A DNA stretch of 64,000 nucleotides from Telopea speciosissima. Lineage: Eukaryota > Streptophyta > Magnoliopsida > Proteales > Proteaceae. This document shows, one piece after another, positions 1-64,000 of the stretch (the first letter of the stretch is position 1; the number at the start of each line of letters is the position of its first letter). The stretch lies in contig NC_057918.1 of NCBI RefSeq assembly GCF_018873765.1, positions 66,692,871-66,756,870 on the forward strand, read 5' to 3'. The translations under genes were made by a program, and so were the position numbers. The notes under the pieces were generated by a model. The model was not told the origin of the DNA. It did no database searches and worked only from the letters and a program-made list of their open reading frames with translations.

Positions 1-1172
1 ATCAATAATCATAAAGCTAAGAAATAAAATAAGGGTAAGAGATTAAAGTGATGAAAACGATGATTGCAGCTAACCAAAAGAAAGAATTGACAGCTGTCCT
101 ACACAAGGAGTAAAATCAAGGGGGAAAAAAACTCACTGTAAAGGCTATGAAAAAAAACCATGATGAAAAACTAAAAAACTACTGAAAAGCATGACATATA
201 GTGTTTCACATGAAGCCCAACCAAAAACCCATGTAACTGTGCACACCAACGCCACTTTACTAGGGCTAGCAGTGACACATGCTCAGTAAGAGGATTAAAA
301 ATCATAGAAATACTGGAATTGAATGAGACAAAAACTAAATAAAAGCAGAGTTACTTGTCTCCAACTTTTGTGAAGGGGGAATGAGGGTTGGAGTGGCTTA
401 GACTCAAGCTTTGATGGGCTCAAGACGAAATTAATGCAACAGATCCGCAACTCAAGCTCCAAATAATGTTCTAATGCACAATTATACATATCACTTTCGT
501 GTCTAATCGTTGAAATCCCCCTAAAACGTACAAGGGATCACCAATTTATAGTCTTAGGGTTCCAAAACCATGCAAGGCATGTGTTCCTAGTTTCTATTCT
601 CGAGGGATCTTCTTTCTTTAAAAGGTGGGATCTATATTGGCTTTGGATGGAAGGAGATCAGTTCCACCCACCAAAGGAAGGTTTCTAGGGTCTTTTTGGA
701 TGTCATTTAGGTCCGAAAATATGTTTAGGGGAAAACTAAAGTTGCAAGGCACGAAGCCAAATCAAATGCTGAACCAAATTAACACAATCTTTGAAATGTC
801 GCCAAAATGACACTATGCACACTGAACAACATAGAGTGGAGCCATTTCATGTGCAAATGTCGTCATTCCAAATGCAAGTGGCGCCATTTCATGTGCAACT
901 GATGTCATTTTATGCCAGTATGAATATGGTCCAAAACAACACCACAGGAGAGGGTTTTAGCCGGGGTCAGACCTTAATCTGGCTATGGTCTTAGTCTCTA
1001 GGGATAGTCTAGGTCTTTCTAAACATGTCAAAACAAAACACTGCCCAAGGCAAGAAGAAACACCATTGAGTATAACCAGAGGATTATTCACATTTTAAAA
1101 AGATTTCGAACTCTTCATCTTCCAGACCACTCTGGGGTGATAAAATAAGATGTCTATACATATATTATTAAA
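1..1172. other. Non-coding head of unit 1 with short degenerate repeats
   Basis: No convincing gene is seen. From about 838 to 925 a short degenerate repeat of roughly 22 bp recurs, with ccatttcatgtgcaa at 842 and again near 884. It gives an open frame with PFHVQ-like repeats that is mostly retained in the other two units (30537-30758 and 62468-62650). The stretch could be the non-coding or gag part of an old LTR element, but nothing diagnostic is visible. Confidence 0.4.
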
Positions 1173-1269
1173 GGGAAAGCGATAATTTATCTGGTCATGT
1201 GGCGCCTGCACCAATGCGAAGGCCAACGAAAATGGAAGAGCCACATGACCAGGTAGCGTTCTTTTTCCA
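1173..1269. mobile_element. Foldback MITE, internally deleted copy
   Basis: The two arms are inverted repeats meeting at ctggtcatgtggc and gccacatgaccag, with outer ends gggaaagcgataat and tagcgttctttttcc. The units 2 and 3 copies (30963-31140, 62850-63022) are about 80 bp longer in the loop, so this copy has a private internal deletion. The superfamily is not clear. The outer motif resembles that of the repeat at 13786-14275. Confidence 0.6.
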
Positions 1270-1806
1270 ATTATCAAATAATTATAAAGATTAATCCGTT
1301 TGTAATTGAAGTGGTCACAAGAGAAGTTGTAAGTTGTAACTGGTCTTTTATTGCCATTTAAACATATGTTGTCGATGGATAATATCTGGGGCCATTTATG
1401 TAATTTAATATTGTCATTCATAGATCAAGAATTTGTTTTATTCCATCTTAGGGGTAATTTAGTAATATTAATTTAACATCTTTGCAGAGTCAATTCATCA
1501 TGTCTGAGGACGATGGCTATAATATTTCTTCTTCCTTGCTATCCCTCTCTGTCCGATCCATCTAGTTTGGTAGCACTAGCATCTCTGGAGACTTCCTCAA
1601 GAGACTGCCAATGGATTTGTTTCGTCTTCCACGACACCAGCTTTACTCCTCAATATTTATAATATGACACAAGCCTCCATTGTTCAGAACTAGTTCGCAT
1701 TTTCTAGTGTCATTTACGGAACCAATCAATCAAGAGAAACTAAAATCCATGTGGAATGCCCAAATTCATTGAAACTATTTCTATATTGACTGTATGCACA
1801 AAAATA

Positions 1807-2003
1807 GTTCGCGTTTCCGTGCTTGCTAATTTTTTTTAGGCTTTTTTTCTATGTTGCTGGCCAAGTCCTCTTGTTGATGGCATAACCAAAGGTGGGAGGT
1901 TTTTGGCTTTCAGTTCTTGAGCTTGTATTGTCAGTTGATTAGTCTTCTTTTTTACTGTAATTTTTTTTATTCTTTAATACAAATGATCTTCTAGCGAAAA
2001 AAA
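1807..2003 (+). mobile_element. 5'-truncated LINE tail with 19-bp target-site duplication
   Basis: The sequence ends in a T-rich 3' UTR of the plant LINE type (ctttaatacaaatgatc, then tctagcg and a short A run). It is flanked by gactgtatgcacaaaaata at 1788-1806 and gattgtatgcacaaaaata at 2004-2022, 18 of 19 bases equal. This is a classic target-primed insertion that was very strongly 5'-truncated. It is present at the same site in all three units, so it predates the array. Confidence 0.85.
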
Positions 2004-2022
2004 GATTGTATGCACAAAAATA

Positions 2023-3297
2023 AGCATCTTAAACCGTCAAAGCAATATTATTCAGTTTTCTCCAACCCATTTGGAAGTTTGATACACCTATGGGACCTAC
2101 CCGGATCAGACCATGATGTTGTTGAGAAGCATGAAGATAAGATTCACAAAGAAACTTACAAATCCAACATCATGACGAATCCATTGAAAATAAAAAGGTT
2201 CCAACTTCCAATCCCGATTCCCGACCCAAGAAGTGGAAGCGCAATTTTTCTACCCTACTATATCCTTTCCTTTTAGAACCATTGAAGGTATCGGAACCCC
2301 ATCTTCCCACCTCCTTGGTTGTGATGGAGTTGATTGGTAGCACCGTTGAGCTTTTGGTGGACTCAAAACAGTAGTTCAATGTAGTCTGGTGATGTTATTA
2401 TGTTGTAAAATGTGAATTAATAAGATTATTTTAATGATAAATGGCTTAGAGGACCGAACGTGAATTCTAAGAACTGGTTATGAGTTAGTTTGACCCTTAG
2501 ACTAGTTTGGACCCTCCTGATGGTCCACGTACGACACAGTGTTGGATCTGATAGATAGGCAGTTTGGGTGAAACATTGAATTCACGTATGTGATTTTTAA
2601 GACATCTTCTAGTTAGAATTTGAGGATGTCCAAAACATGAGAAATAAAGGTAATTGAATTACCCTTCTAGCGAATAAAAAAAGAATCAGGACAATTAGAG
2701 TTTGAACAAGAGAGATATGAGAATTGAGTAGGCAAAGGTCAGTAGACCTATCACAACCCAAACCCAGAAGGTCTAAGATTTGTGATTCCTTGAAACAATA
2801 TCTCATAGATTTCATAAAAAAAAAATATAAACCTTCCATGAATAAATCCTCATAATCAAAATTCTATATTCCACTGTCCAGTACTGGAAACCTTAAATAA
2901 ATTAAAACATCATATTTTAACATCTGTACGTCTAGTGGCTACTGAAAAACCTTAAAATCAAATCAAGTCCATTAAACCATTTCAAACCAAATTTTAAAGT
3001 CTCTAATGTCCAACAGTGATAAAAGAACTTCAATGAAAGCCACCACCCGTCGATTAGCTGTCCTCCACCAGTCTTTCCAAAATGCCAATTAATTACTTGT
3101 ACTGATCTGAAAGAGTAGAAGGGTGAGCTATACAGTCCAACAAGTAGGAACCAAGAACAACCACAAATACTTAGGCATGCATAAAAAAATTCATCCATAT
3201 GCGAAAACATTCATAATTAAAAGATTGGATAAACTTACATAAATCAGGACATCAGTAAACATGTATACTTTCCATGAAAACATATTTCCATTTATAT
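2023..3297. other. Non-coding stretch, unit 1
   Basis: No gene is recognised and all open frames are short. Around 2380 unit 1 lacks about 190 bp that are present in unit 2 (32326-32510) and partly in unit 3 (63847 onward), so this is a deletion private to unit 1. Confidence 0.5.
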
Positions 3298-3452
3298 TGC
3301 CAAGCTGCCTGGTAGGACCGTGCTGTTTAGACACGGTGCTACGTGCAATGACCGCTTTATCCCCACTCGGGCAAGGCATTTGGGCAGAGGTAAGGCAGAC
3401 ATTGCGCTCAACACCATGTTTGGGTAGCACGGTCCTATCGGGCAGCTCGGCA
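3298..3452. mobile_element. Foldback MITE private to unit 1
   Basis: The ends are inverted repeats of about 27 bp. The left end reads tgccaagctgcctggtagga and the right end, inverted, reads tgccgagctgcccgatagga, both running on into ccgtgct. The middle (accgctttatccc, gaggtaaggc) resembles the foldback elements at 8109-8256 and 17129-17291. Unit 2 at about 33440-33465 has no such sequence. No unambiguous target-site duplication was found. Confidence 0.7.
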
Positions 3453-4488
3453 GTAGAGGATCCAAATTCGAAAACATTGGGACAAGCTCCCATGTACGCA
3501 AAAATAGGGGTGAGTACACTCCGTTGATCAAATGGCATCAATCCATCAGCCACATCACACTAGTTGACATGTAGCTCCCTAGGCGGCGGTCTAAATCACA
3601 TCCCGGTTACTCACACAGGGCATCCAGATGGCTAGGCCAAACATCTCACGGCTAAGAGAGGAACATATAACAGTCATGGTGTGCCTCATCCAACAACGAA
3701 CCCCCTACGGGAAAGGGTTGTAGACATGTCCAAAACATAAAACCATAAAATCTTTTGTCCTTTCATTCCTTTCATCCATTTTCACATAACACATGAGCAG
3801 TCATAAACATTCAAAGGAAAATCAACATTTAGTCTAAAAACATCATCAGTTAAACATGTGCATGTGCTTTCAAAATCATCAAAACAGTACACAGAAAAAC
3901 ATATACATAGGTGGTTAATGCCAAGTCCCACAAACCTCGATATTGTTCTAAATAGTGATTCATTTACCACCCAAGGTGCTACAACCTCAGATATCTATGT
4001 ACATATACATGTATCCACTATTATTACATTAACTAATAGATTCATATATAATCAAATACACTTCACCCCTCTAGAAGTCCTTTTATATTCTTCCGGCAAA
4101 ATTTTGTCAAAATCTGCGCGGCAAATGGAATTAATATAGAAGTATCTCTTTCGGCATTAGAAAGGTTTCTAATTTTTTTATAATATCATTAGACCTATAT
4201 GTGAACAATACCTAAAAATTTTAGCTTCAAATTTTAAGTTATTGTTATCGAAATATAGCCCAAAAGTTTAAAACAAAGATTCTGCCAAAATCTGCGCACT
4301 AAAACCATTAAATATAAAACAAATAGTTCTCAAATTCAAAATAACTCAAATATTATTATAATGAAACTAGTCACATAAAACTAATATCCCTAAAATATTG
4401 AGACTCAAAATCAACTTCTAGGTTGGGTATCCAATCCCTTAAAGTACAATGTCCAGTCACTCTATTTTTATACACAATGGTAAGATGA
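3453..4488. other. Non-coding stretch, unit 1
   Basis: No gene is recognised. Around 3540-3615 unit 1 keeps about 75 bp missing from unit 2 (near 33527). The missing piece lies between two ggcatc motifs, as expected for a microhomology deletion in unit 2. Confidence 0.45.
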
Positions 4489-4930
4489 TATTAGAATGGG
4501 TTTTTTACAATTACCACCCCCAAAATCTTTTATATTTACTAGTACCCCTTCAAAAATTTTGAAACAACTGTTACCCTCTCCTGTTGAATACTAATAATTA
4601 ACTGGCCCCCATCGTTATAGACCCATAACGGAGGGGGTTAGTCGTGAAAATGTACCGTCGTCACGGATTTTTTAAGACCAAAATGCCCTTTTGGAGTGGT
4701 AATTGTAAAAAACTCCCATCCCATCACCTTCGCTTCTCCTCCTCCTCCTCCTTCTTCTTCTTCATCCTCAGCAACCCCAACCATCTGATTCCAGAGATAG
4801 AATTTAGAATTGCCGATTGCCAAAATGATCAAAGATGACGAAAGTAGATTTAAAAAAAAAAAAAAAAATCTTTCTTCTATTTAAATTTCAAGGAACAAAG
4901 AGACAAAAATATTCGGTTTGTTGGATAGTC

Positions 4931-4938
4931 TATATAAA
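4931..4938 (+). promoter_or_regulatory. TATA box of the captured OVATE gene
   Basis: The sequence tatataaa lies 54 bp upstream of the first ATG of the OVATE reading frame (4992), a normal spacing for a plant core promoter with a short leader. It lies inside the Mutator-like element but inward of its TIR, so the element seems to have captured promoter as well as coding sequence. Confidence 0.5.
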
Positions 4939-4991
4939 CAAAGCGCGCAATCTCCGTTCAAAGCTGTGTGTGTCTCTCTGCAATCACTCTA

Positions 4992-5744
4992 ATGATGGGT
5001 GGATTCAAACTACGACTCTCTCGCATGTTCCGTGCTTCATTTGGGTCGTGTCGATCACGCAGCGTAGCCATTTTCATCTCTCAAATCCGCCATGAATCAT
5101 CTGCAGAGGATGGTTTCGCAACAATGGAGAAGTTACAGAGTCCAGAATTGATGGAACAAAGCCCATGCTTCGGCTTTTATGATGCTAAAGGAAGAACTTG
5201 TCCCCTTGCATCACCCATTTCGCCATTAAATTCATATTACAAGCTTGAGGAATTTGAATAAAAAATGGGAAAAATTAAGTCAAAGGAAACGAAGCAGAAG
5301 AATAATCAGAGATCTATGAACAACAAATCAAGATTTCATTTTGATTCTTCATCAGGAGAAAATGATAGTGGGTGGTTCAGTACTGAACAATCTGGAGACG
5401 AGACAGAAAAGATTTTATCTTCAAAGAGTTTATCTTCTGATTCTTCTGAGATTTACCGCCGGAAAGCAGCTGAAGTTCGCCGGAGAAGGAATTCTGAAAT
5501 GAGTCATGGCCCGTTTGATTCAGGGGGCAAATTACAAGAAAGGATCGCTGTGGTGAAGCGGCCTAGTGATCCGTATAATGATTTCAGGACATCAATGGTG
5601 GAAATGATTGTAGAGAAGGAGTTATTTGCAGAAGAGGATCTGGAGAAGCTTTTACAGTGTTTTCTGTGTTTGAATTCCTCTCATTATCATAAAGTTATTA
5701 TTGAGGTATTTAAGGAAGTATGGGATACTCTGTTCTCTAATTGA
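4992..5744 (+). pseudogene. OVATE family protein gene, intronless, with one in-frame stop
   Basis: OVATE family proteins are plant nuclear transcriptional repressors that act with homeodomain partners in organ shape and secondary growth. This frame would encode about 250 residues, a usual length for the family. The N-terminus has the conserved KLRLSRMFRASFGSCRSR motif. The C-terminus (95-157 of the 3' half, at 5547-5735) has the OVATE domain, with VVKRPSDPYNDFRTSM, EMIVEKELF, LEKLLQCFLCLNS and EVFKEVWDTLF. A single TAA at 5259-5261 (codon 90) divides the frame. The next ATG, 5265, opens an intact 159-residue frame holding the whole OVATE domain. No other lesion is visible, so the stop is recent, polymorphic or an error. 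The gene sits wholly inside the Mutator-like element. A truncated OVATE-domain protein could be made by reinitiation, but this is inference. Confidence 0.82.
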
Positions 5745-6210
5745 TCTTGAAGAATCTGACAGTGTCGATCTGCTTGATCTTTAGAAACTAGAAAAGTTGT
5801 AATTTGCTTCTATTGGTGCTCACTCTGCAATTCTGTCTAATTGGGTTCTCTTTTTCTTTTTCTTTTTTTCCTATTTTTTGCTTTTTTGAATCTAAGATCA
5901 AAGATGAATTGCAGATGATGAAGAAGAAGAACAAGGAGAAGAAGAAGGAGAAGGAGGAGGAGGAGGAGAAGGGACGGTGATGGGGTGGGGGTTTTTTACA
6001 ATTATCACCCCAAAAGGGCATTTTGGTCCTAAAAAATTCGTGACAACACATTTTCACGACTAACCCCCTCCATTACTGGTCTATAACGGTGGGGCCAGTT
6101 AATTATTAGTATGCAACAGGGGAGGGTAACAATTGTTTCAAAGTTTTGAGGGGGATAATAATAAATATGAAAGATTTTGGGGTGGTAATTGTAAAAAACC
6201 CTATTAGAAT

Positions 6211-8108
6211 CTATACTTTCCAATTTAAATATATACAGAATTTTTTTATGACATAATATAAATTAAAAAATGATCATACAATCTAAAAATAACATTAAAA
6301 TTCTTTGTGTAAGTTCAATTATAATTTTCCCAAAAGTGGATTCTAGTCTGTGATCCCAATACACTAGTCGGAGTTCCAATATTTTTCTACCCTATCAATC
6401 AAAGGATTTTTTAGCCAAACTTTTACAGAGACATTACTCGATATGTTAAACACGATATGTAAAAATTTCACATCTAAATTCAAAGTATACATGGAGGTAC
6501 AATCAATATCCCATGATCGGGACAGAATCTGTCCACAAGACAAAAAAACCAAACCCTAACTTCTCTCCCTTGTACGATCAATCTTATTTAACAACATATC
6601 TACTGTAATATAATCTTAGACTTAGGATGGAAGTTCTAACCTGAGGTATGCTCGATAATCCTCATATCCAACATGGCCAATATCAAAAGACCAATACCTG
6701 GTTGGTTCAAGCCTAACCATTCCCATTTAAATCCTTCAACCTGAACCAATCACATTGAAACCAAAATCCAATTGAAACTTGGTTGGACACTCTTGTATGT
6801 ACCATACATACACCAACTGGCAGGCATCAAGTTCCCCACACACATGCACCTCAAGTTATAATTTAATCATCTCTACCTTAGTGTGTACCACTATCAGGCT
6901 TTCTATAAAATTTGGGGTATTATATATAAGACCAAATCCTGAAAACAGGATCCAGTGGACTGGATGTTACAGACAGAACTCACAGAGAGTAACCGGATGC
7001 GACCAGATCTAACAACCGGACTAACTTGAAGAAGAAGAAGAAGAAGAGAGATTTGCTAGTAAAGAAGGCTTGGGATTTGGTCATTTGGGTTCACAATGAA
7101 TGGAATACAGAGTTTGGATCGAAAGCAAGCCTAAGGGGAAAGATTTGGGGTCACCCAAGAGGTAGGACTCAATCCACCTCAAGATTCTTTTAGTTTTAAT
7201 ATGGTTTTGATGTTCATGAGAAGTACTATAAATGTATAATGATAGCTTAGTGTAGTTTTGGGTGAAAGCAGTGGAACCGGTCGATCGATTGCTCTCAGAT
7301 GAATAGGGGTCGACCCATACTTCGTCCAGTTGACCAAAAAGGGAGATTTTTTTGTATTAATGAGTGAACATTGTGGGGATATTGCCTACTAAGCTAGGGC
7401 CTTTAATGAAAGGGTCTAATGTATTCAAATCTTTGTGTAGGGATTTATTTGATCGTGTGACTTTGGAGGCTTGGAAACTATGATTGTCAAGAACAGTAGA
7501 GACACATTGTGAGTGGAATTTTATCATATTTCCATTTCTTTCACAGTACTTCATGTTTTAGTATGTTATGCATGTCTTGAGATTGAAATCATCGCCTTGA
7601 TTAAGGGTTGTGAATTTACATTCTTACCCTCTAAATAACTGACACTTTGTACTTGAGTGACAAGAAAAATATAGTTTCAAATTTTAGTTGTAACCTTCTT
7701 GGTTACAAACAGACAAACCCTTTATTTAATTATAATTGCATCAAATATTCTTTAGAGAACACAATGATATACCACTATCCAATTAAATATCTGAATAAAC
7801 GAATACAGAGTGGATCAAATCCAATTTTAAAATATCAATTTACATAACTATGATATAGAATATAGACATAGTGGCTTATTAGGTTAGGATGGATTGGAGA
7901 AAACTTTATTTCCCTTTATGACATTGCTATGTTAATGGTTTCTATTTTCTACAAATGGGCTTTAAATCTGAGGCTAGAGAGGATCTCAGACTGACTTTAG
8001 GAAGGATGATGTTTTAAACTTTTTTTTTTTTTAATTAACTTAATTTTGATTCGCATAAACAAAGTATAGCCAAATTATACTTTAAAAAGCCTAAGTGGGT
8101 TGGCCTTC
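6211..8108. other. Non-coding stretch between the Mutator-like element and the NLR 3' flank
   Basis: No gene is recognised. Around 7020-7040 a (gaa)n tract stands where unit 2 has a longer segment with a (ga)n run (35170-35370). At about 7875 lies the unoccupied site of the truncated LINE found in unit 2. The sequence acaaagtatagcc at 8058 is the unoccupied site of the unit 2 solo LTR. Confidence 0.5.
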
Positions 8109-8256
8109 GACTCCTCTACTTCCGCCTGCCTCTATTGTCGTGTGCGCCTCACATACAAGCAAGGCGGAATGTACCGCCTTACCCCTGCCCCAGCAAAGGT
8201 AAGGTGGTACTTTCCTCTGCGCACAATAGTACCGAGCAGGCAAAAGTAGAGGAGTC
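8109..8256. mobile_element. Foldback MITE downstream of the NLR
   Basis: The ends are inverted repeats (gactcctctacttccgcctg at the left, caggcaaaagtagaggagtc at the right) around an interior that is itself partly palindromic (gtaccgccttacccc, gtaaggtggtac). The same element lies at 39644-39791 in unit 2, and a diverged relative is at 17129-17291. No target-site duplication was resolved. Confidence 0.7.
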
Positions 8257-8906
8257 GGATCTGAGGTTAAGTACCTTCCCAATAGTTTGTAAATATACTT
8301 ATTTTGTTATATAATATTTGTACATCTCTAATGTTTTGAAAAATAAACTTTAATTTCAATATTTAAAAAAAAAATAAAATCATAATCAATATCTTGATCA
8401 TATTATTCATCAATTTCGTCGTACTTTTGGTATTCTTCTAAAATTTTGTCCAGTCTTTTTATGGCAAAAGTGTTTTTTTTTATAACTCTGCAGCTCTCTC
8501 CAGTGCCACCGTTCACCTGTGATCCTCACATTGTCCATATTCCTTTTTTGTTTTTTATTTGGTTTTATGAGTTGGTTCCAGGCTTTCAGCTATTAAAAAA
8601 CTGGAGAAGATGCCCAATAAAGAGGAAGTAAGATATTAATGAATTATTTATGGTTTAACATAAGAAAAATTCAAAAGAGCAAAAAATATAAATAAATAAA
8701 TAAATTAGAAAACCTCACCTGAAGCAAAACAAAAACAGATAACTCCAATTAATCGCCCAACTTTCCAACTGAGGTACCGTAGTTAATGTATTAAAAACCT
8801 GAAGCAAACAAAACGAAACACCAATAATATAATATGATTAATCCATCTAATCTTAAATAAAGTCAATAGATTAGATTAGTAGACCTTACTTACCATTTCA
8901 ACGTCA
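8257..8906. other. 3' flank and probable 3' UTR of the NLR, unit 1
   Basis: The stretch is non-coding, lies just downstream of the minus-strand NLR, and is conserved with 40372-41000. A diverged copy is split across 18590-18709 and 24641-25300. The sequence ataatcaatatctt at 8382-8395 is the paralogous unoccupied version of the target site used by the large LINE, near-identical to ataatcaatatatt there. Confidence 0.6.
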
Positions 8907-11900
8907 TCAACTTATCATCCTCACATATATTAAATTGGTGAGGTGCTTAAGTTGATCTCGGAGATTCTTGTGGTGAGGCCATCCGTAAAGAAATAGTTTT
9001 CGAAGGGAGACAAGGCGTTGGAGATCCTCTTCTCCTTTTATGTAATCCAGCTGCTGCAGCCCCTCCTCCTCCTTCTCTGAAAAATCACCAATTTCTAAAA
9101 TCTCAAGCATGGTGAGCCGGTGCAACCCCTCTGGTACTGACTTCAATTCCTTAAAGCCAGTCAAATGCAACTGTCGAAGAGAAGTCATTCCCCTTAAGTC
9201 TGGCAAAGACTTTAATAGTGGACAACTAACTATTACCAATCTTTTAAGAGAGGGAAAATCTAGGGGTGTGGGCAGGGGAGATGATCCCTCCAGCTCTTCT
9301 TGTCCTCCTTGACTACTTGGAAAAATTGTTTCAAGCTTGTAGCATGCACAGAACTCCATGTTCTCAAGAACATGTGCATTGTTTTGTAGCAACCTCTCTG
9401 GAACCGACTTCAGTTCTCTACAGGATTTAATTTCAAGATCCTTGACAGAAGAGATAAGGTTGCTTGACAATGACCTTATAAGTGCCATTTCATTTGTATC
9501 CAAAAACCGCAAGGTTTTGAGGGAAGGGAATCGACTTGGCATGATTTTCAGCTCAGGGCATGAGTAGAGCCACAATTTCTCAAGAGATGGAAATGAAGGC
9601 AACACTTCCAACCACTCAACCAAATTTAACATTTCAGATAGCTTTAGCTCCTTAAGCGATGGAAATGCAACCGTCCCTGAAGAAGAAGAAGATGATGCTC
9701 CAGCACTACTACTACTACTACAACTGTTGTTGTTGTTGTTGTTGCTGCCATAATAGAATTCTCGACCAATACATTTCACCTTTTCCATTCCCTCTAATAC
9801 AAGATCCCTAAGAAAGGGTAGCTCCCCAAGCATGGGTGGGATATGTTCCAATCCATGGCAATTTTCTAGTTTGAGCTCAATCAAATTTTTGTATGCTGTC
9901 AAACCAGTAGTACTTGCAGCTGCTGCCATCCATGTAGGGTATTTTGTACCGCCAAAGTTTTGGATCCAAAAACTTTTCAAGTTTGGATGAGGTTTTAGGC
10001 CTTCTAACACATCATCATCCATTTTGTTGCCATTGTCACGTCTACTTTCAGTACCCCACCATAATCGTAGAGAACGAATACCATGCTTCCCACACAAATC
10101 TGCCTCCCTGGCTTCCTCTATGATTACAATATCCTCCAGACCACTTATGGTTAGTTCTCCTCTGAGATTATTCAAGCACTTGAGCTGTTTAAGACTGCGT
10201 CCTCCATCTTTGCCTACAATAAATCTTGTTATTGTTTGAAGATTAGTCAATCTCCCCATCTCAACTGGCATCTCAAACCATCTGCCCTCAAATTCCAAAT
10301 GTCTCAGGCTAACCATCTTTCTCATTTCCTTGGGAAGCTCTCGGAGTATATAGCAACTGTTGAGTTTTAACGTCTGTAAATTGTAGAGGCTAGTGATAGA
10401 CTCCGGCAACACTTCAATCAGATTATCTGAGAGGTCAAGGTACCTTAAATGTTTCAATTTTCTTATTGAAGGTGGCACCTCCTTCACCCAACAACTTGAT
10501 ACATCCAACACACGCAAGCTCTGGAAGTTCATCAAAATATCAATATTTGAGACAGAGTATTTACTTTTCCATCCCAAAGACTTCTTTTGGAGAAATATTA
10601 ATGTTGTCCGCAATTTCTTTGCCTTTTCCAAGTCTTTTGGAATTTCAATTAATGTGTCCTCATGATCTGAAAAAAGTGACAAACCACGAACTTCATCAGA
10701 AATATTTTCCACATTATTGGGCTTCATGGTGGAATATTCAAGCTTTCCGACAACTTGTGCAAGATCATGTATAAGATCATGCATCTTGCATCTCTTTATA
10801 TCTCCGTATTTGTCCTTCTCCACATCTTGAAAGAAAGAATTCAATAATAAGCTATTGAAATATTCATTGCCGACATCCTCCATTTGTTTGCTTCCAAGGA
10901 ATCCCTCAGCCATCCATAATTGTGTCAACATTTTTATATCAAATTCATAATCCTTGGGGAATACTGAACAATACGCAAAACAACATTTCAAATATGACGG
11001 CAGATGATCGTAACTCAACTTTATAATCCCCATCATTCTTCTACTATTATCTTCTGGTAAATTCCAAAATTCACCTTGTTCCACAGACAACCATTCACCT
11101 TCTTCCATTTTGTAGTGCATTAAGCTTCCTACGACCTTCACTGCTAAAGGCACTCCTCCACACTTTTTTACAATTCTCCCTCCAATTTCCACCAGGTTTG
11201 GGGTTTCTTGTGGCCCTCCATTTCTAAATGCTCTTTGATGAAACAAAGACCAACATTCTTTTTCTGATAATATTCCCAAATAATGAGTGTGATTTGGAGT
11301 CATCATCCTTGCAACATTATTGCTACGTGTAGTCACAATAATCTTGCTACCTGCACTGCCAGATTTTAAGTGCTTTATCAAGTTATCCCATTTTTCACCA
11401 TCGTCGCTCCAAACATCATCTAGTACTAGTAAAAACCGTTTACCCACCAACTTCTCTTGGAGCTTACGTGCTGTGAGATCTAAGTTTGATACATCAAATT
11501 TAGTTCCATCAGCAACAGCTGATTCTGTGATTTCTTTTAAAAGTCTGGGGACTTCAAATGGTTCAGAAACACATACCCACATTCTTAAATCAAAATGGTC
11601 CTTCGTCAATGGATCATTGAAGACCAATTGAGCGAGAGTGGTCTTCCCAAGTCCCCCCATTCCTGCAATGGGGAAGACCGAAATGATTTGATCAGTGCAA
11701 GTTTTAACCAGCATATCCACTAATACTGATTTGTCATCTGCCCTTCCAACCACTTCCGAATCATCTATAACAGAGGTGGTTTGCCTGTCCTCTGTTTTGT
11801 TCTTCATCATGGATGATGTGGAATGAGCTGATGATGAGTCCTCCGGTCGTACTCTAAGGTTGAAGTCATTTGCATCCTTTCTGATTCCATCTAACACTTC

Positions 11901-12284
11901 ATTGATGTCCTTAAGCTTATGGGCCATTTTAAGACGAAACGCAAAGGGATTGGAGCGTGAGAAGAAGTTGCGTACCTTTCCCATCTTTCCTCGGTTTTGG
12001 ATCTCCATTTTACGTCTTAAAGCTTCATAGTTGAACTCATCAAGCACATCATCTGCATCATAAGCAACACTTTTGAGCCTCCTCAACCAGTTTTTCACAG
12101 CCTCCTTCTCTACTTGCTGGTTCTCGGCATCCTTGAGTACATCTCGAATGGTGGTCAAGGTAGTCTCCAGCTTTTTCAACTCTGCCTTCACACCCCATGC
12201 TTGACCGATTTCATGGGTAACAACAGGGATCAAACTCGTCAAGACTTGTTGTGCTCCGGAGACAAGAATCGATTCAGCAGCCAT
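8907..12284 (-). CDS. CC-NBS-LRR (CNL) disease-resistance protein, RGA-like, copy 1
   Basis: This is an intracellular immune receptor of 1125 residues in one uninterrupted exon. The N-terminal Rx-type coiled coil spans about 1-150, with [10 protein letters not shown] at 75-84 as its EDVID-like motif. The NB-ARC domain has the P-loop GMGGLGKTT (208-216), the RNBS-A segment [10 protein letters not shown] (231-240), kinase-2 LLVLDDVW (285-292; the final W marks the non-TIR class), [14 protein letters not shown] (312-320), GGVPLAV (376-382), [14 protein letters not shown] (435-448) and MHD at 501-503. LRRs fill about 550-1125, with the repeated LRxLxL pattern. Asn and Ser runs coded by simple repeats (9670-9750) interrupt the LRR region near residue 850. 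All ATP-binding motifs are present, so it looks functional. It is chosen from the ATG at 12284, which matches the CNL N-terminus. The RGA-like label rests on motif style, not a search. Confidence 0.97.
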
Positions 12285-13370
12285 TTAATCTTTCTTAGTA
12301 AAGAACAGCAGCAAGGGAACCTGGGTGGGTTTTAAGTTAGAGAATTATTCTTAATTTCTTACAGATCATGGAGAAAACTTAACACATAATGGTGGAGCGG
12401 TAGACTTTAAGTCAATACGGGCTAATAATTGTACTCGTCCATAGCCCCCCCCTGCCCCTGAAACATCAAAGGAACCAAGAATAAAGAAAGATGCCATGCA
12501 TGGGGAATTCTTTCTTTTACAGGCTGGGAAGGAAGGAAAGACTTAAAAGTTGTGGTGGAACGGCCAAAGTCATTGATTAATGCGTCAGTGGTAGCCATCT
12601 GAGTAGTGGGTCCCATGAAAATGAAATTGTAAGAAAGAAACAGTACCTAGATATATTTTTCAATAGGCCGGGGTTGATTATTATTATACAGCTAGGGTTT
12701 ATGGGTCTAATTATCATCAATCATTAGATTGGAATCTTGTACTCTAATTGGTAAAATGTACAATCCATGGCAATTTCCTTCTCAAGTCTATAATCAAATC
12801 GCCTATCAACTCTCAAGAACAAAATTTAAATATCAAAGATTTAAAAACATGTTAGTTGGGGTTTTCGGCCGGTTACTTGTTTTAGTTGAGCATATGGTAT
12901 TGTAATTGTTGGAAACAGTTTGTTGTGTGTGTGGCTTTGATATATTTATGAAGATATTTGGAGAAGCTCTTGGAGTGTTTGGAAATGCTTCAAGGTTGTT
13001 TTGATCCATTAACATTATTTAGGGGCGGTATGATAATTTAGTGTAGTTAATATTCTAGTGACATGGTTGTTTGTGTTGATAGTAGTTCTTTGGAAGAGAA
13101 TTTGTGTTTTTTTTTGTTTTGTTTTGAGGAGAGAGAAAATGAGTGGTGGATCCCACACACCATAGACCTCACAGTGGAACCTAACATGACTAATGTGGCA
13201 ATCAAGTGGCACGACAGTGAAAGGGGTGAGATGATATGGCTTGGTAATGGTGTATGCAAAAAAAAATGAAAATTGTTGCAATTATATATATATAAGGTTT
13301 TGTGTGTGATTTTTGGGAATAGAATAAAATCCTCCCTAATTCCCTAAAAGTATAGGGCTATGCAGTTTGA
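12285..13370. promoter_or_regulatory. Upstream region of NLR copy 1
   Basis: This is AT-rich non-coding DNA 5' of the minus-strand NLR. The part nearest the gene (12285-12640) is conserved with unit 2 (44376-44740) and, more weakly, with 14415-14800 upstream of the NLR 5' relic, including tggtggagcggtagac and attgattaatgcgtcagtgg. Conservation across paralogous promoters suggests it contains the core promoter and leader, but no single TATA box or start site could be assigned. Confidence 0.5.
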
Positions 13371-13500
13371 AGTTGAGAGCTCAACATGTGGAAGATGCTA
13401 AATCCTACTGTGTCGAGTTCGATTGATCCAATTTGTTATTTTTGTTCTTCTCAAACTCAACACCGTTGGATTTAACACCTTCCACATGTCGACCTCTCAA
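13371..13500. repeat. Long inverted repeat (hairpin) upstream of NLR copy 1
   Basis: The arms at about 13373-13420 and 13452-13500 are imperfect inverted repeats (ttgagagctcaacatgtgga and tccacatgtcgacctctcaa are their outer parts), with a roughly 30-bp loop. Unit 2 has the same hairpin at 45462-45595. It is most likely a small foldback MITE. If transcribed it would form a long stem. Confidence 0.65.
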
Positions 13501-13785
13501 CTAAGAATTGCACTGCACTTCCCTTTTAAGGAATTGGTGAGGAGTTTTTTCCGTTGAAGGCATCGGTTTATAATGGGGCTTTTTATTTTTTGAAGATTTA
13601 AATATTGGAATCCTATTGGCGGGCAAGGCCTGCACACCATGTGCGTACGGTTGCTAGTCCAAGAGTTGAAGAAGTTAAGAAGGATTATGTATTTCATTGA
13701 GATTCTAAATGATGGAATCGGATTGGTTGGGAGAATGATTACTCAATGCACGGTCTTTTATGGTATTTTGGGCTCAGTGAAAGGA

Positions 13786-14275
13786 GGATAATTAGGTGCA
13801 ATGCTCATGTATGGCAGGCAGGGTCATTCTAGATTCCAATATTTGACAATAATTTTATTTTAGGGAAAAGGAGCGATAATCGATCGCATAGCATGGCATG
13901 TACCTTCGCCTAGACACTCTTATGTGCAAAATGACCAGCATGCCTCTTATCTTTTTTGTCTTTTCAGAGAGTATATCGATCATTTTCGCACATAGTTGTG
14001 ACAAGGACCAGTTAGCATTCTTTATCCTTTAGGATAATTAGGTGCAATGCTCGTTTATAGTAGGGTCATTCCAGATTCCAAAAGTTCACAATAATTTTAT
14101 TTTAGGTAAAAGGATTGGTAATTAATCGCATAACATAGCGTGTACCTTGGCCCAAACACTATTACATGTGAAATGATCTGCGTGTCCGTGGTCCTTTTTG
14201 TCTTTTCTAGGGGGTGTATCAATCATTTTGCACACAGCTATGCCGAGAACTGGTTAGCATTCTTTATCCCCTTGG
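13786..14275. repeat. Two-copy tandem repeat of about 246 bp, unit 1
   Basis: Copies start at 13786 and 14032 with ggataattaggtgcaatgct. Both contain a MITE-like body (aataattttattttag, cgcatag or cgcataa, gttagcattctttatcc). It stands exactly where the body of a lost NLR would be expected, immediately downstream of the NLR 5' relic. Confidence 0.7.
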
Positions 14276-14276
14276 A

Positions 14277-14415
14277 TTGTGTTCAAGGTAATCTGAAGTT
14301 TTCTCAACTCTCCCTTGAAACCCCATGCTAGACCGATTTCTTGAGTAGCAAAAGAGATCAAATTCTGTAGGATTGACTATGCTCTAGAGTCCTGAGACAA
14401 GAATTGATTCAGTAG
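14277..14415 (-). pseudogene. Relic of an NLR 5' end (about 45 codons)
   Basis: This is a degenerate copy of the first codons of the CNL. Compared with 12145-12284, it keeps tcaaggta, the segment accccatgctagaccgattt and gacaagaattgattcag in the same order, but it has substitutions, indels and no intact start codon. The homology continues past the start into 14416-14800, matching the NLR promoter side. The rest of the gene is missing, and the tandem repeat at 13786-14275 lies in its place. It shows that another NLR once stood here. Confidence 0.8.
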
Positions 14416-14800
14416 CAAAGAACACAGCTTGGGAGCCTGGGTGGAATTGGTAGTTGGGAATTATTCTTAATTTCTTGAAGATCATTGATAAAACTTAACA
14501 TACAATGGTGGAGCGGTAGACTTTAAGTCAATACGGACTAATAATAACAACAATAATAATAATTGTACTTCGTCTATAGCCAGACAAAAGTAAGTGAGGG
14601 ACAGCCCCCATGAAAACGAAAACTAAGAAGATAGGGTGCATGGGGAATTATTCTATCTTTTGCAAAGCTGGAAAGGAAGAAGGAAAGACTTAAAAGGTTG
14701 TGGAACAGCCAAAGTCATTGATTAATGCGTCAGTGGTAGCCGTGTGAGTACTGGGTCCCATGAAAATGAAATGTAAGAAACAATACTTAGAGATATTTTC
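14416..14800. other. Relic of an NLR promoter region, unit 1
   Basis: The stretch aligns by eye with 12300-12640, including aattattcttaatttctt, atggtggagcggtagacttt and gattaatgcgtcagtggtag. It is the upstream part belonging to the relic at 14277-14415. Confidence 0.7.
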
Positions 14801-14867
14801 CCTTCAAATTGCTCATTTGTATAAATGCATCCCAACTTTCCAAAGTTTGCATAAGACATTAGACTAG

Positions 14868-15080
14868 AGTTGCAATAGGATCGGATTGGGCTGGGTTTTA
14901 TAGAACCTTAACCCAATCCTAAGTCTCCTTAGCTAGGCTTTGGTCCAATCCAACCCTAACTTAGGGTTAGAAAAATACAATCCTGATCCGCCCTCAGGGT
15001 TGGCCTGGGCTGACCCTGATTGGCCCTGATCATGGGGAGGGGAAAAAATGCATGGATTGGAATGGAACGGGAAAAACATT
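14868..15080. mobile_element. Partial hAT-like MITE of the GGGTCGGG family
   Basis: The stretch resembles the left part of the element at 39819-40363: gggttttatagaacc, then gatccgccctcagggttgg and ctgaccctgattggccctga. No right terminus or target-site duplication is visible. It is shared with unit 2 (46980-47200) and so is old and truncated. Confidence 0.55.
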
Positions 15081-16010
15081 ATCAATTTTTCATAAATTTT
15101 TCTTTTTGGTAAACTCAATTTTTTGAGTTCGAGACTCCAACTCCCCCCACCCTCTAGTAGGTCTATATAGGGGCATGCAAAATGACAACTGTGCCCTGGG
15201 AAATTCCGTTTATCCATGAAGGTGCAACTGTCATTTCACTTGCCCTATGTCCAGGCGCAGGGACAGTGCACTGCACGCCCAATACAAACAACAAGACTAT
15301 TACATTATGAACCCTGTTGTTGTGTCTTCCTTGATATGTTGTAATTCTTGACTTCTTTAGTTGCCATTGGTCACAATCATTCCTCTTGATGCTTGTATGG
15401 GGTAACTAACACCAGGAGAAGAATTTACAACCATGGTATAGCCTGTTCGGGTTGCCTGAAGATTATGCAATTGTTACAGCTACTCTTCTATTACGGGCAC
15501 ATTTTCTGTTCAAAAACTGCAAGTAACTTCAGTTGCTGTCATTGACATTGGATGTTGACGTTGTTTATCTACAAAATAAACACGGTAAATAGCAACACAT
15601 ATAGTAATATAATATCTATGTTTTTCTATGCGGGATGCATTCAAGGTGTGGTTTTTCAACTCCCGTATTCAGCGTTACCATGATGGCTATGATGGCTAAT
15701 AACAGAGTACTTTGGTACTTTGGTCAGAATGCAATAAGTAAATTCAATAGAAAAGTTGGTAACAACAGGGAATTTTACCATAAAGCTATGCCTGATCAAA
15801 TTTGTGTGTTCTTCAGATGGGTAATAACAGGGTTATTTGATCAAAATGCAATGAGTAAATTTAGGTCATCAGTGGAGGAGGATGGAGGTCGCAGGTGGAG
15901 TAACTTCAGATTGGTAATAACAGAGCTATGCCTGATCTACTTTCTGAAGATTTGTTCTGATTTTAATCAAATTAGGATCTATCAGTCATTAGATTCATCA
16001 CTTAGGTGGC
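15081..16010. other. Non-coding stretch with degenerate repeats, unit 1
   Basis: No gene is recognised. From about 15690 to 15970 the motifs ggtaataacag, gagctatgcctgatc and caaaatgcaatgagtaaatt recur in degenerate form. An open frame of 128 codons runs through (15635-16021), but it is shortened in unit 2 and resembles no known family, so it is not called a gene. Confidence 0.45.
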
Positions 16011-16018
16011 AACTATAT

Positions 16019-16600
16019 TAGGGGTGTCAATGGGTCGGGCTGGGTCGGGCCTGCCCTAAACTCTGACCCGACCCTAGAGGCCTTAACCCTGATCCTGACC
16101 CTGACCTGGCCCTATCAGGGTCAAGAAACTCTCAACCCTGACCCGACCCTGCCAAGGTCGGGCCAGGTCGGGTTGATCCTGATTTATGGCACCTTCCACG
16201 TGTCTCATTAGACTATGTTTTTGTAACATAGGATCTCAACCTATGGGACAGCTAATAAATATGTTGAAAAAAAACGACCTGTATAGACTCTCTCTCTACA
16301 ATTGTAACGGTGTCCCCTCAATAGGCCTGGAAGCTTATAGGGACTACAACTAAATAACAATCATGTCAGTGACTCTTTTTATGGCCCTGATCAAAATAGT
16401 GGATGATCTACTCTTTTTATGGGTTCCCATTTCATGATGATGACAAAGCTAGTAGGTTATCTCTCTACAATTCTCTTCTGTTTTTTTTTTTGTTAAGAAA
16501 ATACTTACATTAGGGTCGGGCCCAGGCTGGGCTCAGGGCGGGTTCGGGCTAGTCGGGCTCAAGGCAGGTTCGGGCCAGCCGGGCTTTATTGACATCCCTA
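16019..16600. mobile_element. hAT-like MITE, GGGTCGGG family, unit 1
   Basis: It begins taggggtgtcaat and ends attgacatcccta, a 13-bp terminal inverted repeat with one mismatch. The flanking octamers, aactatat (16011-16018) and tactctat (16601-16608), differ at two places. In unit 2 they are identical (tactgtat), so the 8-bp duplication has decayed here. The interior is rich in gggtcggg and cctgaccc. No transposase is present. Confidence 0.82.
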
Positions 16601-16829
16601 TACTCTATCACAACAGTAGCAAGCATTTTTTATATTCATTTCACCATATGACAGGAGATGGAGAGAATGGAACAAATGCAGGGGGTGTCTGTAATTTTGA
16701 AAGTTTTTGGGGTGATTGTTTATTTAGGCCTAAATGCAGGGGGTATCCATGCAATTTACCCTATTTATTATATTTAACAATTTCATTAATTTATATGAAA
16801 CAATGCGTAAGAAACTAAGAATATTCCAT

Positions 16830-18060
16830 TAAACTTCTCAATGAATATATCAAATTTATCCCGCACCATATCTTTCCCATGTGCAAATTTACTAAATATG
16901 ACCCCACCTAGCATGATAGCTTCTCCCAAAGATGTGGTTGTCCGTTGTTATACTCATGAGTCTACTTAGGCCCCTTTTTCCTTCTCTTTCTTTTTATTTG
17001 TTTTCAATTAAAAAATTGCATAACAAAGTGAAATTATTATCCTACCAAAAAGCAGGGTACCAAAGGGCTCATGGATGCGTAAGTAGCTTTTAGCTTTTGA
17101 CCGACTTTTGGAAGTTTCATTCCCGTTCCGGATCCTCTACTTTTGCCTGTCCTATTTTCGTGTGAGTCCTACACACAATGAGATGCGTAAAGATCATCTT
17201 ACCCTTGCTTGAGCGAGGATAAGGTGGTCTTTACTCGTCTCATGGTGTGTAGGGTGCACATGAAACTAGGGGCAAGCGAAAGTAGAGGATGTCGTTTCTC
17301 TCCTTGTTACTTGAGCAGCCTCTAGCCTAGCTAATTATTAATAATATGGGTTATCAAACGGTCTAACCCCAATTTAGATAGACACTTTATATTATTTAAC
17401 TTTAGGAAAACTAGTAGTAACATACCCATCCATCAGAGTAAGGTCACTTGAGTATTTAACTTTGGGGATAAGAATGATGGAAATTCTCTTAAAGTGTCTT
17501 AATTTTGGGAATAAGCATTATGACAATTCTATTAAAATTTACATATTTTGTCATAATATGTGTGTATCTATCAAATGATTGATAAATATGCCTTAAATTT
17601 CATATTTAAAAAAATAAAAAATTTCTCATAATCAATATGTTGATCATATTAATAACTTATATAAAATAATATTTGAGAATATTTTGTCATATTTTGATCA
17701 TACCAAATTACATTCAAATGTATCCCACACCATATCTCTATGCAGATTTACTATTTGCTCCAATCTAGCATAAACATCTGCCAAAGCTGCACTTGTCATA
17801 CTTCATGAGTCTCATGGCTCTTTGCCTTTTTTGCTTTCTATGAAATTTAATTGAGGTTTCGTTTGTTTCTGAAAAAAGGTCAAGAATAAATAAAGTTTAA
17901 AGTGAAATATTTTTGTCGGCCATGTTTATACTTGTATGGGGCCAGCAGTATTTTTCTCTTAGAATTATAATCAGCACCTATCAAAAAGTAGTGTAACAAA
18001 AGCTTCTTGGATAGATAAGTTGCTTTTAGATTTTAAATTTTGACTCGTTGTCCTGTGAAA
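16830..18060. repeat. Ancient diverged direct repeat, unit 1
   Basis: The segment 16830-17110 matches 17700-18060 in order and direction (caccatatct, cctagcat or tctagcat, ctcatgagtct or catgagtctcatgg, then ccaaaaagcagggtacc or tcaaaaagtagtgtaac, ggatgcgtaagtagctttta or ggatagataagttgctttta). The period is about 880 bp. It is shared by unit 2 (49080-50310), so it predates the array. Confidence 0.65.
17129..17291. mobile_element. Foldback MITE, unit 1
   Basis: The ends are inverted repeats (ggatcctctacttttgcctg at the left and ggcaagcgaaagtagagga at the right). The interior has a mirrored taaagatcatcttaccc and ggataaggtggtcttta. It is related to 8109-8256. The unit 2 counterpart is 49383-49547. 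Confidence 0.65.
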
Positions 18061-18105
18061 ACACTCTTATTGGAGAAAACATTCTTATTGGAGCTCATAT
18101 AGAAT

Positions 18106-18375
18106 TAGGGGTGTAAATGAATAGCCAAAATCTATTTCCGTATCCATGTTCGTATCTATTTAGCAGTATTCGAATCCATCCGAAAGCTAAACTGATGCGA
18201 ATACGGATAGGCTATAGCTATCCGAAAAGCTATATTTACATGTAAACGAATAAAATACTCAATCCGTATCCATGTTCATATCCGTTTAGTAGTAACCGAA
18301 TCCATTTGAAAGCTAATCGGATGCGAATGCGGATATAGCACTATCCGAACCGAATCAAATCTGTTTACATCCATA
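18106..18375. mobile_element. Small hAT-like MITE, unit 1
   Basis: It starts taggggtgtaaatg and ends tgtttacatccata, and is flanked by tatagaat (18098-18105) and tatagaaa (18376-18383), 7 of 8 bases equal. The interior is made of inverted and direct copies of tccgtatccatgtt and cggatgcgaat. The 8-bp duplication points to the hAT superfamily. Confidence 0.8.
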
Positions 18376-18589
18376 TATAGAAAGAGTGGAAGAAAAATGA
18401 AAAACAAGGTTAAATATTATACTTCATTGGCTTCGTCTGGCTGCAAGTAAAATGAATGGAAGGAAAGTAAAATTTGTTCAGAAAAGAAATGGAAAATTAT
18501 GATCGCCACCCCAAGGTATGCCATTATTTTATTTTAATACACCCACACTAAGTATGCAAATATCAACCTTAACCCAGATTGTAACAAGG

Positions 18590-18709
18590 TTAAATATTAT
18601 ACTTATTTAGTTATAATATTTTTACACCTCTAATATTTTGAAAAATAAGCTTTAAATTCAATATTTAACCCCCAAAAAAAAAAAAAAAAAAACTTATAAT
18701 CAATATATT
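18590..18709. other. Relic of an NLR 3' flank, left half, unit 1
   Basis: The stretch resembles 8285-8395: actta-tttagttataata, cctctaatattttgaaaaat and the A-run followed by ataatcaatata. It breaks off exactly at the LINE 3' junction and resumes at 24641 beyond the LINE. Confidence 0.7.
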
Positions 18710-18825
18710 TTTTTTGCTAGAAGATCCTTGCATTAAAAGAAACGACAAAGAGCAAACTACAAAGACAGGAAAAAAACAAAGAACACAGCTACTGGCTGGG
18801 ACAGCCAGCCAGCTCCCCCAACCCA

Positions 18826-21800
18826 TTACAAGAACCGATATCTAGGCATATCCATAGCATCATGAGCCAAATTTTCTTCAATATGTCTAGGAAAGGGAAT
18901 ACTTGTGGAAGACACTCCCGTAATCGCCGCATGTTTAGCCAAGTAGTCAGCAATAGGATTTGCTTCTCTATAACAGTGTGTAATTTTCCAATTGCAGGAA
19001 TCCAGAAAAGGTTTTAGCACCTGCCATCTTTGGAGCGCAAACCACGGAATTTTGGAATTTTGAATAGACAAAACCAAGGAAGCCGAGTCAGATTCTATCC
19101 AAAGATCCATGAAGCCTCTCTCCCTAGCTGAAAACAACCCATCTAACAAAGCCTTGAACTTAGCTACAAAGCTGTTTGAGACCCCCAGGTATCTGCAATA
19201 TGAATGAACCACTTGAGCTTGGGAATTTCGAAAAACTCCCCCAGCCCCTGCCCTTCCTGGATTCCCAATAGAGCTGCCATCAATGTTAAGCTTGATCCAC
19301 TACAGATCAGGCCTGCACCAAAACACCTCCAGAATATCGCAAGTAGAGACGCGTTAGAAATAGCCAATCCCAGGTTCCTAACACAACTCAAGTCCTGAAA
19401 AATTTTCACCCCTTTAATCACAAAATTGTAGTCCCTAATCTCCCCTTTCACACATTCCAGGACCTGCCAAACATTCCTGAAGATACCGTCATGGCGCCTT
19501 CTATTTCTTTCTTCCCACAAAATAGCACTAATAATTGAAGCACCTGCAGCCCACGGCTCCTTCACATTCGTGCTGCCAAGCTTACCTTTCCACCACTCAA
19601 AGAACCCTTGAATGGTGGAAGTATTTTCCCACACAAAACCAAACCACCCTGAAAAAGAATTCCAAATTGCAGTGCTAAACTCGCAAGTGAGAAACAAATG
19701 AGGGATTGACTCACCATCTTTATTACACAGAGAACATCTCGCTGCCAAACAAATACCCCTTTTTTGTACTTCCTCGTCCGTGGGGATCTTTCCATGAGCC
19801 AGCCTCCACCCAAGAGTAGAGTGTCGCGGATGGATATTCCAATGCCACACCAGGTTCGCCCAAGGAACAGTAGGCGATCTTCTTCTAATACCCTCCCAAG
19901 TTGCCACCACCGAGAATTCCCCTGACTTCGACAAGCTCCAATACGCTGAATCCTCCACTGAGTAACAAGGAATTGGCAACTTTTTTATTTCCTGGAAAGC
20001 TTCTAACAAAGCACCCGAAGAAACAGGCGGCAGCCTCTATTCTCCCTCCTTGATGAAATCACTCACCTTGGTACCATCATTCTTGAAGAACTCCTCATTC
20101 AGCCGACTTTTTTCTTGAATAGAGACAGGACCCCACCATTTATCCTTCCAAAAGTTTATTCGAACCCCATTCCCCAAGATCCAACGTTCCTTCTCCACCA
20201 CAAAGCTCCACAATTTCCTAATACCTGGCCAAATGGAAGATGCTCTATACCCAGGCCGCACATTCCTCCATTTATTGACAAACCTGTATCTTAAAAAATT
20301 AGAAGATACCGAATTGTCATTCCTAATCTTCCAAGTGAGCTTGCACAACATTGCTTTATTCACATCCCTTAGTCTCCTGATCCCCAAACCCCCTTCTCCT
20401 TAGGCCGGCAGACTTTGTCCCACCCTACAGAAATAGCCTTTGAGTATTCAGCATCACCTGTCCAAATGAAGTTTCTCATCCAGCGCTCGAAGGTAGCAAT
20501 CAAAGTTGTAGGCCACCAGTACATCGAGAAGCTATGGATCGGGATTGGACACCACAGTCTTCACTAGCTCCACACGACCTGCCAAGGAAAGCAATTTTCC
20601 TTTCCAACCTGCCAACTTATGTCTGACTCTGTCCATCACGGGCGGTAGCATATTCTTTCTTACCCAACCCTTAGAGATCTCAACACCAAGGTACCTAGTG
20701 GGGAATTTGCAAACCAGAATCTGCAGCTCCTCCACAATCGCATGGCGCCTATTAGGGGGAATAGCACCCAAGAACAACTTGCTTTTTTCCAGATCAATTC
20801 TTTGACCTGAGAACTCTTGGTACTGATTTAGAAAGGACTTGAGGTTCCTGACATAGTGAATAGAAGCATTAGTGAAAATAAAAAAATCGTCAGCGAACAA
20901 GCAATGCCCAAGGGTGCGAACACCCCACGGCCCATGAAGAGGGGAAATTTTCTTCACATTGATCAAATTTGCCAATCCCTTACACAGTACCTCCTCTGCT
21001 AGGATGAATAGCATAGGCGAAATAGGGTCCCCTGACGAAGACCACGTTCAACACCAAAGAAGCCTACTGGACCTCCATTCACAAGCACTGAGATTCTTGT
21101 AGAAGTGAACAGGCTATTTAGCCATTTAATCCACCACTCTGAGAACCCAAATTTCTGCATCACTTTGAAAATAAAATCCCAGGAAATCGTATCATAAGCC
21201 TTCCGAATGTCAATTTTCAGACCCAAACCTCCTCCCTTTGAAGCAGTAGACATCATGTTAGCTAGCTCAGAAGCTATCGCAATATTGTCATGGATAACCT
21301 TCCCCTTCTGAAAAGCACCCTGTTCCTCAGAGATTAATCTAGGGAGCACCCCCTCCAATCTACGCGCCATAACCTTGGATAAAATCTTACAAAAGAAATT
21401 CCCCATGCATAATGGCCTGAACTTCTCTAAAGCCGAAGCATCGTCCACTTTAGGAATCAACGCAATAAAACAATTAATAATACCTGCAGGTAGCCGACTA
21501 GAAGAGAAAAAAATATTTAGCAGCCTTGCACACATCCGCCCCAATCACATCCCAACAAGCCTTGAAAAATGCCCCAGGGTACCCATCCGGCCCTGGAGCA
21601 CTGTCTGGGTCCAACTGCCACACCACCGCTTTGATTTCTGAGTCATAGGGAACCGAATCCAGCCTGAAAACATCAACTTCCTCCAAGACCCACGGGATAC
21701 AATTAAGCATTTCCTCATGCTCAACAACCTCCACAGCCCTATGAAACATTTTGAAATAATCCTCCACATAAGCTTTAATCTGCTCCTGATTGATAAGAAC

Positions 21801-21989
21801 TTGCCCATCTGCTGTGTTCAAAGAGCGAATAGTGTTTCTCACCCTTCTCAACTTCGTAGAAAGGTGAAAGAACTTTGTACACCTGTCACCAAGAGTCTTT
21901 CTCTTCAACCTCGATTTCTCTGCCCATAATTTTTCATAATTATCTGGCGCAACATTGTAAGCCTTTTTTCGCCTCCATCTCCTGCTCAA
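18826..21989 (-). pseudogene. LINE reverse transcriptase, zf-RVT and RNase H, broken, unit 1
   Basis: The protein is spread over several frames. The reverse transcriptase fingers and palm include DPDSAPGPDGYPG, FRPLCMGNFFCKILSKVMA, GLKIDIRKAYDTISWDF (motif A Asp present) and LFADDFFIF (motif C, FADD). It is followed by a zf-RVT domain (WNIHPRHSTLGWRLAHGKIPT, CSLCNKDGESIPHLF) and an RNase H tail (WIESDSASLVL, CYREANPIADYLAKHA). A frameshift near 21510 is private to unit 1. The break right after RGLRQG (near 21040) is shared with unit 2. It is non-functional as written. Confidence 0.9.
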
Positions 21990-22173
21990 ACAACTGATCA
22001 GTCATCCCACCTCTATCAATCTCGTCCTGGACTGCTTACAGCTCACACTTAGAAGAAGTTATTTGCAACTCAAACTTTGGGTAAGTCTCCCTAGCCCAAG
22101 CCTTAAATACTGGCTTCAACCTTTTCAGCTTTTGGGCTAAAACAAAAGTAGAAGATCCTGAAATCCACTCCTT

Positions 22174-24603
22174 TTAGGAGGACTCCACTACAGACAGAAA
22201 GCTGGGTTGGTCCAGCCAAAACCGTTGAACAAGGAAGGGAGCATTTGTCGGTCTCTTAATGGCTTCAACCACCACTAGCAAAGGAGCATGGTCAGACACG
22301 GTGCTAGTAAGCACACTCTGCGAACTATCCCCAAAAGCCGAAAGCCAGACTTCATTACAGAAACTTCTATCCAACACAGCCGGCACATGCCCAACCCTTC
22401 TGTTATTAGTCCAAGTGAACTCACGTCCCTGAGAAGGAATCGCCATCAACGAGCAAGCATCCACCATCGCCCCAAACTCCGCAGCCGATCCCTGATTGAA
22501 GGATCTTGGGCCTTTCTTCTCAGACGAGGCCAAGGTAGCGTTAAAGTCGCCTACAACCAGCCAAGGAGTGGAATCCAGCAGAGCCACATTCCCAAGCTCG
22601 GTCCACAGATCTCTACGAAGCGCCCTCAGGCACTTTGCATGAACAAAAGTCAAGAGGGGATTGCTCTGACCCCAATCCACCTTGATCGTAATCTGTTGCT
22701 CAAATTCCAACACAAGAGCCGGCTTCGATAAACGCCGTTTCCAAATCACCCAAAGGTTTGGAGCCCTATCTCTTCTATTGTTGTGAATGAAGTCACAATC
22801 ATATCCCAACTTGTTAAAAAACAAAGTAGGAAATTTATTAATCTCCACCATCGGTTCCGCAATGCAAACCACCTCCGGATACTTTTCTTTAATAAACATT
22901 CTCAAGGTCGACTTAGCAGCAGCCTTCCTAACCCCTCTAATATTCCAAAAGAGAGCCCCCATTAAAAACGTTTTTTTTTTCACCACGCGACTTGATTTCC
23001 TCGTCATATACTCCCCAACCTGTTTCCCCTTAGTCATTTGCTGGTTCGCGGCCTCACCAGCCTCTAAGGCCCTAATAGCAACATTAGCCTTTTCTACCCC
23101 AGGGTGGTGTACCTCAGCCAGTCCTACATCCACCTGTAATGGGCTCAATGAATTAGCTTCATTTCCCAAGGAATCTGACACAAGAACATCACCATCCACT
23201 ATCGGCTCCCTAGCTACAATGCCATAAGCTGCAGCAGAGTCATGAGAGAATTCTGCTTCAGATACATGTTTAGATCCATGATTAGAACCCGATCCATCAG
23301 CTCCCAAAAACCCGGCCTGCGTGCCAAAAATAACTGGCAAAACCACCTCCAATGTACCACCCTCTCTTAGGATCTCAACGCTTCCAGCATTCTCGCAGAT
23401 CCCACCCTCTCTATTGTTGTCCTCCATGTCATGCAGTCTGCCCAAACTAGAAACCGAATCACGTTTCCTGCTAATATCCTCCACTAGCCTAGTAGATCTT
23501 TCCAAGAAAGGAGAGATTTTATTAGAATTCCCCCCTTGGATCGGATTTCCTAAATCCACACGGATCTCAAGATTCACTGGAGGCAAGTCCCCCTGACCAC
23601 GTCTCTTCCTGCTTCGCTGGCGCCGCCTCCGGCCATCTTCCCACTCCGAATCTGCGTTTGCATTCTGATCACCTTCCTTACCAACATCAGCAGCCTCAGG
23701 CCACACCTTCGATCTACATTTCTCTGAAGAGTGACCCAGCTTTTTACAGAACTTGCACCACTCAAGCTTGTCTTCATATACTATATTCTGGTGAAACCAG
23801 AAAGGATCACTCGAGGACGGATGCATATGTTCAACCTGAATTTCACAAGTCCTTTCACCCTCAATATCGATCTCCACCAGAACTCTAGCGAAATTCCCAA
23901 ACATCACGCGTTTGGTACGACGATCAATAGCCACCGGCCTCCCAGCCGCCTTTGCCATAGATAACAAAATTTTCTCATTCCAATATTCTAGAGGGAGGTT
24001 TGGGAATCTAATCCAGACCAGTTTGGTCGACGTCGATCTATCGTTTAGATTAAACCGTGGCCTCCAACGTTGGAAAGTTATCGATTGAGATCCCACCCTC
24101 ATCGACCCTCTTTTCCAGACAGCAACCATATCTCCCTCCTTCTCAAACCGGGCAAGAAAGAAACCCGTACCCAGCGGCGATAGAACCACCCCCGCCTCTA
24201 ATCTCCATGCAGCTCTAAAAGCAACCCTTATCTCGTCCAAGGTAATGAACCGGAAGTTTGTTCTTCCTATCAAAGCATTCTTGAGGCCGAGCAACTCTTT
24301 CTCATACGCCTCCTGAGGAATGACCACCTTTGTAGAGTTCTCGGCTTTTATCAGATCTGACAAGTCATCAATAACAGGCAGTGACGCTCCCACCGCCCTT
24401 GCAAAAGACTTTGTCAAGGGTGGTCTGGTGTTACCAACATCTGCCGAAGCCTTTACCCCAGCCTGCTCCCCTCCTTCCACAGAACTTGCTATCGGCTTAA
24501 AGAAATCCACAATACGAAGCTGCCTCCCACTCGCCGGCAGCCTACTCCCACCTGGGTCGTCCGGCACACCCTCCCCCAAGTCAGACTCATTCATGGTTCC
24601 CAA
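22174..24603 (-). CDS. LINE ORF: gag-like/zinc-knuckle domain joined to AP endonuclease, unit 1
   Basis: An open frame of 809 residues. Residues about 100-245 resemble the DUF4283 domain of plant LINE ORF1. A CCHC zinc knuckle (CKFCKKLGHSSEKC) is at 283-296, followed by a basic stretch. From about 570 comes the apurinic endonuclease domain that nicks target DNA, with WNIRG, AEPM, VVGDFNA and SDHAPL all visible. In intact plant L1 elements the endonuclease is continuous with the reverse transcriptase in ORF2. Here ORF1 and endonuclease share one frame, which ends at a stop just after the endonuclease, so the frame arrangement is probably degenerate. The same stop exists in unit 2. The length is well preserved for a dead element. 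Confidence 0.85.
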   Translation of the reverse strand: MGTMNESDLGEGVPDDPGGSRLPASGRQLRIVDFFKPIASSVEGGEQAGVKASADVGNTRPPLTKSFARAVGASLPVIDDLSDLIKAENSTKVVIPQEAYEKELLGLKNALIGRTNFRFITLDEIRVAFRAAWRLEAGVVLSPLGTGFFLARFEKEGDMVAVWKRGSMRVGSQSITFQRWRPRFNLNDRSTSTKLVWIRFPNLPLEYWNEKILLSMAKAAGRPVAIDRRTKRVMFGNFARVLVEIDIEGERTCEIQVEHMHPSSSDPFWFHQNIVYEDKLEWCKFCKKLGHSSEKCRSKVWPEAADVGKEGDQNANADSEWEDGRRRRQRSRKRRGQGDLPPVNLEIRVDLGNPIQGGNSNKISPFLERSTRLVEDISRKRDSVSSLGRLHDMEDNNREGGICENAGSVEILREGGTLEVVLPVIFGTQAGFLGADGSGSNHGSKHVSEAEFSHDSAAAYGIVAREPIVDGDVLVSDSLGNEANSLSPLQVDVGLAEVHHPGVEKANVAIRALEAGEAANQQMTKGKQVGEYMTRKSSRVVKKKTFLMGALFWNIRGVRKAAAKSTLRMFIKEKYPEVVCIAEPMVEINKFPTLFFNKLGYDCDFIHNNRRDRAPNLWVIWKRRLSKPALVLEFEQQITIKVDWGQSNPLLTFVHAKCLRALRRDLWTELGNVALLDSTPWLVVGDFNATLASSEKKGPRSFNQGSAAEFGAMVDACSLMAIPSQGREFTWTNNRRVGHVPAVLDRSFCNEVWLSAFGDSSQSVLTSTVSDHAPLLVVVEAIKRPTNAPFLVQRFWLDQPSFLSVVESS

Positions 24604-24640
24604 ATTCCCAAGTGATTGATTCTCTCATAATCAATATATT

Positions 24641-25300
24641 GATATTGAAAATATTATTTGTTATTGTTGTCCTACTTTTGGTACTCTTCTAAAATTTTTA
24701 GAAGTTTTATTTTTCTTATGGCAAAAGGTTTTTTTCATCGGTCGTGCATGGTGTACAATGGTATTTGCAATCGTTGGATGGGGATGAGGGATCGTGTACT
24801 GTATACGATCAAACCTATCCAACAATTGAAAGCATGACCGTGTACCATACATGGTTGTGTACAAAATCTCTCCCCTTTTTTATTTCGATATACATTTTAT
24901 GAAAAAATGATATACAAGCTAAGCTAACAGTGTATTTTAGAATCAAATACGCAAACATATTATTGACCACCATATCGATGAGAAAGAGAAGCATTTCAGT
25001 CATTCTATCCACAGCCACTCCATTACCTATATATGATCCACCACCCTTGCATTGGTCATTGCACCCTCTCCAGTGCCACTGTTCACTAGCTCGTGGTTGC
25101 CACAATGTCCACCTATTTTCTTTGATGATTTTTTTTTTTTTTTGATAAGACTTTCTTTGATGAGATCGTTCCAGCTATTAAAGAACTGGAAAAGATGCCT
25201 AATAAAGAGGAACTAAGAGATTAATGAATTATTTATGGTTTAACACAAAAAAAAAAAAAAGAAATATAAACAATAAAATAAAAAAACTTCACTTGAATAT
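24641..25300. other. Relic of an NLR 3' flank, right half, unit 1
   Basis: It continues the homology to 8396-8720 (cctacttttggtactcttct, ctctccagtgccactgttcac, cagctattaaagaactgg, agatgcctaataaagaggaa, gaattatttatggtttaac). The NLR coding region that should follow is absent. Near 25127-25150 a T run plus gataagac is flanked by two tttctttgatga copies, which looks like a LINE insertion truncated to almost nothing. Confidence 0.7.
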
Positions 25301-25379
25301 CGTAGGTCAGTTGTTTGAATAACAACTAGAAACCCTCCAACTAGAAACCACCTATATGGGTAAAATAATCTGACCAACA

Positions 25380-25815
25380 CAAACATTAGGGGGGGACATA
25401 GCCGCCTTACCCCAATCCAAAGGAGAAACATCTCTTAAAAATATTCAAAAAAAAAAAAAAAAAAACCTACCCTTACAAAAGAGTAAAATATAAATATATA
25501 ACCGAGCAAAAATAAAAACTACTTTCTAGGGATTGGAAGACCGGTCTTATCCTACCAAAGAGTTTGTCGAAGCTTTCTTGGAAGTTCTTCCCCAAACTAG
25601 ATAACCTTATTGGCATTTGTTTCACATGCTAACTTTGCCAACCAATCCACTGCTCGGTTACTTTCTCTAAATGCAAACGTGGCGCAGGATCTAGTAGAAT
25701 TACATAATTCCATGATCTCCTGAAATCAGTACCACCCCTTCCAAAGATTGTACTTCCCCTCATTGACCATTCTAACTGTCATTACCGGGGGTTCAATCCG
25801 CAAAACCCAAAGAAA
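25380..25815 (-). mobile_element. LINE 3' fragment with RNase H, unit 1
   Basis: The minus strand encodes the end of an RNase H domain (FAFRESNRAVDWLAKLACETN pattern, followed by GLPIP near 25530) and a 3' UTR-like piece at 25380-25500 (gacatagccgccttacccc). A stop at 25725-25735 interrupts it here; the unit 2 copy keeps a 95-codon frame. It belongs to a different LINE lineage from 18710-24626. Confidence 0.65.
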
Positions 25816-26580
25816 AAGAGGAACACACTCATATGTCTAAGGAAATGGCTAACCCCAAGAATCACGATCCTCCAACTGTAGGCCGTCCTAATCCTCAAAT
25901 CACAACAACTAATGTCCGCTTGAAATGCAATGCAGTTGCAGATCCTGAACATGGAGAACCTCCTCCGCAATACAGTCAGGCAAATTACTCAGATACAAGG
26001 TCCTCCATAGCCTCCATCAACCTCAATGTCGTCTATTCATTCAGGACGTACTGCTCAAAACGTCAGGGCAAATCACAATAAGATGAGTTCAACTAATTCT
26101 AGATGACCCTCTCCCAATTGAGTTAACAGGCCCCCTAGAGACCTCCAACCAACCGACCTCCCAAGAGGTCGAAGACAACATGATAGATCTCCTTCCCTCA
26201 GATATAGATGGAGCAATAGAGAAAAAACACCTAACCGGCATCGTGGCCGAAGTCCGCGGTGAAAGGACCAACCTGGAAGTGGTTCTCACGACTCTCACCA
26301 AAGTTCATTGAGATTTTCGTTGAGCATAGCAACCAATTTGCAGTCAATTTTTAGAGCAGCTGTAAAAGCAAGAAGATTTCAGCCACGCTTATGACGGTGA
26401 AACAATGGCTTAGCAAATCCCTATGAGATTACGTAAGTCGGTTCACTTGCAAGTCCTTGGAAATTGACGATCTAGACCAAAATATGGTGTCCATCACAAT
26501 GCAAAATGGCATCACTGATCATGACATGCTCAGATTAATAGCAAAAAAGAACAACCCCCCTTATTTCTTCCTTTTATTTT
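25800..26580 (+). pseudogene. Ty3/gypsy gag relic, unit 1
   Basis: The plus strand keeps pieces of a retrotransposon gag. The clearest is at about 26385-26580, where KQWL-KSL-DYVSRFTCKSLEIDDLDQNMVSITMQNG in broken frame fits the retrotrans_gag pattern KQxxxESLRxYVxRF followed by LDQ. An upstream open frame (25833-26081) may be the N-terminal part. No protease, integrase or LTR was recognised beside it. Confidence 0.5.
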
Positions 26581-26608
26581 TGGGTCAGAGAAGCTTCAAA
26601 TTGGAGTT

Positions 26609-26750
26609 TCTTGTTTTCTATTTCTCAACAATTTTTTTGTTCCTGTTCATTCTTAGGAACAAAAAAAAAAGGACTGATGTTATCAAGGGGATTTCTGTTC
26701 TTTTTATCATTTTTAGGAATAAAAAAATAGAGAAATAGAGAAACAAAAGT
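26609..26750. repeat. AT-rich inverted repeat, unit 1
   Basis: The left arm contains ttgttttctatttctc and the right arm gagaaatagagaaacaaaa, with an inner mirrored gttcct and aggaac pair near 26640-26665. It is probably a small foldback MITE. The unit 2 copy is at 58853-58993. Confidence 0.5.
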
Positions 26751-26782
26751 GTTATGATGCAAACCCTAAGTCATACATTAAC

Positions 26783-27072
26783 TTTTTTTTTGTTGTTGGG
26801 AATCCACAAAGAGAAAAAAGAATGAAAGGAATACACTAGAAGACCAAAAAGCCTAGAACTAAAACACTGAAAAAGAACAAAAATTAAACCAGACTATTTA
26901 TCCACCTTTGGCATGGCCATCAACAGATAGACAACTTGATCTACTGAATCTAAATCTCGGCCTCACTTGAGCATCCCAATTGATGTCTACTAATACGAAT
27001 CTAGGAGATACATTCCAAACTGATGACACCCTTGAAGCCGCAACATGTTTGGCCAATCTATCTGCAATCACA
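26783..27072 (-). mobile_element. LINE 3' fragment (RNase H end), unit 1
   Basis: A T run at 26783-26791 is the poly(A) tail of a minus-strand LINE. Upstream on the element the frame encodes an RNase H end of the ADRLAKHVAAS type, related to the tail of the large LINE. It is 5'-truncated and abuts another LINE tail at 27073. Confidence 0.6.
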
Positions 27073-27480
27073 TTTTTTTAACCCCGATTATTACCTAGGA
27101 CCCGGGACAGCCCTTGAGATTTTATTAAAAATTAATCCAATGATGAATACAATGGGGGAGGGGACATTCCCGCCTAACCCCAAGCCCAATTGAGAACATT
27201 CAAAACTGGGCAAAGCACTCGATCATTCAAAGCAAAAGCTCACACCCAAACCCAAACAGAAGCATAGTTACACTCTTAACATTGGAAGACCACTAGCATC
27301 CTCGCGAGAAATCTGCCAAAGATCGTAAGGTAAACTAGTAGTTCCATGAAACAACGAATCAGACACCAATTCACAAGCCATATTTGTTAGGTAGTCCGCT
27401 GCCCTCACGAAAGCAATGAGAAATGCTCCAAGCAATTCTATCCAAAGTACCTCTTTGAGTGCAGCCCTTTTTGCCTAAAA
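27073..27480 (-). mobile_element. Second LINE 3' fragment, nested against the first, unit 1
   Basis: It starts with a T run at 27073-27079 and then a 3' UTR with gacattcccgcctaacccc, like that at 25380. The minus strand gives AFVRAADYLTNMACELVSDS near 27410, an RNase H tail. Its junction lies inside the preceding fragment's RNase H sequence, suggesting insertion of one LINE tail into another. Confidence 0.6.
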
Positions 27481-29773
27481 CTCCATGGAATGTCTTCCTT
27501 ATTAATACAAGATACTACAACTTTTTAGTCACACTCCCCCCCATAGGTAAGTCAAACCTATAAACTGTGCAAGGGTACCTGAATTAGTGAGTTGAAAAGG
27601 GGCTTTGACGGTGAACGATAGTTCTCAGATCCAACACCTTTTACATTGCTGAAACAATTGAGTATTGATATCAAGGTTTTAAAACACACAATCATCGACG
27701 GAAGCGGTCAATATCGATTTGGATTGGAATTGGCTTGAATCGGTCCAAAAATATTCCATCCATTCTACTGAATCATAAAAAATCGGGATCAGTCATAGTC
27801 GATTCAGATCTGAATTAGGTGATTCCCGATCCAATTTGCTGATACTTGAACTCTTGATTGACACTTGTAACCATGGCAATATGAGAAATAAAAATTTGTA
27901 CTGATCATGAATTCTTTTGCTTAAATTTTGGACCAAGTTTTTTTTTTTTCTCAATGATGAAGAGAGAATCTTCTCACCCATGAGTTTAGGGCTTCAATGG
28001 TACTCTGGGAGCATTACTAAAGGTACATTGTATAGACCGTATGGCAGCCCATGAGGAGGTGAATTGGGCATGATGAAATAAAATTGACAACTAAAAAAGT
28101 ATCCAATGATCGACGAAACCTAAAAGGTCGTAAAAAAATGATTGAAGAACAATTGATGAGGGAAAGAGACAATGATGTAGGCAATAAAATTTGAGTGGTT
28201 TGACAACTCTTGTCTACATCCACTATCAAGAGTCTCCACTCTTATGACTTTCCCAAAGATGGTCCACATGATTGGATGACCCCTCGTTGATGCATGGCTA
28301 AAGGAGTTATGGGTGAAGATGATTGGGATGAAGATCTTACGAGTGAAGGTTCCGTTACTCGGACTAATCTCTGACCGCTGCGGCTTCATGCCCTCGATGG
28401 GTGACCATTAGTGGGTCCCAAAATGGTTCCTAAAAGGATAATGAACTTATTAGGTTTAGACCAAGACCTAATTTTAGCCCATGATGTCATCGCTAACATG
28501 GGTTCATATAAGCATGATGCACAAACAATGTTCAACCAAATTGGACTCCTTAATTCACATGACTAGTCCAAAACACCAATTACAATTAGGCGTGTATCTT
28601 AGGTATTGTATCATTTCTATGTCATTACATGATGCATGAATAAATCTGAAATAGGACATAAGGTTCCCCTACTATAGCAAGGAGCATCAGATATACCTAA
28701 CACCCAGTCTACATCGTGGTGGTCAAACAGTATGTTGATGCGTCCCATTTGTATATCCAAAGGTATTGGGGTAGAGAGTGTGAATTCGTCATGAGGTCCC
28801 ACGAGTTTGTACTCTAGTCCTATCGCTAACTCACGTGGTTTGTCATGTATCCGTGAAGTGATTGTGTGTAAATGTCTACATGATGGATGTTAGTACATAC
28901 AAATCATAGAAAATATGTTTGACATATAAGGTTCAAACACAGACAAAACATGGGTATGGTGAAGTTTGACATTATTTATCCCCAGTTGAGTTGCTATTGT
29001 GAGGACAATGGGCATCTATTAGGAATATCGGGGAAAACTTCCCCTCCTCTTGATAAAAAAAAAAGAGTGATGGGGTCTCTAATTGATATGTAGTGGTCAC
29101 CTAGATAAGGGTCTAGGACCCAAACTAAAAATAAAAGAAATGACTCCATCCGAACTGATCTAACTCAAATGTTAGGATCTCTGTTAGATTGCGGTCCGAG
29201 GAAGGTATCAAGCGCCCCGATCACCCGGTAAAAAATTGGACTTCTATACTAGGTCATTGTATTATGTATGGACCAAATCATGAAAATGGAAAACATGCCA
29301 AATATTGTACACACCAATGCATAAAAGAAGGGGATGATGACATACCTTGGTCCAGCTTTATCTAAATGGTTCGTATACTGAAAATTAATGCAAACATGGT
29401 CTAGACATGGCATAAATGAAAGAAAAATCCTAAGCTAAAATTGCTAGAGATGTTCCATATACATCCTACAAATTACAAATTTGTCATTTATATTCATGTC
29501 ATAATGTATAACATTCAAATATGGAAATTAGCATGGGACAAACATGGAAGTCATAGCAGACATGCATATTAAGTGATCTAAGCATCGTAAACAAAGATAT
29601 GTCCGAATATTATATAAATAAATATAATCATGCATGAAATTACCAAAATACCTCTATGCTCTAGACACTAACTAGAAAGAGAAAAACACAAAAAATGGGG
29701 AGGGGTGAGTCTAAAAATCAAAACAAGAAGAAAACTTGATAAAACAATAGAAAAGAAATCTAAATATATAGTC
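27481..29773. other. Non-coding distal part of unit 1
   Basis: No gene is recognised. About 27780-28120 holds sequence with mirrored cgggatc and gattcccgatcc motifs that is missing from unit 2 near 60025. The part 28610-29300 is strikingly similar to unit 2 (60500-61190), with few differences despite having no long open frame. It may be part of an LTR element, but no terminal repeats were found. Confidence 0.4.
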
Positions 29774-30962
29774 ATCAATAATCATAAAGCTAAGAAATAA
29801 AATAAGGATAAGAGATTAAAGCAATGAAAACGATGATTGCAGCTAACCAAAAGAAAGAATTGAAAGTTGTCCTAGATGAGGAGTAAAATCAAGGGGGGGG
29901 GGGGGAAACACACTATAAAGGTACGTTATAAAAAAAAAACACGATTAAAAACATAAAAAATTAATGAAAAGCATGACATATAGTGTTTCACATGAAGCCC
30001 AACCAAAAACCCATGTTACAGTGCTCAACAACGCCGCTTTACTAGGGGTAGCAGTGACACATGCTCAGTAAAATGATTTAAAATCATAGAAATACTGGAA
30101 TTGAATGAGACAAAAACTAAATAAGCAGACTTACATGTTTACGACTTTCGTGATTGGGGAATGAGGGTTGCAGTGGCCTAGACTCAAGTTTTGACGGGTT
30201 CAAGATGAAATTAATGCAGTAGACCAACCACTCAAGCTCCAAATAATGTTCCAATGCACAATAATACATATCACTTACGTGTCTAACGGTTGAAATCTCC
30301 CTAAAACGTGCAAGGATCACCTATTTATAGTCTTAGGGTTCCAAAACCATGCAAGGCATGTGTTCTAAGTTTCCATTCTCAAATCTCAAGGGATCTTCTT
30401 TCTTTAAAAAGTGGGATCTATATTGTCTTTGGATGGAAGGGGATCAGTTTCACCCACCAAAGGAAGGTTTTTAGGGTATTCTTGGATGTCATTTAGATCC
30501 CAAAATGTGTTTAGGGGAAAACTAAGGTCGTAAGGCATGAAGCCAAATCAAATCCTGAGCCAGATTGACTCAATCTTTGAAATATCGCCAAAACGACACA
30601 AGATGCACACTGAACAACATAGAGTGGAGCCATTTCATGTGCAAATGTCTTCATTCCAAATGCAAGTGACGCCATTTCATGTGCAACTGGTGTCATTTTA
30701 TGCCAGTATGAATATGGTCCAAAACAACACCACAGGGGAGGGTTTTAGTCGGGGTTAGACCTTAATCTGGCTATGGTCTTAGTCTTTTGGGATAGTCTGG
30801 GTCTTTCTAAACATGTCAAAACAGAACACCGTCCAAGACAAAAAAAAAACACCATTGAGTATAACCAGAGGATTATTCACATTCTAAAAAGATTCCAAAC
30901 TCATCATCGTCCGTTCCACTCTAGGGTGACAAAATAAGGTGTCTACACATATATTATTAAAG

Positions 30963-31140
30963 GGAAAGCAATAATTTGTCTGGTCATGTGGCGCCTACAC
31001 CAATGCAAGGGCCAATGAGAGTGCACGCAAGTGTATCAACATAGATGTGATTTTTTATTTCATTGAAGGTAAGATGGTACTTTTGTGCGTTTCTGTGTCT
31101 GGGTGGAAGAGCCACGTGACCAGGTAGCGTTCTTTTTTCT
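30963..31140. mobile_element. Foldback MITE, full form, unit 2
   Basis: This is the longer counterpart of 1173-1269, with arms gggaaagcaataatttgtct and ggtagcgttctttttt. The loop keeps agtgcacgcaagtgtatcaa, absent in unit 1 and present in unit 3. Confidence 0.6.
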
Positions 31141-31598
31141 ATTATTAAATAATTATAAAGGTTAATCCGTTTGTAATTGAAGTGGTCACAAGAAAAGTTG
31201 TAATTGGTCTTTTATTGCCATTTAAACATATGTTGTCGGTGGATAATATCTGGGGCCATTTATATAATTTAACATTGTCATTCATCTAGGTCAAGAATTT
31301 GCTTTATTCAATCTTAGGGGTAATTTAGTAATATTAATTTAAAATCTTTGCAGAGTCAATTCATCACGTCTGAGGACGATGGCCATAATATTTCTTCTTC
31401 CTCGCTATCCCTCTCCGTTCGTCTAGTTTGGTAGCTCTAGCATCTCTAGAGACTAGCTTCCTTAAGAGACTGCCAACGGATTTGTTTCGTCTTCCACGAC
31501 ACCGGCTTTACTCCTCAATACTTATAACAGACACAAGCCACCATTGTTCAAAACTAGTTCGCATTTTCTAAGTGTCATTTACGGAGCCAATCAATCAA

Positions 31599-31686
31599 GA
31601 TCATTTGCCTCTCTCTCTCTCTCTCCCTCCCTTCAATTTAAAATAGTAATAGTCTGATTGGTGCCGAAATTCAATCTAAAATATAA
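31599..31686. other. Segment present only in unit 2, with a (ct)n tract
   Basis: About 85 bp with a ctctctctctctctc run lie between atcaatcaag and aaactaaaatcc, which are adjacent in units 1 (1729-1745) and 3 (63478-63495). It is either an insertion in unit 2 or a shared loss in units 1 and 3. Confidence 0.6.
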
Positions 31687-31757
31687 GAAACTAAAATCCA
31701 TGTGAAATGCCCAAATTCATTGAAACTATTTCTATATTGACTATATACACGAAAATA

Positions 31758-31952
31758 GTTCGCGTTTCCGTGCTTGCAAATTTTTTTAGGCTTTTTTCCT
31801 ATGTTGCTGGCTAAGTCCTCCTGTTGATGGCATTGCCTAAGGTGAGAGGTTTTTGGCTTTCAGTTCTTGAGCTTGTATTGTCAGTTGATTAGCCTTCTTT
31901 TTTGCTATAATTTTTTTATTCTTTAATATAAATGATCTTTTAGCAAAAAAAA
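31758..31952 (+). mobile_element. 5'-truncated LINE tail, unit 2
   Basis: Same insertion as 1807-2003. The flanking duplications here are gactatatacacgaaaata (31739-31757) and a decayed gactgtatccataaaaat (from 31953). Confidence 0.8.
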
Positions 31953-31970
31953 GACTGTATCCATAAAAAT

Positions 31971-34900
31971 GAACATCTTAAACCGTCAAAGCAACGTTAT
32001 TCAGTTTTCTCCAACTCTTGGAGCTTTGATACACCTATGGGACCTACACGGATCAGACCATGATGTTGTTGAGAAGCATGCATGAAGATAAGATTCACAA
32101 AGAAACTTACAAATCCAACATCATGCCGAATCCATCGAAAATAAAAAGGTTCCAATCCCAATTCCCGACCCAGGAAGTGGAAGCGCAATTTTTTTACCCT
32201 ACTATATCCTTTCCTTTTAGAACCATTGAAGGTATCGGAACCCCATCTTCCCACCTCCTTGGTTGTGATGGAGTTGATTGGTAGCACCGTTGTTGAGCTT
32301 TGAGTGGACTCAAAACAGTAGTTCAATGTAATCTATATGTTATACTTCGTACCTAGAAAATGATTAATTTAAGGTTGTTTATCGTCTATAGGTACTATAA
32401 AAGAAACCCGGCTTATACTGGTCCAATTGAGGGGTATTATTGACACACCTTCAGATGAGAGTGGACCGTGATGTTTTTTTTTGGGAGGGTGAATGAAGGA
32501 CGTTGATGTTATTATGTTGTAAAATGTGAATTAATAAGATTATTTTAATGATAAATGGCTTAGTGGACCTAACGTGAATTCTAAGATCTGGTAATGAGTT
32601 GGTTTGACCCTTAGACTAGTTTGGACCCTATTGATGGTCCACGACAGAGTGTTGGATCTGATAGATAGGCAGTTTAGGTGAAACAGCAACTTCACCTACA
32701 TGATTTTTAGGATATCTTCTAGTTAGAATTTGAGGACACCCAAAACATGAGAGATGAAGGTAATTGAATTACCTTTCTAACAAATAAAAAAAGAATCGGG
32801 ACAATCAGAGTTCGTACGAGAGAGATATGCGAATTGAGTAGGCAAGGGTCCGTAGAACTATCACAACCCAAATCCAGAAGGGTCTAAGATCCGTGATTCC
32901 TAGAAACAATATCTCATAGATTTCATAAAATCAAAAAATATAAACCTTCCATGAATAAATCCTCATAATCAAAATTCTATATTCCATTGTCCAGTGGAAA
33001 CCTTAAATAATAAATTAAAACACATCATACTTTAACATCTGTCTAGTGGCTACTGAAAAACCTTAAAATCAAATCAAGTCAATTAAACAATTTGAAACCA
33101 AATTAATTATAAAGTCTCTTATTAATGTCCAACAATAATATAAGAACTTCCATGCATGAAAGCCACCACCAGTCGATTAGCTGTGTCCTCCGATCCACCA
33201 GTCTTTCTAAGAATGCAATGCCGATTAATCACTTGTACTGATCTGAAAGAGTAGAGGGGTGAGCTATACAGTCTGGCAGGTAGGAATCAAGAACAACCAC
33301 AAATACTTAGGCATGCATAAAAAAAAATCCATCCATATGCGAAAACATTCACAATTAAAAGATTGGATAAACTTACATAAATCAAGACATCAGGAAACAT
33401 GTATACTTTCCATGAAAACATAAAAACATTTTTCCATTATAAACCATCAACTCCTCATTGAAAATATTGGGACAAGCTGCCATATATGCAAAAATAGGGG
33501 TGAGTGCACTCCGTTGATCGATGGTATCCGGATGGCTACGCCAAACATCTCACGGCTAAGAGAGGAACATATAATAGTCATGGTGTGTCTCATCCAACAC
33601 CTAACCCCCTACAGGAAAGGGTTGTAGACATGTCCAAAACATAAAACCATAAAATCTTTTATCGTTTCATTCGTTTCATCCATTTTCACATAACACATGA
33701 GCAGTCATAAAGATTCAAAGGAAAATCAACATTTAGCCTAAAAACATCATCATTTAAACATGTGCATGTGCATTCAAAGCCATCAAAATAGTAAAGAGAA
33801 AAACATATACGTAGATGGTTAATGCCAAGTCCCACAAACCTCGATATTTTTCAAAATAGTGATTCATTTACCACCCAAGGTACCACAACCTCAGATACCT
33901 ATGTACATATACATGTATCCACTGTTATTACATTAACTAATATATTCCTATATAATCAAATATGCTTCACCCTTCTAAAAATCCTTTTATATTTTTCTGA
34001 CAAAATTCTTTCAGAATCTGCGCGGCAAATGGAATTAGTATAGACCCCAAATAGAATTATCTCTTTCGGCATTATAAAGGTTTCCAATTTTTTTATAATA
34101 TCATTAGACCTATGTATGAACAATAGCTAAAAAAATTCAGTTTCAAATTTTAAGTTATTGTTATCGAAATATAGCCCACAAGTTTAGTACACAGATTCTG
34201 CCAGAATTTGCGCACTAAAACCGTTAAATATAAAACAAATAGTTCTCAAATTCAAAATAACTCAAATATTATTATAATGAAACTAGACACATAAAATTAA
34301 TATCCCTAAAATATTGAGACTCAAAATAAACTTCTAGGCTGGGTATCCAATCCCCTAAAGTACAGTGTCCAGAATCAGTCTATTTTTGTACACAATGGTA
34401 AGATGATATTAGAAATATCCAGAAATTTTTTTATGACATAATATAGATTAAAAAATGATCATACAATCCAAAAATAACATTAAAATTCTTTGTATAAGTT
34501 GAATTATTATTTTCCCAAAATCGGATTTTAGTTTGTGATCCCAATACACCAGTCGGAGTTCCAGTATTTTTCTACCCTATCAAACAGAGGATTTTTTAGC
34601 CAGACTTTTATAGAGACATTACTATACATGTTAACCACGGTATGTAAAAATTTCACATCTAAATTCAAAGTATACATGGAGGTACAATCAATATCCCATG
34701 ATCGGACAGAATTTGTCCACACGGCAAAAAATTCAACCCCTAACTTCGACCCCCTTGTACGATCAATTTTATTTAACAACATATCTACTATAATATAATC
34801 TTAGATTTAGGATGAAAGTTCTAACCTCAGGTATGCTCGATAATCCTCATATCCAACATGGCCTATATCATAGACCAATACTTGGTTGGTTCAAGCCTAA

Positions 34901-35296
34901 CCATTCCCATTTAAACCCTTCAACCTGAACCAATCACATTGAAACCAAAATCCAATTGAAACTTGGTTGGACACTCTTGTACGTATCATACTTGCACCAA
35001 CTGACATGCATCAAGTTCCCCACACACATGCACCTCAAGTTATAATTTAATCATCTTTACCTTAGTGTGCACCACTATTAGGGTTTCTATTAAATTTGGG
35101 GTCTTACAAGACCAAATCCTGTAAACAAGATCCAGAGGACTGGATGTTACAGACAGAACTCACAGAGAGTAACCGGATGCGATCGGATCTGACCACCAGA
35201 CGAACTTGAGTCGCCCAGTATGCATCCGGATGACCCAGCTTGAGGTCAGTTTAGCAACTGGTCCACCGGATGAGTTCAAGTTAGACATTTTAAGTG

Positions 35297-35335
<39 letters not shown>

Positions 35336-36260
35336 AAAGAAGGAGAAGAAGAAGAGGAGGAAGAGAGAGACTTGCTGGCAAAGAAGGCTTGGGATTCGGT
35401 TATTTGGGTTCACAATGAAAGGAATTCAGAGTTTGGATCGAAAGCAAGCCTAGGGGGAAAGATTTGGGGTCACCCAAGAGGTAGGACTCAATCCACCTCA
35501 AGATTCTTTTAGTTTTAATATGGTTCTGATGTTCATGAAAAAGTACTATAAGTGTTCTACCAAAAAAAAAAAAAGAGAAGTACTATAAATGTATAATGAT
35601 AGCTTAGTGTAGTTTTGGGTGAAAGCAGTGGAAATACCATTGTGTTCTTAGGGTAGGGATTTCCCAGGAACCGGTCGACTGATTGCTCTTAGATGAATGG
35701 GGGTCGACCCGTACTTCGTCCAGCTGACGAAAAAGGAGGATTTTTTGGTATTAATGAGTGAGCATTGTGGGGATCTTGCCTACTAAGCTAGGGCCTTTAG
35801 TGAAAGGGTCTAATGTATACGAATTTTTATATAGGGATTTATTTGATCGAGTGACTTTGGAGGATTGGAAACTATGATTGTCAAGAACAGTAGAGACACA
35901 ATGTGAGTGGAATTCTAACATATTGCCATTTCTTTCACAGTACTTTAGTATGTTATGCATGTCTTGAGATCGAAATCATTGCCTTGATTAAAGATTGTGA
36001 ATTTACATTCTTACCCTCTAAATAACTGACACTTTGTACTTAAGTGACAAGAAAAATATAGTTACAAATTTTTAGTTGTAACCTTCTTGGTTATAAACAG
36101 ACAAACCCATTATTTAACTACAATTGCATCAGATATTCTTTAGAGAAGACACAATGATATACAATTATCCAAATAAATTTCTGAATAAACGAATACAGAG
36201 TGGATCAAATCCAATTTTATACTATCAATTTACATAACTATGATACAGAATATAGACATA
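31971..36260. other. Non-coding stretch of unit 2 upstream of the truncated LINE
   Basis: Colinear with 2023-7880, without the foldback MITE (3298-3452) and the Mutator-like element. The latter's unoccupied site, gatgatattagaaatatcc, is at about 34405-34423. A (ga)n microsatellite occupies 35300-35332. No gene is recognised. Confidence 0.5.
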
Positions 36261-36279
36261 GTAGTTATTTTTTTTTTTT

Positions 36280-38797
36280 GCTAATGGTCAGCAATTTGTA
36301 TTAATATGAAACAAAAATAGTATAGCTAATATCCTTTAACCAGCCAAAGGGGAGAAAACCAGCGATTCAAAAGATCCTGGCATACTAATGACTCAACACA
36401 TTACTGAAATCTATAGTTATGTTGCCCAAGAGCATCCCTGCCAACAGTGTTAGCAATGAAGCTTGGAGTAGAGTTCCAATAGCATGTTGTTTTCCTCTTG
36501 GCTGCCAAGTTGGCGAGGGCGTCCGCTGCTGAGTTTGCCTCCCTGTAGCAGTGTGTGACCCGCCATTGAATAGAGTCTAGGAAAGACTTTGCTGTCCACC
36601 ATTCTTGCAAAAGATTCCATGGTAAATTCTCTGAAAGTATTGCCGCCACTACAGCTTGAGAGTCGCTTTCAATCCACAGTTTTTCTGGTTTCAAAGTGCT
36701 AGCTATCTTGATGCCAGTGAGGAAAGCGCCCATCTCAGCTCTGAAATTTGTGCCTGTCCCGAGGTAAACCGCAAAGCATTTCTTGACTATTCCAAGGTGG
36801 TCTCTAAAAATGCCTCCTGCCCCAATTGATCCCGGATTGCCTAAAGAGGACCCATCAATATTCAGTTTCCACCAGTTTAAGAGGGGGTGTTTCCATTTTA
36901 CTTCCCTAATGATCTTGGGAGGGGCTGTTGCTGTCGCAACCTTGAGAGTTCGTGCCAATATGAGCTCTTGGACTGAGTGAATTACCGCTCCTTTGGCCCT
37001 TGTGCATTCCACCATTTCAACCAGACATAATTTGACCACTTGAGATGGTGTTCTTTGTTGGTTTTCACATCGTCTTCTGTTTCGTTCCCACCATAAATAC
37101 TTGCAGCCAACAACAAGAAGAACTCGCCATGCTCGAGGTAGAGGAACCACCTTGATCTTCTTGCGCCACCATGAGAAAAGTCTTTCAATTGTAGGGAATC
37201 CTCTCCATGCTTGGTTGAAACCATACACAATCTCCCTCCAAACATGGATAGAAAAAGAGCACTCCAAGAAGAGATGCTAGCTGGAATCACAAGCTGCAAA
37301 ACAGAGGTAAAATCGAGAAACTACAGGAACAGTTTTACGCCTCACATTGTGATCAGTTGGGAGAGCATCATGCACTAATCGCCAGCCAAAAATGGATGTT
37401 CTAGGGAGGAGATCTCGATCCCAAACCTCCAAGACCCAGCTCGGTTTTGCTGCCTTTACTCTAGTGGCTTCCCAGGCAGATTTTACCGAGAAAAACCCAG
37501 TACTTGTGTGAGCCCAGAACCACTTATCATCTCTGTTGGTACAAGAGATGACACTCTCCACAATTTTATCAAAAATCTGCTGTAATTGGGGGTTTTGGAC
37601 CGTTGGAAGTGACCAATCTCCATCTTCTCTAAAGTCTGCCACTGTTGCCAATAGATTGTTTGGAATGCGATAAGGAAGTAGGAGATTTTCAACACTATCA
37701 CTTCCAATCCATTTATCATACCAGAATTTGGCAGTGTTGCCATTCCCAATCACCCATCTCTCTGCATTTTACACAAAATGCCACACTTTTCTAAGTCCAG
37801 GGAGAATAGAGGAGGATCCAACAGATTTTTTCAACCCTCCATCTTTTCTCATAAATCTGCATGTTAAGAAATCAGCGAAAGGGGTGTTATCCACCTTGAT
37901 TGTCCAAGCTAGCTTTGAAATTAAAGCTAAATTTAGGTCGCGAAGGCGTCGAATGCCTATACCTCCCTCAGCTTTGGGCTTGCACATGCGATCCCATTTA
38001 ACAGTGATAGCTTTCTGTGTTTCCGCCTCCCCAGTTCAAATAAAATTGCGGGTCCACCTTTCCATGATTCCAATAGCACGAACCGGCCAAAGATAGATTG
38101 AAAAGTTGTGAACAGGAATGCTGCTCAACACGGACCGAACCAATTCAATGCGACCAGCCAAAGAAAGCATATGCCCCTTCCAAGAATTCAGTTTTTGCTT
38201 GAACTTGTCAATGAGTGGCTGAATTATGTCGTTCTTAACTCTGCCTTTCACCAACTTGACACCCAGATACCTTGTGGGGAAGCTGCTAACTGAGATTTGA
38301 AGAGTCGAGGCAATTCTTAGTCGAGGCAATTCTTTGTCTTCTGGAAGAAGTTACATGACCCAGGAAGATCTTGCTCTTTGTGTAATTTATTACTTGGCCT
38401 GAAGCAGCTCCATAGATCTGTAGGAACCTCTTAACTTTCCTGAGGTCACGGATTTCTGCTTTCATAAAGATAAATAGGTCATCAACATATAAAAGGTGGG
38501 AGGGAGTGTTTACCAGCCGAGCTCCACTGAGCGGTTTGATCCATCCCTTGTTGCGCATCTCCGTAAGACCCCTGCAAAGTACCTCTTCAGAGAGAATAAA
38601 GAGCAACGGGGACAGGGGGTCCCCTTGACGTAGACCCCTTTCCATCTCAAAGAATCCCACTGATCCACCATTGATCATAATAGATATCCGTGTCGAAACA
38701 AGAATCTGATGCACCCAATGAACCCATGTCTGAGAGAACCCAAATGCAAACAGGACATCAAACAAAAATTCCCATTCAAGAGTATCGAAGGCTTTAG
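36280..38797 (-). mobile_element. 5'-truncated L1-type LINE private to unit 2
   Basis: A 2.5-kb element on the minus strand. Its poly(A) tail is the T run at 36268-36279. Its 5' end breaks off inside reverse transcriptase motif A (LKAFDTLEWEF at about 38770-38797). Unit 1 has no element at the matching site near 7875, where gacatagtggcttattaggt runs straight on. No clean target-site duplication could be resolved, perhaps because the flank mutated. Its sequence is distinct from the large LINE. Confidence 0.9.
36401..38765 (-). pseudogene. Reverse transcriptase, zf-RVT and RNase H of the truncated LINE
   Basis: Reverse transcriptase parts: ISIMINGGSVGFFEMERGLR followed directly by QGDPLSPLLFILSEEVL, and LLYVDDLFIF (YVDD catalytic motif). 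These are followed by FPTRYLGVKLVKGRV, a zf-RVT portion, and an intact 288-codon frame (36401-37267) with RNase H residues (LNIDGSSLGNPG, FRAEMGAF, WIESDSQAVV, CYREANSAADALANLA). Frame changes near 38310, 38000-38036, 37760 and 37270 disable it. The catalytic residues themselves are kept, so it looks younger than the shared LINE. Confidence 0.9.
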
Positions 38798-38981
38798 GTC
38801 AGTATGGATTGGAGAAAACTTTACTTCCCTTTATGACATTGCCATGTTAATGGTTTCTATTTCCTATCAACGGGCTTTAAATCTGAGGCTAGAGAGGATC
38901 TCAGACTGACTTTATGAAGGATGATGTTTTAAACTTTTTTTTTTTTTAATTAACTTAATTTTGATTCGCATAAACAAAGTA

Positions 38982-39596
38982 TGTAAGAGTAAAATATCAT
39001 GGGCAGCAAATATAAGACTAGAAATACTATAAACAAATAGTACATACAAGACTTATCTGATTGGTATGGCAGATAGTATCGCACCGCATCAACAATACAC
39101 GCCCTCTCGTGTAACCCGAACAATAAATGGTAGAGTTGAGCCGCATCAAACGATGCTCTCCTTAAGGTTTTTAGATGCCCCAATTCTGCAATCTGGGTTG
39201 ACCATGCATCTATACCCCTAAGATAAAACAACTCTCTAATCACATAGGTTGCAGTTCCAAATGTGATTACAAAGGGCGTCCAAAGGCTATATTCACTAAT
39301 TCATCGACACTGATCGACTACGGTGGGAAAGAAAAAAATGTGTTTAAAAAACAATTGTTAGAGAATGAGCCAGACCTCCTCTCTTTATATAAGAGAGGAA
39401 GAGACACCCCTAAGGGATGTCTCCAAGAGATATGTCCCAACTCATGTCTTTTCCCATAAGGCTTGTTTGTTAGCCACTCAAACAAGTCTTCCAATAGGCA
39501 CCTATTGACTATTTAGGTGTCTATTAGGAAAGCACTCAACACTCCAACAAAATCGTATTTTGAATCTTTAATTTTAAAACAATTAAAAATCCAACA
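38982..39596 (-). mobile_element. Solo LTR, 615 bp, private to unit 2
   Basis: The element is bounded by a perfect 5-bp target-site duplication, aagta at 38977-38981 and 39597-39601, and reads TG...CA (tgtaagag on the plus strand, tccaaca at the other end). Unit 1 has the unoccupied site at 8058-8070 with one aagta. On the minus strand it begins tgttggattttt and has a TATA-like ttatataaag further in, which is why minus is preferred. The tgttgga start is common in Ty1/copia LTRs. No internal region is left, so it arose by LTR recombination. The 97-codon frame inside it (38950-39243) is taken as chance. Confidence 0.87.
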
Positions 39597-39643
39597 AAGT
39601 ATAGCTAAATTATACTTTAAAAAGCGTAAGTGGGTTGGCCTTT

Positions 39644-39791
39644 GACTCCTTCACTTCCGCTTGCCTCTACTGCCGTGTGCGCCCCACACGCAAGCAAGGC
39701 GGAATGTACCGCCTTACCCCTGCCCGAGCGGAGATAAGGTGGTACTTTCCTCCGCGCACGACAGTACCGGGCAGGCGAAAGTAGAGGAGTT
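39644..39791. mobile_element. Foldback MITE downstream of NLR copy 2
   Basis: Counterpart of 8109-8256 (gactccttcacttccgcttg, caggcgaaagtagaggagt). The arms have diverged a little more on the left. Confidence 0.68.
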
Positions 39792-39818
39792 GGATCCGAG
39801 GTTAGGTACCTTGCCAAT

Positions 39819-40363
39819 TAGGGGCTGCAACAGGGTCGGGTTGGGCCGAGCTTTATAGAACCCTAGCCCAACCCAGAGTTCTCTTAGTTGGGCCCAAGCC
39901 CGACCCGACCTTGACTTAGGGCCTAAAAAATCCAACCCTGACCCGCCCTCATGGTCGGGCCGGGCTGACCCTGATTGACCCTGATCATGGGGAGGGGGAA
40001 GGAAATGCATGGGCTGGAATGTGTTGGGGAGAAAATTATTAATTTTACGTGAAATAACACTATAATAAAATGTATTATATTACTTATTATCTTCATATAT
40101 AATATATTATATTACAAAATGTGGGTAACGTTTAAAGTTTATAATATATATATTATATCAATATATATATATATATATTTTAGTATAACTTAAAACAATG
40201 TCGGGCCACGCTTCGCACAAGGCCTCAACCCTGGCCCAACCCGACCCTGACTCGGGGCAAACAATTTCTAGTCCTGACCCGCCCTCAGGGCCAAATATCT
40301 CAACCGAGACCCTGTTCGGGCTCAGGGCGGGTTCAGGCCGACAGGGCCAAACTTGCACCCCTA
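39819..40363. mobile_element. hAT-like MITE of the GGGTCGGG family, private to unit 2
   Basis: It begins taggggctgcaa and ends ttgcacccct-a, with a perfect 8-bp duplication ttgccaat at 39811-39818 and 40364-40371. Unit 1 has a single ttcccaat at 8275-8282. The interior carries gggtcgggttgggc, cctgaccctgattgacc and an (at)n run near 40157-40180. Eight-bp duplications and short TIRs fit hAT. It lies about 640 bp downstream of the NLR stop. Confidence 0.87.
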
Positions 40364-40371
40364 TTGCCAAT

Positions 40372-41000
40372 AGTTTGTAAATATACTTATTTTGTTATAT
40401 AATATTTGTACATCTCTAATGTTTTGAAAAATAAACTTTAGATTCAATATTTAAAAAAAAAAAAAATCATAATCAATATCTTGATCATATTATTCATCAA
40501 TTTTGTCGTACTTTTGGTATTCTTCTAAAATTTTCTCTAGTCTTTTTATGGAAAAAGTGTTTTTTTTTTTTTTTACAACTCTGCAGCTCTCCAGTGCCAC
40601 CGTTCACCTGTGATCCTGACATTGTCCATCTTCCTTTTTTTTTTTTTTTTGGGTTTTATGAGTTGGTTCCAGGCTTTCAGCTATTAAAGAACTGGAGAAG
40701 ATGCCCAATAAAGAGGAAGTAAGATATTAATGAATTATTTATGGTTTAACACAAGAAAAATTCAAAAGAGAAAAAATATAAATAAATAAATCAGAAAACC
40801 TCACCTGAAGCAAAACAAAAACAGATAACTCCAATTAATAGCCTAACTTTCCGACTGAGAGAGGTAGTTAATGTATAAAAAACCTGAAGCAAAAAACGAA
40901 GCACCAATAATATTATAATAATAATATAATATGATTAATCCATCTAATCTTAAAAAAAGTCAATAGATTAGATTAGTAGACCTTACTTACCATTTGAACG
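40372..41000. other. 3' flank of NLR copy 2
   Basis: Counterpart of 8283-8906. It contains the unoccupied LINE-type target ataatcaatatctt at 40469-40482. T-rich runs at 40560-40574 and 40636-40650 are longer than in unit 1. Confidence 0.6.
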
Positions 41001-44000
41001 TCATCTACGTGTCGTCCTCACATCTATTAAATTGGTGAGGTGCTTAAGTCGATCTCGGAGATTCTTGTAGTAAGGCCACCCGTAAAGTCTTAGTTCTCGA
41101 AGGGAGACAAGGTGTTGGAGATCCTCTTCTCCTTTTATGTAATGCAGCTGCAGCCCCTCCTCCTCCTCCTCTGAAAACTCACCAATGTATAAAAACTCAA
41201 GCATGGAGAGCCGGTGCAATCCCTCTGGTAGTGACTTCAATTCCTTAAAGTCAGTCAAACACAACTTTCGAAGAAAAGTCATTCCCCTTAAGTCTGGCAA
41301 AGACTTTAAAAGAGGACAGTTATATATTTCCAATGATTTAAGAGACGGAAAGACTAGGGGTGTGGGCAAGGGAGTTGATCCCTCTTGTCGTCCTCCTTGA
41401 CTACTTGGAAAAATTGTTTCAAGCTTGTCGCAGTTATAGAACTCCATGCTCTCAAGAACATGTGCACTGTTTTGTAGCAACCTCTCCGGCACCGACTTGA
41501 GTTCTTCACAAAATCTAATTTCAAGATCCTTGACAGAAGAGATAAGTTTACTTGAAAATGACCTTATAAGTGCCATCTTATTTGTATTCCAAAACATCAA
41601 GCATTTGAGGGAAGGGAATTGACTTGGCATGATTTTCAACTTAGGGCATGAGTTGAGCCACAATTTCTCAAGAGATGGAAATGAAGGCAACACTTCCAAC
41701 CATTCAACCAAATTTAACATTCCAAATAGCTTTAGCTCCTTAAGCGATGGAAATGCAACCGTCCCTGATGAAGAAGAAGATGCTCCAGCAGTACTACTAC
41801 TACTACAACTGTTGTTGTTGGTGTTGCTATAATAGAACTCCCGATCAATACATTTGACCTTTTCCATTCTATTTAACCAAAGAACCCTAAGAAAGGGTAG
41901 CTCCCCAAGCATGGGTGGGACATATTCCAATCCATTGCACTTTTCTAGTTGGAGCTCAATCAAATTTTTGTATGCTGACAAACCAGTAGTACTTGCTGCC
42001 ATCATCCATGTAGGGTATTTTGCACCGCCAAAGTTTTGGATCCAAAAACTTTTCAAGTTTGGATGAGGTTCTAGGCCTTCTAACACATCATCATCATCAT
42101 CATCATCCATTTTGTTGCCATTGTCACTTCTACTTTCAGTACCCCACCATAATCGTAGAGAACGAATACCATGCTTCCCTCGCAAATCTGCCTCCCTGGC
42201 TTCTTCTATTGTTACAATATCCTCCAAACCACTTATTGTCAGTTCTCCTCTAAGATTATTCAAGCACTTGAGCTGTTTAATACTGCGTCCTCCATCTTTG
42301 CCTACAATAAATCTTGTTAATGTTTGAAGATTAGTCAATCTCCCCATCTCAACTGGCATCTCAGTGCATTTGTCATAATTGCAAAGTTCAATATTTCTCA
42401 GGCTAACCATCTTTCTTATTTCCTTGGGAAGCTCTCGGAGTTTATAGCAACTGTTGAGTTTTAACGTCTGTAAATTATAGAGGCTAGTGATAGACTCCGG
42501 CAACACTTCAATCAGATTATCTGAGAGGTCAAGGTACCTTAAATGTTTCAATTTTCTTATTGAAGGTGGCACCTTCTTCACCCAACAACTTGATACATCC
42601 AACACACGCAAGCTCTGGAAGTTCATCAACATGTCAATATTTGAAGCAAAGTAATTACTTTTCCATCTCAAAGACTCCTTCTGGAGAAATATTAATGATG
42701 TCCGCAATTTCTTTGCCTTTTCCCAAGCTTTTGGAATTTCAATTGATCTTTTCTCACGATCACAAAAAAGTAACAAACCACGAACTTCATCAGAAATATC
42801 TTCCACATTATTGAGCTTCGTGGTGGAATATTCAAGCTTTCCAATAACTTGTGCAAGATCGTGTACAAGATCATGCATCTTGCATTTCTCTATATCTCCA
42901 TATTCGTCCTTCTCCACATCTTGAAAGAAATAATTCAATAATAAGCTATTGAAATATTCATTGCCGACATCCTCCATTTGTTTGCTTCCAAGGAATCCCT
43001 CAGCCATCCATAATTGTATCAACATTTTTATATCAAATTCATAATTCTTGGGGAATACTGAGCAATACACAAAACAACGTTTCAAATTTGATGGCAGACG
43101 ATCGTAACTCAACTTTAATATCCCCATCATTCTTCTACTACTATCTTCTGGTAAGTTCCAAAATTCACCTTGTTCCACAGACAACCATTCACCTTCTTCC
43201 ATTTTGTAGTGCATTAAGCTTCCTACGACCTTCACTGCTAAAGGCACTCCTCCACACTTTTTTACAATTCTCCCTCCAATTTCCACCAGGTTCGGGGTTT
43301 CTTGTGGCCCTCCATTTCTAAATGCTCTTTGATGAAACAAAGACCAACATTCTTTTTCTGATAATATTCCCAAATAATGAGTGTGATTTGGGATCATCAT
43401 CCTTGCAACATTATTGCTACGTGTAGTCACAATAATTTTGCTACCTGCACTCCCGGATTTTAAGTGTTTTATCAAGTTATCCCATTTTTCATGATCGTCG
43501 CTCCAAACATCATCTAGTACTAGCAAAAACCGTTTAACCATCAACATCTCCTGGAGCTTACGTGCTGTCACATCTAAGTTTGATACATCAAATTTAGTTC
43601 CATCAGCAACAGCTGATTCTGTGATTTCTTTTAAAAGTCTGGGGACTTCAAATTGTTCAGAAACACATACCCACATTCTTAAATCAAAATGATTCACAAT
43701 CAACAAATCGTTGAAGACCAATTGAGCAAGAGTGGTCTTCCCAAGTCCCCCCATTCCTACAATGGGGAAGACCGAAATGATTTGATCATTGCAAGTACTC
43801 TTGACAAGCATATTCACTAGTACTGATTTGTCATCTGCCCTTCCAACCACTTCCGAATCATCTATAACAGAGGTGGTTTGCCTGTCCTCTGTTTTGTTCT
43901 TCATCATGGATGATGATGATGAGTACTCATCCGGTAGTACTCTAAGGTTGAAGTCATTTGCATCCTTTCTGATGCCATCTAACACTTCATTGATGTCCTT

Positions 44001-44375
44001 AAGCTTATGGGCCATTTTAAGACGAAACGCAAATGGGTTGGAGCGTGAGAAGAAATTATTGCGTACCTTTCCCATCATTCCTCGGTTCTGGATCTCCATT
44101 TTACGTCTTAAAGCTTCATAGTTGAACTCATCAAGCACATCATCTGCATCAAAAGCAACACTTTTGAGCCTCCTCAACCAGTTTTTCACAGCCTCCTTCT
44201 CTACTTGCTGGTTCTCGGCATCCTTGAGTACATCTCGAATGGTGGTCAAGGTAGTCTCCAGCTTTTTCAACTCTGCCTTCACACCCCATGCTTGACCGAT
44301 TTCATGGGTAACAACAGGGATCAAACTCGCCAAGATTGGTTGTGCTCCGTAGACAAGAATCGATTCAGGAGTCAT
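41001..44375 (-). CDS. CC-NBS-LRR (CNL) disease-resistance protein, RGA-like, copy 2
   Basis: A single-exon receptor of 1124 residues, closely similar to copy 1 over the coiled coil and NB-ARC. All nucleotide-binding motifs are intact: [34 protein letters not shown] and [10 protein letters not shown]. Differences include the N-terminus ([10 protein letters not shown] versus [10 protein letters not shown]), a shorter Ser-rich linker before the NB-ARC, VMVKRF-like changes beside kinase-2, and several LRR replacements, such as [11 protein letters not shown] where copy 1 has [13 protein letters not shown] repeat encodes seven Asp instead of three (42087-42113). The Asn/Ser tract near 41780-41830 is shorter. 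No lesion is seen, so it is probably functional. Divergence in LRR surface positions hints at different recognition, which is inference. Confidence 0.97.
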
Positions 44376-45461
44376 TTAATCTTTCTTAGCAAAGAACAGC
44401 AGCTAGGGAGCCTGGGAGGGATTGAAGTTAGAGAATTATTCTTAATTTCTTACAGATCATGGAGAAAACTTAACATATAATGGTGGAGCGGTAGACTTGA
44501 AGTCAATGCGGGTTAATAATTGTACTCGTCCATACCAAAAAAGTTAGTAGGCCCCCCCTTGAAACATGAAAGGAACCAAGAATAAAGAAAGGTGCGTGGG
44601 GAATTCTATCTTTTACAGGCTGGGAAGGAAGGAAAGACTTAAAAGTCGTGGTGGAACGGCCAAAGTCATTGATTAATGCGTCAGTGGTAGCCATGTGAGT
44701 AGTGGGTCGCATGAAATGAAATGTAAGAAAGAAACAGTGTCTAGAGATATTTTTCAATGGGCCGGGGTTGATTATTATTATACAGCTAGGGTTTATGGGT
44801 CTAACTTTCATCAATCATTAGATTGGAATCTTTTACTCTAATTGGTAAAATGTACAATCCCTGGCAATTTCCTTCTCAATTCAATAATCAAATCGCCTAT
44901 CAACTCTCAAGAACAAAATTTAAATCAAAGATTTAAAACCATGTTAGCTGGGGTTTTCCGGTTACTTGTTTTATTTGAGCATATGGTATTGTTATTGTTG
45001 GCAACAATTTGTTGTGTGTGTGTGGCTTTGATATATTTATGAAGATGTTTGGAGAAGCTCTTAGAGTGTTTGGAAATGCTTCAAGGTTGTTCTGATCCAT
45101 TTACATCATTTAAGGGCAGTATGATAATTTGGCGCAGCTAATATTCTAGTGACATGGTTGTTTGTGTTGATAGTAGTTCTTTGGAAGAGAATTTGTGTTT
45201 TTTTTTTCTTGTTTTGAGGAGAGAGAAAATGATTGGTAGACCCCACAACCCAGCAGACCTCACAGTGGCACCTAACATGACTAATGTGACAATCAAGTGG
45301 CACGATAGTGAAAGGGGTGAGATGATGTGGCTTGGTAATGGTGTATGCAAAAGAAAATGAAAATGGTTGCAATTATATATATATATAAGGTTCTGTGTGC
45401 GATTTTTGGGAATGGAATAAAGTCCTCTCTAATTCCCTAAAAGTGGAGGGGTATGCAGTTT
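44376..45461. promoter_or_regulatory. Upstream region of NLR copy 2
   Basis: Colinear with 12285-13370. The gene-proximal part keeps tggtggagcggtagactt and gattaatgcgtcagtgg, which also occur upstream of the NLR relic at 46365. Short indels distinguish it from copy 1. A TATA box could not be assigned. Confidence 0.5.
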
Positions 45462-45595
45462 GAGGTTGAGAGCTCGACACGTGGAAGTTGCTAAATCCAA
45501 CTGTGCCGAGTTCGATTGATCCAATTTGTTATTTTTGTTCTTCTCAAACTCAACACCGTTGGATTTAACACCTTCCACGTGTCAACCTCTCAACT
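45462..45595. repeat. Long inverted repeat upstream of NLR copy 2
   Basis: Hairpin counterpart of 13371-13500. The outer arms (gagagctcgacacgtggaag and ccttccacgtgtcaacctct) match slightly better in unit 2 than in unit 1. Confidence 0.65.
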
Positions 45596-45876
45596 AAGAA
45601 TTGCACCGCATTTCCCTTTTAAGGAATTGGTGAGGAGTTTTTTCCGTGGAAGGCATCGGTTTATAATGGGGCTTTTTATTTTTTGAAGATTTAAATATTG
45701 GAATCCTATTGGAGGGCAAGGCCTGCACACCATGTGCGTACGGTTGCAAGTCCAAAAGTTGAAGAAGTTAAGAAGGCTTATGTATTTCATTGAGATTCTA
45801 AATGATGGAATCGGATTGGCTGGGAGAATGACTACTCAATGCACGGTCTTTTATGGTATTTTGGGCTCAGTGAAGG

Positions 45877-46355
45877 AGGATAATTAGGTGCAATGCTCAC
45901 GTATGGCAGGGTCATTCCAGATTTCAAAATTTGATAATAATTTTATTTTAGGGAAAATGAGCGCTAACCGATCGCATAGCGTGGCATGTACCTTTGCCCA
46001 GAGACTGTCGTATGCAAAATGACAGGCATGCCCCTTGTCTTTTTGGCCTTTTCAGGGGGGTGTATCGATCATTTTCGCACATAGTTGTGCCAAAGACCAG
46101 TATCCCTTAGGATAATTAGGTGCAATGCTCATTTATAGTAGGGTCATTTCAGATTCCAAAAATTCACAATAATTTTATTTTAGGGAAAAGGATTGGTAAT
46201 TAATCGCATAACATAGCGTGTACCTTCGCCCAAATACTACTACATGTGAAATGATCTGTGTGGCCGTGGTCCTTTTTGCCTTTTCTAGGGAGATGTATCA
46301 GTCATTTTGCACACAGCTATGCCGAGAACTGGTTAGCATTCATTAGCCCCTTGGA
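45877..46355. repeat. Two-copy tandem repeat of about 235 bp, unit 2
   Basis: Copies begin at 45877 and 46110 with ggataattaggtgcaatgct. The first copy is about 13 bp shorter than in unit 1, mainly from loss around caaagaccag-tatccctt. Confidence 0.68.
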
Positions 46356-46359
46356 TTGT

Positions 46360-46500
46360 GTTCAAGGTAATCTGGAGCTTTCTCAACTCTTCCTTGAAAT
46401 CCCATGCTAGACCGATTTCTTGAGTAGCAAAAGAGATCAAATTCTGTAGGATTGACTATGCTCCAGAGTCCAGAGACAAGAATTGATTCAGCAACCACTT
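46360..46500 (-). pseudogene. Relic of an NLR 5' end, unit 2
   Basis: Same relic as 14277-14415, but this copy keeps more at the start: cagcaaccacttaatttttctt parallels cagcagccatttaatctttc of the live gene, with the start codon changed. The promoter-side homology continues to about 46880. Confidence 0.8.
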
Positions 46501-46979
46501 AATTTTTCTTAGCAAAGAACACAGCTTGGGAGCCTGGGTGGAATTGGTAGTTGGGAATTATTCTTAATTGCTTGAAGATCATTGAGAAAACTTAACATAC
46601 AATGGTGGAGCGGTAGCCTTTAAGTCAATACGGACTAATAATAATAATAATTGTACTTCGTCTATAGCCCGACAAAAGTAAGTAAGGGACGGCCCCCATG
46701 AAAACGAAAACTGAGAAGATAGGGTGCATGGGGAATTATTCTATCTTTTGCAAAGCTGGGAAGGAAGAAGGAAAGACTTAAAAGGTTGTGGAACAGCCAC
46801 AGTCATTGATTAATGCGTCAGTGGTAGCCGTGTGAGTACTGGGTCCCATGAAAATGAAATGTATGAAAGAAACAGTACCTAGAGATATTTTCCCTTCAAA
46901 TTGCCCATTTGTATAAATGCATCCCTACTTTCCAAAGTTTGTATAAATCTAGTCCAGTCTGTTAGTCTGAAACATTAGA

Positions 46980-47200
46980 TTAGAGCTGCAATAGGGTTAG
47001 ATTGGGCTGGGTTTTATAGAACCCTAACCCAATCTTAAGTCCCCTTAGCTAGGCTTTGGCCCAATCCAACCTTAACTCAGGGTTAGAAAAATGCAACCCT
47101 GACCCGCCCTCAGGGTTGGACTGGGCTGACCCTGATTGGCCCTGATCATGAGGAGGGGAAAAAAAAATGCATGGATTGGAATGAAACGGGGAAAACATTA
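46980..47200. mobile_element. Partial hAT-like MITE, unit 2
   Basis: Counterpart of 14868-15080: gggttttatagaaccctaac, gacccgccctcagggttgga. No right end is found. Confidence 0.55.
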
Positions 47201-48118
47201 TCAATTTTTCATAAATTTTTCTTTTTGGTAAACTCAATTTTTCGAGTTTGAGACTCCAACTCCCCCCACCCTTTAGTAGGTCTATATAGGGGCGTGCAAA
47301 ATGACAACTGTGCCCCGAGAAATTCCACTTATCCATGAAGGTGCGGCCATCATTACACTTGCCCTATGTCTAGGAGCAGGGGCAGTGCACTGCACGCCCA
47401 ATACAACCAACAAGGCTATTACATTATGTACCCTGTAGTTGTGTCTTCCTTGATATGTTGTAATTCTTGACTTCTTTAGTTGCCATTGGTCACAATCATT
47501 CCTCTTGATGCTTGTATGGGGTAACTAACACAAGAGAAGAATTTACAGCCATGGTATAGCCTGTTCGAGTTGTCTAGAGATTATGCAATTGTTACAACTA
47601 CTCTTCTATTACAGGCACATTTTCTGTTAAAAAACTGCAAGTAACTTCAGTTGCTGTCATTGACATTGGATGTTGACATTGTTTATCTACAAAATAAACA
47701 CGATAAATAGCAACACATATAGTAATATAATATCTATGTTTTTCTATGCTGGATGCATTCAAGGTGTGGTTTTTCAACTCATATTCAGCCTTACCATGAT
47801 GGCTATGATGGCTAATAACAGAGTACTTTGGTCAGAATGCAATAAGTAAATTCAACAGAAAAGTGGGTAACAACAGGGAATTTTACCATAAAGCTATGCC
47901 TGATCTAATTTGTGTGTTCTTCAGATGGGTAATAACAGGGTTATTTGATCAAAATGCAATGAGTAAATTTAGGTCATCAGTGGAGGAGGATGGAGGTCGC
48001 AGGTGGAGTAACTTCAGATTGGTAATAACAGAGCTATGCTTGATCTACTTTCTGAAGATTGGTTCTGATTTTAATCAAATTAGGATCTATCAGTCGTTAG
48101 ATTCATCACTTAGGTGGC
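47201..48118. other. Non-coding stretch, unit 2
   Basis: Colinear with 15081-16010, with the same degenerate ggtaataacag repeats. A 15-bp loss near 47830 shortens the unit 1 open frame, which argues against coding. Confidence 0.45.
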
Positions 48119-48126
48119 TACTGTAT

Positions 48127-48837
48127 TAGGGGTGTCAATGGGTCGGGTTGGGCCGGGCCTGCCCTAAACCCTGACCCGACCCTAGAGGCCTTAACCCTGA
48201 CCCTGACCCTGACCTTGACCCGACCCTATTAGGGTCAGGAAACTCTCAACCCTGACCCGACCCTGCCAAGGTCGGGCCGGGTCGGGTTGATCCTGATTTA
48301 TGGCACCTTCCACGTGTCTCATTAGACCATGTTTTTGTAACATAGGATCTCAACCTATGGGACAGCTAATAAATATGTTGAAAAAAACGGCGTGTATAGA
48401 CTCTCTCTCTACAATTGTAACGGTGTCCCCTCAATAGGCCTGGAAGCTTATAGGGGCTACAACTAAATAACAATCATGTCAGTGACTCTTTTTATGGCCT
48501 TGATCAAAATAGTGGATGATCTACTCTTTTTATGGGTTCCCACTTCATGATGATGACAAAGCTAGTAGTTATCTCTCTACAATTCTCTTCTGTTTTTTTT
48601 TTTGTTAAGAAAATACTTATATTAAGTATATAATATATATATATATATATATATGTAATATTATATACTTATAATTAATATAGGGTCGGGTCGGGCTAGG
48701 CCCAGGATCTAAACCCTGATCCGACCCGACCCTGCCAGGGTCAGACTATAACTAAACCCAAATCCGCCCTCAGGGTTGAAAAATCAGGGTCGGGCTCAGG
48801 GCGGGTTCGGGCCAGCCGGGCTTTATTGACATCCCTA
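48127..48837. mobile_element. hAT-like MITE, GGGTCGGG family, unit 2
   Basis: A longer version of 16019-16600 with an intact 8-bp duplication, tactgtat, at 48119-48126 and 48838-48845. It begins taggggtgtcaat and ends attgacatcccta. The extra 130 bp includes an (at)n run (48633-48655) and another gggtcgggtcggg block, which unit 1 has lost. Confidence 0.87.
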
Positions 48838-49079
48838 TACTGTATCACAACAGTAGCAAGCATTTTTTATATTCATTTCACCATATGATAGGAGATGGAG
48901 AGAATGGAGTAAATGTAGGGGGTGTCTGTGTAATTTTGATAGTTTTTGGGGTGATTATTTATTTAGGCCTAAATGCAGGGGGTATCCATGCAATTTACCC
49001 TATTTATTATATTTAACAATTTAATTAATATATATGAAACAATGCGCAAGAAACTAAGAATATTCCATTAAACTTCTCA

Positions 49080-50310
49080 ATGAATATATCAAATTTATCC
49101 CGCACCATATCTTTCCCATATGCAAATTTACTAACTATGACCCAACCTAGCATGATAGCCTCTCCCAAAGATGTGGTTGTCCGTTGTCATACTCATGAGT
49201 CTACTTAGGCCCCTTTTTCCTTCTCTTTCTACGAAATTTCCTTGAAGTTTTATTTGTTTTCAATTAAAAAATTGCTTAATAAAGTGAAATTATTATCCTA
49301 CCAAAAAGCAGGGTACCAAAGGGCTCATGGATGCGTAAGTAGCTTTGAACTTTTGACCGACTTTTGGAAGTTTCATTCTCCTTCCGGATCCTCTACCTTC
49401 GGTTGCCCCTATTTTCATGTGAGTCCTACACACAATGGGATGCATAAAGATCACCTTATTCCTGTTTAAGCGAGGGTAAGGTGGTCTTTACTCGTCTCAT
49501 GGTGTGTAAGGTGCACATGAAACTAGGGACAGGCGAAAGTACAGGATGTCGTTTCTCTCCTTATTATGTTCTTCTTACTATCTTACTTGAGCAGCCTCTA
49601 GCCTAGCTAATTATTAATAATATGGATTATCCAACGGTCTAAGCCCAATTTAGGTAGACGCTTTATATTGTTTTACTTTAGGAAAACTAGTAGTAACATA
49701 CCCATCCCTCCGAGTAAGGTCACTTGAGTATTTAACTTTGGGGATAAGAATGATGGAAGTTCTCTTAAAGTGTCTTAACTTTGGGAATAAGCATTATGAC
49801 AATTCTATTAAAATTTACATATTTTGTCATAATATGTGTGTATCTATCAAATGATTGATAAATATGCCTTAAATTTCATATTTAAAAAAATAAAAAATTT
49901 CTCATAATCAATATGTTGATCATATTAATAACTTATATAAAATAATATTTGAGAATATTTTGTCATATTTTGATCATACCAAATTACATTCAAATGTATC
50001 CCACACCATATCTCTAAGCAGATTTACTATTTGCTCCATTCTAGCATAAACATCTGCCAAAGATGCACTTGTCATACTTCATGAGTCTCATGGCTCTTTG
50101 CCTTTTTTGCTTTCTATGAAATTTAATTGAGGTTTCGTTTGTTTCTGAAAAAAAGTCAAGAATAAATAAAGTTTAAAGTGAAATATTTTTGTCGGCCATG
50201 TTTATATATGTATGGGGCCAGCAGTATTGTTCTCTTGGAATTATAATCAGCACCTATCAAAAAGTAGTGTAACAAAAGCTTCTTGGATAGATAAGTTGGT
50301 TTTAGTTTTT
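49080..50310. repeat. Ancient diverged direct repeat, unit 2
   Basis: Counterpart of 16830-18060, with the two halves at about 49080-49345 and 49980-50310. Contains the foldback MITE at 49383-49547. Confidence 0.6.
49383..49547. mobile_element. Foldback MITE, unit 2
   Basis: Counterpart of 17129-17291 (ggatcctctaccttcggttg at the left, ggcgaaagtacaggat at the right). Confidence 0.6.
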
Positions 50311-50363
50311 AAATTTTGACTCGTTGTCCTGTGAAAACACTCTTATTGGAGCTCATATAGAAT

Positions 50364-50632
50364 TAGGGGTGTAAATGAATAGCCAAAATATGTTTTCGTA
50401 TCCATATCCGTATCCATTTAACAGTATTCTAATCCATCCGAAAGCTAAACGGATGCGAATACGAATAGGCTATAGCTATCCGAAAAGTTATATTTACATG
50501 TAAACGAATAAAATATTCAATCCATATCCATGTCCGTATCCGTTTAGTAGTAACCGAATCCATCTGAAAGCTAATCGGATGCGAATGCGATATAGCACTA
50601 TCCGAACCGAATCAGATCTGTTTACATCCCTA
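50364..50632. mobile_element. Small hAT-like MITE, unit 2
   Basis: Same insertion as 18106-18375. The end here reads tttacatcccta, closer to the ancestral terminus. Flanks are tatagaat (50356-50363) and tatagaaa (50633-50640). Confidence 0.8.
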
Positions 50633-50829
50633 TATAGAAAGAGTGGAAGAAAAAAGAAAAACAAGGTTAAATATTATACTTCATTGGCTTCGTCTGGCTG
50701 CAAGTAAAATGAATGGAAGGAAAGTAAAATTTGTTCAGAAAAGAAATGGAAAATTATGATCGCCACCCCTAGGTATGCCATTATTTTATTTTAATACACC
50801 CACACTAAGTATGCAAATACCAACCTTAA

Positions 50830-50965
50830 CCCAGATTGTAACGAGGTTAAATATTATACTTATTTAGTTACAATATTTTTACACCTCTAATATTTTGAAA
50901 AATAGGCTTTAAATTCAATATTTAACCCCCCGCCCAAAAAAAAAAAAAACTATAATCAATATATT
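50830..50965. other. Relic of an NLR 3' flank, left half, unit 2
   Basis: Counterpart of 18590-18709. It stops at the LINE junction and continues at 56880. Confidence 0.68.
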
Positions 50966-51074
50966 TTTTTGCTAGAAGATCCTTGCATTAAAAGAAACGA
51001 CAAAGGGCAAACTACAAAGACAGAAAAAACAAAGAACACGACTATTGGCGGGACAGCCACACTCCCCCAACCCA

Positions 51075-54000
51075 TTACAAGAACCGGTATCTAGGCATAC
51101 CCATAGCATCATGAGCCAAATTTTCTTCAATATGTCTAGGAAAAGGAATACTTGTGGAAGACACTCCCGTAATCGCCGCATGTTTAGCCAAGTAGTCGGC
51201 AATAGGATTTGCTTCTCTATAACAAAGGTGTAATTTTCCAATTGCGGGAATCCAGGAAAAGGTTTTAGCTGCCATCTTTGGAGCGCAAACCACGAATTTT
51301 GGAATTTTGAATAGACAAAACCAAGGAAGCCGAGTCAGATTCTATCCAAAGATCCATGAAGCCTCTCTCCCTAGCATAAAACAACCCATCTAACAAACCC
51401 TCGAACTCAGCTACAAAGCTGTTTGAGACCCCCAGGTATCTACAATATGAATGAACCACTTGGGCTTGGGAATTTTGAAAAACTCCCCCAGCCCCTGCCC
51501 TTCCTGGATTCCCAATAGAGCTGCCATCAATGTTAAGCTTGATCCATTGCAGATCAGGCCTGCACCAAAACACCTCCAGAATATCGCGAGTAGAGACGTG
51601 TTAGAAACAACCAATCCCAGGTTCCTAACACAACTCAAGTCCTGAAAAATTTTCACCCCTTTTCACAAAATTGCAGTCCCTAATCTCCCCTTTCACACAT
51701 TCCAAGACCTGCCAAACATTCCTGAAGATACCGTCATGGCGCCTTCTATTTCTTTCTTCCCACAAAATAGCACTAATAATTGAAGCACTTGCAGCCCACG
51801 GCTCCTTCACATTCGTGCTGCCAAGCTTACCTTTCCACCACTCAAAGAACCCTTGAATGGTGGAAGTATTTCCCCACACAAAACCAAACCAAGCTGAAAG
51901 AATTCCAAACTGTAGTGCTAAACTCGCTAGTGAGAAACAAATGAGGGATTAACTCACCATCTTTATTACACAGAGAACATCTCGCTGCCAAACAAATACC
52001 CCTTTTTTGTACTTCCTCGTCCGTGGGGATCTTTCCATGAGCCAGCCTCCACCCAAGAGTAGAGTGTCGCGGATGGATATTCCAATGCCACACCAGGTTC
52101 GCCCAAGGAACAGTAGGCGATCTTCTTCTAATACCCTCCCAAGTTGCCACCACCGAGAATTCCCCTGACTTCGACAAGCTCCAACGCACTGAATCCTCCA
52201 CTGAGTAACAAGGAATTGGCAACTTTTTTATTTCCTAGAAAGCTTCTAACAAAGCACCCGAAGAAACAGGCGGCAGCCCCTATTCTCCCTCCTTGATGAA
52301 ATCACTCACCTTGGTACCATCATTCTTGAAGAACTCCTCATTCAGCCGACTTTTTTCTTGAATAGAGACAGGACCCCACCATTTATCCTTCCAAAAGTTT
52401 ATTCGAACCCCATTCCCCAGGATCCAACATTCCTTCTCCACCACAAAGTTTCACAATTTCCTAATACCTGGCCAAATGGAAGATGCTTTATACCCAGGCC
52501 GCACATTCCCCCATTTATTGACAAACCTGTGTCTTAAAAAATTAGAAGACACCGAATTTTCATTCCTAATCTTCCAAGTGAGCTTGCACAACATTGCTTT
52601 ATTCACATCCCTTAGTCTCCTGATCCCCAAACCCCCTTCTCCTTAGGCCGGCAGACTTTGTCCCACCCTACAGAAATAGCCTTTGAGGATTCAGCATCAC
52701 CTGTCCAAATGAAGTTTCTCATCTAGCGCTCGAGGGTAGCAATCAAAGTTGTAGGCCACCAGTACACCGAGAAGCTATGGATCGGGATTAGACACCACAG
52801 TCTTCACCAGCTCCACACAACCTGCCAAAGAAAGCAATTTTCCTTTCCAACCTGCCAACTTATGTCTGACTCTGTCCATCACGAGCGGCAGCATATTCTT
52901 TCTTACCCGACCCTTAGAGATCTCAACACCAAGGTACCTAGTGGGGAATTTGCAAACCGGAATCTGCAGCTCCTCCACAATCACATGGTGCCTGTTAGGG
53001 GGAATAGCACCCAAGAACAACTTGCTTTTTTCTAGATCAATTCTTTGACCTGAGAACTCTTGGTACTGATTTAGAAAAGACTTGAGGTTCCTGACATAGT
53101 GAATAGAAGCATTAGTGAAAATAAAAAAAAAGTCAGCGAACAAGCAATGCCCAAGGGTGCGAACACCCCACAGCCCATGAAGAGGGGAAATTTTCTTCAC
53201 ATTGATCAAATTTGCCAATCCCCTACACAGTACCTCCTCCGCTAGGATGAACATAGGCGAAATAGGGTCCCCTGACAAAGACCACGTTCAACACCAAAGA
53301 AGCCTACCGGACCTCCATTCACAAGCATTGAGATTCTTGTAGAAGTGAACAGGCTACTTAGCCATTTAATCCACCACTCCGAGAACCCAAATTTCTGCAT
53401 CACTTTGAAAATAAAATCCCAGGAAATCGTATCATAAGCCTTCTGAATGTCTATTTTCAGACCCAAACCTCCTCCCTTTGAAGCAGTAAACATCATGTTA
53501 GCTAGCTCAGAAGCTATCGCAATATTGTCATGGATAACCTTCCCCTTCTGAAAAGCACCCTGTTCCTCAGAGATTAATCTAGGGAGCACCCCCTCCAATC
53601 TACGCGCCATAACCTTGGATAAAATCTTACAAAAGAAATTCCCCATGCATAATGGCCTGAACTTCTCTAAAGCCGAAGCATCGTCCACTTTAGGAATCAA
53701 CGCAATAAAACAATTAATAATACCCGCAGGTAGCTGACTAGAAGAGAAAAAAAATCTAGCAGCCTTGCACACATCCGCCCCAATCACATCCCAACAAGCC
53801 CTGAAAAATGCCCCAGGGTACCCATCCGGCCCTGGAGCACTGTCTGGGTCCAACTGCCACACCACCGCTTTGATTTCTGAGTCACAGGGAACCGAATCCA
53901 GCCTGAAAACATCAACTTCCTCCAAGACCCGCGGGATACAATTAAGCAGCTCCTCATGCTCAACAACCTCCACAGCCCTATGAAACATTTTGAAATAATC

Positions 54001-54228
54001 CTCCACATAAGCTTTAATCTGCTCTTGATTGATAAGAACTTGCCCATCTGGTGTGTTCAAAGAGCGAATAGTGTTTCTCACCCTTCTCAACTTTGTAGAA
54101 AGGTGAAAGAACTTTGTACACCTGTCACCAAGAGTCTTTCTCTTCAACCTCGATTTCTCTGCCCATAATTTTTCATAATTATCTGCCGCAGCATTGTAAG
54201 CCTTTTTTCGCCTCCATCTCTTGCTCAA
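51075..54228 (-). pseudogene. LINE reverse transcriptase, zf-RVT and RNase H, broken, unit 2
   Basis: The first 328-codon frame (53242-54228) is longer than in unit 1 because the private unit 1 frameshift is absent. It ends at the shared break after RGLCQG, where unit 1 has RGLRQG. Motif C reads FADF instead of FADD, so a catalytic Asp is lost here as well. Further frame changes lie in the zf-RVT (near 51890) and RNase H (51265-51290) parts, which remain intact across the same points in unit 1. Confidence 0.9.
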
Positions 54229-54412
54229 ACAATTGATCAGTCATCCCACCTCTATCAATCTCGTCCTGGACTGCTTACAGCTCACACTTAGAAGAAGTAA
54301 TTTGCAACTCAAACTTTGGGTAAGTCTCCCTAGCCCAAGCCTTAAGTACTGGCTTCAACCTTTTCAGCTTTTGGGCTAAAACAAAAGTAGAAGATCCTGA
54401 AATCCACTCCTT

Positions 54413-56842
54413 CTAGGAGGACTCCACTATAGACAGAAAGCTGGGGTGGTCCAGCCAAAACCGTTGAACAAGGAAGGGAGTATTTGTCGGTCTCTTAATG
54501 GCTTCAACCACCACTAGCAAAGGAGCATGGTCAGACACGGTGCTAGTAAGCATACTCTGCGAACTATCCCCACAAGCCGAAAGCCAGACTTCATTACAGA
54601 AACTTCTATCCAACACAGCCGGCACATGCCCTACCCTTCTGTTATTAGTCCAAGTGAACTCACGTCCCTGAGAAGGAATCGCCATCAATGAGCAAGCATC
54701 CACCATCGCCCCAAACTCCGCAGCCGATCCCTGATTGAAGGATCCTGGGCCTTTCTTCTCAGACGAGGCCAAGGTAGCGTTAAAGTCGCCTACAACCAGC
54801 CAAGGAGTGGAATCCAGCAGAGCCACATTCCCAAGCTCGGTCCACAGATCTCTACGAAGCGCCCTCAGGCACTTTGCATGAACAAAAGTCAAGAGGGGAT
54901 TGCTCTGACCCCAATCCACCTTGATCATAATCTGTTGCTCAAATTCCAACACAAGAGCCGGCTTCGATAAACGCCGTTTCCAAATCACCCAAAGGTTTGG
55001 AGCCCTATCTCTTCGATTATTGTGAATGAAGTCACAATCATATCCCAACCTGTTAAAAAACAAAGCAGGAAATTTATTAATCTCCACCATCGGTTCCGCA
55101 ATGCAAACCACCTCCGGATACTTTTCTTTAATAAACATTCTCAAGGCCGACTTAGCAGCAGCCTTCCTAACCCCTCTAATATTCCAAATGAGAGCCCTCA
55201 TTAAAAACGTTTTTTTTTTCACCACGCGACTTGATTTCCTCGTCGCATACTCCCCAACCTGTTTCCCCTTAGTCATTTGCTGGTTCGCGGCCTCACCAGC
55301 CTCTAAGGCCCTAATAGCAACATCAGCCTTTTCCACCCCAGCGTGGTGTACCTCAGCCAGTCCTACATCCACCTGTAATGGGCTCAACGAATTAGCTTCA
55401 TTTCCCAAGGAATCCGGCACAAGAACATCACCATCCACTATCGTCTCCCTAGCTACAATGCCATAAGCTGCAGCAGAGTCATGAGAGAATTCTGCTTCAA
55501 ATCCATGTTCAGATCCATGATTAGAACCCGATCCATCAGCTCCCAAAAACCCGGCCTGCGTGCTAAAAATAACGGGCAAAACCACCTCCAATGTACCACC
55601 CTCTCTTAGGATCTCAACGCTTCCAGCATTCTCGTAGATCCCACCCTCCCTATTGCTGTCCTCCATGTCATGCAGTCTGCCCAAACTGGAAACCGAATCA
55701 CGTTTCCTGCTAATATCCTCCACTAGCCTAGTAGATCTTTCCAAGAAAGGAGAGATTTGATTAGAATTCCCCCCTTGGATCGGATTTCCTAAATCCATAT
55801 GGATCTCAGGATTCACTGGAGGCAAGTCCGCCTGACCATGTCTCTTCCTGCTTCGCTGGCGCCGCCACCGGCCATCTTCCCACTCCAAATCTGCGTTTGC
55901 ATTCTGATCACCTTCCTTACCAACATCAGCAGCCTCAGGCCACACCTTCGATCTGCACTTCTCTGAAGAGTGACCCAGCTTTTTACAAAACTTGCACCAC
56001 TCAAGCTCGTCTTCATATACTATATTCTGGTGAAACCAGAAAGGATCACTCGAGGACGGATGCATATGGTCAACCTGAATTTCACAAGTCCTTTCACCCT
56101 CAATATCGATCTCCACCAGAACTCTAGCAAAATTCCCAAACATCACGCGTTTGGTACGACGATCAATAGCCACCGGCCTCCCAGCCGCCTTTGCCATAGA
56201 TAACAAAATTTTCTCATTCCAATATTCCAGAGGGAGGTTTGGGAATCTAATCCAAACCAGTTTGGTCGACGTCGATCTATCGTTTAGATTAAACCGTGGC
56301 TTCCAACGTTGGAAAGTTATCGATTGAGATCCCTCCCTCATCGACCCTCTTTTCCAGACAACAGCCATATCTCCCTCGTTCTCAAATCGGGCAAGAAAGA
56401 AACCCCTGCCCAACGGCGATAGAACCACCCCTGCCCCTAATCTCCATGCAGTTCTAAAAGCAGCCCTTATCTCGTCCAAGGTAATGAACCGGAAGTTTGT
56501 TCTTCCTATCAAAGCATTCTTGAGGCCGAGCAACTCTTTCTCATACGCCTCCTGAGGAATGACCACCTTTGTAGAGTTCCCGACTTTTATCGGATCCGAC
56601 AAGTCATCAATAACAGGCAGTGACGCTCCCACCGCCCTTGCATAAGACTTTGTCAAGGGTGGTCTGGTGTTACCAACATCTGCCGAAGCCTTTACCCCAG
56701 CCTGCTCCCCTCCTTCCACAGAACTTGCTATCGGCTTAAAGAAATCCACAATACGAAGCTGCCTCCCACTCGCCGGCAGCCTACCCCCACCTGGGTCGTC
56801 CGACACACCCTCCCCCAAGTCAGACTCATTCATAGTTCCCAA
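54413..56842 (-). CDS. LINE ORF: gag-like/zinc-knuckle domain joined to AP endonuclease, unit 2
   Basis: 809 residues, the same length and same terminal stop as the unit 1 copy, with scattered substitutions. The zinc knuckle CKFCKKLGHSSEKC and the endonuclease motifs WNIRG, VVGDFNA and SDHAPL are kept. The frame has stayed open in both copies although the downstream reverse transcriptase has decayed. This may be chance given the short time since duplication. Confidence 0.85.
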   Translation of the reverse strand: MGTMNESDLGEGVSDDPGGGRLPASGRQLRIVDFFKPIASSVEGGEQAGVKASADVGNTRPPLTKSYARAVGASLPVIDDLSDPIKVGNSTKVVIPQEAYEKELLGLKNALIGRTNFRFITLDEIRAAFRTAWRLGAGVVLSPLGRGFFLARFENEGDMAVVWKRGSMREGSQSITFQRWKPRFNLNDRSTSTKLVWIRFPNLPLEYWNEKILLSMAKAAGRPVAIDRRTKRVMFGNFARVLVEIDIEGERTCEIQVDHMHPSSSDPFWFHQNIVYEDELEWCKFCKKLGHSSEKCRSKVWPEAADVGKEGDQNANADLEWEDGRWRRQRSRKRHGQADLPPVNPEIHMDLGNPIQGGNSNQISPFLERSTRLVEDISRKRDSVSSLGRLHDMEDSNREGGIYENAGSVEILREGGTLEVVLPVIFSTQAGFLGADGSGSNHGSEHGFEAEFSHDSAAAYGIVARETIVDGDVLVPDSLGNEANSLSPLQVDVGLAEVHHAGVEKADVAIRALEAGEAANQQMTKGKQVGEYATRKSSRVVKKKTFLMRALIWNIRGVRKAAAKSALRMFIKEKYPEVVCIAEPMVEINKFPALFFNRLGYDCDFIHNNRRDRAPNLWVIWKRRLSKPALVLEFEQQIMIKVDWGQSNPLLTFVHAKCLRALRRDLWTELGNVALLDSTPWLVVGDFNATLASSEKKGPGSFNQGSAAEFGAMVDACSLMAIPSQGREFTWTNNRRVGHVPAVLDRSFCNEVWLSACGDSSQSMLTSTVSDHAPLLVVVEAIKRPTNTPFLVQRFWLDHPSFLSIVESS

Positions 56843-56879
56843 ATTTCCAAGTGATTGATTCTCTCATAATCAATATATT

Positions 56880-57540
56880 GATATTGATCATATTATTTGT
56901 TATTGTTGTCCTACTTTTGGTACTCTTCTAAAATTTTTAAAAGGCTTATTTTTCTTATGGCAAAAGTTTTTTTTCATCGGTCGTGCATGGTGTACAATGG
57001 TATTTGCAATCGTTGGATGGGGATGAGGGATCGTGTATTGTATACGATCATACTTATCCAACAATTGAAAGCATGACCGTGTACCATACATGGTTGTGTA
57101 CAAAATCTCTCCCCTTTTTTATTTCGATATACATTTTATGAAAAAATGATATACAAGCTAAGCTAACAGTGTATTTTAGAATCAAATACGCGAACATATT
57201 ATTGACCACCATATCGATGAGAAAGAGAAGCATTTCAGTCATTCAATCCACAGCCACTCCATTACCTATATATGATCCACCACCCTTGCACTGGTCATTG
57301 CACCCTCTCCAGTGCCACTGTTCACTAGCTCGTGGTTGCCACAATTTCCACCTATTTTCTTTGATGCTTTTTTTTTTTTGTTAAGACTTTCTTTGATGAG
57401 TTCGTTCCAGCTATTAAAGAACTGGAAAAGATGCCTAATAAAGAGGAACTAAGAGATAAATGAATTATTTATGGTTTAACACAAGAAAAAGAAAAAAAAG
57501 AAATATAAACAATAAAATAAAAAAACTTCACTTGAACATC
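56880..57540. other. Relic of an NLR 3' flank, right half, unit 2
   Basis: Counterpart of 24641-25300. Just past the LINE it reads gatattgatcatatta, closer to the live NLR flank (cttgatcatatta) than the unit 1 copy is, which confirms how the pre-insertion site was joined. Confidence 0.7.
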
Positions 57541-57614
57541 GTAGGTCAATTGTCTGAATAACAACTAGAAACCCTCCAACTAGAAACCACCTATAGGGGT
57601 AAAATAATCTGACC

Positions 57615-58047
57615 AACACAAACAATAGGGGGGGGGGGGGACATAGCCGCCTTACCCCAATCCAAAGGAGAAACATCTCTTAAAAACACTCAAAAAAAAA
57701 AAAAAAAAATCCACCCTTACAAAAGAGTAAAATATAAATATATAAACGAGCAAAATTAAAAACTACTTTCTAGGGATCGGAAGACCGGTCTTATCCTTCC
57801 AAAGAGTTTGTCGAAGCTTCCTTGGAGGTTCTTCCCCAAACTGGATAACCTTATTGGCATTTGTTTCACATGCTAACTTTGCCAACCAATCCACTGCTCG
57901 GTTACTTTCTCTAAATGCAAACGTGACGCAGGATCTAGTAGAATTATATAATTCCATGATCTCCTGAAACCAGTACCACCCCTTCCAAAGATTGTACTTC
58001 CCCTCATTGACCATTCTAACTGTCATTACCGGGGGTTCAATCCGCAA
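57615..58047 (-). mobile_element. LINE 3' fragment with RNase H, unit 2
   Basis: Counterpart of 25380-25815. A 95-codon frame (57763-58047) is open here and shows WYWFQEIMELYN, FAFRESNRAVDWLAKLACET and GLPIP. A g run of 12-13 bases near 57627-57640 is unusual and may be unreliable. Confidence 0.68.
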
Positions 58048-58830
58048 AACCCGAAGAAGAAGAGGAACACACTCATATGTCTAAGGAAATGGCTAACCCC
58101 AAGAATCACGATCCTCCAACTGTAGGCCGTCCTAATCCTCAAATCGCAACAACTAATGTCCGCTTGAAATGCAATGCAGTTGCAGATCCTGAACATGGAG
58201 AACCTCCTCCGCAATACAGTCAGGCAAATTACTCAGATACAAGGTCCTCCATAGCCTCCATCAACCTCAATGTCGTCTATTCATTCAGGACGTACTGCTC
58301 GAAACGTCGAGGCAAATCACAACAAGATGAGTTCAACTGATTCTAGATGACCCTCTCCCAATTGAGTTAACCGGCCCCCTAGAGACCTCCAACCAACCGA
58401 CCTCCCAAGAGGTCGAAGACAATATGATAGATCTCCTTCCCTCAGATATAGATGGAGCAACAACGAAAAAACACCTAACCGACATCGTGGCCGAAGTTCG
58501 CGGTGAAAGGACCAACCCGGAAGTGGTTCTCACGACTCTCACCAAAGTTCATTGAGATTTTCGTTAAGCATAGCAACCAATTTGCAGTCAATTTTTAGAG
58601 CAGTTGTAAAAGCAAGAAGATTTCAGCCACGCTTATGACGGTGAAACAATGGCTTGGCAAATCCCTATGGGATTACGTAAGTCGGTTCACTTGCAAGTCC
58701 TTGGAAATTGATGATCTAGACCAAAATATGGTGTCCATCACAATGCAAAATGGCATCACTGATCATGACATGCTCAGATTAATAGCAAAAAAGAACAACC
58801 CCCCTTATTTCTTCCTTTTATTTTTGGATC
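58040..58830 (+). pseudogene. Ty3/gypsy gag relic, unit 2
   Basis: The unit 2 copy keeps one frame across the diagnostic part (58635-58830): VKQWLGKSLWDYVSRF, then LEIDDLDQNMVSITMQNG. This matches the retrotrans_gag pattern better than unit 1, where a stop replaces the Trp before GKSL. Flanking parts are out of frame. Confidence 0.55.
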
Positions 58831-58852
58831 AGAGAAGCTTCAAATTGGAGTT

Positions 58853-58993
58853 TCTTGTTTTCTATTTCTCAACAATTTTTTTGTTCCTGTTCATTCTTAG
58901 GAACAAAAAAAAAATGGACCGATGTTATCAAGCGAATTTCTGTTCTTTTTTTCATTTTCAGGAATAAAAAAATAGAGAAATAGAAAAACAAAA
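58853..58993. repeat. AT-rich inverted repeat, unit 2
   Basis: Counterpart of 26609-26750, with gttcctg and caggaat as inner arms. Confidence 0.5.
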
Positions 58994-59027
58994 GTGTTAT
59001 GATGCAAGCCCTAAGTCATACATTAAC

Positions 59028-59318
59028 TTTTTTTTTGTTGTTGGGAATCGACAAAGAGAAAAAAGAATGAAAGGAATACACTAAGACCAAAAAGCCTAGA
59101 ACTAAAACACTGAAAAAGAACAAAAATTAAACCAGACTATTTATCCACCTTTGGCATGGCCATCAACAGATAGACAACTTGATCTACTGAATCTAAATCT
59201 CGGCCTCACTTGAGCATCCCAATTGATTCCTACTAATACGAATCTAGGAGATACATTCCAAACTGATGACACCCTTGAAGCCGCAACATGTTTGGCCAAT
59301 CTATCTGTAATCACTTTT
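59028..59318 (-). mobile_element. LINE 3' fragment (RNase H end), unit 2
   Basis: Counterpart of 26783-27072. The T run is at 59028-59036. Confidence 0.58.
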
Positions 59319-59720
59319 TTTTTAACCTCGATTATTACCTGGGACCCGGGACAGCCCTTGAGATTTTATTAAAAATTAATCCAATGATGAATACAATGGG
59401 GGAGGGGACATTCCCGCCTAACCCCAAGCCCAATTGAGAACATTCAAAACTGGGCAAAGCACTCGATCATTCAAAGCAAAAGCTCACACCCAAACCCAAA
59501 CAGAAGCAAAGTTACACTCTTAACATTGGAAGACCACTAGCGTCCTCGCGAGAAATCTACCAAAGATCCTAAGGTAAACTAGTAGTTCCATGAAACAATG
59601 AATCAGACGCCAATTCACAAGCCATATTTGTTAGGTAGTCCGCTGCCCTCACGGAAGCAATGAGACATGCTCCAAGCGATTCTATCCAAAGTACCTCTTT
59701 GAGTGCACCCCTTTTTGCCT
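59319..59720 (-). mobile_element. Second LINE 3' fragment, unit 2
   Basis: Counterpart of 27073-27480, beginning with a T run near 59314-59323 and carrying gacattcccgcctaacccc. Confidence 0.58.
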
Positions 59721-61663
59721 AAAACTCCATGGAATGTCTTCCTTATCAATACAAGATACTACAACTTTTTAGTCACACTCCACCCATAGGTAAGTCAAAC
59801 CTATAAACTGTGCAAGGGTACCTGAATTAGTGAGTTGAAAAGGGGCTTTGACGGTGAACGATAGTTCTCAGATCCAACACCTTTTACATTGCTGAAACAA
59901 TCAAGTATTGATATCAAGGTTTTAAAACACACAATCATCGACGGAAGCGGTCAATATCGATTTGGATTGGAATTGGCTTGAATCGGTCCAAAAATATTCC
60001 ATGAATTATTCTATTGAATCATAAAAGGTCATAAGAAAATGATTGAAGAACAATTGATGAGGGAAAGAGACAATGATGTAGGCAATAAAATTTGAGTGGT
60101 TTGACAATTCTTGTCTGCATCCACTTAGACTTTCCCGAAGATGGTCCACATGATTGGATGACCCCTCATTGTCGTTGATGCATGGCTAAAGGAGTTATGG
60201 GTGAAGATGATTGGGATGAAGATCTTACGAGTGAAGGTTCCGTTACTCAAGACTAATCTCTGACCCCTGCGGCTCCATGCCCGCGATGGGTGACCATTAG
60301 TGGGTCCCAAAATGGTTCCTAAAAGGATAATGAACTTATTAGGTTTAGACCACGACCTAATTTTAACCCATGATGTCATCGCTAACATAGGTTCATATAA
60401 GCATGATGCACAAACAATGTTCAACCAAATTGGACTCCTTAATTCACATGACTAGTCCAAAACACCAATTACAATTAGGCGTGTATCTTAGGTATATATA
60501 TCATTTCTATGTCATTACATGATGCATGAATAAATCTGAAATAGGACATAAGGTTCCCCTACTATAGCAAGGAGCATCAGATATACCTAACACCCAGTCT
60601 ACATCGTGGTGGTCAAACAATATGTTGATGCGTCCCATTTGTCTATCCAAAGGTATTGGGGTAGATAGTGTGAATTCGTCATGAGGTCCCACGAGTTTGT
60701 ACTCTAGTCCTATCGCTAACTCACGTGGTTTGTCATGTATCCGTGAAGTGATTGTGTGTAAATGTCTACATGATGGATGTTAGTACATACAAATCATAGA
60801 AAATATGTTTGACATATAAGGTTCAAACACAGACAAAACATGGGTATGGTGAAGTTTGACATTATTTATCCCCAGTTGAGTTGCTATTGTGAGGACAATG
60901 GGCATCTATTAGGAATATCGGGGAAAACTTCCCCTCCTCTTCATAAAAAAAAAAGAGTGATGGGGTCTCTAATTGATATGTAGTGGTCACCTAGATAAGG
61001 GTCTAGGACCCAAACTAAAAATAAAAGAAATGACTCCATCCGAACTGATCTAACTCAAAGGTTAGGATCTCTGTCAGATTGCGGTCCGAGAAAGGTATCA
61101 AGCGCCCCGATCACCCGGTAAAAAATTGGACTTCTATACTAGGTCATTGTATTATGTATGGACCAAATCACGAAGATGGGAAACATGCCAAATATTGTAC
61201 ACACCAATGCATAAAAGAAGGTGATGATGACATACCTTGGTCCAGCTTTGTCTAAATGGCTCGTATACTAAAAATTAATGTAAACATGGTCTAGACATGG
61301 CATAAATGAAGGAAAAATCCTAAGCTAAATATGCTAGAGATGTTCCATATACATGTTGAAAATTACAAATTTGTCATTTATGTTCATGTCATAATGTATA
61401 ACATTCAAATATGGAAATTAGCATGGGAGAAACATAGAAATTATAGCATACATGCATATTAAGTGATCTAAGCATCGTAAACAAAGATATGTCAGAATAT
61501 TATATAAATAAATATAATCATGTATGAAATTACCAAAATACCCCTGTGCTCTAGACATAACTAGAAGAAGAAAAACACGAAAAATGGGGAGGAGGTGAAT
61601 CTAAAACTCAAAAGGAGAAGATAACTTGATAAAACAATAGAAAAGAAATCTAAATATATAGTC
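59721..61663. other. Non-coding distal part of unit 2
   Basis: Colinear with 27481-29773, but about 340 bp shorter around 60025 (loss of the segment with mirrored cgggatc motifs). No gene is recognised. Confidence 0.45.
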
Positions 61664-62849
61664 ATCAATAATCATAAAGCTAAGAAATAAAATAAGGATA
61701 AGAGATTAAAGCGATGAAAGTGATGAAAACGATGACTGCAGCTAACCAAAAGAAAGAATTGAAAGCTGTCCTAGACGAGGAGTAAAATCAAGGGGGGAAA
61801 AACTCACTGTAAAGGCTATTAAAAAAAAACCATGATGAAAAAATAAAAAACTAATGAAAAGCATGACATATGGTGTTTCACATGAAGCCCAACCAAAAAC
61901 CCATGTAACTGTGCACAGCAACGCCACTTTACTAGGGGTAGCAGTGACACATGCTCAGTAAAAGGATTAAAAATCATAGAAATACTGGAATTGAATGAGA
62001 CAAAAACTAAATAAAAGCAGACTTACTTGTCTCCAACTTTTGTGATTGGGGAATGAGGGTTGGAGTGGCCTAGACTCAAGCTTTGACGAGCTCAAGACGA
62101 AATTAATGCAGCAGACCCGCAACTCAAGCTCCAAATAATGTTCCAATGCACAATAATACATATCACTTTCGTGTCTAATGGTTGAAATGTCCCTAAAACG
62201 TGCAAGGGGTCACCTATTTATAGTCTTAGGGTCCCAAAACCATGCAAGGCATGTGTTCTTAGTTTCCATTCTCAAGGGATCTTCTTTCTTTAAAAAGTGG
62301 GATCTATATTGGCTTTGGATGGAAGGAGATCAGTTCCACCCACCAAAGGAAGGTTTCTAGGGTCTTCTTGGATGTCATTTAGATCCCAAAATGTGTTTAG
62401 GGGAAAACTAAGGTCGTAAGGCACGAAGCCAAATCAAATCCTGAGCCAGATTGACACAATCTTTGCAATGTCGCCAAAACGACACAGGATGCACACTGAA
62501 CAACATAGAGTGGAGCCATTTCATGTGCAAATGTCTTTATTCCAAATGCAAGTGGCGCCATTTCATGTGCAATTGGTGTCATTTTATGCTAGTATGAATA
62601 TGGTCCAAACAACACCACAGGGGAGGGTTTTAGCGGGGGTCAGACCTTAATCTGGCTATGGTCTTAGTCTCTAGGGATAGTCTGGGTCTTTCTAAACATG
62701 TCAAAACAGAACACTGCCCAAGACAAAAAGAAACACCATTGAGTATAACCAGAGAATTATTCACATTTTTAAAAGATTCTGAACTCATCATCATCTGGGC
62801 CACTCTAGGGTGACAAAATAAGGTGTCTACACATATATTATTAAAGGGA

Positions 62850-63022
62850 AAGTGATAATTTGTCTGGTCATGTGGCGCCTGCACCAATGCGAGGGCCAAT
62901 GAGAGTGCATGCAAGTGTATCAACATAGATGTGATTTTTTATTTCATTGGGGGTAAGATGATACTTTTGCGCACTCCTGTGTCTGGGTGGAAGAGCCACG
63001 TGACCAGATAGCATTCTTTTTC
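62850..63022. mobile_element. Foldback MITE, unit 3
   Basis: Third copy of the 30963-31140 element, with gggaaagtgataatttgtct and gatagcattctttttcc as arms. Confidence 0.58.
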
Positions 63023-63558
63023 CCATTATTAAATAATCATAAAAGTTTATCCATTTGTAATTGAAGTAGTCACAAGAGAAGTTGTAACTGGTCTTTTATT
63101 GCCATTTAAACATATGTTGACGGTAGATAATATCTGGGGCCATTTATATTATTTAACATTGTCAATTTGTCATTCATAGATCAAGAATTTGCTTTATCCA
63201 ATCTTAGGGGTAATTTAGTAATATCAATTTAACATCTTTGTAGAAGAGTCTATTCATGTCTGAGGACGATGGCCATAATATTTCTTCTTCCTCGCTATCC
63301 CTCTCTGTCCATCTAGTTTGGGAGCACTAGCATCTCTGGAGACTTCCTCAAGAGACTGCCAATGGATTTGTTTCGTCTTCCACGACACCGGCTTTACTCC
63401 TCAATATTTATAATATGACACAAGCCACCATTGTTCAGAACTAGTTCGCATTTTCTAGTGTCATTTACGGAACCAATCAATCAAGAGAAACTAAAATCCA
63501 TGTGGAATGCCCAAATTCATTGAAACTATTTCTATATTGACTGTATGCACAAAAATAG

Positions 63559-63720
63559 TTCGCGTTTCCATGCTTGCTAATTTTTTTTTAGGCTTTTTTT
63601 TTTTGTTGCTGGCCAAGTCCTCTTGTTGATGGCATTGCCAAAGGTGAGAGATTTTTGGCTTTCAGTTCTTGAGCTTGTACTGTCAGTTGGTTAGCCTTCT
63701 TTTTTGCTGTAATTTTTCTA
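63559..63720 (+). mobile_element. LINE tail, 3' end deleted, unit 3
   Basis: Same insertion as 1807-2003, preceded by gactgtatgcacaaaaata at 63540-63558. The poly(A) end and right duplication are gone: gtaatttttctatcc runs straight into sequence that lies further downstream in the other units. Confidence 0.7.
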
Positions 63721-64000
63721 TCCAAGTGTGTCCTTTACTTTTAGAACCCTTGAAGGCATCGGAACCCTATCTTCCCACCTCCTTGGTTGTGATGGAGCTG
63801 ATTGGTAGCACCATTGAGCTTTGAGCGGACTCAAAATAGTAGTTCAATGTAGTTTGTATGTTATACCTCGTACCTAGAAAAGAATTAATTTAAGGTTGTT
63901 TATCGTTTACAGGTACTGTAAAAGAAACCCTGCTTATATTGGTCCAATTGAGGGGGTATTGACACCTACAAATGAGAGTGGACTGTGATGTTTTTTTTTT

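Follow-up and report, generated by a model that had tools for sequence, protein, structure and literature searches.

The stretch of DNA from the waratah Telopea speciosissima analysed here (64,000 nucleotides, hereafter the window) contains, at positions 4498–6201 and between two copies of a target-site duplication (TSD), a Mutator-like element (MULE) of 1704 bp that houses an OVATE cargo. Its features are collected in Table 1. A first-pass annotation had described a perfect 9-bp duplication, terminal inverted repeats (TIRs) of about 270 bp and, between them, an OVATE gene carried by a Pack-MULE beside an NLR gene, and in these respects it is borne out. The two TSD copies are identical, a match with a chance of about 6e-6 at the base composition of the window, and the TIR identity that the annotation wished to see calculated is as given in Table 1. 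The neighbouring NLR gene is a minus-strand frame at 8907–12284 (NB-ARC, E 9e-52), whose near edge, the 3' end, lies 2.7 kb from the element. It is one of two open frames of Rx_N-NB-ARC-LRR type in tandem units of the window, at 8907–12284 (1125 codons) and 41001–44375 (1124 codons). Three further frames are presumably LINE-like: that at 22174–24603 has endonuclease/exonuclease and DUF4283 domains, that at 54413–56842 is by eye near-identical to it, and that at 36401–37267 has an RNase H domain.

Table 1. Coordinates of the element, its cargo and its empty counterpart in the window
Feature	Position	Strand	Remarks
Left target-site duplication	4489-4497	.	TATTAGAAT
Upstream TIR	4498-4766	+	88.9% identity to reversed 5938-6201, 270 columns
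Inverted copy of terminal motif within upstream TIR	4689-4713	-	
Stretch separating upstream TIR from captured gene	4767-4831	.	
Captured stretch: promoter, coding sequence and 3' flank	4832-5910	+	93.5% identity to C8 locus (L012)
TATA-like motif of captured promoter	4931-4938	+	TATATAAA; in four element copies and the C8 gene
5' part of OFP frame	4992-5261	+	closed by in-frame TAA 5259-5261, codon 90 from 4992
3' part of OFP frame, same frame	5265-5744	+	OVATE domain at about 5565-5735
Downstream TIR	5938-6201	-	pairs with 4498-4766, 270 columns, 88.9% identity
Inverted copy of terminal motif within downstream TIR	5989-6015	+	
Right target-site duplication	6202-6210	.	TATTAGAAT; 9/9 match with left copy
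Unoccupied target in paralogous unit	34407-34414	.	TATTAGAA; 21 bp missing immediately to the right

The OVATE domain in the 3' part of the frame is recognised by Pfam PF04844 (E 8e-25), and this part is 91% identical to Telopea protein P0001. The 1704-bp element has no frame of transposase size, the longest (159 aa) being that of the OVATE cargo. Pack-MULEs, as characterised in the available part of PMC3310237, are non-autonomous MULEs with a TSD of 9–11 bp and TIRs typically of 100–500 bp that carry genes or gene fragments; one third are multicopy with distinct TSDs, and the parent is not linked with MULEs, according to the part of PMC8277862 to hand. The element in the window shows a 9-bp TSD, TIRs within the 100–500 bp range and membership of a dispersed family sharing its ends; it is non-autonomous, without transposase, and its PF04844 cargo comes from a host gene, present in several mobile copies, with a parent elsewhere that lacks these TIRs. 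It is a Pack-MULE with OVATE cargo, as had been proposed.

Copies of the element and the likely parent of its cargo

The first-pass annotation had suggested a search for other copies with the same TIRs and for the parental OVATE gene, and both were recovered. Among the 40 of 859 first-look candidates scored in the 822.9-Mb assembly (1287 contigs) there are at least four end-to-end copies: the one in the window, on C3, and those on C10 (94%), C11 (92%) and C2 (90%, at 39.27 Mb). Their TSDs are TATTAGAAT for C3 (9/9), CTTATAAAA for C11 (9/9), an 8/9 match for C2 and, for C10, an A-rich 11-bp repeat offset by one base, an extra base being needed at the left end. No long similarity among the flanks of the four copies was found in the approximately 3 kb outside the element on each side, and these separate TSDs and unrelated flanks argue for transposition rather than segmental duplication. 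The four copies form a single clade (support 100/99), which points to one capture event. The 23-base end motif of the TIRs, with up to two mismatches, occurs at 405 + 418 (823) genome sites, as against none for a reversed-pattern control; since the motif has a second, inner copy in every arm, this figure counts sites and not elements. A 9-bp TSD could be discerned by eye in seven of eight other TIR pairs (L043 having none) and in both longer pairs examined, or nine of ten in total, two of them needing a left-end shift of 1–2 bases and several lying in A/T-only sequence. The interiors of the eight pairs gave no match to the OVATE cargo; L037 and L042 have a common interior, as do L043 and L044.

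The fifth match of the element search, C8:23114027–23115129, corresponds to window 4832–5910 (about 1.1 kb) and has no TIR, no TIR match of at least 60 bases being present in 9 kb around it. Homology to the C8 locus stops sharply at both borders, which are identical in the other three copies. Window 4771–4840 matches those three copies at 94–97%, and matches the 9-kb C8 locus over 12 bases only. The C8 frame is open and uninterrupted, and its ATG precedes the aligned start by one codon. A 14-row protein tree places the C8 protein with Macadamia P0060 (100/100) and the canonical Telopea OFP8 with Macadamia P0059 (99/97); the C8 gene is thus an old paralogue within the Proteaceae, and the likely parent. 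It resembles canonical OFP8 at 73%, a similarity that reaches some 130 bp ahead of the start codon, and an N-terminal shortening is common to the mobile copies and the C8 gene and is not found in Macadamia P0060. The stretch shared by element and C8 locus starts 160 bp ahead of the frame and runs on for 166 bp after it, so that promoter, whole coding sequence and 3' flank were taken up in a single capture. To judge from these comparisons, the parent is likely to be the OFP8-type gene located at C8:23.11 Mb, or else a close relative of that gene since lost.

The 12 bases GATCAAAGATGA stand at both capture borders (4827–4838 and 5896–5907), at the 5' border partly in filler and at the 3' border within the parent sequence; they may be a microhomology used in capture, or may have arisen by chance. 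A degraded match to canonical OFP8 at C10:6353011–6353394 (residues 92–217, 80%, two stops) does not figure in the match list of the element search.

Two further loci, C2:59.04 Mb (L013) and C8:60.36 Mb (L014), contain only the equivalent of window 5072–5808. At L013:3003–4606 the partial OFP copy lies inside other inverted repeats, of about 430 bp and 82.7% identity, with ends GGGTAAAATACACTGACCCC..., and is accompanied by the 9-bp repeat AAAAATATA, given a one-base shift at the right end. The partial copies at L013 and L014 form their own clade (96/90), and at 11 sites that unite the four elements they agree with the C8 gene and not with the elements, which argues for an independent partial capture from the same gene lineage. 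Given that a second TIR family also took part of this gene, it may be a capture hotspot. The L014 locus is rearranged, and several more pieces of the L013-type repeat lie around it.

The insertion site and the timing of insertion

The element interrupts one unit of a tandem array. Its left flank (3619–4496) matches 33523–34414 at 91.0% and its right flank (6225–7029) matches 34409–35209 at 91.3%, while the second unit has no element sequence at all. The unoccupied paralogous site that had been placed at about 34405–34420 is indeed there, the flanks joining at the target in Table 1 without the element, though 21 bp have been lost. These 21 bp are kept beside a single target in outgroup copies of the surrounding repeat on C5 and C9. 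The site is empty in the outgroup repeats, base by base on C5 and C9 and by contiguous BLAST match on C11 (of four such repeats, L064 was counted by BLAST match only, and L062, interrupted to the left of the site, was excluded); ancestrally it was unoccupied. A candidate third unit of the array (L035) was rejected as an extra empty site, since its match is confined to the initial 500 bp of the left flank and does not reach the site. The sequence at 3900–4497 is itself a dispersed repeat, with 32 genome matches, including itself, on many contigs.

The tandem units adjoining the element have diverged by K2P distances of 0.080 and 0.082. Counted over noncoding and synonymous sites, 9–13 of about 475 distinguish the window copy from each of the other three, a significantly smaller share than distinguishes the unit flanks from one another (128/1669; P 6e-7 to 6e-5); against the C8 gene the count is 26/480, which is not significantly below that of the flanks (P 0.11). 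The earlier proposal that the element inserted after the tandem duplication, and so recently, is upheld in so far as the copies are closer to each other than the flanks are; the comparison with the parent is indecisive, and a 21-bp deletion abuts the site. On these divergences, insertion after the duplication is likely. The alternative that retains most weight, though it too is unlikely, is that the element predates the duplication and that unit 2 lost it, together with the 21 bp, by imprecise excision. The absence of those 21 bp from unit 2 exactly beside the target, when they are present in the C5 and C9 outgroups and when only eight other gaps occur in about 1.69 kb of flank alignment, is in keeping with such a loss, as is the indecisive comparison with the C8 gene, and the gap is possibly an excision scar. 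Against this, unit 2 retains no element sequence, and the divergence of the window copy from its sister copies is far below that of the units, an argument which would weaken if the window copy were the founder of the family.

Coding state of the cargo and decay of the terminal repeats

The cargo had earlier been taken for an entire gene with a TATA box. As to its extent this was correct, from the promoter to the 3' flank; as to its being intact it was not, for an intact OVATE frame from start to stop is absent from the window copy, which has an in-frame TAA. The window copy is a captured whole gene that is now a pseudogene. Only the C2 copy is open among the four, with a 249-aa frame identical to the annotated OFP8-like protein P0001; C3 and C11 have one in-frame stop each and C10 has three. 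The TAA common to C3 and C10 is the sole site that splits the copies 2:2, and, as the tree leaves the four copies unresolved, shared descent and recurrence of this stop are inseparable.

Codon changes were scored over codons 28–249 of the 249-codon frame, with nonsense changes counted as nonsynonymous (N). A single ambiguous site was excluded, as were the TAA site that divides the copies 2:2 and any site at which there is disagreement among the other three copies. The stem of the four-element clade has 5N/6S and the C8 branch 2N/5S, and the tips have 11N/0S (C3), 7N/2S (C2), 4N/1S (C11) and 1N/3S (C10, two of whose three stops are removed by the last exclusion), or 23N/6S in sum. The non-tip branches (7N/11S) differ from the four tips (Fisher P 0.011); the stem gives P 0.014 alone and P 0.056 against the tips. 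When canonical OFP8 is used as outgroup, two synonymous changes of the stem shift to the C8 side, leaving it with 5N/4S (P 0.10 alone, P 0.21 against the tips). These counts point clearly to purifying constraint on the host-gene side, and are suggestive of constraint during the element's own single-copy phase. The tips look neutral, and the cargo was probably inactivated while the element was multiplying.

If the C2 copy were a working, promoter-bearing and transposable repressor gene, its body spared the methylation that erodes the TIRs, then a developmental regulator would be spreading as a mobile unit; we regard this as distinctly unlikely. That the cargo has a function in the window, for example as a truncated OFP or by way of an RNA that acts on the parent gene, is judged very unlikely. 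The promoter is conserved, the 3' frame retains the OVATE domain from an ATG at 5265, and the available portion of PMC8277862 has Pack-MULEs partly transcribed and possibly encoding small RNAs; yet the frame has an in-frame stop, and the 11N/0S of the window tip gives no sign of constraint.

The arms of the element have a structure of their own. The terminal 25 bp recur in inverted orientation, starting at position 187–205 and with no more than three mismatches, in all 27 arms compared (eight belonging to the four copies, 19 from other loci), whereas the best of 540 shuffles had eight mismatches; each element consequently has four copies of the end motif. The first 216 bases of the upstream arm can fold back as single-stranded DNA (z -5.64, 0 of 200 shuffles as good), and so can 5989–6201 in the downstream arm (z -4.39, 1 of 200). 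Folding of the outer 143 bases, with the inner motif excluded, is unremarkable (z -1.18 and +0.69). The recurring motif probably represents a transposase-binding end.

Arms and cargo have aged differently. Cargo tips have lengths of 0.7–1.7%, and arm tips, in a tree that is largely unresolved, of 5–16%, except for those of C10 (0.5–0.9%). C>T and G>A account for 90 of the 136 changes in the eight arms of the four copies and for 14 of the 56 in the cargo (P 2e-7), which per C/G site amounts to 90/857 and 14/1626, respectively. Arm changes were called against the 27-arm consensus, which is deeper than that of the cargo, so that part of the difference in rate reflects depth (other changes differ 2.5-fold); the difference in spectrum does not. 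The simplest explanation of the C>T excess would be cytosine methylation confined to the TIRs. In rice genic MULEs, TIR and internal regions are methylated differently, on the available part of PMC4858842. The TIRs of the four copies are about as divergent among themselves as they are from those of the rest of the family, which would call for fast decay or for TIR exchange. Judged by its arms C10 is the youngest insertion, despite having the most broken frame, which means that broken cargo can still move.

Capture, mobilisation and comparison with known systems

That the OVATE gene is native to this site, and that two MULE-related repeats inserted on either side of it, is exceedingly improbable. 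Each arm does have its own inverted ends and can fold alone, and at 10 of 18 other TIR loci a single arm only was seen within the stretches examined. However, one 9-bp TSD encloses the whole unit, the TIR–gene–TIR arrangement recurs at three other places with different TSDs, the paralogous unit and the outgroup repeats lack the entire element, and a TIR-less relative of the gene exists elsewhere. The homology between the arms runs over 270 bp, past the inner inverted end at 216 bp, which rules them out as separate MITEs. The sole 217-bp unit examined, at C7:21950708 (L057), was likewise discarded as a MITE, since it lacks a TSD and its sequence runs on as a TIR arm would. The notion that the cargo arose by retrocopying from an OFP mRNA, as its intronless frame might suggest, hardly merits credence when the shared stretch extends beyond the frame on both sides and the C8 gene is also an uninterrupted frame.

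We propose instead that an ancestral element copied about 1.1 kb of the C8-type gene at the DNA level, the likely route being gap repair with template switching; that a MULE transposase provided in trans then mobilised the element by acting on its TIRs; and that the element inserted into one unit of the tandem array. The cargo would have been constrained while it was a host gene and have decayed neutrally once inside the element, which would make mobility independent of the cargo. We hold this account as a whole, a Pack-MULE formed by one capture from a C8-type gene, mobilised in trans and inserted into a tandem unit, to be very probable.

MULE transposase domains are plentiful in the assembly (150 scored of 828 candidates). 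None of the PF10551 hits lies within 200 kb of a TIR end, the nearest being at 203 kb, when the 103 of 150 scored hits on C1–C7 (the 47 on C8–C11 being excluded) are set against 100 listed exact TIR ends. Two longer elements were considered as autonomous partners, and no transposase was found in those of their frames that were examined. The first, L056 (C2:7775847–7782019, 6173 bp, 86% TIRs, with a TSD), has no MULE domain in the three frames scanned with Pfam, which gave respectively a GRF zinc-finger, one weak hit below the cut-off (283 aa) and no hit (79 aa). The second, of 4991 bp with the same ends and a TSD, has no transposase in frames read by eye. Among the ends listed there are three exact pairs 6164–6173 bp apart (L056, C3:17292888 and C5:62036652). 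Mobilisation by a transposase encoded elsewhere is plausible.

Pack-MULEs of rice, Arabidopsis, maize and tomato, so far as the sources to hand describe them, resemble the waratah element in TSD, TIRs, multicopy state and a parent without a MULE. Their cargo usually consists of non-functional fragments (PMC13317346, available part), and protein-coding Pack-MULEs are called rare (PMC8277862, available part). Compared with the usual Pack-MULEs of these partial accounts, the waratah element carries a complete coding sequence along with promoter and 3' flank, all from one capture, and of its four copies one is still open over 249 aa. Tomato PM-ZIBP, in the accessible part of PMC3310237, is similarly multicopy, with a piece of a host gene, a putative parent placed by phylogeny and an extra TIR inside; that extra TIR is a tandem one and the cargo a fragment, whereas in the waratah only the terminal 25 bp recur, inverted, at about 187–205. 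The KI-MULE/KIU elements are also MULEs with a protein-coding gene of host origin (PMC13317346, PMC8277862, in their available parts). As described there they are non-TIR elements with a Ulp1-like protease, in contrast to the TIR element with a transcription repressor gene described here.

In the literature available we found no paper joining Pack-MULE with ovate, ovate family protein with Mutator-like, or Telopea with MULE. RIP is a C>T process. The histone H3 gene carried by a hAT element in Pseudocercospora, in the available part of PMC6710886, is another host gene that was amplified, with copies inactivated by mutation and the original kept, most likely by purifying selection; there a hAT has hundreds of copies inactivated by RIP, as against a MULE with four copies in the waratah. 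Unlike in those RIP-inactivated H3 copies, as they are described there, the C>T excess of the waratah element is in the TIRs and not in the gene.

The family described here is a real and well-resolved Pack-MULE family whose cargo is unusually complete, and it is ordinary in kind. A single genome reveals its likely parent, the borders of capture, all four copies and the shift in constraint. The family provides a natural experiment on whether a whole gene, captured together with its promoter, remains active, and on whether host silencing stays limited to the TIRs.
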